58,783 nucleotides of DNA. It comes from Thermoplasmata archaeon. Lineage in GTDB: Archaea > Thermoplasmatota > Thermoplasmata > Thermoplasmatales > Thermoplasmataceae. Position 1 is the first letter of the stretch; each line of letters opens with the position of its first letter. The translations under genes were made by a program, and so were the position numbers. Below, piece by piece: positions 1-58,783 of this stretch. Below the pieces are notes generated by a model. That model was not told the origin of the DNA, did no database searches, and saw only the letters and a list, made by a program, of their open reading frames with translations. The stretch spans positions 1 through 58,783 of the forward strand of contig JAJYRA010000016.1 in NCBI GenBank assembly GCA_021794355.1. The letters are read 5' to 3'.

Positions 1-291
1 TGGGTATCCGGTGATTTTCTTGAAGAAACCATGAAAGGCACTGTCCAGATGCATCACAACCTGCTGGATACTTTGGGAATTGATTTCATTAAGCCATGGA
101 TATTCCTTCTTCAGTAAAGGGATAAGAAATGATATCTCACTACGAGTGATTGCCTCTCCTTTCTCAGTATATCTTTTATTGCGCAGATCAAGAAAATGAT
201 TCCATACAAACCTGCACGATCCAATATGTTTCTCAATGAGAATCTTCTGATCATCATTGGGATACATCCTGAATCTGTAGGCTTTATACAT
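1..291 (-). CDS. tnpB: TnpB-type RNA-guided nuclease (IS200/IS605 family), N-terminal fragment cut by window edge
   Basis: The frame is open from an ATG at 291 to the window edge, 97 codons. The N-terminus begins MYKAYRFRMYP and continues with CRFVWNHFLDLR, the helix-turn-helix and early RuvC-proximal pattern of TnpB/OrfB proteins; these normally run 350-420 residues, so about three quarters, including all RuvC catalytic residues and the zinc ribbon, lie outside the window. TnpB is the RNA-guided nuclease of IS200/IS605 transposons. No TnpA and no right end are visible, so whether the element is intact cannot be judged. The neighbour at 438 points the other way. Confidence 0.85.
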   Translation of the reverse strand, partial: MYKAYRFRMYPNDDQKILIEKHIGSCRFVWNHFLDLRNKRYTEKGEAITRSEISFLIPLLKKEYPWLNEINSQSIQQVVMHLDSAFHGFFKKITGYP

Positions 292-408
292 GCTATTTAT
301 CTAATATCACCCACTTTGTTAATCTTTTTGGTTCGCTTTCATCTCCTCTCTTAAGATCGGAGTTTTCTCGCTCACCTGATTATAAATTTGAAAGTTACCT
401 TCAATCTG

Positions 409-418
409 TTTATATAGT
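409..418 (+). promoter_or_regulatory. TATA box for the gene at 438
   Basis: The sequence TTTATATAG lies about 25 nt upstream of the ATG at 438, the usual archaeal TATA distance, so the transcript is probably leaderless or nearly so. Confidence 0.5.
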
Positions 419-437
419 ATTTTTCCATGAATTAAGA

Positions 438-1982
438 ATGTCTTTCTGGAAGCTTCTGTCCATAGGCCTTAAGCGAAGTTTTAGCCTAAGGATCCTTATG
501 GTTCTGCTTCTGGCTTCCCTATTGCTTTTTCCTGCCTTCGCGATGGATAATTCCACCATTTCAAAAAACATTTCCAACAACTATTATATCGCAGATACAC
601 AGCCCCAGAACAATACACTGATAAACAGCTCCCTGTGCTTCCTCTTAATAGGAGGGGACCTGAGGGCACAGGCAAACACGGAAATATGCTTCAATATTTC
701 AGCTGGGGTATTTTTTAATGGTATGGTTTCAATTAGATATTTCACAAACTCAACTGGTGATGGAAGGGTATTCATCAATACGTCAACAATTTCTACTCTC
801 GTCTTTCTCAAATTGAACATTAAAGGTAGTGCTTCAACATCCACGGTTTTTTTAAAAAGCTACTCCATAAATAGTTTTAAGGTGTTGAAGGGTGGGACTA
901 ACCAGAATGATGTAATTTTTAGCTTTAATCGTGTATATTTATTAAACAACCATTTAAAACGGGAAACCATCTATTACTGTTCTCTACCCTCTGAATATCT
1001 TGGTTTTTACGGATTTTCAGAAGTTTTTTATACAGTGCCATCCCAGAATTATGAATACAATGTTTCCCTTGAACTATCCGGTAATTCGGAAAAATCTGTA
1101 CCCATAGTAACCAACGGAACACCGGGAATCCTGTACTCAATTGCTGAAACATCAATTCTGGCAAAGTTAAATCAAAACGGTTACGGACTTTTTTCAATTA
1201 ACCATTTAGCAAATGACCATTCAACATATTTATCATTTAGGATTTATATCAAGAACCCTTCAATTTCTTCCTCAAATACCCCTGGAATTTACTTCTCCGT
1301 TGGATCGGCTGGGATGATAGCTTTCTCATCTATTTCTGTTGCGCTTTTATTCATTTATTTTCAGAGACGTGGATCAGCAAACAGGTTCCTATCCCTTCCA
1401 TTAAAGAGAACCCAATTTGTACTTTCTGATCTTCTTTCATCGATCCTTTTCATGACATTCATATCCCTGATATCTTTCATGTTTCTGGATTCCTACTGGA
1501 AAATAGCCTATGGAGATTTTCTCTCCTTTTTTGCGTTTTTTTATGTGGCAGTTTCCGATGCAATGATTCTCTTCGCCATATCATCCATTTACCTGTTAAT
1601 GTCAGGAAGGAATATGCACAGGATAACCAGTTCCCTGACAGTTTTCTTTACCCTTGTTATACCATTTTTAAACCTTCTTGCCTCTGCCTACTTTTACATA
1701 TTCACTTCAGGTTCCATATCAGGAGGTGCAACTTATATTACTGCCCCTATGGGATCATATTCCTTTTATTTCAATATTATTAGAGATATAATTCCGGTAG
1801 AAAGCGGCACACAGATGAATAAATATTTAGTGAATTCACCTATTCTTGGCATTAAAATGCTAAACAATACAGGTCTACTTGGTATGGAAACAGTAATCAT
1901 TTTTCTATCATGTCTCATAATTTCCTCTATCCTGTTTATTGCTGGAACTTATAAATATTCCAGAATGGCTGGTTTCTCCTGA
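438..1982 (+). CDS. ABC-2-like membrane protein with large extracellular domain
   Basis: 514 residues. A hydrophobic segment at about 17-36 is followed by about 250 extracytoplasmic residues rich in N-glycosylation sequons (NST, NIS, NNT, NSS). The C-terminal half holds about five membrane spans (near 287-306, 325-350, 358-388, 396-424, 483-507). One N-terminal span, a large outer loop and a C-terminal span bundle is the topology of ABC-2 export permeases, and an ABC ATPase with a second ABC-2-like permease follows at 2990-4612. The export role is inferred; no diagnostic motif is visible and the substrate is unknown. It could instead be a membrane-anchored surface protein. Confidence 0.6.
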   Translation: MSFWKLLSIGLKRSFSLRILMVLLLASLLLFPAFAMDNSTISKNISNNYYIADTQPQNNTLINSSLCFLLIGGDLRAQANTEICFNISAGVFFNGMVSIRYFTNSTGDGRVFINTSTISTLVFLKLNIKGSASTSTVFLKSYSINSFKVLKGGTNQNDVIFSFNRVYLLNNHLKRETIYYCSLPSEYLGFYGFSEVFYTVPSQNYEYNVSLELSGNSEKSVPIVTNGTPGILYSIAETSILAKLNQNGYGLFSINHLANDHSTYLSFRIYIKNPSISSSNTPGIYFSVGSAGMIAFSSISVALLFIYFQRRGSANRFLSLPLKRTQFVLSDLLSSILFMTFISLISFMFLDSYWKIAYGDFLSFFAFFYVAVSDAMILFAISSIYLLMSGRNMHRITSSLTVFFTLVIPFLNLLASAYFYIFTSGSISGGATYITAPMGSYSFYFNIIRDIIPVESGTQMNKYLVNSPILGIKMLNNTGLLGMETVIIFLSCLIISSILFIAGTYKYSRMAGFS

Positions 1983-2507
1983 TTACCCTTCTAAAAATTC
2001 AATTTTAGAGCAAATTAAATTACTGTACTTTTATGGCCTCATTCCCAATTTTTCATAAAAGAATATCACACATCCATCGAAGTGCTGAAAGGAAAAGTAT
2101 TATCATGAGAAATTACCAATCCCGATTTGTATTTCCTGCTGAAACAAGATCATATAAATATATGGGAAACCTGTAAAACTCCGTTAATCTGCTAAAGTGC
2201 TGAAGAATTATATTTGAGGAATGAATTTGAGAACCTAGGAAGGCTTCTTTCATCAGAGACTCTTGGCACTCCCTCTTAAAAGAATCCTATATCCCGCAGG
2301 TGATCAATCCACAGGGAAGGATGTTGTCCAAAGTGGCATAAATGTGTCACGAATAAACTTAGTGAGCTGGGTGAGTGTGTCAGTTTTCTAACACGGCATG
2401 TGTCATGAAACATGCAATACGTTATTTAAGTTGTATATGGGAAACACCGCTCCTGTTTTTTTGGTTGCCGGACAATACCTCAGCTCCTAAATAGTAATGC
2501 TTTAAGT
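1983..2507. other. Intergenic, no gene seen
   Basis: AT-rich stretch with stops in all frames. It contains a weak hairpin directly after the preceding gene (CTAAAA/TTTTAG arms near 1992-2009) that could aid termination, and a short inverted repeat (GCATGT/ACATGC) near 2395-2420. The right end, 2500-2507, is the left target duplication of the MITE. Confidence 0.4.
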
Positions 2508-2661
2508 GACATTGTCAAATCTTAGTTGATTTTTTCCCTTTGCGGATTTCAGTGATTTTGTGAGCATTTGCTTGAACCAGAGAATAGTGCGGTTTTTGCT
2601 CCAAGCAACTGTTCCACAGTATTTTCCATTTTCAAATTATCAACGCAAAAGTGTCAGTGTC
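2508..2661. mobile_element. 154-bp MITE, copy 1
   Basis: A 154-bp non-coding element almost identical to 33334-33487. Its ends are imperfect terminal inverted repeats (left GACATTGTCA; right end read inward GACACTGACA). It is flanked by an 8-bp direct repeat CTTTAAGT at 2500-2507 and 2662-2669, a target-site duplication. No transposase is encoded. Read on the minus strand, the inner part holds about 30 open codons that end next to the left terminus, as expected if the MITE is an internal deletion of a larger insertion sequence. Confidence 0.9.
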
Positions 2662-2770
2662 CTTTAAGTACTTGTTTTATATGATATAGAATGAGTATAA
2701 TGAGTCCAGTAACAAATCCAAAAGAAATCCAAGGGAAAAATAAGAGGGCGAATGTTAAGGTGATTCTGGA

Positions 2771-2956
2771 ATGACCAAGTATCATCTCAAATGCCTAAAC
2801 TGCGGACATGACTTTGATTTTGATTATAACCAGTTTGTGGGCATATCAAAGCTAGGGATAGTTATGAGATACGGTCCAAATTCATTTTCGGTGAAATGCC
2901 CTTCTTGCAGGAAACGTGAAAGGTATGATGTTTCCGATGAGGATGTGGTAGAATAA
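2771..2956 (+). CDS. Small zinc-ribbon protein
   Basis: 61 residues starting at ATG 2771, with a ribosome-binding-like AAGGTGAT 6 nt upstream. Two CxxC pairs (C8/C11 and C43/C46) separated by about 31 residues form a four-cysteine zinc ribbon; the C-terminus is acidic. It lies 33 bp ahead of an ABC transporter ATPase gene on the same strand and is probably co-transcribed. Function is unknown; a nucleic-acid-binding or regulatory role is only a guess from the fold. Confidence 0.7.
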   Translation: MTKYHLKCLNCGHDFDFDYNQFVGISKLGIVMRYGPNSFSVKCPSCRKRERYDVSDEDVVE

Positions 2957-2989
2957 ACTTGGAAGATAGGATAAGTTTGATGCCTTGGT

Positions 2990-3841
2990 GTGACTATGAA
3001 GATAACAGTTAATGACTTTTCCACGGGATATGGTGGTTTTGAGGTATTGCACCACATAGGTTTCGACATTGATTTGCCAGGGATATATGTTGTACTTGGC
3101 AAGAATGGTGCAGGAAAAACAACGCTTTTTAGGGCAATGACTGGGATGCTCGGGCCATACACCGGTTCCATAATGTTCGATGGTGTACCCCAGGTTCAGT
3201 CCACGGTTCGGATCGCCTATCTCAGCCACAAATATTCCATTCCGGCAGGAATGAATGTGAGGGCTGTGATGAAGTTCTTCGGCAAGGTTGAAGGAGTCTC
3301 TGGAGAGGAAGTTGACAATATTATAGAGGAATTCAACCTAAGAGAACTCCTGAATAAGAATATTCAAGGTTTAAGCCAGGGGCAGAAGAAAAGAGTTTCT
3401 CTTGCAAAATCGCTCATAGGAAACAAATCCCTCATGATCCTGGATGAACCGACAGCCAATCTTGATCCAAAAGTTTCCGGTGAAATAAGGGAACTTATCA
3501 CACGGAAAGCCCGTGATTCAATTGTAATGTACTCCTCACACAATCTTTACGAAGCAATGGATATTGGCACGGAGGTGATCGCCCTGAATGACGGTAAGGT
3601 TGTATACGCTGGAGATATAAGCAGCCTTAAAACTGACAGTTATAAAATTGGCATAAGAGGCAAGGGAATTGAGAAATTGGCAGATGACTACACAATAGAT
3701 GGTAAGTACTTTGTTTTCAACCTCAAGTCCCCATCGGAAGCAGCTGAGCTCATTAGTAGGCTTACCTCAGCAGGCGCCATGATCTACGAGGTGAAGGATA
3801 TGAGTAATCCTCTGGAGAGATTTTTCGATGATAGCTCATAA
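2990..3841 (+). CDS. ABC transporter ATP-binding protein
   Basis: 283 residues from a GTG at 2990; an ATG two codons later at 2996 is an equally good start. Walker A is GKNGAGKTT (37-45), the signature loop reads LSQGQKKR instead of LSGGQ, Walker B is LMILDEPTANLDP, and the switch histidine is in SSHN. The usual Q-loop glutamine is replaced by histidine (AYLSHKY). The C-terminal 70 residues follow the pattern of export ATPases that pair with ABC-2 permeases, and such a permease follows 33 bp downstream. The protein energises export of an unknown substrate. Confidence 0.93.
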   Translation: MTMKITVNDFSTGYGGFEVLHHIGFDIDLPGIYVVLGKNGAGKTTLFRAMTGMLGPYTGSIMFDGVPQVQSTVRIAYLSHKYSIPAGMNVRAVMKFFGKVEGVSGEEVDNIIEEFNLRELLNKNIQGLSQGQKKRVSLAKSLIGNKSLMILDEPTANLDPKVSGEIRELITRKARDSIVMYSSHNLYEAMDIGTEVIALNDGKVVYAGDISSLKTDSYKIGIRGKGIEKLADDYTIDGKYFVFNLKSPSEAAELISRLTSAGAMIYEVKDMSNPLERFFDDSS

Positions 3842-3874
3842 TTACACCAATCATATTAAAGGAGGATTGAGAAT

Positions 3875-4612
3875 GTGAATAAATTTATCCCCAATGGCGT
3901 TAAGATACTGGTTAATTTCAACCTCTCAAGGGCATTTAGTTCCGTTTATGGTATTTTTTATCTGTTGATCGGAATAGCCATGCCTATCACCTTTTCTGCT
4001 ATTCTTCTATCTTCCTTCAAGTCTATTATAGAATCGCCCGCATTGACTTCCGTTTTGAGGCAAACGATTCCCGCTTTCATTCCCCTTATGGTTACCATAG
4101 GAGGGATGGGTGTGACATACCTATTTTCAACTGACCGGTCAAATGGAGTGTATGAGTATTTGATAGCCACCGGAAAGATCAAGATTAAAGATATTTTTCT
4201 ATCATTCTCAATCGTTACAATATTATTAATATCAATAATTTTAGGGATAGATCTCACAACTATTTTCGTGATAATAAATTTCATGACCCCATCAATTGCC
4301 GTGAACATGTTTGAATTGATTGTGGTTTTCTCTATTCCCGTTTCATATGTATCATCGTTGATTTCCATACTCGCAATGTTGACATGGGTGTCGATGTCCA
4401 AAACGTATCCGGGAGTGAATGCGCCTGGAGGGGTCGGTTCTGTCATTGGTTTTATCCCGCCCTTAATTTTTTTGATCGTCATAGTCCGGATTTTCCATCC
4501 CTTGGACATTGTTTTGATTGGTGGATTATTCTCCATCGCCCTCATTATGATATTCATTGTTCTGCTCGTAGTCGTGGTAAGGAGTATGTCAAATGAGAGA
4601 ATGCTGACATAG
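3875..4612 (+). CDS. ABC-2-type transporter permease
   Basis: 245 residues starting at GTG 3875, with a good GGAGG ribosome-binding site about 10 nt upstream. Six hydrophobic segments are spread over the whole length, with the spacing of ABC-2 permeases, and a re-entrant-like GGMGVTYLFSTDRSNGVYEYL stretch between spans 2 and 3 resembles the conserved cytoplasmic coupling helix. It follows the ATPase gene directly and forms its membrane partner. Substrate unknown; the surrounding surface-protein genes suggest an envelope or secretion role. Confidence 0.85.
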   Translation: MNKFIPNGVKILVNFNLSRAFSSVYGIFYLLIGIAMPITFSAILLSSFKSIIESPALTSVLRQTIPAFIPLMVTIGGMGVTYLFSTDRSNGVYEYLIATGKIKIKDIFLSFSIVTILLISIILGIDLTTIFVIINFMTPSIAVNMFELIVVFSIPVSYVSSLISILAMLTWVSMSKTYPGVNAPGGVGSVIGFIPPLIFLIVIVRIFHPLDIVLIGGLFSIALIMIFIVLLVVVVRSMSNERMLT

Positions 4613-4960
4613 ATCTTAAAACTGGGTTCCATCTTATTTTAGCCTAAATCTTAGATTAGATAGGTGAGATTCCTAAGAAATTCATCGTCCTGAGATTTCT
4701 AAGAGTTGCCTATATCATCCTCTATGGATTATTATGGCATCTGGCGTATCACCACCCTTTTCATTGAATTCTACAACTATGTAGTCAATATTTTATTGGT
4801 GAATATTTCTAAAACCCCCAGTTTCTTCAATCAAGAGTCAATGAATTGAAAGATGTCAATTGCCTGTGAAGATCAGTAAACTTTATCCACTTGAAAGTGC
4901 ACTGACTCATATTTATTAAATAAAACCCAGTTTTATGATTTAAACATATCTCTTTCACGA
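4613..4960. other. Intergenic, no gene seen
   Basis: About 350 bp of AT-rich DNA with no open frame that looks coding and no RNA gene recognised. The right end carries the promoter of the next gene. Confidence 0.4.
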
Positions 4961-4970
4961 AAATATATAT
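4961..4970 (+). promoter_or_regulatory. TATA box that decides the start of the propeller gene
   Basis: AAATATATAT is centred about 29 nt before ATG 4995. It abuts the upstream in-frame GTG at 4971, so the GTG would lie ahead of the expected transcription start; the ATG at 4995 is the likely leaderless start. Confidence 0.55.
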
Positions 4971-4994
4971 GTGAAGTATTCACATGCTTTGGTT

Positions 4995-7571
4995 ATGAGA
5001 GAATTTAAAGGCCTATCTATAAAGGTTATAGTCCTCTCCATAGCCCTGCTTTTAATAATTCCCATAATGATTCCTGTTTCGTTCAACACCTCGCCTTTTA
5101 ATAATAGATCTACTGGTCTGGAACATAATGATATAAGGTCTAATGTGACAAAATCATCTAAAGCCCAGCCGTTTAACATGTCTAAATATTATAATCCTGA
5201 GACATATATCTTTTCCAACAGTTCCTTCATAAATGGTTATTACTGCAATCACGGCAACACAAGGCAGCCCTATGATTCCATCTACGATCCACATAACCAT
5301 CTGCTTTATCTTGTTAAATACTTATCCAGTGAACTCTGCATAGTAAACCTTTCCACTGAGACCCTAGTATCTCAGGTAAATGTAAACACAGAGGCTTCAT
5401 GCTTGGTATACTCCCCTATTAATAACCGAATTTTTATTTCCAGTATCTGCAACGATCAGGTAGCTGTCCTTAATCCGACTACGGAGAGGATCGTTAAAAA
5501 CATATCAGTGGGAATAGGCACATGTTCAATGGCCCTCAGTCCGAAGGGGAATGTACTTTATGCCTTCAATGAGTTTAGCAAAAACATTTCCGTGATAAAT
5601 GTTTCAAGCTGCCGTGGAACTGGATCTATTAGAACTAAATATGATCCGACGGGAGGTATTACAGACTTCAATGGAAGTATCATTTATGCCATAACCAACC
5701 AGACCAGCAATCTCTGTATAATTAACGCAAGCACTGAAAAAGTCCTGAAGGATGTAAATACTGGAGCACTGATTAAGGGCATAACCTGTGATTCTCTGAA
5801 TGGAAACGTATATATTTCTTCCATCCTAGGTCCAGATATTGCTTGTTTCAATTCCCATAATTTATCCTTTGGGAATAGGGTTCAAACCCCGTTGGATGGA
5901 AAAATTGTGTTCTGTGCATCCAATGATCAGATATACATTTCTGATGGATTTACCAATGGGTTCTCATATCTCAATATTCAGGGAATGATCATGGGAAAAA
6001 TTACCAATGTTTCCAACTTTCCCGTTTCCTATACACTCATACCTTCCGATCATCTCATTGTTACGGATAATTATTTATCCTGTACAGTTACATTTTTGAA
6101 TTTCTCCACCTTTTCCATTGTAAAAACCTTGAATACCACCTATTCCCCATATTCCTCAGTTTACTGCAATTACAATGGTTATCTCTATGTAACCCAGAAA
6201 TACCGAGATAATGTACTGGTTCTGGAATTAAGCACTATGAAGTTAATTTCTACCATACCTGTTCAGGGGACTCCCACACTCATAAAAATCAATCCATTCA
6301 ACGGGGAAATATACGTGCTGAATTCTCTTTCAGATAGTGTTACGGTTATTTCCCCAATGAATGATGATCGAACAGCAAACATAACGCTGGGCCAGAATCC
6401 CTCAGATCTGGCTTTTAATCCCCATAACGGGACAACCTATGTTTCCAGTTGCCAGTCCATTAATATATCTGCAATTCGTAACAATTCAACTACTGTAAAT
6501 TACGTTTACAGAACGGGTTTTGGTATTAGGGAGATCACATATGACGCCAGGAATTCAATTTTATTTGCGGCCAATGGTATTCTCGGATCTGTTTCAGCAA
6601 TTTCAACTATAAACCAAAAAATTTTCTTGAATCCCATAGAAGTCCAGAATCCAGATAGCCTTGTATATTGCCAGAGTAATGGAATTGTATATATTTCAAA
6701 TGAATCCTTCTCGATTACCCTATGGAACTCTGTGACTGGAATTGTGACTCATGTAAAAACACCGGGTTTTCTGGGAAGACGATTGTTTAGGGATAGTTTT
6801 AAAAAGGAGATATTCTATCTTACCTACAACAGGGAAATCCTCGTGTACAGTGATAATAAAGACTCTCCCTCGGCCTTTATTAACTCCACTTTTAATCAGG
6901 TATGCCTCTCCTTTGCACATAATGGAAGAGAGATAGTTATTACCGATACTTCCCAGGGAGTCGTGAACATACTCATACCCAGAGAAACGTATGGTATCAG
7001 AGTGATGGAATATGGCCTTTCAGCCAATGTTCCATGGTACTTCAATATAACAGGTTTGAACAATTCACAAAAAATAACAAATAACAGTTATTCTGTGTTC
7101 CTGCCACCGGGCACTTACAACTATACCGCCCAGTCTTCGGATAAGGTTTACAACTCCTCCCTTAGGGGAGAGGCTATATTGACTCAAAGGGGGTTGAATT
7201 TAAGCATAAGCTTTACACCCAATCTCTACTCTGTTTGCTTCAGAAACTCTGAATTTAGCAGTGGTGTTCGCATGAGTGTTAAAATTGATAACCTATCAAA
7301 AAGTTCCACGAACGGTAATATTTACTTCAACCTCCCAAACGGTAGTTATATTGCCCTTGTGGAATTAAATTTATCCAACGGCAACTTGTTATTCCTGGAG
7401 GGATTCACTGTTCATGGTAGGAATGTGTCCCTGATTCCCAATATTTCGTTGCATAATGAAAATTATAATGTATTTCTCGGTTCAATCTATGCAATTTTAT
7501 TTGCTGTGATGCTCGTTGCATTCATTTCTGTTGCATTTATAATATACATCAGGAAATTCAGAAGAATTTGA
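4995..7571 (+). CDS. Membrane-anchored YVTN-type beta-propeller surface protein
   Basis: 858 residues from ATG 4995 (a GTG at 4971 is also in frame but overlaps the TATA region). An N-terminal signal anchor is followed by about 580 residues of repeated 40-residue units with the YVTN/NHL propeller rhythm (for example NPTTERIVKNISVG, NPFNGEIYVLNSLSDSVTVI). Then comes a beta-sandwich module (GLSANVPWYFNITG, LPPGTYNYT) also found in both sedolisins of this window, a single membrane helix and a basic tail RKFRRI. Many NxS/T sequons suggest heavy glycosylation. Probably an S-layer-associated or binding protein; the ligand is unknown. Confidence 0.75.
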   Translation: MREFKGLSIKVIVLSIALLLIIPIMIPVSFNTSPFNNRSTGLEHNDIRSNVTKSSKAQPFNMSKYYNPETYIFSNSSFINGYYCNHGNTRQPYDSIYDPHNHLLYLVKYLSSELCIVNLSTETLVSQVNVNTEASCLVYSPINNRIFISSICNDQVAVLNPTTERIVKNISVGIGTCSMALSPKGNVLYAFNEFSKNISVINVSSCRGTGSIRTKYDPTGGITDFNGSIIYAITNQTSNLCIINASTEKVLKDVNTGALIKGITCDSLNGNVYISSILGPDIACFNSHNLSFGNRVQTPLDGKIVFCASNDQIYISDGFTNGFSYLNIQGMIMGKITNVSNFPVSYTLIPSDHLIVTDNYLSCTVTFLNFSTFSIVKTLNTTYSPYSSVYCNYNGYLYVTQKYRDNVLVLELSTMKLISTIPVQGTPTLIKINPFNGEIYVLNSLSDSVTVISPMNDDRTANITLGQNPSDLAFNPHNGTTYVSSCQSINISAIRNNSTTVNYVYRTGFGIREITYDARNSILFAANGILGSVSAISTINQKIFLNPIEVQNPDSLVYCQSNGIVYISNESFSITLWNSVTGIVTHVKTPGFLGRRLFRDSFKKEIFYLTYNREILVYSDNKDSPSAFINSTFNQVCLSFAHNGREIVITDTSQGVVNILIPRETYGIRVMEYGLSANVPWYFNITGLNNSQKITNNSYSVFLPPGTYNYTAQSSDKVYNSSLRGEAILTQRGLNLSISFTPNLYSVCFRNSEFSSGVRMSVKIDNLSKSSTNGNIYFNLPNGSYIALVELNLSNGNLLFLEGFTVHGRNVSLIPNISLHNENYNVFLGSIYAILFAVMLVAFISVAFIIYIRKFRRI

Positions 7572-7638
7572 CTGCTTCAGGGAAGATGATGAAAGGGGAT
7601 TATACATTGCAAATAGCATATTTTGAGAAAAGATTATT

Positions 7639-10600
7639 ATGCATCTTTTTACTGTTAAAGTGTATTTTATGAGATTGACAGAAGGAAGGAAAAAGATTCT
7701 TATTTCTACTATTTTAGTGGGCATAATGGTCTTTTCATCCTTTGCCCTGAGCATAAATAATCAATTTTCTGAATCTGATGGATTAAGTGGCAGTTCACAT
7801 AACTCGTTTACCTCTGGGCATAATTTTACGGTAAATCTTGGTCCCAGAGAATATATACCTTATCACATATCAACCAGAGGCTTATCAAAAAATGCCACAT
7901 ACTATGGAATGATGAATGTGATGATTACATTCAAATTGCAGAATACGAGTAGCCTTAATTTATATCTTTCCAATCTTCAAAATCCATCAAGCCAGTTATA
8001 TCATAAATATCTGACCAGAGAGCAATTTGCCTCTGAGTACTCTGCTTCAAAAAAATTTTACTCCATTGCAACGGAATATTTTTCATCCTTTCCTTATTCA
8101 TCGGTAAAAACCTATAACGATAGGATTTCCCTGATGATCAGGGCACCTTCCTCCACCATTAACAGGATCTTTCACACCCAGATTTCTGAATCACTTGGGA
8201 AAAACAGTGTGTATTATTTTGCGACTATCAAGCCTTCACTCCCCTCCCTCATAGGCAGTGAAATATCCCAGATATCCGGTTTGAATAATACCCCGGTGGC
8301 AGAACTGGCTTCCCTCTATCATTCAAATCCAGGTATAATTTCAAGCACCATGATGTCGAAGATAGATGGTTATCCTGCACCCATCAATAACTCTGGTGTT
8401 CAGTATCTTTATGGCTCAGACCTTCAAGTTGCATACTGTGCTCAACCCCTTTACAATGTGACGTATCCTACCAATGAGGTGGTGGCAACCATTCTCTGGG
8501 CAGGAAACACGAGCACAGGACAGCCAGTGGGACCATTCAATCCCCAAAACATATACAACTATTACAACAGTACAATCCCCTCTGGAGAGCCCCATGCTAC
8601 CGTCCATGGGGTTCCCATTGGAGGTGCAGCCTATCCAGGTAAGTCTGCTGATGGTGATACTTCAGGAGTGACACTGGAAAACACCCTCGATCTGGAGATG
8701 GTTGGCAGCCTTGCCCCTGGTTCCAATATATATAATGTCTATGGTCCTTCGCCAACAGAGGCCTGCCTGAATGGGGCCCTTGCGTATATCTTGAACCCGA
8801 ACTCAACGGCAAGTGCTCTGAACAGGGTCTCAGTTATTTCCAATTCATGGGGAACGCCAGAGTTTAACGATACAGCATGGTATGAATATCTTCAGGAGGC
8901 ACAGGTAAGGGGAATATCGGTTCTGGCAAGTAGTGGGGACTCAGGCGATAATCCAGGTAGTTCATCCTACTCCGCCAATGCAAACTACACCGGTGACTTT
9001 CTCAACTTTCCTGCCTCCATGGCCTATAACAACTTTGGAATAACTTCCGTTGGAGGCACAACCCTATCCCTTACAGGTAACCTACATATAAAAAAACAGA
9101 CAGCATGGTATGAGATTGAAAAATTGTTTAAGTTTATTCCCCTGGACCCTGTGGGAAGCGTGGGTGGTATAAGCAGCGTGTTTCCTGAAACAGCATGGCA
9201 GAAAGATACGGAAGCAAATAATGTTATCCAGGGTAAAGGGCTGGGCGTTCCAGATATAGCGGCCTTGGCCAATAATACCCTGATGTGCGTCACTGTAAAT
9301 GGTAGGGAAACCATATGTTCTGTAGCAGGAACCAGTGTTGCCTCACCCACTGAGGCTGGCATAATTGCTGATATCAATGCCGTACTTGCCCACTATAATC
9401 AATCTCCACTTGGGTATCTGAATCCCATAATATATCCTATGGCCAACAAGGCTCTATATGGACCTTCAAATTCAATGAGAGCCACATATAAAACAACCTT
9501 GGATCACCAGACCTACCTTCCCCTAAACCCATTCTATGATGTACATCAGGGAGGAAATGATCTGTATAAAGCTGTATATGGGTACAATCTTGTAACTGGT
9601 TGGGGTTCCATCTACGCCTATAATTTTACCCAGTTCGTTCTCCGTATTAATTTCACCAACCTTCCATATGCCATGAATGGAATCGAGAATGTGGTGAACA
9701 TTTCAACCCTGAATCTTTCCTCAGGGAATGGAAAAATGTCCATGGTACAGTCGTTTTATGTATCTGATGAGCTGAAAGCCCCTGTTTATATGATTGAAAG
9801 TGAAGTTTCACTATCCCATGGATCTGGAAATGCCTGGACAGCTAACCTGAGTCTGAAAGCAGGTTATCCATATTTTTCCGGTGTCAAATCGCAGAATAAT
9901 TATGAATACTCAGTGAATAAAACACTTAACCTGACCACCCCTGCAAAATTAGAGATTAAAACATACCTGAGTAGTGGTTTTTCGGGTAACTTAACAGTCT
10001 TAAAATTAGATGTTAATGGGAATATAATAGAAATGCCACTTCCAGGAGGATCTTTTATTATTGGATCCAGAAGTTACAGTTACACGGATCAATACTCAGG
10101 CGTACACTTGCCAGATCTGGGAATTGAGGAGCCGGGATACCTGCTGGATCCTCAGTTTTCAATGGTTTCTGGTATTAAGGGAGGAAAAGCCATTTTCAGT
10201 TCACCCACAAGTGCCAATGTGACATTCAAAATGCTACCCTATGGAAGGCAGAACTATGTAAATAGCACCACAGTACTTTATAATGCAAATCTGAGCCATA
10301 TATCAAGAAGCTCCTCGGATCTGCAATGGAAAAGAACTGGACACGATACCTGGCATGTACAGTATGAAAATGGTGCCGCCAATCAGGGAATATATGCCTA
10401 CCTGCCTTCATATGATGTGGTTTTCAGGGAAAGTGGGCTTCCACCCGATCATCCCTGGAATATAAAAATGGGTGATTTAAGAGATTCCAGTTCCAATTCT
10501 TTTATTTCAATTGCTCTTCTGAATGGCACCTATGAGGTTCAGCCTGGAGATTCTTCAGGATTTTATTATGCTCCACAGAATTATTCCTTTTCAGTTTCAG

Positions 10601-12678
10601 GAAAAACTGTTTTTTCCCTGCCCGTGGAGTTTCAGTCCATGAGGAATAACACGCTTTTAAGGCCGATTGCATCTTCCTATGGAAACAGTGGAATTTACAT
10701 GGAAGGCAGCTCCATAAACGCGGGTTCCTTGAGTAAAAACAAAGTTAATAATGGATCCAGTACACTTGCCTTAGATGAAAGAAATCAGAGGCTTTTTACA
10801 TTGAGCAGGAGGATGGGAATGGTGGATATTCTTAACATTACGAATGATAAGTTTTATAAAAAGATTAATTTGGGATTGAATAGCGATCCATCCTATATCG
10901 TATTCAACAATTACACGAACCTCATATCAGTATTCAGCAATGGCACAGGAAATGTAACCTTGATTAACCCTGCCACTTTGAGTGTTGAAAAAAATATCAC
11001 CATAAGTTCGCTCACAGGATATGACCCCACAATGGTTTCCACGGAGCATTCTGATTATGTTATTTTGTTCAGTCCAGATTCCCAATTTTTCCTTATTAAT
11101 GAGAGTTCAGGCAAGATCAACAATCCTTTTTCAGCCAGTATTAAAAGCTTTAGGAGTTTTTCCCCATATTATACCTATGAAAATGGGTTCATATACGCAT
11201 TGAATCAATCTTCAAGAAATGTGGAGATAATGAATGTAACCACAGGTTCATCAAGATCTGTACCCGTGGGAGGGAGTATTATTCCATTTTCAATATTCTC
11301 CTCTGGTGCCAGTAATATCCTGTTTATTTCTGGCAAAGCTGGGAATTCCTTCCCCATCCTTTCGTTCAATACGTCCTCCAAAAAGATGGAAGTGGGGCCA
11401 AATCTTGGTGGGTTTGCCATTGCTTCCTCCCACGATCCTCTGAATGGCCTTACCTACGTGAATGAGATCGGGAACGTTTCAGAATTCTGGATCATTAATC
11501 CTAAAAACTTGAGCATCGAGGGAACAGCCCCATATATCATTCCGGATTCTTCCGTTGCCATACCCAGCCTGTCCATCTTCGATCTCAAAAATCAATATAT
11601 ATATACAGTGGACCCGGAAATCTCTGCCATATATGTGTATAATGTGCAGCATTTCTATGCCACGACATTTACTGAGGGTGGTTTACCCGCATCCACGGCT
11701 TGGTATCTGAACCTCACGGGAAGGAACCAGATAGGACCAATTACCAGTAACACCCTAAGGGTCAATCTTCACAATGGAACATTCACATACACAGCATACA
11801 GCCAGGACAACAGGTATATACTGTTCCCATACAATGGAACTGTAACTGTGAATGGAAAATCTCAGGCTGTTTCTCTCGCTTTCGACTTTTCATACCCCAT
11901 AATTTTCCATCAAATTGGGCTTCCCTCAGGTATTAACTGGTATGTCAATGTAACAGGGCTCAAGCCATCCGGACCCGTTCAGGGAAGGAATTTCACCACA
12001 CGTATGCCCAATGGTACCTCTGAATACCATGTGGCCACTTCCCTCAAGATTTATGCACCCTACTTTCATAGCAATTCTACAAAAATAGATGGTCACGGCT
12101 TCACCATAGATATTGGCTTTTACCTTGTAACCTTTAATGTTACTTTCACCGAAAATGGCCTGACCAACCATACCAAATGGGAAGTACTGGATACAGGCGG
12201 CACAACGGAAACATCTGTGGGTACGGAACTCGAATTCAAGTTACCAAATGGAACCTATAACTTCAGCATCCCCACCTTAAGGTATTTTTATAATGTTATT
12301 GGAAATATAACTGTTATAGTCCATGGGAAAACTGTTGACGAAATGATAAATTATTACCATTTTGCTTACATATCAGGTAACCTTTTCCCATCGGATGCAA
12401 CCCTTACCATAAATGGGAAGGTCATGCAAACCAGTGGTGGCGCATTTAATATAAGCGTGGAGGCTGGATATTTCCAACTGAAAGCCAATAGATCTGGGTA
12501 TAATTATTTCCACAGTGACTTCTCCCTAAGACCGGGGAAGATCATTATTTTCACCATAAAACTTAGCAAGGTACCGACCTTGACCCCAGAATTTTACCTG
12601 GAATTCTATGGAGCCATTGGGGCTATGATTGCGTTGATGATAATAGGATCAATATACCTTGCCATAAGGAAAAAATGA
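7639..12678 (+). CDS. Giant membrane-anchored sedolisin (S53) protease with propeller and beta-sandwich modules
   Basis: 1679 residues. A signal anchor precedes an activation propeptide (about 60-240, with YHKYLTREQF typical of pro-kumamolisin). The S53 catalytic domain has E347 and D351 (LENTLDLE), oxyanion D434 (SSGDSGD) and nucleophile S566 (GTSVASP), and a C-terminal calcium site (DVHQGGND near 634, GWGS near 655). After it come beta-sandwich repeats with the GLPxxxxW motif (near 930, 1350, 1425, 1505), a YVTN-like propeller (about 1030-1340) and a C-terminal membrane helix ending RKK. All catalytic residues are present, so it should be active on external protein at low pH. Ordinary S53 enzymes end soon after the catalytic domain; the extra 1000 residues may bind substrate or cell wall. 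ATG 7669 is an alternative start. Confidence 0.9.
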   Translation: MHLFTVKVYFMRLTEGRKKILISTILVGIMVFSSFALSINNQFSESDGLSGSSHNSFTSGHNFTVNLGPREYIPYHISTRGLSKNATYYGMMNVMITFKLQNTSSLNLYLSNLQNPSSQLYHKYLTREQFASEYSASKKFYSIATEYFSSFPYSSVKTYNDRISLMIRAPSSTINRIFHTQISESLGKNSVYYFATIKPSLPSLIGSEISQISGLNNTPVAELASLYHSNPGIISSTMMSKIDGYPAPINNSGVQYLYGSDLQVAYCAQPLYNVTYPTNEVVATILWAGNTSTGQPVGPFNPQNIYNYYNSTIPSGEPHATVHGVPIGGAAYPGKSADGDTSGVTLENTLDLEMVGSLAPGSNIYNVYGPSPTEACLNGALAYILNPNSTASALNRVSVISNSWGTPEFNDTAWYEYLQEAQVRGISVLASSGDSGDNPGSSSYSANANYTGDFLNFPASMAYNNFGITSVGGTTLSLTGNLHIKKQTAWYEIEKLFKFIPLDPVGSVGGISSVFPETAWQKDTEANNVIQGKGLGVPDIAALANNTLMCVTVNGRETICSVAGTSVASPTEAGIIADINAVLAHYNQSPLGYLNPIIYPMANKALYGPSNSMRATYKTTLDHQTYLPLNPFYDVHQGGNDLYKAVYGYNLVTGWGSIYAYNFTQFVLRINFTNLPYAMNGIENVVNISTLNLSSGNGKMSMVQSFYVSDELKAPVYMIESEVSLSHGSGNAWTANLSLKAGYPYFSGVKSQNNYEYSVNKTLNLTTPAKLEIKTYLSSGFSGNLTVLKLDVNGNIIEMPLPGGSFIIGSRSYSYTDQYSGVHLPDLGIEEPGYLLDPQFSMVSGIKGGKAIFSSPTSANVTFKMLPYGRQNYVNSTTVLYNANLSHISRSSSDLQWKRTGHDTWHVQYENGAANQGIYAYLPSYDVVFRESGLPPDHPWNIKMGDLRDSSSNSFISIALLNGTYEVQPGDSSGFYYAPQNYSFSVSGKTVFSLPVEFQSMRNNTLLRPIASSYGNSGIYMEGSSINAGSLSKNKVNNGSSTLALDERNQRLFTLSRRMGMVDILNITNDKFYKKINLGLNSDPSYIVFNNYTNLISVFSNGTGNVTLINPATLSVEKNITISSLTGYDPTMVSTEHSDYVILFSPDSQFFLINESSGKINNPFSASIKSFRSFSPYYTYENGFIYALNQSSRNVEIMNVTTGSSRSVPVGGSIIPFSIFSSGASNILFISGKAGNSFPILSFNTSSKKMEVGPNLGGFAIASSHDPLNGLTYVNEIGNVSEFWIINPKNLSIEGTAPYIIPDSSVAIPSLSIFDLKNQYIYTVDPEISAIYVYNVQHFYATTFTEGGLPASTAWYLNLTGRNQIGPITSNTLRVNLHNGTFTYTAYSQDNRYILFPYNGTVTVNGKSQAVSLAFDFSYPIIFHQIGLPSGINWYVNVTGLKPSGPVQGRNFTTRMPNGTSEYHVATSLKIYAPYFHSNSTKIDGHGFTIDIGFYLVTFNVTFTENGLTNHTKWEVLDTGGTTETSVGTELEFKLPNGTYNFSIPTLRYFYNVIGNITVIVHGKTVDEMINYYHFAYISGNLFPSDATLTINGKVMQTSGGAFNISVEAGYFQLKANRSGYNYFHSDFSLRPGKIIIFTIKLSKVPTLTPEFYLEFYGAIGAMIALMIIGSIYLAIRKK

Positions 12679-12712
12679 AAAAGGGTAAGTGCAGGTACGT
12701 GTATTATATTAC

Positions 12713-13492
12713 ATGGAAAACGAGAAAGTTGTGTTTGACGAAATTGCAGATCATTATGATTCCACAAGAGGAGCACTGGATGAAAAGGAACTTAACTCAC
12801 TAATTAAGGCTATGGAGGGCTGCAAATCCATTCTGGAAATTGGTGCCGGGACGGGAAGGATTATGAAACCTCTTCTGGACCATGGCTTTGATATAACCGG
12901 AGTGGACATATCCAGAAAGATGCTTGAAAAGGCAAAGGAAAAGGGATTGGGGCATCTTGTCATCGGAAATGCAGATAATCTTCCCTTTCTGGATAGATCC
13001 TTCGATGCAACCCTTCTGATTCATGTTTTCCACCTTATAGAGGATAAACGCGCAGTTATGATGGAAGCGAAAAGAGTTACAAATAGGTTTATTCTGGCTT
13101 TAATAAGGGAAAGACAGGTAACAGATGATTCACATGGTGTGATGAGGCAGGGATCAAGAAAAATATTGGACGAAGTGGCAGAGAAATATGGTTATAGATT
13201 AAATCTTGAACATGCAAATACAGGAAAAACAGATAAGCACATTCTGGAAGAATTCCCCGCTTCAAGAAAAATATTTGTTTCGAATTATGTATATAACAGG
13301 AAACCTGAAAATTTTGTAGATAGATTTCGCTATTCTTCAAGATTCGTGAGGATCGCAGAGAATATACCAAAAAACACCCTGGACAAAATTCTGGAGGAGG
13401 CAAAGCTTAAGATCATATCACAAAATCTTGAATCTATTGAAACAAAGGTTTCCGAGTATTTAGTTATCTGGGATCTGAAGGACATTGAATAA
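12713..13492 (+). CDS. Class I SAM-dependent methyltransferase
   Basis: 259 residues from ATG 12713; an in-frame GTG at 12689 would add eight residues. Motif I is ILEIGAGTGR, followed by the acidic end of strand 2 in GVDIS, the adenine-binding GNADNLPF and motif IV ATLLIHVFHLI, the UbiE/Methyltransf_11 pattern. The C-terminal 100 residues are less typical. The gene starts 34 bp after the sedolisin and is probably in its transcript. The substrate cannot be told. Confidence 0.85.
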   Translation: MENEKVVFDEIADHYDSTRGALDEKELNSLIKAMEGCKSILEIGAGTGRIMKPLLDHGFDITGVDISRKMLEKAKEKGLGHLVIGNADNLPFLDRSFDATLLIHVFHLIEDKRAVMMEAKRVTNRFILALIRERQVTDDSHGVMRQGSRKILDEVAEKYGYRLNLEHANTGKTDKHILEEFPASRKIFVSNYVYNRKPENFVDRFRYSSRFVRIAENIPKNTLDKILEEAKLKIISQNLESIETKVSEYLVIWDLKDIE

Positions 13493-13700
13493 TTACAATG
13501 TCGACTTCCCACTTGATCTGAACTGTCACAGAACCGGAAAGTAACGATGATATTATGGAGTATGACAGATGCATACTGACGTGCTTGAGTTGGTTAACAC
13601 CAGAATTATGGGTTGCGCAATACATAACTCCAAGGAATAATTGCCGAACATTGGAAGTTTTGGGAAAAAATTAATTTATGAGAAAGTTTTTAGGTCTAAT

Positions 13701-14498
13701 ATGCGGAAATCTCTACAGTATGCATGCTTTGTGGTAGTTCTTATCATCATTTCGATGTTTTTCGTCCATGCCAAGGCAGATGCCAATGGAACCGGGAATA
13801 ATGCCAATTTCAGCCCTGAAACAGTTTCATCATCGCAGATCCCAATCTGGCTGTTTAACGGTTCTTTTGCTCAGTACTCTGTAAAGTCAAGCACTCAGGG
13901 GAATTTTACCTTGAACGATTCCATTTCAAACGTTAATCTCACCTCCGGCACCTATCTGGTACTCGCAAGAACTCCATCAACTAATTTAGGAGGGATAAAG
14001 ATGAATCTGGATAAACCTTCTATCTTTCCTGCGGCAAACAAGTCCGACTTGAGCTACATCAATAAGGGTTCTGAACCACCCTTTGAGAACCATACTGAAG
14101 TTAAACTATATAGGGTTTTTACAGGAATAGTTCTCGGCACCCGCATAGGAAACTATACCGTCGACAGGGTCACTTATCAGTCAATTATCGTCCCACCCAA
14201 CAACGGCACTAGGATATTCTTGAATGGTACTAACTTCATCAGCGAAAGTTCCGGACTGATACTACAGGAGAATGTGAGCATTCACCAAGGATCAATTTTG
14301 ACTAAAGAGACGGTGCTCATAAATAAAACAAATGTGCCATTGACATCAGTTTCTAGGTCTTCTCCACAAGCCTTTTATATATATGGGATAACCGGAGCTG
14401 CAATTGCTGTGGCAATTATAGTTTTATCATACCTCCTGGTGAAAAAGAGACACACGAAAGAAAATGAAGCTGCCGGTAACCCTGAACAAAAAGAATAA
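13701..14498 (+). CDS. Secreted protein with N-terminal signal and C-terminal membrane anchor
   Basis: 265 residues from ATG 13701. The frame is open upstream to a TTG at 13641, but an A/T-rich TATA-like box (about 13665-13680) lies about 27 nt before 13701, fitting a leaderless start there. A signal helix (residues 8-23) leads to about 200 Ser/Thr/Asn-rich extracellular residues with many glycosylation sequons, then one membrane helix and the charged tail KKRHTKENEAAGNPEQKE. No family recognised. Topology matches the other anchored surface proteins of this island. Confidence 0.6.
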   Translation: MRKSLQYACFVVVLIIISMFFVHAKADANGTGNNANFSPETVSSSQIPIWLFNGSFAQYSVKSSTQGNFTLNDSISNVNLTSGTYLVLARTPSTNLGGIKMNLDKPSIFPAANKSDLSYINKGSEPPFENHTEVKLYRVFTGIVLGTRIGNYTVDRVTYQSIIVPPNNGTRIFLNGTNFISESSGLILQENVSIHQGSILTKETVLINKTNVPLTSVSRSSPQAFYIYGITGAAIAVAIIVLSYLLVKKRHTKENEAAGNPEQKE

Positions 14499-14823
14499 CC
14501 CCAAATTGTACAATTAAATAGGGCGATTAAGTGGGTAAACCGGTGCCATGAAAATTTAAAATTCGTACGTAATGTGTTGAAGTTTCTTTGTTTACAATTC
14601 CCCTATGCGCGGTTGCAAAGACACATAGAAAAAATCACCTATTAATTGTATTGTCCTGAAGTTTTATATCCAATACTGAGCGACTGAATTCTCCCCAAAA
14701 AAGAATGATGATGCCTCACGAAGTCCTGAAAAGACAAGTATTAATAATAAAACTGGTCTAAAAAGGCTTACCTGTAAGGGTAGTGATTGAATTACCATAC
14801 ATTTATGGTGAAATGGTGACAAA
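14499..14823. other. Intergenic, no gene seen
   Basis: 325 bp, AT-rich, without a convincing open frame. A ribosome-binding-like GGTGA a few bases before ATG 14824 is the only recognised signal. Confidence 0.4.
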
Positions 14824-15210
14824 ATGTTTGTGGATGACTTGGCCTTTGAGCTTCTAACGATGTCTCTGGCCGCATTGATGATATTGTATATGACATTGTC
14901 TATCTATGTTGGATATAGAAAAGATGGGGATAAGGATATTGAGGGGCATCTAAAGCCCGGTATGGCTCCTCTTACTTTATTGGGAGTTGTCATGCTTGCT
15001 CTTGGTATGTTCGGTGAGATCATCTGGCCTTTGCCCGGAGCGTTCAATATCCTATACTCAGACATGTATACTCTGGTGGCCATCGTGATTCTGGCCTTTG
15101 CCATAACCATTCGTCTTGGTTATAAGATGCAGTATGTGGGTCTATTCGCAGCCTATTCCGGTTTAATGGCCATTTATTACGGTTCAGGGCATATCAGTTG
15201 CACCTTATAG
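14824..15210 (+). CDS. DUF981-like membrane protein, N-terminal part (frame-broken)
   Basis: 128 residues with about four membrane spans, starting at ATG 14824. It resembles the first two thirds of the archaeal DUF981 membrane protein family, which is about 200 residues long. The frame stops at 15210, while the remaining family-like sequence continues in the -1 frame (15198-15440). Adding one base at the GGG run at 15187-15189 would join the two into a protein of about 205 residues. Either a frameshift mutation, a sequencing error or recoding explains this. Function of the family is unknown. Confidence 0.6.
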   Translation: MFVDDLAFELLTMSLAALMILYMTLSIYVGYRKDGDKDIEGHLKPGMAPLTLLGVVMLALGMFGEIIWPLPGAFNILYSDMYTLVAIVILAFAITIRLGYKMQYVGLFAAYSGLMAIYYGSGHISCTL

Positions 15211-15440
15211 GTTCAGCGACCATTGACCTCTTCTTGATGTTCCTTGCCTTCGGTGCAGTAGGGATAATGTCCTATCCGGTGACACTCATAGTGGACAGGG
15301 TCCCTCAGAGAGGAAACCCAAAATGGATTGGCTGGACCATTATACTGGCCATTTTCTGGGTTTCCGTACTTGGCGCGATGATTGCCTCCGGATACATCGG
15401 ATTTAATGCAGTGTTCTCACATCTGGCAACCCCTCCATAA
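15198..15440 (+). CDS. DUF981-like membrane protein, C-terminal part
   Basis: 80 codons continuing the preceding gene in the -1 frame. It has two hydrophobic spans separated by a loop with DRVPQRGNPKWIGW. There is no ribosome-binding site, and the nominal TTG start lies inside the upstream frame, so it is more likely the second half of one broken gene than an independent protein. Confidence 0.5.
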   Translation: MHLIGSATIDLFLMFLAFGAVGIMSYPVTLIVDRVPQRGNPKWIGWTIILAIFWVSVLGAMIASGYIGFNAVFSHLATPP

Positions 15441-15705
15441 TCTACGGAAAATTTAGGGACATTTCTTGTTTCCTAAATAATTTTAAAATTTTACGCTTAT
15501 TTTATCCATTGCACTAAGTGGGTTTATGATCAATGTTTTATTTTTCGTGTACTACGCTCCCCGTATTTTTGCGTTAACAATCTCTCACACTCAGTATTCT
15601 AGAGCATTTTAAGTCAGGATCAGGCATAGCATTCTCATAATAAGGCATTGTCACATCACATTTATTTCCACGTTCTCAGCGATTGTGAGGTAAATGTGTG
15701 CTACC

Positions 15706-16428
15706 TCACACCACATCCTTAAAAGCGAATTCTACCTGTACAGATACAGGTTTGGAGAGACCAAGAATCTCAGCACCTATGGTTGTATAGTATGTATCTC
15801 CCGGGTGAGGGAAATATAACCATCCGCAGATCATCGAAGCGAAATGACCGCTACTCACAGAAAAGTTGAAAAGTGAGCCGGGATTGGCTTTTGCATGATT
15901 CTCTATGTTATATTCGGCACTCCATGAAGAATTCCCGAAAAAACATGGACGTGTTGGTGCCGTTTTGCTATAGGATGTATTTGTCATCATTGCAGTTCTA
16001 GGGAAGTACCAAAAACCAGTGAATGGCGAGCAATCAAATCCTGGAGAGCTCAGGTTCTGCGTCAACATCAGACCGGAAGGGTGAAGATTGGAAGGTAGGC
16101 TCCCTGTCACGTTGATAAGAATACGGAACCCTGATCTCACCACCAACTCCTTACAGCAGTTCTCATATCCCCGAACGGTTAAGGATAATGATGAATTGGG
16201 GTAACCTGCCTCTCCAATTGATGCTGATGCCGTAATATTGGGAATCCGCAAATAAGGCAAAATGTTAGCGGAGAAGTTGGCATCGCATGCATGGAATGTT
16301 TTTCCATCACTTACTGAAATTGCGGGTTCTCTTGAAGGAAAAAATTCAAGGAAAGAAATTGGAACTGCAACTATAAGGACTATAAGAACTGAAAATAACA
16401 TTATTTTCCTGTTTCTATTCTCAGTCAT
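15706..16428 (-). CDS. Membrane-anchored secreted protein, unknown function
   Basis: 240 residues. A signal anchor (about residues 9-28) is followed by an extracellular domain with several NxS/T sequons and about five cysteines (including an adjacent CC pair in YENCCKE), which suggests disulfides. There is no C-terminal membrane helix. A TATA-like TTAATATTTAA lies about 20 nt before the ATG on the minus strand. No family recognised. It stands alone, divergent from the amino-acid permease. Confidence 0.6.
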   Translation of the reverse strand: MTENRNRKIMLFSVLIVLIVAVPISFLEFFPSREPAISVSDGKTFHACDANFSANILPYLRIPNITASASIGEAGYPNSSLSLTVRGYENCCKELVVRSGFRILINVTGSLPSNLHPSGLMLTQNLSSPGFDCSPFTGFWYFPRTAMMTNTSYSKTAPTRPCFFGNSSWSAEYNIENHAKANPGSLFNFSVSSGHFASMICGWLYFPHPGDTYYTTIGAEILGLSKPVSVQVEFAFKDVV

Positions 16429-16763
16429 TCAATGATAGTTAAATATTAATCATATTTTAATATTTTGGTAGAGTAGAATGATGGAGGATAAGGCTTCAAA
16501 ATCCGATTAGGTTCTGTTGATTTTGTGCTTCTTTACAATTGATATGCACCAGTTGAGATGGCACACATTTTGATACCTTTTATCGATCAATCCACTTCAC
16601 CCCTTTCATGTTTTTCGATCTATTTACTTTTGCATCATTTTTCATTTCCTCTATCCCTTTCTCTTTTTTTCATTGTACTCTGAACTGAATGAGAATCGGG
16701 AAAGGATATGCAGATGATCCGCTCTATTTATGAGGTAGGAACCTTGATTAATACGAATAAAGA
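16429..16763. other. Divergent intergenic promoter region
   Basis: About 335 bp between two divergent genes with no open frame of note. It carries the TATA-like box of the minus-strand gene at its left end and leads into the permease promoter at its right end. Confidence 0.4.
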
Positions 16764-16774
16764 TTATATATATT
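16764..16774 (+). promoter_or_regulatory. TATA box of the APC permease
   Basis: TTATATATATT lies about 25 nt before ATG 16794. The palindrome at 16773-16787 overlaps its end and spans the expected transcription start. Confidence 0.6.
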
Positions 16775-16791
16775 AGTGTCATACTAATTTA
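16773..16791. promoter_or_regulatory. Candidate operator, palindrome TTAGT-N5-ACTAA (site 1)
   Basis: A 5-bp-arm palindrome (TTAGT, spacer GTCAT, ACTAA) followed by TTTA sits between the TATA box and the ATG of the permease. The same pattern, TTAGTNNNATACTAATTTA, recurs at 20258-20276 upstream of the peptide-type ABC ATPase genes. A site over the transcription start would suit a repressor. The regulator is not identified. Confidence 0.5.
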
Positions 16792-16793
16792 AT

Positions 16794-18365
16794 ATGCAGG
16801 AGACTAATTTAGGGGATAAATATGAAAATCGTCTAAAAAAAGGTGAGGTGGGTGTTTGGGGAGCCATTGCGGAGGAGATATCTGCTATGGCACCAGCCTG
16901 CGATTCCGTAGCTTTTGTTGTCTCTTCCGCAGCATTTGCACTTATTCTGACTCCCCTCTCATTCATAATTGCAACCCTGACAATGCTGCTTGAAGTAAAC
17001 ACACTCTACCATTTATCCAAAAGGCACTCCAGTGCTGGTGGATATTATGGGTATATTGCCAATGCTTTCGGCCCGGTTCCTGCAGTGAGTGGTGGACTCA
17101 TGTATCCAATGTATCAGATCGTGAGTACGGCCGCCATACCTGTATTCGTAACAGGAGTGTTCCTTCCAGGAGTGGTTCAGTATTTTCTTCACTTCGGTAT
17201 GCCCGCATGGGTCTGGATTCCTTTTATTCTGGCTTTTATAATAGTACCAATAATGATTGCCATTATAGGTATAAGACCACAGATGAGATATATAAGATAT
17301 GCAGCCTTTTTTGAGATCATTTTCCTCGCGGTCCTTTCTGCCATTGAAATTATAAAAGCCCCGGATAATACAGTTAATGTGTTCAATCCCTTTGCGTGGC
17401 CTCAATACAATTCACTTTTCGCCAAGAATGGTGGAGTTTTTGAGGGTGTAGGTCTGGGCATGATATTTGGGCTTACCAGTTTTATAGGTTACGGCGGTTC
17501 CGCCCCTCTTGGTGAAGAAGTCAATCACCCAAAGGCCATTACCAGATCACTGGTGGTTGGCTTATTGATTGTTGGAACGGTCCTGACGGAAGTGGCATAT
17601 GCACAGATTGTGGGTTGGGGTATACCGTTAATCGTAAGTTTCACCAAAAGCTCAATTCCGGGAATAGTGGTTGCTGTTACTTACACAGGCGTTCTTGGTG
17701 GAGTATTATTCACGCTTGTGGCTTTCAATTCAGCCTTCTCAGACTCCGTTGCCATGCAAGCCAATGCAGGTAGGGTATACTTTGCCATGGGAAGGGATGG
17801 AATAATCCCCTCTTTTTTTGCAAAGATACATAAAAAATATGTCACTCCTGTAAACGCACTCCTTTTCGTTGCAGTAATGTCCTCAATAATTTCCGTTTCT
17901 GTTACCTTTATGGTGGCTTATGGAATGGGAATCTCGCCCCACACCCTCCTTTTCAACAACGCCGACGACCCGCAAGTTGTCAGTGCACTGGAAAATAGCT
18001 TTGATTTTCTCACCACGATGGCCCTGGGTGGATTGATCATAACCCATGTACTGCTGAATACAAGTGTTATGACCATGTTCAGGAGATTGAAGGAAAAACA
18101 TACGGGAATAATCGATAAAACAATTCATACCATGCAACATTATGCCTTTCCTTCAATTGCTACTGTAGTTTTTTTATTTGTTCTATATGAATCCATTGTT
18201 CCACCGGTTTATCCCATAACTGAGGCGGTGGTGGTGGTTGTTTTATATATGATGTTCAGTGTTGGTTATGCCATTTATATGCATTTTAACAGACCTGAAT
18301 TGATGAAAACAGCAGGCAGATCTGTAAACCTGGTTGATGAAGAACATAAAAGCAGGAATAATTAG
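16794..18365 (+). CDS. APC-superfamily amino-acid permease
   Basis: 523 residues with about 12 membrane spans. The N-terminus EVGVWGAIAEEISAMAPACD carries the conserved first half-helix pattern of APC transporters, and span 6 region FIGYGGSAPLGEEV has the family's FxGFE-like substrate-binding break. Such proteins import amino acids or polyamines with protons or sodium; the exact substrate cannot be read. The start is fixed by the TATA box about 25 nt upstream. It converges with the ABC ATPase operon and shares its upstream palindrome. Confidence 0.9.
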   Translation: MQETNLGDKYENRLKKGEVGVWGAIAEEISAMAPACDSVAFVVSSAAFALILTPLSFIIATLTMLLEVNTLYHLSKRHSSAGGYYGYIANAFGPVPAVSGGLMYPMYQIVSTAAIPVFVTGVFLPGVVQYFLHFGMPAWVWIPFILAFIIVPIMIAIIGIRPQMRYIRYAAFFEIIFLAVLSAIEIIKAPDNTVNVFNPFAWPQYNSLFAKNGGVFEGVGLGMIFGLTSFIGYGGSAPLGEEVNHPKAITRSLVVGLLIVGTVLTEVAYAQIVGWGIPLIVSFTKSSIPGIVVAVTYTGVLGGVLFTLVAFNSAFSDSVAMQANAGRVYFAMGRDGIIPSFFAKIHKKYVTPVNALLFVAVMSSIISVSVTFMVAYGMGISPHTLLFNNADDPQVVSALENSFDFLTTMALGGLIITHVLLNTSVMTMFRRLKEKHTGIIDKTIHTMQHYAFPSIATVVFLFVLYESIVPPVYPITEAVVVVVLYMMFSVGYAIYMHFNRPELMKTAGRSVNLVDEEHKSRNN

Positions 18366-18600
18366 AACAGATGAAAATGAAAAAATTCTGACTCTTCAAT
18401 CCGGAATTCTCCCATGAAAAGATGGAGGATAAAATGGTTGAATGGAATATTGCTTCAAATGGGAATGTAACCGTAGAACCATATAGCATGGCATGAAAGA
18501 TAGAGTATTTCCCATCAGGAGGCGTGTCAACTACGCGTGGATATCACATGCAACCTTCGAAATGTTAAATTCCCCGTGAAAACCGAAACGGAGGTAACGA

Positions 18601-19338
18601 TTAAATTCTCCTATGGATGTCCGGCATGCTCCTCAGCAAGGATTCTGTGAAATCACTCACTGGGTCTGATAGAATTCTTTCAGGTTCCCCCTCTTCCTCT
18701 ATTCTTCCTCCATTTATGATGTAAATATAATCTGAAAGAAATGTACACCTGTTCATATCATGATCAAAATAGATGAATGTTATCTTATCCTTCAACTCTT
18801 TAATTAACTGAAGAATCCTAAACATGTTCAGTGAGTCCAGATATGAAAAGGGTTCGTCCATGATTAAATATTCAGGTTGCTGTGAAATGGCCATTGAGAA
18901 TGCAAGCCTCTGTCTTTCTCCCCCTGACATGGAACCCACGACCCTTGATTCCATATTTTCCTTTCTTAATCCCGTGTTTTCGAGGTTTTCCCAAAATATT
19001 TCCGTTTCCAGATTGTTCAATGATGCTGCGGTTTCAAGATGCCATCTGACATCCTTTACCGGATTCAGAGATATATATGGATCCTGAAAGACATTTCTTA
19101 CGGTTAATCTGCCCCTCTGGTAAGAACCATCATATAGAACCTCCCCAGAGTCCTGTTTTTCGAAGCCTGAGATTATGTGTGCCATGGTGGTCTTCCCTGA
19201 GCCTGAATTTCCCATAACTGAAGTTATTTTATTTTCTTGGAAGGTCGCACTGACTCCAGCCAGTGCATAGATCCTGCCATTTCCTGAACCTTTTCCCCTG
19301 TTCCTGTAATATTTATGAACACCTTTTAATTCAATCAT
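18601..19338 (-). CDS. Peptide-type ABC transporter ATPase (DppF/OppF-like)
   Basis: 245 residues. Walker A GNSGSGKTT (43-51), signature MSGGERQR, Walker B YLIMDEPFSYLD and H-loop FDHD are all intact. The region RNVFQDPYISLNPV is the Q-loop typical of dipeptide/oligopeptide/nickel importers. Its start overlaps the stop of the upstream ATPase by 8 bp, so the two are translated together and would form a heterodimer. The permeases and the binding protein are not next to it, so they must be encoded elsewhere or lost. Confidence 0.9.
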   Translation of the reverse strand: MIELKGVHKYYRNRGKGSGNGRIYALAGVSATFQENKITSVMGNSGSGKTTMAHIISGFEKQDSGEVLYDGSYQRGRLTVRNVFQDPYISLNPVKDVRWHLETAASLNNLETEIFWENLENTGLRKENMESRVVGSMSGGERQRLAFSMAISQQPEYLIMDEPFSYLDSLNMFRILQLIKELKDKITFIYFDHDMNRCTFLSDYIYIINGGRIEEEGEPERILSDPVSDFTESLLRSMPDIHRRI

Positions 19339-20227
19339 GAGTCCACTCCGGATATCTTATACACCTGTATCCATGGTCCCCGTTCTTTTTATAAGGTATA
19401 ATTGTTCTGCACTGGTCCGAGATATGATCACAATTCCTGAAGAAAACACATTCTGAATCTTCCCCATTGTCAGTGGGATTGTATTTCAAATTCCTGTTTT
19501 CCATGGAGGGTACATACCTGACCAGATCCATTGTGTATGGATGATATGGCCTATTAATGAGATTTTCCCAATTTCCATCCTCCAGCAACATCCCATTCTT
19601 CATAACATAAATCCTATGGCATACCTGAAATACTGGAACAACATCACTGCTCACGAATATTATGGATGTGCTCTTGCTGAGATCCCTGAGCAGGTTCAAG
19701 AACCCCAATATGGAAGAGGAATCCAGACCGGTTGTGGGTTCGTCCAGCAGTAAAATTTCCGGTTTCATTATGGCTGCCATGGCCAGTACCACCCTGTGTC
19801 TTGTGCCATCACTCAGCTGCGCGGGCAGCTTCTCAAGCACATCCTGTGAAAGATTTAAATGCATGAATGCCCAATCCACATCTTCCCTCAGGTATTTTCC
19901 ACCCTTATAGAGTTTTTTTAACTGGAATTCCACTGAATATTTCGGCTTCAAGATATTCAGGGAATCCTGCCTGACTAAAATTCGCTTGGATTTGAATTCT
20001 GAATATAGTTCCCTGCTAAAAATGCTCTTGCCGTTGTGTAATATGTCCCCATCGCTTCTGTAGAGTTCCCCCATAATTGTTCTCAGAAGGGTTGTTTTCC
20101 CTGATCCACTCTCACCCACAATGCCTGCAATTTCCCCATCCTCCAGCAGCAGATCAAAATTTTTCAGGACCTCAGTGTAACCACTTTTATCCCCATACCC
20201 TGAACTCAGGTTTGAAATCTGCAACAC
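19331..20227 (-). CDS. Peptide-type ABC transporter ATPase (DppD/OppD-like)
   Basis: 298 residues from GTG 20227. Walker A GESGSGKTT, Walker B ILLLDEPTTGLD; the signature loop is degenerate (LSDGTRHR). The C-terminal 60 residues hold four cysteines (CVFFRNC, QC, RC), the cysteine-bearing tail of DppD/OppD-type subunits. First gene of a two-gene operon with 18601-19338. A palindrome shared with the permease lies 31 bp upstream and a TTAAATA box between them. Confidence 0.9.
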   Translation of the reverse strand: MLQISNLSSGYGDKSGYTEVLKNFDLLLEDGEIAGIVGESGSGKTTLLRTIMGELYRSDGDILHNGKSIFSRELYSEFKSKRILVRQDSLNILKPKYSVEFQLKKLYKGGKYLREDVDWAFMHLNLSQDVLEKLPAQLSDGTRHRVVLAMAAIMKPEILLLDEPTTGLDSSSILGFLNLLRDLSKSTSIIFVSSDVVPVFQVCHRIYVMKNGMLLEDGNWENLINRPYHPYTMDLVRYVPSMENRNLKYNPTDNGEDSECVFFRNCDHISDQCRTIIPYKKNGDHGYRCIRYPEWTHD

Positions 20228-20257
20228 AACTTATGATTTAATTGGGTTATTTAAGGG

Positions 20258-20276
20258 TTAGTAGAATACTAATTTA
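20258..20276. promoter_or_regulatory. Candidate operator, palindrome TTAGT-N5-ACTAA (site 2)
   Basis: TTAGT-AGAAT-ACTAA followed by TTTA, matching site 1 at 16773-16791 outside a 3-base spacer core. It lies just upstream of the TTAAATA box of the minus-strand ABC ATPase operon, in the short gap after ncsA. Confidence 0.5.
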
Positions 20277-20283
20277 GTTAGAA

Positions 20284-21258
20284 TTAAGGATTGCCTGGAA
20301 AACTCTTCTTTTTGTGATCTTTTTTTTGGGTTGGCACTTGATCTTCCTTAAATCTTCCACTCCTGATACATCCCTGACATACGGGGCCATTGGATGGGTT
20401 GCCGCAAATGCTGCATTTCTGGGTAAGGGTTGCCGCATTTTCCCCAATTCCCGCCTGCTGTAATTTTTCCAGGAAACCCTCAATGGCAAGTTTAGTTCCA
20501 GGGCTTTCCTCCTCAATCCTGTTGAGAAGATCCCTTACCTTATTTCTCTGTGCCTCCATGGAATATGGACACCATCCCATGTCATGTTCTATGCCGGCAA
20601 GTATAGCATATAACTTCACCTCCTTTTCATATATTTTTCTCAGAGGAATTATCCTTGGAACAAGCCCATCCACAAGATTCCTGTGTGGTGCCATTCTTAG
20701 CATCTTGTCATAATCCCCCCGTAAAACGTTCATCATTATGCTCTGGGAATAGTCATCAAGATTTATCCCAAGAGCCACATAATCTGCCTGGAATTCCTCA
20801 GACATCCTGTTCATCAAGTCCCGTCGCATGGGTCCACAATAGGCACAGGGTGATCCTTCCAGATTACCATTTCTCACCACTTTATCCATTTCTGTGTTGA
20901 AACCATCCCTGAAGGAAATTGTATCATGGCTTATCCTAAGCTCCTTACATAAATTCTGGGCTGAAATAAGGCCCGCATTCCTGTACCCTTCTATTCCTTC
21001 ATCTATGGTGAATGCCTTTAGAATAACGTTTCTTTTCTTGTTCAGTGTTTTCCATAGAAGGTGAAGGAGGACTGAACTATCCTTTCCCCCCGATATGGCA
21101 ACTCCTATGGTCGTATTTCCATTCCTGAAGTGTACCTGTTTTCTTATTTCCGTTCTGAACCTTTTTTCCACGCTTTCCATGAAGTGCCCCCTGCACAGGG
21201 CCATATGGGAAGGTTTGCTTTCAAAAACTGCAATCTGGTCACATCTTGCACATTTCAT
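20284..21258 (-). CDS. ncsA: tRNA 2-thiolation protein NcsA (Ncs6/CTU1 type)
   Basis: 324 residues. An N-terminal zinc site (C3xxC6, H18, C22, H25), the ATP pyrophosphatase loop SGGKDSS (56-62), the internal CAYCG motif and a C-terminal zinc ribbon (CSICG...CQGC) are all in place. NcsA adenylates U34 of certain tRNAs and, with a ubiquitin-like sulfur carrier, makes 2-thiouridine, which stabilises decoding in thermophiles. Its ATG overlaps the trpS stop (ATGA), so it is the last gene of a translationally coupled operon. Confidence 0.93.
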   Translation of the reverse strand: MKCARCDQIAVFESKPSHMALCRGHFMESVEKRFRTEIRKQVHFRNGNTTIGVAISGGKDSSVLLHLLWKTLNKKRNVILKAFTIDEGIEGYRNAGLISAQNLCKELRISHDTISFRDGFNTEMDKVVRNGNLEGSPCAYCGPMRRDLMNRMSEEFQADYVALGINLDDYSQSIMMNVLRGDYDKMLRMAPHRNLVDGLVPRIIPLRKIYEKEVKLYAILAGIEHDMGWCPYSMEAQRNKVRDLLNRIEEESPGTKLAIEGFLEKLQQAGIGENAATLTQKCSICGNPSNGPVCQGCIRSGRFKEDQVPTQKKDHKKKSFPGNP

Positions 21259-22553
21259 TTACCATTCTCCAAATATTCCCCAACAAGATGCCTAGAAGAT
21301 TCTCTTTTCTCCTTCAGATCGGAGAGAAAATGGGACATCAGATCTGAAGCCTCTATTTTGCATCCTCCACAGAGTCTCGTTCCGCTCTTGCATTCTTCTT
21401 CCACATTTTTCAGATCTATATCTGTACTTGAAAGATGGTAGAGATAAAGTTCGAATACTGGACAAATATAGGGATTCCCCCCCAGTCTTTTCTGTTCCTC
21501 CACACTCTCCCTACCTCCTGTCACTGCACGCCTTATTTTCTTTTCTGCCTGATCTGGTTCTTCGTTTAAGGAGATTGTGGAATCGGGCACTGATTTACTC
21601 ATCTTACCACCCCTTATGCCTGTTTCAAGCCTCATTATGACTGATGATGGAGCTATGGAATTAATGTGATTAAGTTCCCTTTCCTTCCTTGCTATTTTCA
21701 GATCAAGATCGTATGTACTTCCTTCAAAATTTTCCACTTCAGCTGTTCTGTATTTCTGGTTTATCTTCCCTATCTCGAAACCTGAATCCTTAATTACATC
21801 GCGAATTATATTGAAATACGGTTCAGGGTCTTCCCTTCCTCCGATTGAAAAAGTTATGGATTTTCCATTTGTTTTGCTCTTTATGATGTTCATCCTCGAA
21901 CTAATATCCCTTGTGAGCCGAAGATGCGGGTCCTGATCTGCCCCCACAGGCACTATGGTTGGCATAGGTTCATCATATATCTGTGGACTCAGTATATCCG
22001 ATGCCTGTATGATTGGGGAATTGATTTCGAGCATTCTTTTGGAATCGTCAAACCCGTAAATAGACCTCATTTCAGTAAAATTGATTTCCCTTGCCAGAAT
22101 AAATGCAAATTTCTGCACTCTTGCATTTGTAGATTGAAAATAGAAGTTGCATCTCTTCAGACCCATGGCTATGTAATTCAGGAGGAAGTTCTCGATGGCA
22201 ATTGTTCTTGCCTTTTCCAGCGGTATATTCCTGGTGGCATAGGATTCAAGATCTGCCACTGAAATATGAACCTGGGCTCCTTTCTTCTGGAAATATATCA
22301 TTTGCTCTATTATGGCCTTGCTTCCAAGGTGCATTTCCCCTGATGGCATGAGTCCCGTCATTGCCGCAAATTTATCCTTTCTTTCAATTGCTTCCCTTAT
22401 TCTCCAGAAGTCCCTCTGACCAACGAATAGGGATCTCCGGGCCATCAGGTTGTCTTCAAGTACATAATTGAAAGAGTCTATACCAAATTCCTCCCTCATT
22501 TTCTGGTAATCCTTGATTTGGGATGAACTCCACGGGTCCTGTCTTTCCTCCAT
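21255..22553 (-). CDS. trpS: Tryptophan--tRNA ligase
   Basis: 432 residues from ATG 22553; an in-frame TTG at 22571, overlapping the preceding stop, would add six. Class I synthetase signatures are present: the HIGH equivalent MHLGSK within GLMPSGEMHLG and KMSKS near residue 320. Archaeal-type TrpRS layout with the N-terminal extension DPWSSSQIKDYQKM. Charges tRNA-Trp. It lies between the cyclodeaminase-family gene and ncsA with overlapping ends, so it is regulated with them. Confidence 0.95.
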   Translation of the reverse strand: MEERQDPWSSSQIKDYQKMREEFGIDSFNYVLEDNLMARRSLFVGQRDFWRIREAIERKDKFAAMTGLMPSGEMHLGSKAIIEQMIYFQKKGAQVHISVADLESYATRNIPLEKARTIAIENFLLNYIAMGLKRCNFYFQSTNARVQKFAFILAREINFTEMRSIYGFDDSKRMLEINSPIIQASDILSPQIYDEPMPTIVPVGADQDPHLRLTRDISSRMNIIKSKTNGKSITFSIGGREDPEPYFNIIRDVIKDSGFEIGKINQKYRTAEVENFEGSTYDLDLKIARKERELNHINSIAPSSVIMRLETGIRGGKMSKSVPDSTISLNEEPDQAEKKIRRAVTGGRESVEEQKRLGGNPYICPVFELYLYHLSSTDIDLKNVEEECKSGTRLCGGCKIEASDLMSHFLSDLKEKRESSRHLVGEYLENGK

Positions 22554-22563
22554 TTCTATCAGC

Positions 22564-23466
22564 TCACACAAGTCCCATGTTTTTCACAACCAGATAACCA
22601 GCAACAATATCCTCAAGTCCGATGCCCATGGTTTTAAAGACAGATCTTTTGGCAGAAGTGGGCCCTTCCAGCATGAAATCCTTCAACTCCATCAATCTCT
22701 CCGATCCATTTACATCCTGGATTTCTGCTGACTCAAGCATCGCCTGTTCCATGTGCTCGACAATAATCAGATCGGACTGCTTCATCACGTCACTGCTTAC
22801 CTCCCTTCTATTAGGAAGATTTGCACCAACCAGATTCATGTGATAATATTCCGGTCCGTTTTTCTCTGTTATTATGGGTTCCTTTGCATTGGTAACAGTG
22901 TTTATCACATTATATTTTCTGAAGTTGGTTTTGTCCATTTGAACATGAATATCCATGAAAAGCTTTTCCGACATTTTTTTCGCAAATTTCTCCGCGCTTT
23001 CCTGATGCCTTGAATAAACTGTGGCCTCTTTCAGATCCAGTGCCACCTTCATGGCCTCCAGCTGTGTTTCAGCCTGAAAGCCCGATCCAACGAGCAGGAA
23101 TTCTGGGTGGAACTTTCTGCCCTTAAAAATCTTTCTCGTTACCATACCGGGAAGTGCACCAGTCCTCATTTGGCCCAGTCTGTTTGCCTCCATTACGAAG
23201 AAGTTTTCGGGATCTTCCATGAGAGTAAAAAGAACCAGAAATTTAACTCCATTAACTCCTGCTATGTAAGTTTTAAGCCCAGCTATACCGTACTTGTCTA
23301 TATAGGCAGGCATTGTGTTCAAAAATGCGCTACCGGTGAAGAGCCTGTTCCTTGCACTGACCCCTGCTCTACCCTCCCCATATTCATAAAAGGCATCTTC
23401 CAGTATATCCATTAACTCCTTCATTTTCAGGTTTTCTTCCACATCTTTTTCGGTTATGAATTTCAT
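22564..23466 (-). CDS. Ornithine cyclodeaminase / mu-crystallin family dehydrogenase
   Basis: 300 residues from ATG 23466, with GGGG five nt upstream; the frame also has a TTG one codon earlier. The Rossmann motif is GSGFQAE, preceded by MRTGALPGMVTRK, typical of OCD/archaeal alanine dehydrogenase proteins that bind NAD(P) and an amino or imino acid. Substrate (ornithine, alanine, proline imine) cannot be chosen from sequence alone. The start codon overlaps the stop of an upstream micro-ORF (TGATG) and the end overlaps or abuts trpS. Confidence 0.88.
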   Translation of the reverse strand: MKFITEKDVEENLKMKELMDILEDAFYEYGEGRAGVSARNRLFTGSAFLNTMPAYIDKYGIAGLKTYIAGVNGVKFLVLFTLMEDPENFFVMEANRLGQMRTGALPGMVTRKIFKGRKFHPEFLLVGSGFQAETQLEAMKVALDLKEATVYSRHQESAEKFAKKMSEKLFMDIHVQMDKTNFRKYNVINTVTNAKEPIITEKNGPEYYHMNLVGANLPNRREVSSDVMKQSDLIIVEHMEQAMLESAEIQDVNGSERLMELKDFMLEGPTSAKRSVFKTMGIGLEDIVAGYLVVKNMGLV

Positions 23467-23576
23467 CAAATCCCCTCGAATGAAACTCTGTGCGTGAGTA
23501 GGATGGTTAATTTGGGTACAAATGGCATACCATTCCCGTATCCTACCAACCTAACCTTTTTCCTTTTGATATCCAT
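23466..23576 (-). CDS. Micro-ORF of leader module, copy B
   Basis: 36 codons starting MDIKRKKVRLVGYGNG, with GGTGA eight nt before the ATG; the frame is open back to an ATG at 23615 (49 codons). It is homologous to the micro-ORF at 54167-54280: 12 of the first 19 residues are identical and seven of those use different synonymous codons, the mark of selection on the peptide. Its stop overlaps the start of the cyclodeaminase gene by one base, so translation is probably coupled. No known family recognised; the pattern K-V-x-L-V-x-Y-G faintly resembles AbrB-like beta strands. Confidence 0.55.
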   Translation of the reverse strand: MDIKRKKVRLVGYGNGMPFVPKLTILLTHRVSFEGI

Positions 23577-23699
23577 CTTCTTTTCACCATTCCCCATTTC
23601 TTTCCTGTTTTTCATCGTGGTGTTAAAGGTTCCACTTCAGCTTTTGCGCCCTCCGTTATGAAACATGCCCCTCCCCTTGAGGGATATGAATGACGTTAT
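23577..23699 (-). ncRNA. Candidate leader RNA, copy B (reduced)
   Basis: Immediately after the EtfD-like stop, the minus strand shows the same order of blocks as the folded leader at 54557-54640: GTCA, a hairpin with CCCT/AGGG arms, GCGCAAAAG-CTGAA (copy A: GCGCAAGAG-TTGAT) and CCTTTAACACC (copy A: GCTTTAATAAC), then the micro-ORF. The outer stem is degraded and about 230 bp present in copy A are missing. It may be a decayed or minimal version. Confidence 0.4.
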
Positions 23700-25685
23700 T
23701 CACCCTTCAAGATTCTCTTTGATTATCTCTGAAATGTCCCTTACCCTTATTTTGTTTTCCACATCCATGGTTCTTGAGGCATCCTCGAGCATAGCGGTAC
23801 AGAATGGACATGCAACTGCAAGCGTGCTGGCCCCTGTTTCCAATGCCTGAGACATTCTTATCTTGCTGATGGGTTGTTCCTGTTCAACCTTATACCAGTA
23901 GTTCCCTCCTCCACCTCCACAACAGAAACTCTTTTCCCTGCCCCTTTCCATTTCCCTGAGATTTGAAGTGCTGCCCACAATCATTCTTGTGTTATCATAT
24001 TCTCCGTTAATTCTTCCAAGGTAGCATGGATCATGGAGTGTTACAGTTTCCCTATTGTTTTTCACTTTTATTCTGTCCTCCCTTATTAGATTGGCCAGTT
24101 CCTCGGAATGGTGGACGACCTCTGCCTTCAGACCGAATTTTGGGTATTCGTTCCTGAAGGTATTCATGCAGTGAGGACAGGATGTTATTATCTTTTTAAT
24201 TCCGTATTTATTGAAGGTTTCGATATTCTGCAACACCAGCTCCTGGAACCGCCCCTCTTCTCCCATCCTTCTTGCCGTTTCCCCATTGCATTTTTCCTCA
24301 GAGCCCAGAAGACCAAACTTTACACCACCCTTTTTCAGCAGATCGATGACATCCCTTGCCACTTTGTTGTATCTGGGATCGAAGGCACCCATGCATCCCA
24401 CCCAGTATATAGTGTCCATTCCTTCTTCTATTTTCTTCCCATATTGAAGCATTGAGTCCCTGTCAGAGTTGCTATTTCCAAAGGGATTCTGGGTGTTTCC
24501 CAGATTATTTAGGTACGTGGATGTTTCCTTTGAAAGCCTATTATCCATCACGAGAGTCCTTCTAGCCTCTAAATTATAGGATTGGGGGTCGATGAGAACA
24601 GGGCATTCTTCCACACATGCCTGGCATGTTGTGCATGACCATGCTGCATTCTGGCTTATGATTCCATCTATCATTGGTGCGTCTCCATTCCATAGGGCCC
24701 TCTGGATGTTTTGAACAACAATTCTTGGATCCAGATCTGTTCCGGAGGATACCGCCGGACATGCCCTTTCGCATCTTCCACAATCAGTGCAGGCTATGGC
24801 ATCTGTCTTCTGGAAATAACTAAGATCCATTATTGTCTTTGCACCAACTTTAAAGTCAAAATTACCAGATTCCAGTGCCTCAGAGAGAATAAATGGTGTT
24901 GACATTTCCCCCCTCTTATTCTGAGGATGGACTCCTATACCCACAGCGGAGTAGAACATATGGGATAATTTGGAAAATGGGATATAGGCTGCCACACCAA
25001 AGGCCGTAAGCACATGGATAAACCAGAGTATCCTGTATACTTCAATTCCATAATTGCCCGTTACTCCGATGGGCGAATAAATGTAACTGAGGGGCCATTC
25101 AACAAACCTGTAAATATCGAAACTCTCCCTGAACAGTGCTATCTTTAGGGCACCCAGAAAGAAACCCTCAATTGAAAGAATCAGGAGACCGAATATTATG
25201 ATGAAGTCCTGGGTTATTGTGTCAAGGGGGACTTTTTTCCTTACTCTCCTGATCAACGCCATCAGGAGACCTGCGACGAGGATTACGCCTCCAATGTTGG
25301 CCCATACTTCAAAGTTCAGGTAAAAATTCCCCGTGAGGATGCCATACCCCAGTATGTTCTTGAGAATATCATGTGAGAGGGCGATTAATGATGTTGCTAT
25401 GAACAGAATCAGGATTCCATAAAAAATCATTAGATGCATGATGCCTGCGTAAACATTCTTGATATTCTTTCTGTGAAATGCCCCATAATTCAGTATCTGT
25501 GCAATAAATCTCCTGAGGTTTCTTAAGATATATTTCACGGAGGGTACAAATTTCAGTCCTGCCTTCCTATACCTGATATAAAATTCTGCCAGTACAAAAG
25601 CAAGAACAGCGAAAGAAAGTACGTAATCAGCAATTAATTCACTGTTCGGGATGAATACCAGTGTTGGGCTAGTAATGGCTACCAT
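23700..25685 (-). CDS. EtfD-like membrane Fe-S oxidoreductase (cytochrome b + HdrD fusion)
   Basis: 661 residues. The N-terminal 260 residues hold about six spans of the NarI/HdrE cytochrome b type. Two 4Fe-4S motifs follow (CTDCGRCERACP near 300 and CTTCQACVEECP near 350), then two CCG domains (SCPHC...; FCCGGGGGN and ACPFC) that bind HdrD-type clusters. This architecture matches ETF:menaquinone oxidoreductase EtfD/EMO, which takes electrons from EtfAB during fatty-acid oxidation. EtfAB and acyl-CoA dehydrogenases are in this window (40993-46099). Heterodisulfide or glycolate/lactate oxidation are alternatives. It lies directly upstream of leader copy B. Confidence 0.88.
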   Translation of the reverse strand: MVAITSPTLVFIPNSELIADYVLSFAVLAFVLAEFYIRYRKAGLKFVPSVKYILRNLRRFIAQILNYGAFHRKNIKNVYAGIMHLMIFYGILILFIATSLIALSHDILKNILGYGILTGNFYLNFEVWANIGGVILVAGLLMALIRRVRKKVPLDTITQDFIIIFGLLILSIEGFFLGALKIALFRESFDIYRFVEWPLSYIYSPIGVTGNYGIEVYRILWFIHVLTAFGVAAYIPFSKLSHMFYSAVGIGVHPQNKRGEMSTPFILSEALESGNFDFKVGAKTIMDLSYFQKTDAIACTDCGRCERACPAVSSGTDLDPRIVVQNIQRALWNGDAPMIDGIISQNAAWSCTTCQACVEECPVLIDPQSYNLEARRTLVMDNRLSKETSTYLNNLGNTQNPFGNSNSDRDSMLQYGKKIEEGMDTIYWVGCMGAFDPRYNKVARDVIDLLKKGGVKFGLLGSEEKCNGETARRMGEEGRFQELVLQNIETFNKYGIKKIITSCPHCMNTFRNEYPKFGLKAEVVHHSEELANLIREDRIKVKNNRETVTLHDPCYLGRINGEYDNTRMIVGSTSNLREMERGREKSFCCGGGGGNYWYKVEQEQPISKIRMSQALETGASTLAVACPFCTAMLEDASRTMDVENKIRVRDISEIIKENLEG

Positions 25686-25768
25686 AATTATAGCTTATAA
25701 GCCTGATTTATTTAATATTGTCTGAAAATCCGTGGTGTTTAAATTGAATGATCATATGTTTTTCGTAG

Positions 25769-26359
25769 ATGGATTCCGTGCAAATGGATGTTGATGGAAA
25801 GATCATCAGAATTAAGAGGTGTAATGGGGTCTATTTCCCTGCAGAGGATTCCATATTGCTTTACAGGTCCATAAAACCACAAAGGAAATGCCTCGAAATT
25901 GGATGTGGAAGCGGATTTATTTCTATCCTTCTTGCCATGGATGGTCTGGATGTTACCTCTGCAGATATAAATTGCAGGGCGGTGAAATGCACGGAGGAAA
26001 ATGCAGCATTGAATAACGTTGTTCTTAAAACAATCTGCTGTGATCTTTTCCATGGAGTGGAAGGTAAATTTGACACTATAATATTCAATCCTCCTTATCT
26101 CCCAGGAGAACCGGGTGAAGAAAAGGCGAGTGAAAGTGAGCAATGGCATGGAGGGGAAGATGGACTTTCAATAGTTCGTTCTTTCCTGAGGGGTTTAATT
26201 CATCATCTACAGGGTAACGGAAAGTGTTATCTCATCCTTTCTTCCCTTACGAATATAGATGGATTAATCCATGATTTTAGGGAGTATGAATTTACAAGAA
26301 TTACTGAGGAACATTTTTTCATGGAAAAAATTTTTGTTTACATGGTTTCCCTTATCTGA
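25769..26359 (+). CDS. HemK2/Mtq2-like class I methyltransferase
   Basis: 196 residues from ATG 25769. It has CNGVYFPAEDS, motif I EIGCGSGFIS, and NPPYLP, the signature of N6-adenine or N5-glutamine methyltransferases. Length and the VY.P.EDS start fit archaeal Mtq2/HemK2, which methylates the glutamine of the release factor aRF1 GGQ motif with the partner Trm112. Its 3' end overlaps the converging regulator gene by 22 bp. Confidence 0.85.
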   Translation: MDSVQMDVDGKIIRIKRCNGVYFPAEDSILLYRSIKPQRKCLEIGCGSGFISILLAMDGLDVTSADINCRAVKCTEENAALNNVVLKTICCDLFHGVEGKFDTIIFNPPYLPGEPGEEKASESEQWHGGEDGLSIVRSFLRGLIHHLQGNGKCYLILSSLTNIDGLIHDFREYEFTRITEEHFFMEKIFVYMVSLI

Positions 26360-27339
26360 TCTACAGCAATGGTGGAAATAAAATCCTTCACTCCCCTGTA
26401 GAAAACTGTATCAAATCTATCAATGATATGCACATTTTCGAAACGATCTGATAAAAATGCAATGGCGTCGTCAATCTCTTCCAGCGTCTCACCAAAAAGT
26501 GTAAGAGTAAGTGTGTGAGGATAATTTCCGAAATAAATATAATTATTCCTGATTTCTCTCTGTGATCTGACCCAATTTTGATATGAATTGGTATTCTCCT
26601 CCGGTACCATTATGGAAACCTGCTTCGTGATCATGTTCGGGATTCTTTTAAAGTTAAAGATTACCTTCCCCTTTATGAATCCATTTTCCACTATGGAATC
26701 CAAGCTTTTCCTGATTTTTTTCCTGGAAAAATTTATATCTTCTGTTATTTCTTCTGTGGAGAAATTTCTCATGCTTTTGTATGATATATTGGTCACAAGC
26801 CTCAACTGACTCCTTGTTGGTTTCCTGTTAACCTCAGAATAAGAGAAGTAATTGATCGGGTTAAAATCTAAACCCACGTCGTTAAAAGCGTTTTTTATAT
26901 ATTCCATTTTTTGCTCCAGCAAGTTGTCTTCAGAGAGAAATTGTATGTGCCCAAGCTCCATATAGTCCTCAACACCCATGCTGCTCCTCTTCTTTTTCAT
27001 ATAGTTTGATGTGTGAAGAAGCTCTATAAAAGGTAGTTCCAAAAACTTTTTTGAGAGGGTTTCCAAATTTTCAAAGGGGAGTATGGTTAATAAGAAGTAT
27101 CTCTTTATGTCACCCGGAAAAATTTCAGGCATTATGAGAATATCCTTTATATACTCCCTTTGAAATATCATATTCCACAATTTATAGGACGAATTGGCGG
27201 ATATATTTATTTTCCTGGCGAGCTGGTATGGGGATGGCAGGGATTTAAATGTGAGGTCGTTTTCCTCCGGCCATGACGAAATCGCCTTAAGATAAGATGA
27301 CAATAGTCTGACATTATGTAACATTTTACGACCTCCCAT
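26338..27339 (-). CDS. Predicted winged-helix transcriptional regulator
   Basis: 333 residues; a second ATG at 27324 (MLHNVRLL) is a likely alternative start. The first 70 residues read as a helix-turn-helix (PSPYQLARKINISANSSYKLWNMI) and a second one lies near 185-235 (LRLVTNISYKSMRNFSTEEITEDINFSRKKIRKSLDSIVENGFI). The C-terminal 80 residues have an alternating beta-alpha pattern that could be a ligand-binding domain. This tandem arrangement is Lrp-like, but no firm family is recognised. It stands alone; target genes are unknown. Confidence 0.6.
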   Translation of the reverse strand: MGGRKMLHNVRLLSSYLKAISSWPEENDLTFKSLPSPYQLARKINISANSSYKLWNMIFQREYIKDILIMPEIFPGDIKRYFLLTILPFENLETLSKKFLELPFIELLHTSNYMKKKRSSMGVEDYMELGHIQFLSEDNLLEQKMEYIKNAFNDVGLDFNPINYFSYSEVNRKPTRSQLRLVTNISYKSMRNFSTEEITEDINFSRKKIRKSLDSIVENGFIKGKVIFNFKRIPNMITKQVSIMVPEENTNSYQNWVRSQREIRNNYIYFGNYPHTLTLTLFGETLEEIDDAIAFLSDRFENVHIIDRFDTVFYRGVKDFISTIAVDQIRETM

Positions 27340-27622
27340 AGAACCTAAAAATCGAAAGTATTTAAATGTATTTTTATCCGTTGAACCTTTGTTTCAATGT
27401 GGTATAAAAAAAGGTTTTTTTGCTTAGTATTTTATATACCGAAACTAATTTTTGGTCCCCCATTGAGTTTTGAATGATGTTACACTTCGTTTTCCCACAA
27501 TTATCATCCCTGTTTCCCATTATGTTCCTTATGAAAAATGATGTTTTGTTCATGAATGAAGGCGAAAATAATGCACATATTAGGGGTTAGATTAGTGATT
27601 CATAAGAAAATTTATCCCAGTT

Positions 27623-27871
27623 ATGAAAGTTGTAGGAATAGTAGCGATTTCAACAGGCTCCGGAAAAACAACCGTGACAGATGCTTCACTTTCTGTTATT
27701 CAAGACAGCACGCAGGTAAAGGTAGGTGGACATGAGTTTCATTATGGGAGGATAAAAACAGATGAGAAAATGATGATGAAAATACTCAGGGGTACTGTTA
27801 TTGGGGGGCCGAATGGTGCGGTAGAGGTTAACGCTCTTGGGATGTACACACACATAGACTTCATGAGATAG
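27623..27871 (+). pseudogene. cbiA: Internally deleted cobyrinate a,c-diamide synthase (cbiA remnant)
   Basis: 82 codons. The first 20 residues are the N-terminus of CbiA with its P-loop (VVGIVAISTGSGKTTVTDA); then, without interruption, the frame passes to the C-terminal end of the same family (VGGHEFHYGRI, ending RGTVIGGPNGAVEVNALGMYTHIDF). Full CbiA is about 440-460 residues, so roughly 370 residues, including the glutaminase cysteine, are missing. The deletion kept the frame. A working synthase is excluded. The gap to the preceding gene (27340-27622) holds nothing recognised. Confidence 0.8.
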
Positions 27872-28027
27872 GACCCACGAATGTTATCTATTAATGGGAG
27901 ATCCTGAAATGCTTCCACGAAATGTAACTGTGGATTCCTATTTTTATCTTTCCGCACTTAATGTTGATTTGATAGAAACACCTTATTTAGGATGCCAAGG
28001 TTGATTTACCCTGACATTAAGATGCTA

Positions 28028-28939
28028 CTATTTCACCACAGTTAAATAGTCTCCATGGTTGGTTGATTTACCCTGAACTAAGGAAAAGTAAAGTTCTCTC
28101 ACCTTCTTCGTCATTCCACCAACCTTTCCATCACCAATGCTTATACCATCAATATTCAGTATTGGTGTTACCTCCGCTGCTGTTCCCACAAAAAATGCCT
28201 CATCTGCCGTATAGAGCTCTTCCCTGTGAATGAATCTTTCAATGACTTCAACACCATTTTCTCTCATCAGTTCTATAATGGTATCCCTGGTTATGCCGAG
28301 CAGAATGCTGCTATCCCTTCCAGGAGTCAGCAATTTCCCATCCTTAACAAGAAATATATTTTCACCTGGTCCTTCTGCCACATATCCTTCCCTGGATGTC
28401 AGTATGGCTTCATCAAAACCAGATGCTTTAGCCTCTTTCATTGCTATGACGGAGTTTAGATAATTACCACTGGCCTTGGCTTCGATGGGCAGGGTGGTGG
28501 GATCAATTCTGTGCCATGATGATACTTTGCATCTCAACCCCGTGTCAGCTTCTGAGAAATACTTTCCAAATGGGAAGGCAGCTATGTATACGCTTATCTT
28601 CTTCCCTGACGTTCCAACCCCTACTGTGTGATCATCGTAAAACGCAAATGGTCTTATGTAGCATGATTTTAAATTGTTTCTCTTTACAACCTCTATAATG
28701 GCATTTTCCAATTCTGTTTGGGAAAACCCAAGGTTCATTCCGTATATCTTAGCAGTATTGATGAACCGTTCTACATGTTCCCTTAACCTGAATATGGACG
28801 TGCCCTGAGAAGTTTCGTAGCCTCTAATCCCCTCAAAAATTCCACTCCCATACTGTAAGGAGTGAGTCATAATTGGTACTACTGCCTTATCTTCTGGAAT
28901 AAAATTTCCATTCAACCATGAAATTTTTTCTTCAACCAT
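28028..28939 (-). CDS. ilvE: Branched-chain amino-acid aminotransferase
   Basis: 303 residues, class IV PLP aminotransferase. The PLP lysine is K155 in EAKASGNYLNS; SLQYGSGIFEGIRGY near 27-41, EGPGENIFLV and the FFVGTAAEVTPI substrate-loop region are all typical of IlvE. Converts Leu/Ile/Val to their 2-oxo acids with 2-oxoglutarate. A 16-bp segment of its 3' end (28061-28076) is repeated outside the gene at 27999-28014. Confidence 0.95.
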   Translation of the reverse strand: MVEEKISWLNGNFIPEDKAVVPIMTHSLQYGSGIFEGIRGYETSQGTSIFRLREHVERFINTAKIYGMNLGFSQTELENAIIEVVKRNNLKSCYIRPFAFYDDHTVGVGTSGKKISVYIAAFPFGKYFSEADTGLRCKVSSWHRIDPTTLPIEAKASGNYLNSVIAMKEAKASGFDEAILTSREGYVAEGPGENIFLVKDGKLLTPGRDSSILLGITRDTIIELMRENGVEVIERFIHREELYTADEAFFVGTAAEVTPILNIDGISIGDGKVGGMTKKVRELYFSLVQGKSTNHGDYLTVVK

Positions 28940-29648
28940 AGGCTCCTATCTTTATTTTCTATTAAACACTTTATTGAATATTTATGCATTTATGAATAAG
29001 CCCTGCATTATTATTTAATTGAAGCCAAGTTAGGAACCCTGCAGGTTGTTCAAGAAATACTGTTTTAGGGTTGCACCTTTGAGAGCATAAACATTCCCTT
29101 TGGGTACACCCATATGTATGACTCAATTTCCAATTCTCCCCTGTGAAATTCTTTCCCTACGTCATATGGCATTTCTCTCTGTGGATGCTATATCACCCTC
29201 TATTATGTCTGGACTGGTTTGGAGGGAATAAGGCAATATGTCTTTCATCCATGAAGTAAACAACTTTTCAGTGTTTTTCACTTGCAATCCTATGGGGTTT
29301 CTGTTTGCCGTAATCCAAAATTTGCTTTCCGCATTAAAATGGTCAATACCTTACGCTAGGATGATACTCAATGTTCCATACTATTCAAGAAGAGGAGTTG
29401 GGATTCTGTCAGATCTGAAAACAATCTGAAAGAACGCTCAAGCGCTCAGATTAAAATATTATATAGAATTCACTTTAGGTGGAAAGTCACTGGATAAACC
29501 CCTTATGGGGGAACTTGAAAACAAAAGAAAGCGAAGTGATAAAGATACATAGCAGCTCGTCAAGAAAACAATGGAAGGGGACATTGATCTTTGCTTCGTC
29601 GTCTATAATAAGAGTTCTTAAGAGCAAGTACATGAAAACGATCTCAAA
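28940..29648. other. Intergenic, no gene supported
   Basis: About 700 bp. Open frames here (for example 29238-29429 plus) show no recognisable domain, no ribosome-binding site and poor composition. A run near 29448-29465 (AAATATTATATAG) looks like a TATA box but no gene follows at the right distance. It may contain remains of a lost gene. Confidence 0.35.
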
Positions 29649-30464
29649 ATGAAATTAAACAGAAAGAAATTAACTTGGGTAGTTTACTTTATAATTTGGC
29701 TATCATTGCTTGGGTTTGCCCTTTACGTTGAGCACTTTTTTTACAATACTATTTACCAGTACAATAAGGAATTAGCCCTTTTGACTTTCCCCTTAACATC
29801 TGCTGCATTTCTGGCCGGAAGGGCGTATATCATAATTAAGCGAAGAGCTAGGGGATCGGAAAAAGCCTTTCATATAAATGGGCTCCGGTCCTATATGGAT
29901 GATGACCTTTCAAAGGAATATTCACAATATGCGAGAAATTTTATTAACAGAGATATAGAGATATTTAGGATTATTGATACATTTCATTCCAGATACTTCT
30001 CTCCAGCTTATTCAATTCGCGGGAAGATTCCAAGAATCTATGTTCTCAATGATCTTTTTTGCTCTCTTGATCCCGAGGAACGCAAAGTACTGATATTTCA
30101 TGAAATAGGGCATTACGTGAGAAGGGACCTTTCAAAAGCATATATTTTATCCTGGTTAATCATTATTGCCATAGGATGTCTACTTGTTTATTTTGCTGTT
30201 ACAATCATTACAGGATTTAGCAAAGATGCCATTCTTATCCTAACAACTTTATTCATAGTCTCCTTCGTTTTAGCCGTGTTATTAAAGATCTATCTGATCA
30301 GACAGGAATATGCTGCTGACAGATTTGCAATCAAAATAACTGGGAAAAATGATGAGCTTAGGAAAGTTCTTGAAAAATCACTAAATCATGCTGGAAAAAA
30401 CAGTAGTCCCAAAAAATATGCCAGAGTTGAAAGAAATATTCGCTTAAGGTTAAAACGTCTCTGA
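29649..30464 (+). CDS. M48 family (HtpX-like) membrane zinc protease
   Basis: 271 residues. Membrane spans at about 10-30, 43-60, 164-186 and 193-215. The zinc-protease motif HEIGH is at 151-155, and the third ligand is E220 in EYAADRFA. Layout follows HtpX/Oma1-type M48 peptidases that degrade damaged membrane proteins with the active site in the cytoplasm. All three metal ligands and the catalytic glutamate are present. Stands alone. Confidence 0.88.
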   Translation: MKLNRKKLTWVVYFIIWLSLLGFALYVEHFFYNTIYQYNKELALLTFPLTSAAFLAGRAYIIIKRRARGSEKAFHINGLRSYMDDDLSKEYSQYARNFINRDIEIFRIIDTFHSRYFSPAYSIRGKIPRIYVLNDLFCSLDPEERKVLIFHEIGHYVRRDLSKAYILSWLIIIAIGCLLVYFAVTIITGFSKDAILILTTLFIVSFVLAVLLKIYLIRQEYAADRFAIKITGKNDELRKVLEKSLNHAGKNSSPKKYARVERNIRLRLKRL

Positions 30465-30562
30465 TAGATAATAACCATCTTCGCATTTAATGCAGTCAAA
30501 GAAAAATGACCTTTTCTAACACGGAATAACTCTTTATGCATTGATTTATTACCCCGATTAGC

Positions 30563-31141
30563 ATGAATTTCGAATTTTACCTCATCGGAATTACCTTCGT
30601 TCTGGCTATACTTCACATGATAGCACCAGATCACTGGATTCCCATTTCCATATTGTCAGCAAAAAGGAAGTATAACAATGCTAAAAGTTCCGGTTATGGA
30701 TTTTTTATAGGGATTGCCCATGGCATTCTATCCGCCATACTTGCACTTGCAGTTGCATTTCTTGGCTTGAAATTGGTGGGGTACGGTGAGGTGAAGCTAG
30801 CTTCAATTATTCTTCTTATCGCAGTGTGTGTGTATATTTTTATAAATGCTTTCAAAGAGAAGGAAAATAAGAGCAGCATTGAAAATACAAGTCTTCTGGT
30901 CAGTTTCATACCCGATCCTGCTTTCCTACCTATTGTTCTTGCCGCCACCGTCTATGGAAATCTCTTTCTTGGTGTGTTGAGTATCATCTTTATTGTTGCC
31001 GGAGGAGTTTCCCTTATGCTGGTTGTAATGCTGGCCAGGATGGGATTTCTCAAAAGCATGGAAAGGGTTGAACCGGTAATGATAGACTATATTGTTATAC
31101 TTGTTCTTTTGGCAACTGCATTGTTCATATTTCTTACTTAG
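30563..31141 (+). CDS. NicO-like multispan membrane protein, possible metal transporter
   Basis: 192 residues with about six spans. The first span ends LHMIAPDHWIPIS and the second begins GIAHGILSA; the spacing of HxxxxDH and a later HG resembles the histidine/aspartate motif of NicO/RcnA nickel-cobalt transporters. Overall length fits a small member. Substrate is not determined. No metal-responsive element was seen nearby. Confidence 0.6.
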   Translation: MNFEFYLIGITFVLAILHMIAPDHWIPISILSAKRKYNNAKSSGYGFFIGIAHGILSAILALAVAFLGLKLVGYGEVKLASIILLIAVCVYIFINAFKEKENKSSIENTSLLVSFIPDPAFLPIVLAATVYGNLFLGVLSIIFIVAGGVSLMLVVMLARMGFLKSMERVEPVMIDYIVILVLLATALFIFLT

Positions 31142-31338
31142 TTGGCCCTGAATCTATTACTGTAACGGTTCAATGTATGCAACTCACTCTCCCGGCTTTC
31201 GCAGGGAATTCCCCATGTTCAGGGTGTAGTGTGTACATATGAAGTAATATGCTTTCTAACCGCTTTCTTTCATTCCTCAAATTACCAAAGTGACATTCTT
31301 GCCCAAGGTCCTAAAGGGAGTTGTTGTTTTATCAGTCT

Positions 31339-33288
31339 CTATTTTTTTGTCTGTGCCCTTAGAGACTTGATGGCTTCCTTTATTTCAGCAACTGACGCTT
31401 CATTCTCAAGTGTGCTTATGTCACCTGGCACCTGTCCAGTATAAACTGCCTTCAAAACCCTCCTCATGATTTTACCGCTTCTTGTTTTTGGAACTGCCGC
31501 CACATAATGGATTTCATCAGGCACGAATACGGGTCCCAGGGTATCACGTATTCCTTTCTTGAGTTTTTCAGTAAGTTCTTTGCCGGGAGTGAACCCATGC
31601 CTGATGATGACAAATGCAACTATTCCCTCACCTTTCACCGCATCTGGTTTGCTGAATACGGCGGCTTCAGCGATCTCCTTGAATGATACCAGTGCATCCT
31701 CTATTTCTATTGTTCCAATCCTGTGGCCGGAAATTTTCATTACCTCATCTGCCCTTCCCAGAAGCCAGTAATATCCATCAGAATCCTTCATGGCATAATC
31801 ACCGTTGAAATATTTTCCAGGGTACTTCGAAAAATAAACCGACCTGTATCTTTCAGGGTCATTGTTAAGTCCCAACATGAGTCCGGGCCACGGTTTCTTC
31901 ACGGCTATGAAACCTTTCTGACCTATGGGCACCTCCTTCCCTTCCTCGTCCAGAATAACAGGGTCTATTCCAGGCAGCGGAAATGTTGCAGACCCCGGCT
32001 TCAGTGAACCTATACCGAGATCAACTGCAGGGGATATTATAAATCCTCCCGTTTCAGTTTGCCAGTATGTGTCCACAATAGTAGATCTTAATTTTCCTAT
32101 GGTTCTAAAATACCAGTACCATGCGGCTGGATTTATTGGTTCTCCCACAGTGCCAAGAACACGGAGACTGCTGAGATTATGCTTACCTGGGTATGCGTCA
32201 CCGTATCTCATTAACATCCTTATTGCGGTTGGAGATGTGTAAAGAAGGTTCACCCCGTATTTTTCAATTATCTCCCACATCATATCCGGTTCGGGATAAT
32301 TTATTGCACCTTCATACATTATTGAGGTTAAACCAAGCAAAAGGGGTGCAAAAACAATGTAGCTGTGGCCTGTGACCCATCCAATATCTGCTGCACACCA
32401 CCACCTATCGTCTTCCTGTGGATTGAATGCCCACTTGAGTGTATTGGAGATCCATACGCTGTATCCACCGTTTCCATGAACCACTCCCTTAGGCTTTCCA
32501 GTAGTTCCCGAGGTGTAAAGTATGTACAAGGGATCGTTTGAATCCATCCTTTCGGGTTCCACAAAAACGTTCTGATCCTGTGTCACCTCATGATACCAGT
32601 AATCACGTCCTTCAACCATTTCCACCTTGTTTCCGGTGTTTTTAACAACAATGATCTCTTCAACCGTGGTCACCTGTTCAATGGCATCATCAACAATTTT
32701 TTTCAGATCTATGAGCTTCCCCGCTCTATTCGCACCATCAGCAGTAACCACAACCTTTGCGCCACAATCGTTTATCCTCTCTGCAAGTGAATTTGATCCA
32801 AACCCTGAAAATACCAGAGTGAATACCACCCCTATTCTTGCTGCGGCCAGCATTACAACGGGTGCCTCAATGATCATTGGGAGATATATGGCAATCCTGT
32901 CTCCCTTTTTAAGGCCAATATCCAGAAGAGCCTTTGCAAAGGCATTGACTCTCCTGAGAAGTCCATGATAGGTCACAATTTTCTCTGCCCCTGATTCTGC
33001 GACCCATATGAATGCCGCCTTGTTTCGTCTGTGACTTTTAACATGCCTATCAAGTGCATTGTATGATACGTTAAGCTTTCCGTTTATAAACCATCTGAAA
33101 AAGGGTGCATTGGAATCGTCAAGAACCATATCCCACTTGCTATACCATTCCACAATGTTAGCATGCTCATTCCAGAATTCCTCAGGCTTTTCTATGGATT
33201 CCTTGTGAAGAGATTCGTATCTTCCCCGGTGGTGTGATATGTATTCATCCACAGGAAGTGAAATATCTTCTTTGTTGGTTTCTGCCAT
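31339..33288 (-). CDS. acs: Acetyl-CoA synthetase (AMP-forming)
   Basis: 649 residues from ATG 33288; a TTG at 33306 would add six. ANL-family motifs: the P-loop YTSGTTGKPKG, the adenine-binding VDTYWQTETGG, the hinge-region GRADEVMKISGHRIGT and the C-terminal TRSGKIMRR with the lysine acetylated in regulated Acs. Makes acetyl-CoA from acetate, ATP and CoA. Propionyl- or hydroxypropionyl-CoA synthetases share these motifs and cannot be ruled out. A MITE copy lies 45 bp upstream of the start. Confidence 0.92.
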   Translation of the reverse strand: MAETNKEDISLPVDEYISHHRGRYESLHKESIEKPEEFWNEHANIVEWYSKWDMVLDDSNAPFFRWFINGKLNVSYNALDRHVKSHRRNKAAFIWVAESGAEKIVTYHGLLRRVNAFAKALLDIGLKKGDRIAIYLPMIIEAPVVMLAAARIGVVFTLVFSGFGSNSLAERINDCGAKVVVTADGANRAGKLIDLKKIVDDAIEQVTTVEEIIVVKNTGNKVEMVEGRDYWYHEVTQDQNVFVEPERMDSNDPLYILYTSGTTGKPKGVVHGNGGYSVWISNTLKWAFNPQEDDRWWCAADIGWVTGHSYIVFAPLLLGLTSIMYEGAINYPEPDMMWEIIEKYGVNLLYTSPTAIRMLMRYGDAYPGKHNLSSLRVLGTVGEPINPAAWYWYFRTIGKLRSTIVDTYWQTETGGFIISPAVDLGIGSLKPGSATFPLPGIDPVILDEEGKEVPIGQKGFIAVKKPWPGLMLGLNNDPERYRSVYFSKYPGKYFNGDYAMKDSDGYYWLLGRADEVMKISGHRIGTIEIEDALVSFKEIAEAAVFSKPDAVKGEGIVAFVIIRHGFTPGKELTEKLKKGIRDTLGPVFVPDEIHYVAAVPKTRSGKIMRRVLKAVYTGQVPGDISTLENEASVAEIKEAIKSLRAQTKK

Positions 33289-33333
33289 AAGTGAATATCT
33301 ATGCAAAACTGTATTTTAAGTTTTTCAAAATGG

Positions 33334-33487
33334 GACATTGTCAAATCTTAGTTGATTTTTTCCCTTTGCGGATTTCAGTGATTTTGTGAGCATTTACTTG
33401 AACCAGAGAATAGTGTGGTTTTTGTTCCAAGCAACTGTTCCACAGTATTTTCCATTTTCAAATTATCAACGCAAAAGTGATAATGTC
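33334..33487. mobile_element. 154-bp MITE, copy 2
   Basis: Same length and nearly the same sequence as 2508-2661. Terminal inverted repeats GACATTGTCA (left) and GACATTATCA (right, read inward) match at 9 of 10 positions. Flanked by the 8-bp direct repeat CAAAATGG at 33326-33333 and 33488-33495. It sits between acs and sat, downstream of sat. Confidence 0.92.
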
Positions 33488-33670
33488 CAAAATGGTGAGA
33501 GTTCAGACCTCTGAAGTTATGGTAGATAGTCCTAAAAGGGAGTTTTCCTCTCTTTCGTACGAGTTCGGAACTCTGTATACACCAGAGAATCTCTTATCTG
33601 CCTTCAAATCAATTCCCGTAGTATTTAACTTCCCTTCCTCTCCACCTTCATGGCGATTTAGACATATATT

Positions 33671-34825
33671 TCATGCCTGTTGCACCATTTCATTTCCATT
33701 CATCACACTGGATCTCAAGGATATGATGCAATTGTAAACTTCTTTCCTCATTTCATGAGGCGCGGGAACCCTCTGGTCCGAGAAAATCCCCCTGATCTTC
33801 GTACCGCTGAAGTGTACCTTTTTACTTTCATCATGGGGACAGATGTCCTCGTTTGTAATTTCCATACAAGAATTACAATAATATGCTTCCCTGAGAAAGA
33901 TCGGAGTTATTCCCAGATCTCCCAGTTGCACCAGATAATCCCTTGCAGCATATGGTTTGTAGAATGATCCCACACCGGCATGATCCCTCCCGATAATAAA
34001 ATGGGTGCATCCAAGATTTTTTCTCATGATCATGTGGATTAATGCCTCCCTTGGTCCTGCATATTGCATGGTATAAATGAGGGGCTCAAGCAGGGTTCTT
34101 TCTTTGGGAAGATAATGCTCAACGTATGTTTTATATGACTCGAATATTTCATTGTCACTGAAATCTCCCTCCTTTTTAGGTCCAATTACAGGATTTATAA
34201 ATAATGCATCCGTGGAGAGAAGGGAGAATTTATGAAGAAATTCATGTCCTCTATGGGGTGGATTACGTGTTTGAAAAGCTGTCACCGTTTTGTAATTTCT
34301 GGTGTGGAACAGTCTCCTTAATGATTCTGGATCTGGCTGCTTGTATCCAAATACTGAGTTTTCTGAGGAAATTCTTGTAATTTTTCCCTGTACAAAGGTG
34401 CTACCCCTCATAAAAAATTTCCTTACTCCCGGATGAGTTTGATCCCTTGTTCCAAATACTTTCATGCAGTACTTCTCTGGATCGAGGGAAAAAGTACCCT
34501 CAAAATTCATCCTGGCAATTGCTCTTCCATTATGCTTGAGAATCAATTCGTCCCCAGGTCTGATCTTCCTGATCTCATCTTCACTTACTGGAAGAAGAAA
34601 TGGCATGGACCATGGAACTCCTGATGGCAACCTGCTGTTATCCATTATACTTATTGTCTCTTCATAAGTGTTGAATCCTTCCAGTGGACTGAGTATTCCA
34701 TTTTTTATAAGAGTCAGAAATATAAATGCATCCGCATCAACTTCCAAAACGTTTTGGCCGTCACCATAGTTATTTTCAAGATTGGGAATTGATACCTGTC
34801 TCACTCCATGATAGTTTGGTATCAA
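33671..34825 (-). CDS. sat: Sulfate adenylyltransferase (ATP sulfurylase)
   Basis: 384 residues from TTG 34825. That start is chosen because it overlaps the cysH stop (TTGA), has GGGTGGTGG just upstream, and gives the usual archaeal length; the frame is open further, but only inside cysH. ATP-binding motifs QTRNPPHRGHE and GRDHAG are intact, as is the zinc-type cluster CNSCMEIT...CPHD. Makes APS from sulfate and ATP, the substrate of the upstream-encoded CysH. Confidence 0.93.
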   Translation of the reverse strand: MIPNYHGVRQVSIPNLENNYGDGQNVLEVDADAFIFLTLIKNGILSPLEGFNTYEETISIMDNSRLPSGVPWSMPFLLPVSEDEIRKIRPGDELILKHNGRAIARMNFEGTFSLDPEKYCMKVFGTRDQTHPGVRKFFMRGSTFVQGKITRISSENSVFGYKQPDPESLRRLFHTRNYKTVTAFQTRNPPHRGHEFLHKFSLLSTDALFINPVIGPKKEGDFSDNEIFESYKTYVEHYLPKERTLLEPLIYTMQYAGPREALIHMIMRKNLGCTHFIIGRDHAGVGSFYKPYAARDYLVQLGDLGITPIFLREAYYCNSCMEITNEDICPHDESKKVHFSGTKIRGIFSDQRVPAPHEMRKEVYNCIISLRSSVMNGNEMVQQA

Positions 34826-35511
34826 CTGCCACCACCCAAATTTGAAGTGTGTATTCCGCACTCCTTTGAACTGCCTTCCCACCACCATCTTCCATCCCTT
34901 TCCGATTCCTCGGGATAGAGGGGTCTGGTGCACGGTTCACATCCTATGCTTCTGTACCCCATTTTATAGAGTTTGTTAACTGGCAATTTTCTTTTCTCCA
35001 CTTCTTTCAAGACCATTTGGTAGGTCCAATCAATAAGGGGATTTATCTTTACAATCCCATTGTTGATTTCCACCTTGGATGAATTCTTCCTTTCAATTGT
35101 TTGTTCAGATCTTATTCCAGTTATCCACGCTTTTTTATTTGAAAGCAGTTTTGACAGTGGGTCCACCTTCCTGATCTTGCAGCACAACTTTCTCTTTTCC
35201 ACACTCTCATAGAATGATTGTGGACCATGGTTTGCCAGCATGGAAGATAGAGCATCTGCGTCCGGAACCAGATAATTAATTCTTACTCCATAATCTCTGG
35301 ATACCTGATCAATAAATTCATATGTCTCCTGATTCAACCTGCCCGTGTCAATGGTATATATGTCAATATCCAGATCGTTTCTGCATATTGTATCAAATAT
35401 AATCATATCCTCATTGCTAAAACTGCACAGGAAAACAATATCGTTTCCATAAGTTTTCTTCGCTTCAGATAAAGTGCGCAAAATATTGCCGCCATCCACA
35501 TCAGTAAACAT
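34822..35511 (-). CDS. cysH: APS/PAPS reductase
   Basis: 229 residues. The four iron-sulfur ligands of the APS-reductase subgroup are present (C110-C111 in LCCKIRK and C191/C194 in GCEPC), plus the catalytic C218 in ECGIH. The product is sulfite. The gene is translationally coupled to sat, so the pair turns sulfate into sulfite. No sulfite reductase is in the window, but the divergent neighbour at 35623 is a sulfite-using ComA enzyme. Confidence 0.93.
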   Translation of the reverse strand: MFTDVDGGNILRTLSEAKKTYGNDIVFLCSFSNEDMIIFDTICRNDLDIDIYTIDTGRLNQETYEFIDQVSRDYGVRINYLVPDADALSSMLANHGPQSFYESVEKRKLCCKIRKVDPLSKLLSNKKAWITGIRSEQTIERKNSSKVEINNGIVKINPLIDWTYQMVLKEVEKRKLPVNKLYKMGYRSIGCEPCTRPLYPEESERDGRWWWEGSSKECGIHTSNLGGGS

Positions 35512-35584
35512 AGAAGGGGATTTGAATCGGGTTTATTTTCTTATATATGGGTTATTTATGTGAATTTTTTACATATTGATAGAA

Positions 35585-35595
35585 AATATATATAC
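35585..35595 (+). promoter_or_regulatory. TATA box of the comA fusion gene
   Basis: AATATATATAC is centred about 33 nt before ATG 35623. An upstream GTG at 35560, in frame, precedes this box and is therefore unlikely to be used. Confidence 0.55.
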
Positions 35596-35622
35596 AGTTT
35601 CTTGCATGTTGATTTGACACAA

Positions 35623-36600
35623 ATGGATCATTATTTTGGTGAGAGTATTTCGGGCATTGGTAGGGAAATATCAGGAGGGTTTGGAAAGACAATGGTTATT
35701 GACAGACTTTCAACGAATTTAGATTCTATGCAACACCTGTCGAAATTTATGACCTATGTGAAGATAGGCTGGGGATTATCCTTTCTCCTAAATGAAAGGA
35801 TTCTCGGTGACAGGATCACACGCATAAAGGATATGGGTACAGGTGTGTGCAATGGTGGAACTTTTCTTGAAACATGTTATGTTAAGGGTAAGTTTGAGAA
35901 TGGCCTAACCCTGTTGAAAAATTCAGGTTTTACCCACATTGAAATAAGTGAAGGTGTCTGCAATATCCCAAAAAGAGAAAGAAAGATGGCTGCAGAATTT
36001 GCAAGGGAAAATGGTTTGTTCCTGATAATGGAAGTTGGTAAAAAGAGGAAGTCAGAACAGCTCGATCTTAATGAAACCCTGGACAAGGTGCAGGAGGTGG
36101 AGGAATTTGAGCCAGATCTTATCATAATTGAGGGGAGGGAGACAGGAAAAGACGTGGAAATATATGATGGTTCTGGAAATATCAAGTGGGAATGGGCGGA
36201 CACCATTGGAAAAATGATTTCTTTCGACAGGTTGATGTTTGAAGCCCCTCTGGAAAAACAGCAGGTTGAGCTCATCCTTAGATATGGAAATAAGGTGAAT
36301 CTGGGAAATGTTTCCATGGAATCGGTTGGTGCCTTAGCTACTCAGCGATTCGGCCTTCGGGGTGATACATTCAGTATGGAAAGGCAAAGCGATAAATTTG
36401 AAGGGAGTCCGGCAACAAAGTTTGTCCTTCATATAATCAGGAATTCTGTAAAAATAGATCAGGCCAGTCTGATGAGAATTACCGGAATGAGTAGAAGAAC
36501 GGTTCAAAACGCACTCATGGAACTACTAAGAGGAAATCTGATTCAGGAAGGAAATGATATGAGAGATCTCAGAAGGAAAGTGTATTCCATAATTGGATGA
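35623..36600 (+). CDS. comA: Phosphosulfolactate synthase (ComA) fused to a C-terminal winged-helix domain
   Basis: 325 residues from ATG 35623. Residues 1-250 follow ComA closely: VKIGWG, the GGTFLE loop, THIEISEG, MEVGKKR with the catalytic-lysine region, LIIIEGRETGK and FEAPLEKQQV, ending GLRGDTF. ComA adds sulfite to phosphoenolpyruvate, the first step of coenzyme M or sulfolactate synthesis. Residues 260-325 form an extra domain (KFVLHIIRNSVKIDQASLMR, ITGMSRRTVQNALMELLRG) with the shape of a winged helix. Known ComA proteins stop at about 250. It is divergent from cysH-sat. Confidence 0.88.
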   Translation: MDHYFGESISGIGREISGGFGKTMVIDRLSTNLDSMQHLSKFMTYVKIGWGLSFLLNERILGDRITRIKDMGTGVCNGGTFLETCYVKGKFENGLTLLKNSGFTHIEISEGVCNIPKRERKMAAEFARENGLFLIMEVGKKRKSEQLDLNETLDKVQEVEEFEPDLIIIEGRETGKDVEIYDGSGNIKWEWADTIGKMISFDRLMFEAPLEKQQVELILRYGNKVNLGNVSMESVGALATQRFGLRGDTFSMERQSDKFEGSPATKFVLHIIRNSVKIDQASLMRITGMSRRTVQNALMELLRGNLIQEGNDMRDLRRKVYSIIG

Positions 36601-36602
36601 CT

Positions 36603-37361
36603 TTATAGTTTCTCCGCGATAACGATGAACCTTGTCTTGTTCACCTTCATATTTACCCTGTCAAACCCCCCTTTCTTGCAATCCTCTTCTCCCAGACTGG
36701 TGAGAAGGGATGTGCATTCCAGATCTTCTTTAGAACCTATTTTAATGGGTCTTAACCAGCTGTCATAGCTCATGGGTTCAGTTTCGCTGTAAACAGATTT
36801 GACCTTAAATCCTGATTCACCGATGATCTTCAACCACTCCTTCTCACTCAAGGCTTCAACATGGCTGCGATCCCGGATAATCTCCATTTTGTTTAGGACA
36901 TTTTGGCCATCTTCCGGTTGCCTGACCATATCAACAAGCCCTAGTCTTCCACCTTTCCTCAAGACCCTCCTGACTTCATCAAGAAATTTTCGCTTATCCT
37001 CAAAGTGATGGGCGGCCCTCCTGCATGTAACAATATGAATTGTACCTGATTTCAGTGAGGTTTTTGTAATGTCCTCATTCAGGAAGATGATATTCTCCAA
37101 TTTAGCATCCCTTGCGAGTTTCCTAGCCTCCTCTATCATTTGCTCCGTCGTATCTATGGCATATTCCAAATTGACCAGTTTAGCAATCTCCACTGCGGTG
37201 AATCCTGTGCCACATGCAAAATCGGCACAAATTTGATTCTCCTTGGGCTCCATCAGAGAGATCAGTTTTGCCAGGTCATTTCCCTTCGCATGCGAGGTGC
37301 TTTTTGCGTATTCTGACGAATGTTTACCAAAAAATTCCTTTACTTTATCATCCTGTTTCAT
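36603..37361 (-). CDS. Class I SAM-dependent methyltransferase (UbiE/Methyltransf_11 type)
   Basis: 252 residues from ATG 37361, chosen because TTTTAAATAT lies 25 nt upstream; the frame is open further to 37469. Motif I is ADFACGTGFTA, followed by DTTEQMIEEA, NEDI and the VTCRRAAHHF motif IV region, typical of UbiE/arsenite or small-molecule methyltransferases. Substrate unknown. It converges on the comA fusion with a 2-bp gap. Confidence 0.82.
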   Translation of the reverse strand: MKQDDKVKEFFGKHSSEYAKSTSHAKGNDLAKLISLMEPKENQICADFACGTGFTAVEIAKLVNLEYAIDTTEQMIEEARKLARDAKLENIIFLNEDITKTSLKSGTIHIVTCRRAAHHFEDKRKFLDEVRRVLRKGGRLGLVDMVRQPEDGQNVLNKMEIIRDRSHVEALSEKEWLKIIGESGFKVKSVYSETEPMSYDSWLRPIKIGSKEDLECTSLLTSLGEEDCKKGGFDRVNMKVNKTRFIVIAEKL

Positions 37362-37380
37362 ACCGTTTGATTTTGGAAGA

Positions 37381-37390
37381 ATATTTAAAA
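37381..37390 (-). promoter_or_regulatory. TATA box of the methyltransferase at 36603-37361
   Basis: TTTTAAATAT on the minus strand, centred 25 nt ahead of ATG 37361. Confidence 0.5.
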
Positions 37391-37825
37391 CTGTAGGCCC
37401 TTCAAATCTACCACACCAGGTCATCATCTTTCCTCCTCTGTCAAATTTTTTTGAAGCATCGTTTACCATGCCAGGATCTGCAATTGTTTTCTTGAGTACC
37501 TCTACCTTTTTCTCTTATGGATTCTTCCTTGTTTTTTCTTCAAGAACTGATCTTGCAGCCGTCAGGAATTGATCCTTCTATTTCTGGTGTGTTGATGAAG
37601 ATATCGGATTTCTTGGCATCGCATTTCCACTGGGAAAAAGAGAAGAAGATTGCAAAAATGAACTGCAATTATCTATTTTATATTTTCCCATATTTCTGGC
37701 ACTAAATCACAGATGAAATTGTAGTGGGACCTAACTCACAGATCGCTGCAGTTCAGAAGACAGTTAATGCATACTTCAACAAAGAATGTCTCAAGGCTAC
37801 AATCTATTTCCATAATGGAAAGGAA
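37391..37825. other. Intergenic, possible gene remains
   Basis: About 430 bp. A plus-strand stretch near 37723-37840 reads as protein-like codons (QIAAVQKTVNAYF, KATIYFHNGKE) without a start or a recognised family; it may be a remnant of a lost gene. Otherwise nothing is seen. Confidence 0.3.
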
Positions 37826-37844
37826 CAAAAAAAACAAAAAAAAT
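37826..37844 (-). terminator. T-rich terminator of the secreted sedolisin
   Basis: On the minus strand two runs of eight T separated by a G lie about 20 bp after the stop of the sedolisin gene, the usual form of an archaeal oligo-T terminator. Confidence 0.6.
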
Positions 37845-37862
37845 TAATTAGTTAAAAATTGT

Positions 37863-40697
37863 TTAAAAAAGGGTTGGGAGGTTGTTATTGGCTATGGTGT
37901 TGGCCATGGTATTATCCCATAATGTTTGTCCCAATGTTGCAGAAGTTGAGTGTGTGTTATAGCCTATGGAAAATACGTCAGGATATGTGTTGTCGTGTAC
38001 CAGTGTAGATCCACTGTACCAATAGTCCTGAAGCGCTCCAGTGTCAACTGATGGTGATTGAGTGTATCCCCATTCCGTGCTACCTGATACCAGGTTGAGA
38101 GTGAGGAAATATCTAGTTCCCGATGTTAGCTGAACATGGTTGAAGAATGCCTGTACCCAACCGGTTGATGAGCCGACACTCACGTCTGTTGTTCCAACTA
38201 CCTGTGTTCCACCCAGTGTTGTTCCGATGGCGAATGAGATTACCCCAGATCCCCCTCCAAGATACATAACAACATTATTCACGGTAACGGTGTTTGAAAC
38301 CGTGAATTTCTCAGCTTCAGGAAGAGTGTATAGGTAAATGTTTGATGCTGAAGCATTTACAATTACATATGTTCCCACTGGATAGCTTGATGACGCACTG
38401 AATCCTATGCTTACTCCCTGTGCTGATCCACTCACCGTTACTGATCCGCTTGATGGTGAGGAGGTGTAACCTGAAACTGCACCTATCGTATATGAGTAGG
38501 TTCCGTCAACCACACTGAATGATACTGTGGAAGATGTGGATGTTGATGTCTTTCCGTTGAATGTCACTGACCATGAGGTACCTGATGGCAATCCTGATTC
38601 GGTGAATTTTACTGGATACTTATCCTGTGTAAATCCTATGCTTACTCCCTGTGCTGATCCACTCACCGTTACTGATCCGCTTGATGGTGAGGACGTGTAA
38701 CCTGAAACTGCACCTATCGTATATGAGTAAGTTCCATTAACTGCACTGAATGATACTGTGGAAGATGTGGATGTTGATGTCTTTCCGTTGAATGTCACTG
38801 ACCATGAGGTACCTGATGGCAATCCTGATTCGGTGAATGTTACCGTATAGCTTGTGGGTGCTGGTGTTGATGATGTAATATCATTGACAAAATTGTTAGC
38901 GTTTATTGACCCCCATCCTACTGCCAAGCTGTATCCATTGTTTGCACTGAAAAGCGCATTTGAACCATTGGATACAAAGTAGAATGGCTTCGATGTGCTG
39001 TATGATCCGTTGTATTCAGCCTGGGCTAGTTTGTATATGAGGGGGTTGGCAAAACCCAATTTGTGGCCCACTGAGTAATCCATTGTTGCAAAGAGACCAG
39101 CCGTAAGGGGTGAGGCAATGCTTGTTCCCCAGAGTTCCTGGTATCCTGTGCTTCCACTGTAAGATATCCATATTTCCATGTTTGCACCATCAGCGGAAAC
39201 GTCCGGAACTCCTCTTCCAGAGCTTACTCCCGTTGTAGCTGATGCCCCAGTTATTACTGAGTTTGCGTCAGAACTTGCCTTTTGCCATGATGGTTCTGCA
39301 TAAATTGTACTAACTCCTCCCTGTGAGCCGTCACCGGCATTAGGTGTGTTGTACCATACGGATTCTGTTGAAATTCCCGTGGTTCCACTTCCATCGGTAG
39401 ATGCTGTTCCCGAAACAGTTGTTGTCAAACCACCCACTGCTGTAGCACCGTATGTGTTATATGATGCAGTTGCAGGGAAACTTGGTGCTGCTCCTCCAGA
39501 ACCGGAATTTCCGTCATCTCCAGATGATGCAAAAACTGAAATTCCCATTGCTGCAGCCTGCTGCAGATCGGAAGTCCATGTCGCATCTGTCATATCAGTT
39601 CCACCCCAGGAGTTGGAAATTGCAACAGTATGCTTAAGTTGAGGATATGATGAGCTTGGACTCAATATGAATGAAAATGCCTGATCCAGATAGGTTTGTG
39701 TAGCTTTCGGACCGTAAACTTCAACAACATTTGCTCCTGGTGCTGCTGATCCAGCCATTTCCAGATCTAAAGTACTTTCGAAATCAGCCTGAGTTTTATC
39801 GTTTGCTGCTGAGGGTCCCGGTGCCGGTGCTCCACCCAGTGGTGCTCCGTATACGGATGAATGTGGTTCTCCAGAAGGCAGTGTCTTATTAAAATAGGAG
39901 TATATATTCGATGGAACGAATGGTGCAACAGATGCTCCTGCACTGTTTGTTCCGGACCATAGAATTGTCGCAATGGTTTCGTTGGTTGGATATCCATATT
40001 TAGTGTATAACTGCTTGAGGTGGTAAGCAGCTTGCATATCTGACCCATAAAGCAATTGTGAACCTGAAGATGTGGTGAAATAAGGTGACGTGTTGAAAAG
40101 GTTCAATGTTGCAACGTGCTCATTATTCATTCCAGCAATATTTATTACCTGTGGCGCGAACTGTGCTGGCAAAATAGCTGATGCTGTTGGGGCGGTGAAT
40201 TCGTAATTACCCTTTTGAAATAACTGTATGCCCGCGTGGAAGACCTGGTTGAAATGATTTACACTACCTCCCAACACTATTGAGGTTCTGTCACTATATG
40301 TTTTTACTGAGAACCCAAGGGATGTGTAATAAAGAACCATGCTGTTATAAAGAGATGCTGAAGGAGAAAACTGATCAGTGAATTCCTGTGAAGTCAGATA
40401 TTTATGATACAACGGTGAATTTACGTTATTCAGGTTAGAAAGTAAATTATTTAATTTCTCCTGATTTCTAAATTTCAATGTTATCATTACTGATAATTTC
40501 TTATTGTTTACATTTCCAATTCTGGTTATGCCATTCATGTGATTAAGTACGTGTGTAGTGCCTGCAGAAAGGGATACCATGACTGTTGATTGCGCCTGTG
40601 AAGATGGTACATTCTGCGCGTTGCTGTTTCCTGATAGCGTGACAAACGCTCCCAGGACCATGATAAACATTACCAATATAGCCAATTTTTTATTCAT
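37863..40697 (-). CDS. Secreted sedolisin (S53) acid protease
   Basis: 944 residues. A signal peptide (1-28, ending SNAQ) is followed by an activation propeptide (about 45-215, YHKYLTSQEF) and the S53 catalytic domain with E307 and D311 (FESTLDLE), oxyanion D394 (SSGDDGN) and S526 (GTSIASP). The calcium-site region near 590-605 is reduced compared with the other sedolisin (no clear DxxxGGN). Two almost identical 77-residue beta-sandwich modules (ESGLPSGTSW) follow, then a 170-residue beta-rich domain. No membrane helix at the C-terminus, so it should be released. Endopeptidase for external protein at low pH; probably the main secreted partner of the anchored enzyme at 7639. Confidence 0.92.
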   Translation of the reverse strand: MNKKLAILVMFIMVLGAFVTLSGNSNAQNVPSSQAQSTVMVSLSAGTTHVLNHMNGITRIGNVNNKKLSVMITLKFRNQEKLNNLLSNLNNVNSPLYHKYLTSQEFTDQFSPSASLYNSMVLYYTSLGFSVKTYSDRTSIVLGGSVNHFNQVFHAGIQLFQKGNYEFTAPTASAILPAQFAPQVINIAGMNNEHVATLNLFNTSPYFTTSSGSQLLYGSDMQAAYHLKQLYTKYGYPTNETIATILWSGTNSAGASVAPFVPSNIYSYFNKTLPSGEPHSSVYGAPLGGAPAPGPSAANDKTQADFESTLDLEMAGSAAPGANVVEVYGPKATQTYLDQAFSFILSPSSSYPQLKHTVAISNSWGGTDMTDATWTSDLQQAAAMGISVFASSGDDGNSGSGGAAPSFPATASYNTYGATAVGGLTTTVSGTASTDGSGTTGISTESVWYNTPNAGDGSQGGVSTIYAEPSWQKASSDANSVITGASATTGVSSGRGVPDVSADGANMEIWISYSGSTGYQELWGTSIASPLTAGLFATMDYSVGHKLGFANPLIYKLAQAEYNGSYSTSKPFYFVSNGSNALFSANNGYSLAVGWGSINANNFVNDITSSTPAPTSYTVTFTESGLPSGTSWSVTFNGKTSTSTSSTVSFSAVNGTYSYTIGAVSGYTSSPSSGSVTVSGSAQGVSIGFTQDKYPVKFTESGLPSGTSWSVTFNGKTSTSTSSTVSFSVVDGTYSYTIGAVSGYTSSPSSGSVTVSGSAQGVSIGFSASSSYPVGTYVIVNASASNIYLYTLPEAEKFTVSNTVTVNNVVMYLGGGSGVISFAIGTTLGGTQVVGTTDVSVGSSTGWVQAFFNHVQLTSGTRYFLTLNLVSGSTEWGYTQSPSVDTGALQDYWYSGSTLVHDNTYPDVFSIGYNTHSTSATLGQTLWDNTMANTIANNNLPTLF
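38401..38850. repeat. Tandem 231-bp duplication inside the sedolisin gene
   Basis: Two near-identical units with a period of 231 bp (77 codons); for example AATCCTATGCTTACTCCC starts at 38401 and again at 38632. Differences are few and scattered, so the duplication is recent or kept alike by gene conversion. Each unit encodes one GLPSGTSW beta-sandwich module. Confidence 0.9.
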
Positions 40698-40992
40698 AGT
40701 AAAAGCAATAACACACCATCACTATATAAAATTTTCATGCACTTAAATCATATGCGTCTGGTTGTAATTTGCTTGAATCACCCGACTTTCATGAGAGTTG
40801 AGTTTACTGATCTTGGAAGGCAATTAGCGTTTCGATAGGTATTCACTGCAATGACACCGTATCATGAAGACAAGCTGGTATTAAACCTGCAATTATATAG
40901 TCTTCCATATTCCTGAATTGCTGAGCTTTCACAGGATAAAATTAAGTGTAAATTACTTGAAATAAAACAAAATTTATTGTGCGTTTTAAAAA

Positions 40993-41880
40993 TTATTTGA
41001 GAGAAGAAACCAGTTTAGGGACTACCTGAAACAGATCTCCCACAATACCGTAGTCACACTCCTGAAATATGGGAGCTTCCTTATCCTTGTTTACGGCAAT
41101 TACAATCTTTGATCCCCTCATTCCAGCTATGTGCTGGATCTGGCCAGATATGCCCAATGCAATATAGACCTTGGGTTTCACTTTCTTTCCAGAGAGCCCG
41201 ACCTGCCTCTCTTCACTCAACCACTTATAATCAAGACATACCGGTCTTGAACCGGAAAGTTCTCCATGTACTGCTTCCACCAGCGGTTTTACCTGATCCA
41301 GAGCTTCCTTCTTTCCTATTCCCCTTCCAACAGAAATCAATATGGATGCAGATTCTATATCCGTTCCGGATCTGTCTTTTTCAACCTCTTCCTCAAGAGA
41401 AATTTTTGATTCTTCCAATTCCACAAAGTTTAAAGGACTTGAACTGTCGACTTTTTTCGCTTCAAAAGCCCCTGGCTGGGTGGTTATTACCTTTGCCCTG
41501 CTTTCCTCCTCAAGAATGGTCTTACCGCCATAGAAAAATCTCTTTGTCCTGATGATTTCATTTTCAAGAGTGAAGTCAAAGACTTCTGTTATTACCAGTG
41601 ATTTCAAGGTTGCTGCAATCATCCCGGCTATATCCCTTCCCAGGGGGGAACTTGAAATAAATATTTTATCATATGATTCAGGGTTCATTGCCTGAATAGC
41701 CTTTAAGGAATTGTCGCCCATTGCACGACCCTTTAAAACAGTGACAGTTTTCGAACCGTAGTTGATACATTTGGATTCTTCCCCACCTAGGGTTATTGAA
41801 TCCACTTCTCCAGACTCTCTCAGCTTGGTAACCAGCCCTGTTGCTCCATTTCCATCTTCAGAAAAAACGAGGAATTTCAT
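40993..41880 (-). CDS. etfA: Electron transfer flavoprotein alpha subunit
   Basis: 295 residues. The C-terminal FAD domain is clear (SVGRGIGKKE, LDYKWLSEERQVGLSG, YIALGISGQIQH, VIAVNKDKEAPIF). Pairs with EtfB, whose gene it overlaps by 4 bp (ATGA), to carry electrons from acyl-CoA dehydrogenases. The divergent thiolase and dehydrogenase genes point to fatty-acid oxidation. Final acceptor is probably the EtfD-like membrane protein at 23700-25685. Confidence 0.95.
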   Translation of the reverse strand: MKFLVFSEDGNGATGLVTKLRESGEVDSITLGGEESKCINYGSKTVTVLKGRAMGDNSLKAIQAMNPESYDKIFISSSPLGRDIAGMIAATLKSLVITEVFDFTLENEIIRTKRFFYGGKTILEEESRAKVITTQPGAFEAKKVDSSSPLNFVELEESKISLEEEVEKDRSGTDIESASILISVGRGIGKKEALDQVKPLVEAVHGELSGSRPVCLDYKWLSEERQVGLSGKKVKPKVYIALGISGQIQHIAGMRGSKIVIAVNKDKEAPIFQECDYGIVGDLFQVVPKLVSSLK

Positions 41881-42626
41881 TTCATTTCACCCCTTATAAT
41901 CTTGGATATTTCAGCTATCCCCTTATCCATATCCTCATATATCTCCCTCTTTCTATCACTCTTTGGTGCCAGATTACTCAGAACCTTGGGCATTTCAAAG
42001 TCACCCTTTTCTGCCTGCCCAGTGTTGATTGGCTTTCTTCCGGCCGCCATAATCTGCAGCACCGGCGGCAATCTTGGCTGGTTGATTTCCTGTGTAACTG
42101 AAACTATGCATGGTTTTTGGGCAGAGACTATTTCATCCTTTTCGTCCAGTACCCTCTTTATCTTTATTTTTTCCCCTTCCAGAGACACGCTTACTGCGTT
42201 TCCAAGTAGAGGCATGGATAATGCTGCAGAAAGTAGCCCGGGCAACAATCCTGTGTACGAATCTGCAGATTGATTTCCCATAATCACGCAATCGACAGAA
42301 CCCAATTCCCTTATCTTCCTTCCTAAGACTGATGCAGTGTAAGTAGGATTATTTCCAGAATATCCCGTAATTATAAAGCCCTCATCTACCCCCATGGCAA
42401 AGGCTTCCTTCATTGCAGCGTTGGATTTGTCTGTTCCAAAGATAATGCCTGTAACCTTTCCGCCATTTTTCTCCTTTAACTGTACGGCTGCTTCAATGGA
42501 ATTCTTACTGAGGTTTTCAATTCTCATGGGTATATTCTGGGTAAGTGGTTCCCCACTCTTTGGATCTGTCTTCATCTGATCTATATCTATTATCTGCTTG
42601 ATCAATACAACAATATTCATGGGCAT
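41877..42626 (-). CDS. etfB: Electron transfer flavoprotein beta subunit
   Basis: 249 residues from ATG 42626 with AGGAGTGAT seven nt upstream. N-terminus NIVVLIKQIID, the MGVDEGFI segment and VIMGNQSADSYTG are EtfB signatures; the last is the AMP/FAD-binding loop. First gene of the etfBA operon, divergent from the thiolase gene. Confidence 0.95.
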   Translation of the reverse strand: MPMNIVVLIKQIIDIDQMKTDPKSGEPLTQNIPMRIENLSKNSIEAAVQLKEKNGGKVTGIIFGTDKSNAAMKEAFAMGVDEGFIITGYSGNNPTYTASVLGRKIRELGSVDCVIMGNQSADSYTGLLPGLLSAALSMPLLGNAVSVSLEGEKIKIKRVLDEKDEIVSAQKPCIVSVTQEINQPRLPPVLQIMAAGRKPINTGQAEKGDFEMPKVLSNLAPKSDRKREIYEDMDKGIAEISKIIRGEMK

Positions 42627-42730
42627 TTTTTATCACTCCTGATCCCTATTGCATTAAGGGTAATTATTCCTTTTCGGCCTTAATTAATTGGTCATTTTTT
42701 GATCATTTAAGAATGTGTCGATTTCGTAGG

Positions 42731-42751
42731 TCGATATCGAAAATATATTTA
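42731..42751 (+). promoter_or_regulatory. Thiolase promoter with adjacent palindrome
   Basis: AAATATATTT at 42741-42750 is a TATA box 35 nt before ATG 42781. The perfect 10-bp palindrome TCGATATCGA (42731-42740) directly precedes it, where the BRE element would lie, and could be an operator for the thiolase/dehydrogenase operon or the divergent etfBA. Confidence 0.45.
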
Positions 42752-42780
42752 TGTAGAAAATCAATATGGATTAAGGTGAA

Positions 42781-43974
42781 ATGTTGAATAACGACAGTGT
42801 TCATATAATAGATTTTAGAAGAAGCGCCTTTTCAAGATCCAGGCCACAGGATCCGGAGCGGGATATGCTGAATTCCATGAGAATGGATGAGGTTCTTGGT
42901 TTACTGATTAAGGATTCTGTATCTAAGAAAGGGATAGATACAAAGGATATAGACGACGTGATTACAGGATGTGCCATTCAGGCCGATGAAAATTGGACGT
43001 ACGGTGGGAGACATCCCGTCTTCATGGCTGGAATGCCGTTCAATGTACCCAGTATGTCTCTGGATAGAGCGTGTTCCTCTTCATTGAATGCCATTTCCAT
43101 AGGTGCAATGGAGATAATGACGGGAAATTCCAACATAGTTATGGCCGGTGGAATGGAACACATGACACACGTACCACTGAGTAATAACCCCCATATCAAA
43201 CCTAACATGAAGCTCATGGTAAGACCGGAATACATGAAGTACCAGATGAACGTGTCCTACAATATGCTTGCAACGGCAGAGAAACTTGCTCAATTGAGGG
43301 GAATAGGAAGGGATGAAATGGACCAGTTTTCATATGAAAGTCACAAGAGAGCAGTAAAGGGACAGGAAGATGGATTTTTCAAGGGTGAAATTCTTCCAGT
43401 GGAAGTGGAAAATGGTGGGAAGACCGTTCTTTTTGACCGGGATCAGGCCGTAAGGAAGGATGCCACCCTGGAAGATATGAAAAAACTCAAGCCCATACTG
43501 AAAGAAGATGGCGTCATAACAGCCGGAAATTCCTCACCCCTAAATGCAGGTGCATCTCTGGTGGCACTTGCCAGCGGACAGAAAGTGAAGGAATACGGAT
43601 TCAAGCCCATGGCCAGAATATTGAGTGTCGGATGGGCAGGGGTTGATCCAAGCATTATGGGTGAAGGACCGGTTCCTGCGACCCAGAAAGCTCTGGAAAG
43701 AGCTGGTCTAAAAGCTGATGATATTGATCTCTGGGAAATAAATGAAGCCTTTGCCGTTGTGGTGCTCAATGCCATGAAAGCCTTTGAAATCCCGCGGGAT
43801 AAGGTTAACATTTACGGTGGAGGTATCTCCATTGGACATCCCCTGGGCGCTACGGGGGCAAGAATTGCCGGTACCCTTGCAAGGGAACTTAAGGAAAAAG
43901 GAAAGAAATATGGAGTGGCAACACTCTGTGTTGGCGGAGGACAGGGATATTCAGTGGTATTGGAGGCGGAATAA
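42781..43974 (+). CDS. Acetyl-CoA C-acyltransferase (thiolase)
   Basis: 397 residues from ATG 42781 with AAGGTG just upstream. Nucleophile C98 in DRACSSSLNAI, the histidine in GISIGHPLGATG and the second cysteine in LCVGGGQG are all present. This is the degradative/biosynthetic thiolase II type with all catalytic residues, rather than the archaeal SCP-x form. First gene of an operon with two acyl-CoA dehydrogenases, so it most likely performs the last step of beta-oxidation. Confidence 0.95.
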   Translation: MLNNDSVHIIDFRRSAFSRSRPQDPERDMLNSMRMDEVLGLLIKDSVSKKGIDTKDIDDVITGCAIQADENWTYGGRHPVFMAGMPFNVPSMSLDRACSSSLNAISIGAMEIMTGNSNIVMAGGMEHMTHVPLSNNPHIKPNMKLMVRPEYMKYQMNVSYNMLATAEKLAQLRGIGRDEMDQFSYESHKRAVKGQEDGFFKGEILPVEVENGGKTVLFDRDQAVRKDATLEDMKKLKPILKEDGVITAGNSSPLNAGASLVALASGQKVKEYGFKPMARILSVGWAGVDPSIMGEGPVPATQKALERAGLKADDIDLWEINEAFAVVVLNAMKAFEIPRDKVNIYGGGISIGHPLGATGARIAGTLARELKEKGKKYGVATLCVGGGQGYSVVLEAE

Positions 43975-45099
43975 ATGGATTTTGATCTCAGTGAAGAGTT
44001 GAAACAATATGGGAAAAAAGTCAGGGAATTTTCCTTGAAGGAATTCAGTAATAAAGTTGCTTCCATCTATGATATTCAGGAACAATATCCAGATGAATTG
44101 AGAATAAAGGCCCTGAAGGAAGGAATAATAGATTTCTCCAACCCATGGAAAACCATGATAGGCATAGAAGAGATGTGCAGGGTCGACCCTGGTCTTGGCA
44201 TATCAGTTACCGTACCCTTTTTTGGGGCCGAGGTGTTGATGCTCCACGGAAGCGATCACCTGAAGGAAAAATACCTTGGAAAGGTTGCAGCCGGAGAAAA
44301 AATTATGGGTCTTGGTGTAACCGAGCCTGGAGGGGGGAGCGATGTTGCGGGATTGAAAACTGTAGCAAGAAAAGAGGGAAATAAATATGTGGTCAACGGG
44401 TCCAAGATGTTCATAACAAATGGAACCATTGCGGATTTCTTCGTTATGCTTGTAAGAACAGCACATCCAGATGACCCTGCAAAGAGACACAGAGGACTGA
44501 GTGTTCTGGTGGTGGAGAGAAATTTCAAGGGCTTTGATTCTAACAAACTCACCGGGAAGCTTGGGGTACGGGCAACAAATACCGCTGAACTCATACTGAA
44601 TAATGTGGAAGTACCGGCTGAGAACCTTGTGGGAGATGAAGGAAAAGGCTTCTATTATATCATGGAGTTTTTCAACATATCCAGAATATTCGTGGCCGCC
44701 CAGTCAATCGGTATTGCACAGGGAGTGCTTGACAGAACAACTGATTTTCTTAAGAACCTTGAGAAGAATGGTGATTATGTGGGTGAAGAAAGAAAATTCA
44801 AGCTTGCAGAGATGGCTACCAGAGTTGAGGCTTCCCGTCTTTTAATGTATAAGGCAGCAAGCTTTTTGTTTAATTATAACCCCAACCCAACCCTAACAAG
44901 TATGGCGAAGGGTTACGCCTCTGAAACTGCATCATTTGCTGCAGAAACGGCCATGGAAATCACCGGGCAAACGGGGCTGAACAGTGAGATTGAGAGATTT
45001 TTCAGGGACTCAAAGATAATGGAAATATGGGAAGGTACGAGTGAGGTGGAGAAGATAGTCATTTCAAGAATGATACTGAAGGGTGATAAGAATGAATGA
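43975..45099 (+). CDS. Acyl-CoA dehydrogenase
   Basis: 374 residues; ATG directly follows the thiolase stop with no gap. FAD-binding motifs GLGVTEPGGGSDV and FITNG, and the catalytic base E353 in MEIWEGTSEVEK, are intact. Oxidises acyl-CoA to enoyl-CoA and passes electrons to EtfAB. Its end overlaps the start of a second, reduced homologue, suggesting a heteromeric enzyme. Confidence 0.94.
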   Translation: MDFDLSEELKQYGKKVREFSLKEFSNKVASIYDIQEQYPDELRIKALKEGIIDFSNPWKTMIGIEEMCRVDPGLGISVTVPFFGAEVLMLHGSDHLKEKYLGKVAAGEKIMGLGVTEPGGGSDVAGLKTVARKEGNKYVVNGSKMFITNGTIADFFVMLVRTAHPDDPAKRHRGLSVLVVERNFKGFDSNKLTGKLGVRATNTAELILNNVEVPAENLVGDEGKGFYYIMEFFNISRIFVAAQSIGIAQGVLDRTTDFLKNLEKNGDYVGEERKFKLAEMATRVEASRLLMYKAASFLFNYNPNPTLTSMAKGYASETASFAAETAMEITGQTGLNSEIERFFRDSKIMEIWEGTSEVEKIVISRMILKGDKNE

Positions 45100-46099
45100 A
45101 CAGGCAGAACTCATGAGATCAGCGGCAAGGGAATTTGCTGAAAAATATCTCAAAGATGTGGCAACAAAGATTGAAAGGGAGGGGATTGGCAGCGATATAA
45201 AGGAGAAAATTTTACAGCAGGGATTTCTTGGTGCAACTCTGAGCCCGGATATGGGTGGAGCAGGACTCGATCCTCTCAGTCAAAGACTCATGCTTTTTGA
45301 GTTTGCTAAGGTTTCCCCTTCTGTTTCTGCCTATATATTTTTCCATAACGACATTGTCTCGAAGGTTCTTGAAACTAGATCAGATAAAGAAAGTATCAGG
45401 AATCTGCTAGAGGGTAAGGATAATTATGGAATCTACTGGCCTGGTCTGATGGAAGGAGCAAAAACGAATTCCAGTGAAAAGGTCATGGAAAGGGTCATAA
45501 ACTCATCATGCAATAAGACCATTGGGCTATTCTCCGACGGAAAGGTTTACCTTGTGGAAGGAAAGAACGAACCTGTAAAGGACTTCAAGCCACTGGGACT
45601 GAGAGGGATGGGAATATGCAATTTCTTCCCGGAAAAGAGGGTTGAATATGGAAAGAAAGAGGTTCTCGAAGATTTGCTCATAAAATCTTCTGGGGATATA
45701 GCATCCATATTCCTGGGTATAGCTGAAGGGTCTCTTGAAAAGACCATGGAGTATACAAGGGTCCGGAAAACGTTTAATGAACCCCTCAAGAACTATGAAC
45801 CGGTGGCATTCAAAATGGCTGAACTGGAAAGTGAACTGGAAATAATGAAATATTCCCTTTTTTCTGATGAGGCTGATGAGGTAAGATTACTCATGCTCAA
45901 GAACATGTCTGCTTCCTTCTCCAAGAAGGCAACCAAATATGCACTTCAGTTCCATGGAGGATATGGGTATCTTGAGGACTTTGGTGTCGAAAAGTTTTAC
46001 AGGGATTCGGTAGCACTCAGTGCCATTATTTACAGACCTGTTGAAGACAAAAGATTTCTGGCATCAAAAATATATGGAGATAGATCTGGATTCCTCTAA
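45092..46099 (+). CDS. Acyl-CoA dehydrogenase homologue lacking the catalytic base
   Basis: 335 residues from ATG 45092 (GGGTG upstream); it overlaps the preceding gene by 8 bp. N-terminal helices (FLGATLSPDMGGAGLDPLSQ) and C-terminal helical domain (YTRVRKTFNEPLKNYEP, ALQFHGGYGYLEDFGVEKFYRD) are those of the family. The middle beta domain is shortened and has no TEPGGGSD-like loop, and the catalytic EGT motif is replaced by SAIIYRPVEDKR. It is probably a non-catalytic partner of the upstream enzyme, as in mycobacterial FadE pairs. A dedicated role with a different base is the alternative. Confidence 0.88.
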   Translation: MNEQAELMRSAAREFAEKYLKDVATKIEREGIGSDIKEKILQQGFLGATLSPDMGGAGLDPLSQRLMLFEFAKVSPSVSAYIFFHNDIVSKVLETRSDKESIRNLLEGKDNYGIYWPGLMEGAKTNSSEKVMERVINSSCNKTIGLFSDGKVYLVEGKNEPVKDFKPLGLRGMGICNFFPEKRVEYGKKEVLEDLLIKSSGDIASIFLGIAEGSLEKTMEYTRVRKTFNEPLKNYEPVAFKMAELESELEIMKYSLFSDEADEVRLLMLKNMSASFSKKATKYALQFHGGYGYLEDFGVEKFYRDSVALSAIIYRPVEDKRFLASKIYGDRSGFL

Positions 46100-46539
46100 A
46101 TCCTGTCTTCCCTCACATCCTGATCTTTAAAATGTATTTTTAACGATTTCATTTTCAGAGGGATTATTTTTAAAATTTTAAATGACTTCATTTATATTTT
46201 TTATTCGTTAGAATGGTTGAAGGGCTAGTTCTTTCAATGGTTTCGCATCGCTCTTTAGGATGATGTGGAAATACATTGGCCAGAATGGCTATTTTCCATC
46301 AGATTTCACTGAACAGGATGGCATCAAGTACCAAATGGATGGATAATTTAACAAAAATTAGATGTTCAATTTTTTATAGTTTTTTGCTGTGAATAGGATC
46401 ATCTGATACAGAATTATGGAAAGAATCACAGCTGCAAGCATTACCAGAGAGAAGGATGTGTTATGAAAATAAATTCTGCAACCCACCCATTGTAAAGTAA
46501 CCTTCACAATCTTTAATTATACTTCATTAATGTTACTTT
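46100..46539. other. Intergenic, no gene seen
   Basis: 440 bp, AT-rich. No open frame with coding character and no RNA gene recognised. The right end (near 46505-46530) contains TTTAATTATACTT, a possible promoter for the next gene. Confidence 0.35.
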
Positions 46540-47073
46540 ATGTATACGAAGAGAGGGGATAAAGGGGAGACAGATACTGGAACGGGAATGAGAGTTACTA
46601 AAGGTTCAGCCATAATAGACACGGAGGGGGATATCGATGAGGTTAATTCCTTTATTGGCTTTGCTCTGGTCAATACAAAGTGGGATGATATAAGGGAGGA
46701 TCTGGAGCAGATACAGGTTGATCTCTTCACCCTTGGAGAACACATTACAACACAGGGAACCAGAAGGACCATAACTGAGGAAAGGGTAAAGTGGCTTGAG
46801 GATAGGGTCAACTATTACAGAAAGGAATATGGAAAGATCAGGCTTTTTGTCATACCTGGAGGTAGTAAGGAAGCCACCAGTCTCCATATGGCCAGAACGG
46901 TATGCAGAAGACTGGAAAGAGATCTTGTGAAAGCAAAGAGTGAAGTGGAAATTCCATCGGTACTGGAAGCCTATGCGAACAGGCTCTCATCAGTCCTCTT
47001 TTTCCACGGGCTGGTGTCCAACAAAAGGCTGGGAATTGAGGAGAGGATATTCTATCTCAGGGAACTTCCTTAG
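46540..47073 (+). CDS. ATP:cob(I)alamin adenosyltransferase (PduO/MMAB type)
   Basis: 177 residues. N-terminal TKRGDKGETDT loop binds ATP; IDEVNSFIGFA and SLHMARTVCRRLER are the conserved helices around the corrin. The family forms trimers and converts cob(I)alamin to adenosylcobalamin. A Thermoplasma member has a known structure. Together with the cbiA remnant at 27623 it suggests that cobalamin or a precursor is taken up and activated rather than made. Converges on the mak gene. Confidence 0.92.
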   Translation: MYTKRGDKGETDTGTGMRVTKGSAIIDTEGDIDEVNSFIGFALVNTKWDDIREDLEQIQVDLFTLGEHITTQGTRRTITEERVKWLEDRVNYYRKEYGKIRLFVIPGGSKEATSLHMARTVCRRLERDLVKAKSEVEIPSVLEAYANRLSSVLFFHGLVSNKRLGIEERIFYLRELP

Positions 47074-47097
47074 TTTCCACTTTAGAAATCGTAATAT

Positions 47098-48423
47098 TCA
47101 TTCTATTTTTGTTGTGAATGTGTTTATGAATTGAAGGGGGATCTGAATCCAGTCCGGCCTGTTACCATATTCATACATGGTCTCATACAGCGCCTTTTCA
47201 ATTATGAACGCGGTCAATGCGTCCCTGAATTCTCCTGATTTATCCTTAAATTCAGGTTCCAGTAAAGTCATTGTCTGTTCATATGTTGATATTATTATCT
47301 CTGCAAGATTGGATGATTCATGAACATCACCGTTCAACCTTCTCTGGCATAGATAATCAAAGGATCTTATGAGACCTGCCAGATCCTTGAGAGGACTCTG
47401 CTTCGAGGATTTTTCCTCAACGGTTCGCAAGGGTTCTCCTTCAAAATCGATTATCTGTGGACCGTTTTCAGTTTTTAATATCTGCCCAAGATGATAATCG
47501 CCATGTATTCGTTGCTTCATAAAATTACCCCTTTCCAGGTTCATGAAGTTGTCTCCAATCCTGTCCAGCATATCCTTTTTTTCATATACTTTATTGAAAA
47601 ATTCCGCCCTATTTCCCTCCTTTTCGCATACTTTGCATACCTTTTCCAGGTATTGAGAATAGGAATTTCTAAGGGAGAAAACGTCAGAAGGGGAAAATAG
47701 TTCCGGTGAAAACTCTTCCCCATTTAATGAATACAGGGAGAAATGAAGTTTTGCCGTGAGACCTGAAAGTTCCTCTGCAGTTTTCCTCATAAGATCCCTA
47801 TCCCCTGGAGAATTAACCCTTTCGTTGAGGTAACTCCAGTAATCCCCCTGATTTTCCACGAACCTGGTGAAAGCTATGAGGCACTGATTTTCCCTCAGTG
47901 TCACAATTCCCAACGGTTCTGGCGTATTCCTGAAGGAAGTGTATTTCCAGAGATTCAGTGGTATTATGAAATCGGGATTGTGAATATCTGAAAATGTCCT
48001 GAAAAATTTTCCTATAACAGAATTGCCCATTATGAAGGATGAGTTGCTCTGATTTCCGTTGAATGCCCTATAACGACCGATGCTTTTCAATATTTCATCC
48101 CCCTTTCCCTTAAATAAAAGATCATTACCGAATTTTCCCCCTATGACTTCCCCTATGAAATTCAATATTCTGCCTGATTTGATGGAATCTATTACAGAAC
48201 CACTTTCATCTGACTCCCGATTGAGCACCAGGTTTATTTTCATCCCATTTTCTGTTGATTCCAGTTGCAGGATGAAACACTCCTCCCCATTCACCTCCTC
48301 CGGATAAGCTCCTATCTGCCTGAGCTGGCTCATGTTCTGACCCTTCAGGGGATACCATCTTTCATTCACTGTTTTGTTAATTATTTGATCATAATTTCTA
48401 TCTATCAAATCTTGTGTTTTCAT
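47098..48423 (-). CDS. mak: Maltokinase
   Basis: 441 residues. Kinase fold of the aminoglycoside phosphotransferase class: HGDYHLGQIL (catalytic loop) and IIDFEGEP (metal site), then SPLKDLAGLIRSFDYL, a sequence order specific to maltokinase. Phosphorylates maltose to maltose-1-phosphate, the donor for GlgE. Last gene of the glgB-glgE-treS-mak operon, overlapping treS by 4 bp. In many bacteria Mak is fused to TreS; here they are separate. Confidence 0.93.
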   Translation of the reverse strand: MKTQDLIDRNYDQIINKTVNERWYPLKGQNMSQLRQIGAYPEEVNGEECFILQLESTENGMKINLVLNRESDESGSVIDSIKSGRILNFIGEVIGGKFGNDLLFKGKGDEILKSIGRYRAFNGNQSNSSFIMGNSVIGKFFRTFSDIHNPDFIIPLNLWKYTSFRNTPEPLGIVTLRENQCLIAFTRFVENQGDYWSYLNERVNSPGDRDLMRKTAEELSGLTAKLHFSLYSLNGEEFSPELFSPSDVFSLRNSYSQYLEKVCKVCEKEGNRAEFFNKVYEKKDMLDRIGDNFMNLERGNFMKQRIHGDYHLGQILKTENGPQIIDFEGEPLRTVEEKSSKQSPLKDLAGLIRSFDYLCQRRLNGDVHESSNLAEIIISTYEQTMTLLEPEFKDKSGEFRDALTAFIIEKALYETMYEYGNRPDWIQIPLQFINTFTTKIE

Positions 48424-50075
48424 TGTGGATCAGGTTTCTCCAAGCTCATCCAGAAGAATGAATTCCTCTGCAATGTAAAGAAGTACGGAAGGTCTCCTAT
48501 ATCTGGAAATCTGGACAGACTGAGCATTTCCCTCACATGCCATCCAGAGTATTTTCTAAGATCCATAGTAACGTATGATGGTTTTCTGGCCAAATTGTAA
48601 ACGCACAGTATGGTTTCACCCTCATAATATCGGAGGAAAGCAAGAATTTCCTTCTGATCAGCGTGTATGAACTCAATGGTCCCCCTTCCAAATATGGCTG
48701 CACTCTTCTTCCTCGTGATGATTAATTTACGGAGCCAGTTGAGGAAAGATGTGGGCAATCTTGACATGGATTCCACATTATTCACCTCATAGTGGTAATT
48801 CGAGTTTATGATTACCGGTGCGAACAGCTGTTCAGGATCTACCCTCGAGAAACCTGCGTTTCTATCGTAAGACCATTGCATGGGTGTTCTAACACCATTT
48901 CTGTCCCCAAGGTATATATTGTCACCCATGTTTATTTCATCACCATAATACATAATAGGAGATCCTGGGAGCGACATTATCAAGGCATGAAGAAATTCCA
49001 GCACATACCTGTCATTATCCACGAGGGGTGCGAGCCGCCTCCTTATTCCCAGGTTAAGACGCATTTTTGGAACCTTTGCATATTCCTGGTACATGATATC
49101 CCTTTCCTCATCAGTAACCATCTCCAGTGTCAGTTCGTCGTGGTTCCTCAGGAACAACCCCCATGAGCATTTATCAGGCACAGGTATGGTTTTCGAGATT
49201 ATGTTCTCTATGGGGAACGAATCCTCCTTTACAAGGGAAATAAAAATTCTTGGCATAAGGGGGAAATTGAAATTCATCTGGAATTCATCCTCATTGCCAA
49301 AGTATTTTTTTGCGTCATCGGGCCACTGATTGGCCTCTGCCAGTAGTATTTTATTGGGAAATTCTGCATCTATCATCCTCCTGATTTCTCTGAAATATTC
49401 ATGGGTCTCCGGAAGGTTCTCACATGATGTGCCTTCCCTTTCAAAAAGGTATGGAACGGCATCACACCTGAACCCATCAAGACCTCTGTTCAACCAGAAC
49501 CTGATTACATTTTTCATCTCCTCCCTCACTTCCGGATTGTCATAATTGAGATCTGGCTGGTGGCTGAAAAATCTATGCCAGTAATATTGTCCTGTTTGTG
49601 GGTCAAGGGTCCAGTTCGATCTTTCAGTGTCAATAAATATAATTCTAACCCCCTCATATTTATCCGGAGTGTCAGACCATACAAACCAGTCCCTTTTCCT
49701 GTTTGTTCTGTCCGTTCTTGCCTCCTGGAACCATTTATTCTGATCCGATACATGATTTAGAACAAGATCGGCTATTACCCTGAGTCCCAGACGGTGAGCC
49801 TCAGTAATGAAATTATCAAAATCCCTTATGGTCCCATATTCTGGCAGGATTGAATAGTAGTCTCTGATATCATATCCGTCATCCCTCAGGGGTGAATCAT
49901 AAAATGGCATAAGCCAGATACAATCAACACCTAGACTTTTTATATATTCGAGCTTTTGCATAATCCCGGGAAAATCTCCTATTCCATCACCGTTGGAATC
50001 ATAGAAAGATCTCACGGGAACCTCATAGAATATGGCATCCTTATACCACAGATTTTCCTGGTTTTCATTGATCAT
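48420..50075 (-). CDS. treS: Trehalose synthase (maltose alpha-D-glucosyltransferase)
   Basis: 551 residues, GH13 TreS type: WYKDAIFYEVPVRSFYDSNGDGIGD at the N-terminus, nucleophile D205 (GFRCDAVPYL), acid/base E247 (LLAEANQWP) and H312-D313 (FLRNHDEL). Interconverts trehalose and maltose; here it feeds maltose to Mak. Overlaps glgE by 4 bp and mak by 4 bp. Confidence 0.93.
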   Translation of the reverse strand: MINENQENLWYKDAIFYEVPVRSFYDSNGDGIGDFPGIMQKLEYIKSLGVDCIWLMPFYDSPLRDDGYDIRDYYSILPEYGTIRDFDNFITEAHRLGLRVIADLVLNHVSDQNKWFQEARTDRTNRKRDWFVWSDTPDKYEGVRIIFIDTERSNWTLDPQTGQYYWHRFFSHQPDLNYDNPEVREEMKNVIRFWLNRGLDGFRCDAVPYLFEREGTSCENLPETHEYFREIRRMIDAEFPNKILLAEANQWPDDAKKYFGNEDEFQMNFNFPLMPRIFISLVKEDSFPIENIISKTIPVPDKCSWGLFLRNHDELTLEMVTDEERDIMYQEYAKVPKMRLNLGIRRRLAPLVDNDRYVLEFLHALIMSLPGSPIMYYGDEINMGDNIYLGDRNGVRTPMQWSYDRNAGFSRVDPEQLFAPVIINSNYHYEVNNVESMSRLPTSFLNWLRKLIITRKKSAAIFGRGTIEFIHADQKEILAFLRYYEGETILCVYNLARKPSYVTMDLRKYSGWHVREMLSLSRFPDIGDLPYFFTLQRNSFFWMSLEKPDPQ

Positions 50076-51991
50076 TTTGAAACCCTCTTGAGAATATGGA
50101 CGGGTTTGAATTCTGGTGTGAGTCGCACATAATTCTGCCCATCAACCCATGAATAACTCTCCTGATTATATATATCCATAACATTTATTCTGCTGTAACC
50201 CTTCCATTCCTCCGGCATGTCAACCATGGCCTCCTGAACTTCAAAGGGGTTGAGATTGGCTATTATGAGTATTTTATCCCGGTCAAATCCCCTTGTATAT
50301 GCCATGATCGATGGGTTATTTGTTCTGAGGAATTCCAGGTTTCCCCTTTCCTTCAAGACCCTGTTGCCGGAACGAATGGCATTTAACCTAGTTATCTCCT
50401 CCCTGATATTTATTGGGTCTTCAAAGTCCCTTTTCTTGATTTCATACTTTTCAGAATCGAGATACTCTTCCCTTCCTGGAATAGGAGTATCTTCACAGAT
50501 CTCATAACCACTGTAAATCCCCCATGATGACGATAGGGTCGCAGCAAGTATGGCCCTTATGATGAATTGCGGTCTGCCACCGGATTGAAGTGTGTGTGAC
50601 AGTATATCAGGGGTATTGGTGAATAAAACTGGAGTGAAAAAAGAATTTATTTCAGAGCTGTTCAGTCGCTGAAAATAATCTCGTATCTCCCAGTCAAGGT
50701 TTTTCCATGTGAAGTAACTGTACGATAACTGGAACCCCACCTTACTGAGGCGATACATGAGATTCTCAGTGGTGAATGATTCACTGAGAAACACCGTGTC
50801 CGGATACTTTTGCCTGACAGACTCCAGCAGCCATTCCCAAAAACCTATGGGCTTGGTATGCGGATTATCCACCCTGAATATCCTTATGCCCACGGAAGCC
50901 CAATAAAGGACCACTTTCTTCAGTTCTTCCCACAGGGCCATCCTGTTTTCTGAATAGAAGTTCAGTGGATAGATATCAAAATATTTCTTTGGCGGGTTTT
51001 CAGCATATCTTATGGTGCCATCAGACCTCCTATAGAACCATTCGGGATGTTCCTTAACATAGGGATGATCCGGTGAGCACTGGAAAGCAAGGTCCATTGC
51101 TATTTCCATGTTTCTTGATCTTGCTTCACTGATCAGGAATTTAAAGTCTTCCAGTGTTCCCAGTTCTGGTTCTATGGACATGAACCCTCCCTTATCACTG
51201 CCAATGGCCCATGGACTTCCGGGATCCCCCTTTTTATTGGGTATTACGCCATTTTTTCCCCTTCTGTTTGTCTTTCCTATGGGGTGTATGGGAGGTATAT
51301 AAACAACATCGAAACCCATTCCCTTCATATAGTCAAGCCTACTGGCAAAATCTCTCAGTGTTCCCCTTGTCTTTCCCTCCGGTGGCTGGGATCTTGGAAA
51401 TGCCTCATACCATGCCATGGATAATTCATCTCCAAGTACTTCCACCCTGTAAGGACCCACTTTTGCACGGGAATACTTTTCGTCATACCTGTCCAGTAAT
51501 TTTGAGAATTTCTCCGGGATTAGAGCAAGATCTTCCCTGGATGGATTTGCTGAATTCAGTATTCGCCACATCTCCCTGAATCCTCTCCTGTTTTTTCCCC
51601 TGGCTTTATTTTCCATCCTTGCCACTCTTTCCTTCAATTCCAGCAGATCACTGCTTATATTTTCCCCTGCCTCTATCCAGGCCAGAATCCCTCTTATGAT
51701 TGTTGTTGTCCTGTCAACCCATGCCTCTATGGAAAACGTATAGTTCCCCTTGGATTGCATAAGTACTGTTGTTCTGAAAACATCTTCCTGACCAGTATTT
51801 TTCATCTCTTTCTCCTCAATCCTTTTTCCCCTTTCATTCTTCAGGATAACTTTTGCTCTCAGGAACTGGTGTGAGTTTGCATATATTACCGCCTCCACAG
51901 GCATAAAATCACCTGATCTGGCCCTGGCCGACCTCTTACCCGAATCCACTACTGGTGCAACTTTTTCAATGTATGTATCTTCATATTTCAT
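50072..51991 (-). CDS. glgE: Alpha-1,4-glucan:maltose-1-phosphate maltosyltransferase
   Basis: 639 residues, GH13_3. N-terminal beta domain and helical insert (residues 1-180), then the barrel with YIPPIHPIGKTNRRGKNG, D375 in FRVDNPHTKP and E404 in FLSESFTTEN. This is the GlgE layout and length. Extends alpha-glucan with maltose units from maltose-1-phosphate. Overlaps glgB by 11 bp. Confidence 0.95.
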   Translation of the reverse strand: MKYEDTYIEKVAPVVDSGKRSARARSGDFMPVEAVIYANSHQFLRAKVILKNERGKRIEEKEMKNTGQEDVFRTTVLMQSKGNYTFSIEAWVDRTTTIIRGILAWIEAGENISSDLLELKERVARMENKARGKNRRGFREMWRILNSANPSREDLALIPEKFSKLLDRYDEKYSRAKVGPYRVEVLGDELSMAWYEAFPRSQPPEGKTRGTLRDFASRLDYMKGMGFDVVYIPPIHPIGKTNRRGKNGVIPNKKGDPGSPWAIGSDKGGFMSIEPELGTLEDFKFLISEARSRNMEIAMDLAFQCSPDHPYVKEHPEWFYRRSDGTIRYAENPPKKYFDIYPLNFYSENRMALWEELKKVVLYWASVGIRIFRVDNPHTKPIGFWEWLLESVRQKYPDTVFLSESFTTENLMYRLSKVGFQLSYSYFTWKNLDWEIRDYFQRLNSSEINSFFTPVLFTNTPDILSHTLQSGGRPQFIIRAILAATLSSSWGIYSGYEICEDTPIPGREEYLDSEKYEIKKRDFEDPINIREEITRLNAIRSGNRVLKERGNLEFLRTNNPSIMAYTRGFDRDKILIIANLNPFEVQEAMVDMPEEWKGYSRINVMDIYNQESYSWVDGQNYVRLTPEFKPVHILKRVSK

Positions 51992-54170
51992 TTTTTTCCC
52001 CTCTTTCTAAAATCAGGCATCCCAGTGGCGGTAGTGTCAATTCCGCAGAGTGATCCAGGTTGTGCCACCATTTATGGGTAGCCTGCACTTTCCCGTTATT
52101 TCCAACACCTGATCCGCCGTAATACTGGGAATCTGAGTTGAATATTTCCATCCATTCACCAGATCCCGGTAAACCTATCCTATAACCGTATCTGACCACT
52201 GGGGTGCAATTAAAGACGAAAACAAGAAAATGATCTGATTCAAGGTCTCTCCTCATGAATGAAAATATGCTGTTTTCCCTGTCTAAATAATCGATCCACT
52301 GGAAAGAACTACCGTTAAAGTCTTCCCTCCCAAGAAAAGTTCTGGTTTTATAGATTTTATTGAGATCCCTGATGGTTTCCCTCACACCCAGCATAAACTC
52401 ATCTGTTATTGGGGAGTTCAACAGGCCCCTGGAAAAGTTCCATTCTTCTGCAGTGGCAAATTCGTCCCCCATAAACATCATCTTTTTTCCCGGAAAGGCA
52501 AACATGTATGAATAAAGTAATCTCATGTTTGCAAATTTTTGCCACCTGTCTCCCGGCATTTTTTGGAGAATAGACCCCTTTCCATATACAACTTCATCAT
52601 GGGATAGGGGTAGGATAAATCTTTCAGAAAATGAGTACCAGAAGGAGAATGTGATCCTATCCTGATGATATTTTCTGTGTACGGGATCATAGGAGAAATA
52701 TTCCAGTGTGTCATGCATCCATCCCATGTTCCACTTCATGTCAAATCCTAGTCCGCCGGACTCTTCCCTTGCTGTTACACCGGGCCATGAAGTGGATTCT
52801 TCTGCAATCATGACCGCACCCGGATAGGATCGATGTATGTGTCTGTTCAGTTCCCTGAAGAATGCTATGGATTCAAGATTTTCCCTTCCGCCATATATAT
52901 TGGGCTCCCACTCACCGTTCTTCCTGGAGTAATCAAGGTAAAGCATTGATGAGACAGCGTCTATCCTGATTCCATCAATGTGATATTCCTTTATCCAGAA
53001 AGATGCATTTGAAATGAGAAAATTGATTACGTGTGGTCTTCCAACATCAAATGTATATGTTCCCCAATCCGGTTGTTCCCTTCGTTTTGGGTTTTCATAT
53101 TCATAAAGATGAGTGCCGTCATACATTCCCAACCCATAGTAATCCTTGGGAAAGTGAGCCGGGACCCAGTCGAGAAATACGCCTATATTGTTTTCATGCA
53201 GGGAGTTTACGAGGTGCTTGAACCCCTCAGGATTGCCATGACGGGAAGTTGGAGAATAATAGTTAACTACCTGATATCCCCAGGAGTCATCAAGGGGGTG
53301 TTCCATAACTGGAAGGAACTCCACATGGGTGAACCCGTTTTCTTTCAGGTATGGAATAAGCTTATCCTCAATTTCCAGATAGGATGCGTACATTGACTCG
53401 TCCTCCCTTATCCATGATCCCAGATGCATTTCATACACAGAAATGGGTTTCTGAAGTTCGTTGACAGCGAATCTTTCCCTCGTCCAGGTATTATCCGTCC
53501 ATTTGAAACGATCCCTGTATGCAAGGGAGCCTGTTTTCGGCCTTAACTCAGTCTTAAAGGCATAGGGATCACTCTTTTCCAGTATCTCACCAGTTCCTGT
53601 CCTTATGGCAAATTTATAGATCTCATCCTCCTTTATGTCCGGTATGAAAAGAGACCATATACCTGAGTTTTCAACGTTTAGCATGGGGTGACTTCCCGTT
53701 GTCCAGTGATTAAAATTGCCCATGACAGAGACGCATCTTGCATTTGGAGCGTATACCGTAAAGTTCATTCCATGACATTCTGGGAACCTCACAAAGTGAG
53801 CCCCCATGAATTCGAATGCCCTGTAATTTTTCCCGGAAGTGTATGAAGAGATATCCTCATTCTTGATTACTGGATCAAAAAAATATGGATTGTGTTTCCG
53901 ATTCACATACCCGGATTCATCCTGGTAACACACTAAAATATTCCTTGTGTTCCAGTTTTTATTTGCTGCAAATTTGAAAACTTTATCCCTCTGTTCCTCC
54001 GGTGTTTTTTTAATATCGTCATATTCTATCCATGCCTCCTCTGCCAGGGGAAGATAGGTATAAAAGTTTATTTCATTGCCCTGGTTGAACGATCTTAATA
54101 GATCGAAGGCTTCATAGAGATTAAAGTCCCTCATTGCGGACAATTTATTTTTAGTAACTGCAGGATTCAT
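51981..54170 (-). CDS. glgB: 1,4-alpha-glucan branching enzyme
   Basis: 729 residues, GH13_9 branching enzyme with two N-terminal beta domains (the second, residues 120-220, a CBM48). Catalytic D404 (GIRIDAVSSML) and E457 (MIAEEST), with the conserved DWVPAHFP and SWGYQ. Introduces alpha-1,6 branches. First enzyme gene of the operon; its ATG overlaps the stop of the micro-ORF 54167-54280 (ATGA). Confidence 0.95.
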   Translation of the reverse strand: MNPAVTKNKLSAMRDFNLYEAFDLLRSFNQGNEINFYTYLPLAEEAWIEYDDIKKTPEEQRDKVFKFAANKNWNTRNILVCYQDESGYVNRKHNPYFFDPVIKNEDISSYTSGKNYRAFEFMGAHFVRFPECHGMNFTVYAPNARCVSVMGNFNHWTTGSHPMLNVENSGIWSLFIPDIKEDEIYKFAIRTGTGEILEKSDPYAFKTELRPKTGSLAYRDRFKWTDNTWTRERFAVNELQKPISVYEMHLGSWIREDESMYASYLEIEDKLIPYLKENGFTHVEFLPVMEHPLDDSWGYQVVNYYSPTSRHGNPEGFKHLVNSLHENNIGVFLDWVPAHFPKDYYGLGMYDGTHLYEYENPKRREQPDWGTYTFDVGRPHVINFLISNASFWIKEYHIDGIRIDAVSSMLYLDYSRKNGEWEPNIYGGRENLESIAFFRELNRHIHRSYPGAVMIAEESTSWPGVTAREESGGLGFDMKWNMGWMHDTLEYFSYDPVHRKYHQDRITFSFWYSFSERFILPLSHDEVVYGKGSILQKMPGDRWQKFANMRLLYSYMFAFPGKKMMFMGDEFATAEEWNFSRGLLNSPITDEFMLGVRETIRDLNKIYKTRTFLGREDFNGSSFQWIDYLDRENSIFSFMRRDLESDHFLVFVFNCTPVVRYGYRIGLPGSGEWMEIFNSDSQYYGGSGVGNNGKVQATHKWWHNLDHSAELTLPPLGCLILERGEKNEI

Positions 54171-54280
54171 ATAACTTCCCCCAGGGAAACCCCATGGGAA
54201 AGTGTGGGATAGAATTGGGCAGTGAATCTCACTCCTTTACCGTATTTTACCAGTTTGACCTTTTTCGTGCTTATGTCCAT
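54167..54280 (-). CDS. Micro-ORF of leader module, copy A
   Basis: 37 codons starting MDISTKKVKLVKYGKG, with GAGAGGCG upstream of the ATG. The frame is open further to 54556, but that part covers several perfect hairpins and has RNA rather than protein character. The peptide shares 12 of its first 19 residues with copy B at 23466-23576, largely through different synonymous codons. Its stop overlaps the glgB start, so glgB translation probably depends on it. No known family; the peptide is short and basic at the start. Confidence 0.6.
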   Translation of the reverse strand: MDISTKKVKLVKYGKGVRFTAQFYPTLSHGVSLGEVI

Positions 54281-54286
54281 CTTTTT

Positions 54287-54645
54287 TTCGCCTCTCTTTT
54301 TTTTTGGAAAAATATCCGCAGAAACCACGAGTAGATTCTTTCGACCCACCGTCCAGACTGCGTTGCCCTGTGCGTCCACATCGGGGTTGTTAGAGGGTGT
54401 TTTTAAGCTCGGCTCACTGAGAGTTTCCTCTCTGTTTAAAGACTTCATTATCCCATTGTGGGACGAGTTACAGTTGCTACGGACTTGTGGAGCATCCGTA
54501 GGTGTGAATGTATTTCTCCAATCTAACTTCTGCTTTTCTTTCATGTTCTTCTCCATGTTATTAAAGCCCCCTGATCAACTCTTGCGCTGCCCCTCGCGAG
54601 GCAAGACCCCTGTGTCAGGGGTAGTTGACTTTTTTCACTTTTAGG
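54287..54645 (-). ncRNA. Candidate structured leader RNA, copy A, ahead of the glgB operon
   Basis: The 5' part folds into a three-way junction with no unpaired bases between helices: outer stem GTCAACT (54629-54623) with AGTTGAT (54580-54574), enclosing hairpin ACCCCTG-ACA-CAGGGGT (54622-54606) and hairpin CTTGC...GCAAG (54605-54581). Further hairpins follow: CTACGGA/TCCGTAG (54501-54477), TCCCA-CAA-TGGGA (54463-54451) and GAGAG-GAAA-CTCTC with a GNRA loop (54432-54419). A TATA box lies about 40 nt upstream. GC content is higher than in the flanks. The order 5' tail, compact scaffold, then ORF recalls HEARO/omega RNAs of IscB systems, but no nuclease is encoded; this link is only a hypothesis. 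Confidence 0.6.
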
Positions 54646-54665
54646 TTATGGATAATATAACGGTT

Positions 54666-54676
54666 CTTTATATATG
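54666..54676 (-). promoter_or_regulatory. TATA box of the glgB leader transcript
   Basis: CATATATAAAG on the minus strand. A start 25 nt downstream, near 54645, would begin the transcript about 16 nt before the outer stem of the leader RNA. Confidence 0.5.
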
Positions 54677-54975
54677 ATTTTTCCAAAAATATAATATATG
54701 ATCGCCATTCTTTGGCCCGATTGAGAATTATCCAGGAGAGTTTAGGTGAAATGAACATTAAGGGAAGGGAACTGAAGACAAAAAGTCTGCCTTTGAATAC
54801 CATCCATTGCATTATTCCAGGTTCACTGATATTAATTTGGTATCTACCCCGGCATATTAAGGAAAAGCGGAAGGGTCGACACCATGTTACCATTTAATGA
54901 TCTGAACATATTTCCATACTTCTTTGTCAAAGAAAAATTACAATAATCATAAATAATCCCCATAAATGTCTAAGA
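54677..54975. other. Divergent intergenic region
   Basis: About 300 bp between the glg leader promoter and mrp. A 61-codon plus-strand frame (54712-54897) has no recognised domain and no clear translation signal, so it is not called. Confidence 0.35.
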
Positions 54976-55860
54976 ATGACTGAAAATAATCCGAATGAAT
55001 CAAATTACATACCGAAGGGAAAGATCAGAATAAATACTCCTCCTCCACCCATTCAAACAGCTCCTCAGGCCTCTACAAAGTATAAGGGGGTAAAACATAC
55101 AATTATGGTCATGAGCGGGAAAGGAGGAGTTGGAAAGAGTACCTTTTCTGTAAACATTGCAGTCACCCTGGCCAGAAAATATCGTGTGGGACTTATAGAT
55201 GCAGATATTAACGGACCTGACGATCCCAAACTTCTTGGTGTTTCAAAGGAAAAATTATACACTTCTGAGGGGGGCATCATACCTATTGACACCCCCTATG
55301 GAGTTAGGGTCGTATCCATGGCTTTTCTTCTTCCAGATGAGAAAACTGCCGTAATCTGGAGGGGTTCCCTGAGACATAAAGCGGTACAGCAATTTCTTGA
55401 GGATACAATATGGGATGATGTGGATTATGGTATACTGGATTTCCCACCGGGAACCGGGGACGAGGCTCTCACTGTTTCTCAGCTGATCCCTCAGACAGAA
55501 GGAGTTGTTATTGTCGTGACACCACAGGAACTGGCCCTCCTGGATGCAAAAAAGGCCATAAATTTCGCAGAACAAATGCATATTAAGGTTATTGGAATAG
55601 TTGAGAATATGAGTGGCTTTGCCTGCCCCCATTGTGGTACCATTACGGACATATTCAAGTCTGGAGGGGCGGAGTCCCTAGCCAGGGAACTTAACATACC
55701 TTTCCTTGGCAAGATCCCTATCTTTCCTGAAATTGTTCAGAACGGTGATACAGGAATTCCAGCTGTAACTGTTTCTAAGGAAATTGAAAAAATCTATAAC
55801 AACATAGCTGAAGCTATGATAGAGCAAATTGAAACAAGAAATAAACAGAATCCTTCATAA
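54976..55860 (+). CDS. mrp: Mrp/NBP35-type Fe-S cluster carrier ATPase
   Basis: 294 residues. Deviant Walker A SGKGGVGKST (47-56), GLIDADINGPDDPKLLG, switch region DFPPGTGDEAL and the cluster-binding pair CPHC near residue 215. Archaeal Mrp (ApbC/Nbp35) proteins dimerise, hold a bridging [4Fe-4S] cluster and deliver it to apo-proteins. Likely clients here include CysH, the EtfD-like protein and NcsA-type proteins. Converges on the 23S rRNA gene. Confidence 0.94.
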   Translation: MTENNPNESNYIPKGKIRINTPPPPIQTAPQASTKYKGVKHTIMVMSGKGGVGKSTFSVNIAVTLARKYRVGLIDADINGPDDPKLLGVSKEKLYTSEGGIIPIDTPYGVRVVSMAFLLPDEKTAVIWRGSLRHKAVQQFLEDTIWDDVDYGILDFPPGTGDEALTVSQLIPQTEGVVIVVTPQELALLDAKKAINFAEQMHIKVIGIVENMSGFACPHCGTITDIFKSGGAESLARELNIPFLGKIPIFPEIVQNGDTGIPAVTVSKEIEKIYNNIAEAMIEQIETRNKQNPS

Positions 55861-55963
55861 ATTTTATTTTTCTAAAATTTGAAAAAGTCTGAAAACAACA
55901 AATAAAAAGTGAAATTATCCATTGTATAATGTATCTATCCAAAAAAACTAATTTAAGTAACCG

Positions 55964-55985
55964 TCTCAGGTATCAATACCTGGGA
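55964..55985 (-). terminator. Stem-loop at the 3' end of the 23S transcript
   Basis: CAGGTAT-CA-ATACCTG with flanking GTC/GAC pairs gives an 11-bp stem just downstream of the mature 3' end. It may be a processing helix or terminator. Confidence 0.45.
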
Positions 55986-55994
55986 CAGAATTAG

Positions 55995-58783
<2,789 letters not shown>

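Follow-up and report, generated by a model that had tools for sequence, protein, structure and literature searches.

The window analysed here, that is, the whole 58,783-nt stretch of a Thermoplasmata archaeon contig, carries on its minus strand glgB (51981–54170), the first gene of a glgB-glgE-treS-like operon, which encodes a glycogen branching enzyme with the Pfam domains CBM_48, alpha-amylase and Alpha-amylase_C. Between the promoter region of glgB and its start codon lies an insertion of about 460 bp that is recognizable as a solo omega-RNA element of the IscB family whose nuclease gene has been lost. The TATA box of glgB (CATATATAAAG; 54666–54676, minus strand), which is conserved before glgB in genome G008 and has a similar counterpart in G012, stands 36–37 nt before the insertion point. 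At its other end, the element abuts ATGA (54167–54170, minus strand), the glgB start codon plus the next base, which occupies the place of a target-adjacent motif (TAM) according to the alignment of right ends, the empty sites and the NTGA motif of DtIsrB. The long and puzzling leader before glgB is explained by this transposon copy. Elsewhere in the window, an archaeal LSU rRNA (56042–58783, minus strand) runs off the contig end.

Fold, covariation and identity of the leader RNA

The initial annotation had described three helices packed around a junction, and both the coordinates and a fold of the minus strand bear this out. In the outer stem (S1), GUCAACU (54629–54623) pairs with AGUUGAU (54580–54574), with a 17-nt hairpin at 54606–54622 (SL1) and a 25-nt hairpin at 54581–54605 (SL2); the hairpin with a GAAA loop (GAGAGGAAACUCUC) and the micro-ORF that had been noted alongside are present as well. 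The description fits the sense strand of glgB, which is the minus strand: there the seventh pair of the outer stem is G-U, whereas on the plus strand A would face C as a mismatch. The minimum free energy fold of 60 nt of this strand contains the packed junction with 0 unpaired nucleotides between the helices (−26.2 kcal/mol; z = −3.5), and none of 200 shuffles folded equally well; with longer flanks, the energy of the junction region weakened to z-scores of only −1.4 to −2.6. As the fold energy is less striking with more flank, homologues were sought, and it is these, not the energy, that are decisive. Across 25 copies, 89.9% of the cells are paired and double-sided changes occur in 12 of 21 pairs. 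Covariation among Thermoplasmata homologues, proposed earlier as a check, was found in the same 25 copies (score 0.286 versus 0.180 in shuffles, with 0 of 500 shuffles reaching the observed value), and family-wide S1 and SL2 covary as well as SL1. The three-way junction (54574–54629) is therefore confirmed as real and located on the minus strand; its arrangement is that of the DtIsrB omega RNA (PMC9581776).

At the gathering threshold of Rfam, the LSU rRNA was the sole match in the whole window, and no HEARO was reported. At a relaxed E-value, the suggested search with the HEARO model (RF02033) returned a full-length match on the minus strand, from 54629 to 54370 (model positions 1–211 of 211; 73.6 bits, E = 5.4e-15), which lies below the gathering cut-off of 83 bits. 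The relatives L006, L009 and L021 score 107–112 bits, and L006 (112.5 bits) is 82% identical to the window copy over 326 nt, a kinship that marks the window RNA as a divergent HEARO copy by descent from members passing the threshold. The resulting IscB-type omega-RNA scaffold of 260 nt (54370–54629, minus strand) could be aligned with 23 relatives, and its first position, 54629, is the left end of the element. The junction forms the 5' part of the HEARO model and is the counterpart of the region at the 5' end of the DtIsrB omega RNA (S1, SL1 and SL2) that has been named guide adaptor (PMC9581776). The DtIsrB omega RNA consists of a 20-nt guide followed by the scaffold (PMC9581776), and by analogy we predict a guide segment at 54630–54649 (minus strand), in the host 5' flank of the left end, which is native glgB 5' region. 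At the 3' side, the solo omega-RNA subfamily has a terminal hairpin (ACGGUGGGU/AUCUA-C-UCGU; 54327–54352, minus strand), which is weak in the fold of the window copy alone and has counterparts in L006 (GACGGG..GUCGAAAGAC..CCCGUC) and in the full element L034. We also observed, inside the omega RNA at about 54443–54465 (minus strand), an insertion of 21–22 nt (CCCACAATGGGATAATGAAG-like) that is common to only three copies (the window copy, L008 and L186) and possibly marks a subfamily.

Intact relatives and decayed copies

A blastn search of the window's own genome with 54200–54700 retrieved three further copies of part of the region. In a same-family search of 77 genomes, matches were found in 16, many of them multicopy and patchy, and in these relatives the match falls into two blocks, one 5' and one 3', whose spacing varies, which is how a mobile element with internal deletions behaves. 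In Thermoplasmatales archaeon E-plasma (G029; KI542678.1), a frame of 445 codons lies between the two blocks; it carries RRXRR and HNH domains, is assigned to the NCBIfam family guided_IscB (RNA-guided endonuclease, E = 1e-109) and resembles the solved IscB and IsrB structures. This full element (L034) combines HEARO at 1394–1624 with the IscB gene, and the position of HEARO 5' of an ORF for an HNH endonuclease (IscB/IsrB) is seen in it and in others, not in the window. The guess that the leader might be a relic of a HEARO- or omega-like RNA-guided element has thus proved right, given the end-to-end HEARO match on the minus strand and the intact relatives with IscB. An omega RNA of the TnpB/IS605 right-end type was dropped as a candidate, because the intact relatives encode IscB and the RNA lies 5'.

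Of the IscB gene, the window element retains only the last ~35 codons, the rest being deleted. This remnant (54194–54298, minus strand) is 77% identical over 35 residues to the IscB of L034, and the micro-ORF reported earlier (54280–54167, minus strand) is the same remnant. That a small conserved protein might be encoded ahead of glgB was also considered and dropped: Pfam and NCBIfam returned nothing, and the ORF consists of omega RNA and IscB C-terminus. Throughout the genome (89 contigs, ~3% missing), the RRXRR domain is absent and only C-terminal IscB fragments were found, at five places including a second solo copy in the window; at least four more element remnants exist besides the glgB copy. 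One intact and one partial Y1 transposase (Y1_Tnp) are encoded elsewhere in the genome and none in the element. The second window copy (23467–23690, minus strand, 5' end at ~23690), identified by its IscB remnant and the right-end alignment, is shorter and more decayed; it retains an IscB C-terminal remnant at 23511–23597 and abuts the ATGA start (23466–23463) of another gene, the junction reading MKFITEKDVEENLK... Taken by itself, the copy before glgB is not an active IscB system; it is probably an immobile or trans-mobilised passenger, now forming the long leader of the glgB transcript.

A related solo copy, L006 (G038; 353 bp), matches the layout of the window copy, and additional members occur in G041 and G023, which points to the solo omega RNAs as a subfamily that has spread. 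In five intact elements (G042:C24, G042:C17, G042:C55, G025:C31 and G027:C37), a frame of 480–483 aa runs from inside the omega RNA into IscB, and L035 (1236–1673) is listed with them; judging from these frames, the RNA scaffold of intact elements may also be read as protein. The copy L002 (G000:C75), directly behind a PCNA-like gene, has an intact-looking outer stem and an early stop; the element is truncated there, and no right end was found for it.

The fold might reflect DNA only, with end hairpins read by the Y1 transposase and a MITE-like passenger in which no omega-RNA function is left. We regard this as a minority possibility that deserves real weight: subterminal palindromes lie at both ends, a Y1 transposase and no IscB was found in the genome, and for DtIsrB the guide-adaptor DNA matters for transposon activity while SL1 is dispensable for nicking (PMC9581776). 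Against it, S1 and SL2 covary no less than SL1, the match to the whole 211-position HEARO model is far more than end recognition needs, and solo copies retain the 3' hairpin of the RNA.

Insertion at start codons

In G008 and G012, which belong to the same genus, glgB lacks the element and thus represents the empty site. The region upstream of glgB in both genomes aligns with the left flank in the window (GGAAAAATCATATATAAA) and is followed by ~36 nt and then ATGAAT; the aligned flanks place the element exactly at the boundary of the glgB promoter/5' region and ATGA, and no sequence is duplicated. The lack of a target duplication and the subterminal palindromes at both ends are traits of the IS200/IS605 type, and an NTGA-type motif (ATGA, 54170–54167) directly follows the element. 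A solo copy of the same subfamily was observed in another genus (L191, 3143–3413; G023:C31), where it lies in a glgB-glgE-treS operon before the glgE start; this insertion is independent, since it concerns a different gene start from that of glgB.

The right end of the window element (54171–54215, minus strand) comprises a subterminal palindrome, GGGGG and the end that abuts ATGA, and an alignment of 58 right ends gave the consensus CCTTGGGGGnAGTnAG, then ATGA. The 57 right ends that were followed further downstream show ATGA (49), GTGA (2) or ATGG (2) in the junction column, with RTGA in 51 of 57, a set in which four orthologous insertions are counted twice (L099/L109, L093/L107, L034/L133 and L088/L136). 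Frames of at least 100 codons open at 47 of the 57 junctions, and true starts are also present at RpoK and in one misaligned case; family-wide, the RTGA start codon of a host gene directly follows about 49 of 57 right ends. A few others (L105, L132, L128 and L131) fall within genes or apparently non-coding stretches. The family search covered the glg genes only; by eye, other host genes have N-termini like those of LeuRS, HisRS, ArgH, NuoB, GatE, GrpE, PurE, RpoK and others. DtIsrB prefers an NTGA TAM (PMC9581776), which makes ATGA and GTGA starts natural targets.

The right ends also appear suited to translation of the downstream gene. An SD-like motif precedes the ATG in 52 of 57 (GGAGG in 30, GGGGG in 11 and weaker forms in 11); in the window it is GGGGG (54182–54178, minus strand), 7 nt before the AUG. 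A leader ORF of 129 aa (54167–54556, minus strand) runs through the omega RNA, and its TGA stop overlaps the ATGA of glgB; its upstream part corresponds to the stretch by which the IscB frame is extended N-terminally in intact relatives (the 480–483 aa frames). The IscB gene of E-plasma ends in a TAG stop that directly adjoins the host ATG. All three copies of the leader ORF in the window's genome end at the host junction, and of the solo copies inspected, those in the window, L003, L004, L006, L185, L186, L188, L189 and L036:13590 keep the frame open up to the junction, while it is broken in L190, L037, L042 and two L036 copies. The right end is so built that TTAGATGA stops two of the three frames, and the leader ORFs share a common descent; this frame evidence is therefore only suggestive of the idea that, upon insertion, a host gene becomes a translationally coupled cistron and is thereby spared.

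The predominance of start codons might instead stem from survivorship, with insertion at any RTGA and purging of in-gene copies by selection. Some copies do lie inside genes (L105, L132), and of 12 iscB genes on bacterial plasmids only 2 have a gene start no more than 30 nt from their end. However, among the 1168 RTGA sites of the window, 18 are gene starts and 193 are intergenic according to a rough gene caller; intergenic sites are thus about ten times commoner, yet nearly all copies sit at starts, so that start codons are over-represented even among harmless sites. On these grounds we consider pure survivorship rather unlikely. A start-codon preference of IscB elements everywhere was also considered and rejected, given the plasmid counts, while a few cases outside Thermoplasmata do fit. 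Among the latter, the IscB right end abuts a gene starting with GTGA in a Tepidanaerobacteraceae bacterium (L163, 3176), the start of an apparent rpoH (by eye) in Ca. Ethanoperedens and the start of an apparent archaeosine transglycosylase-like gene in Ca. Borrarchaeota; the two archaeal cases are those of L161 (~4150–4650) and L158 (~4100–4700).

Co-option as a cis-regulatory glycogen leader, for instance through a switch between CCCCUGA in SL1 and UCAGGGG just 3' of S1, is very improbable: the RNA does form part of the 5' leader on the sense strand of glgB, the alternative pairing appears in the centroid fold and the G023 copy precedes glgE of the same operon, but copies of this RNA precede dozens of unrelated genes, glgB of G008 and G012 does without it, and the glgE insertion is independent, one shared operon in ~50 sites being unsurprising by chance. 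A glycogen riboswitch is rejected on the same empty sites, and the earlier guess of a regulatory leader of glycogen synthesis is not supported as a conserved function; the element may affect glgB expression in this particular genome.

Proposed mechanism and relation to known systems

We consider it highly likely that the locus holds an IscB/HEARO transposon without its nuclease, a solo copy inserted exactly at the junction of the glgB promoter/5' region with ATGA, for which we infer movement in trans, translational coupling and a guide RNA made from the host promoter. In such a scheme, a Y1 transposase would move solo copies in trans into RTGA targets, among which start codons would be the favoured surviving sites, with the right end supplying a ribosome-binding site. 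The element-borne leader ORF would end at the host AUG and make the host gene a translationally coupled cistron, while the host promoter would transcribe guide and scaffold. In genomes having IscB, a matching IscB could cut the empty allele, which would favour retention of the element.

More tentatively, and with a confidence just short of even, we propose that the Thermoplasmata IscB omega lineage is specialised in host start codons: ATGA and GTGA starts would serve as its TAM, the right end as a portable ribosome-binding site and stop, and the omega RNA as a leader cistron; essential genes would be spared, the host promoter would produce a guide RNA from the gene's own 5' region, and solo copies would keep the coupled ORF. 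Inserted right before start codons, and apparently equipped with its own ribosome-binding site and stop codon, the element illustrates how an RNA-guided transposon of the Cas9-ancestral family can live inside essential operons. It raises the testable question of whether OMEGA transposons choose their targets to suit gene architecture and have their guide RNA made by host promoters. In Thermoplasmata, standalone omega RNAs can also score under the Rfam threshold and stay unannotated. HEARO, the IscB omega RNA, standalone omega RNAs and NTGA motifs are known, and HEARO integration next to ATGA or GTGA was reportedly described by Weinberg in 2009. This leaves the use of start codons, the SD and the coupling as what may be new; a literature search, with most subscription journals outside its coverage, returned no description of elements that use start codons and bring an SD and a stop of their own.

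Compared with HEARO (RF02033) and the omega RNAs of IscB and IsrB, the window RNA shares the full-length covariance match, the guide adaptor of S1, SL1 and SL2, the location 5' of IscB in intact relatives and the NTGA-type motif after the element. It differs in that the window copy is sub-threshold and without IscB, in that an open frame runs through the RNA of this family into the IscB frame, and in that the solo copies of the archaeal subfamily have a distinct 3' hairpin. Standalone omega RNAs that IscB uses in trans are reported (Altae-Tran 2021, cited in PMC9581776); the window locus likewise has no nuclease gene of its own, but no IscB partner was found in this genome, and the copy is bounded by both transposon ends and lies at a start codon. 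In TnpB systems, the omega RNA derives from the 3' end of the gene and carries its guide at the 3' end. These systems share with ours the RNA-guided nuclease family and the transposon superfamily, whereas the window scaffold and its predicted guide are at the 5' end. The MITE/PATE elements of IS200/IS605 resemble the window copy in their subterminal hairpins at both ends, the absence of a target duplication, the fixed tetranucleotide at one end and a transposase acting in trans; unlike them, the window copy keeps a complete omega RNA, and its right end gives an SD-like motif and a stop at the host AUG.
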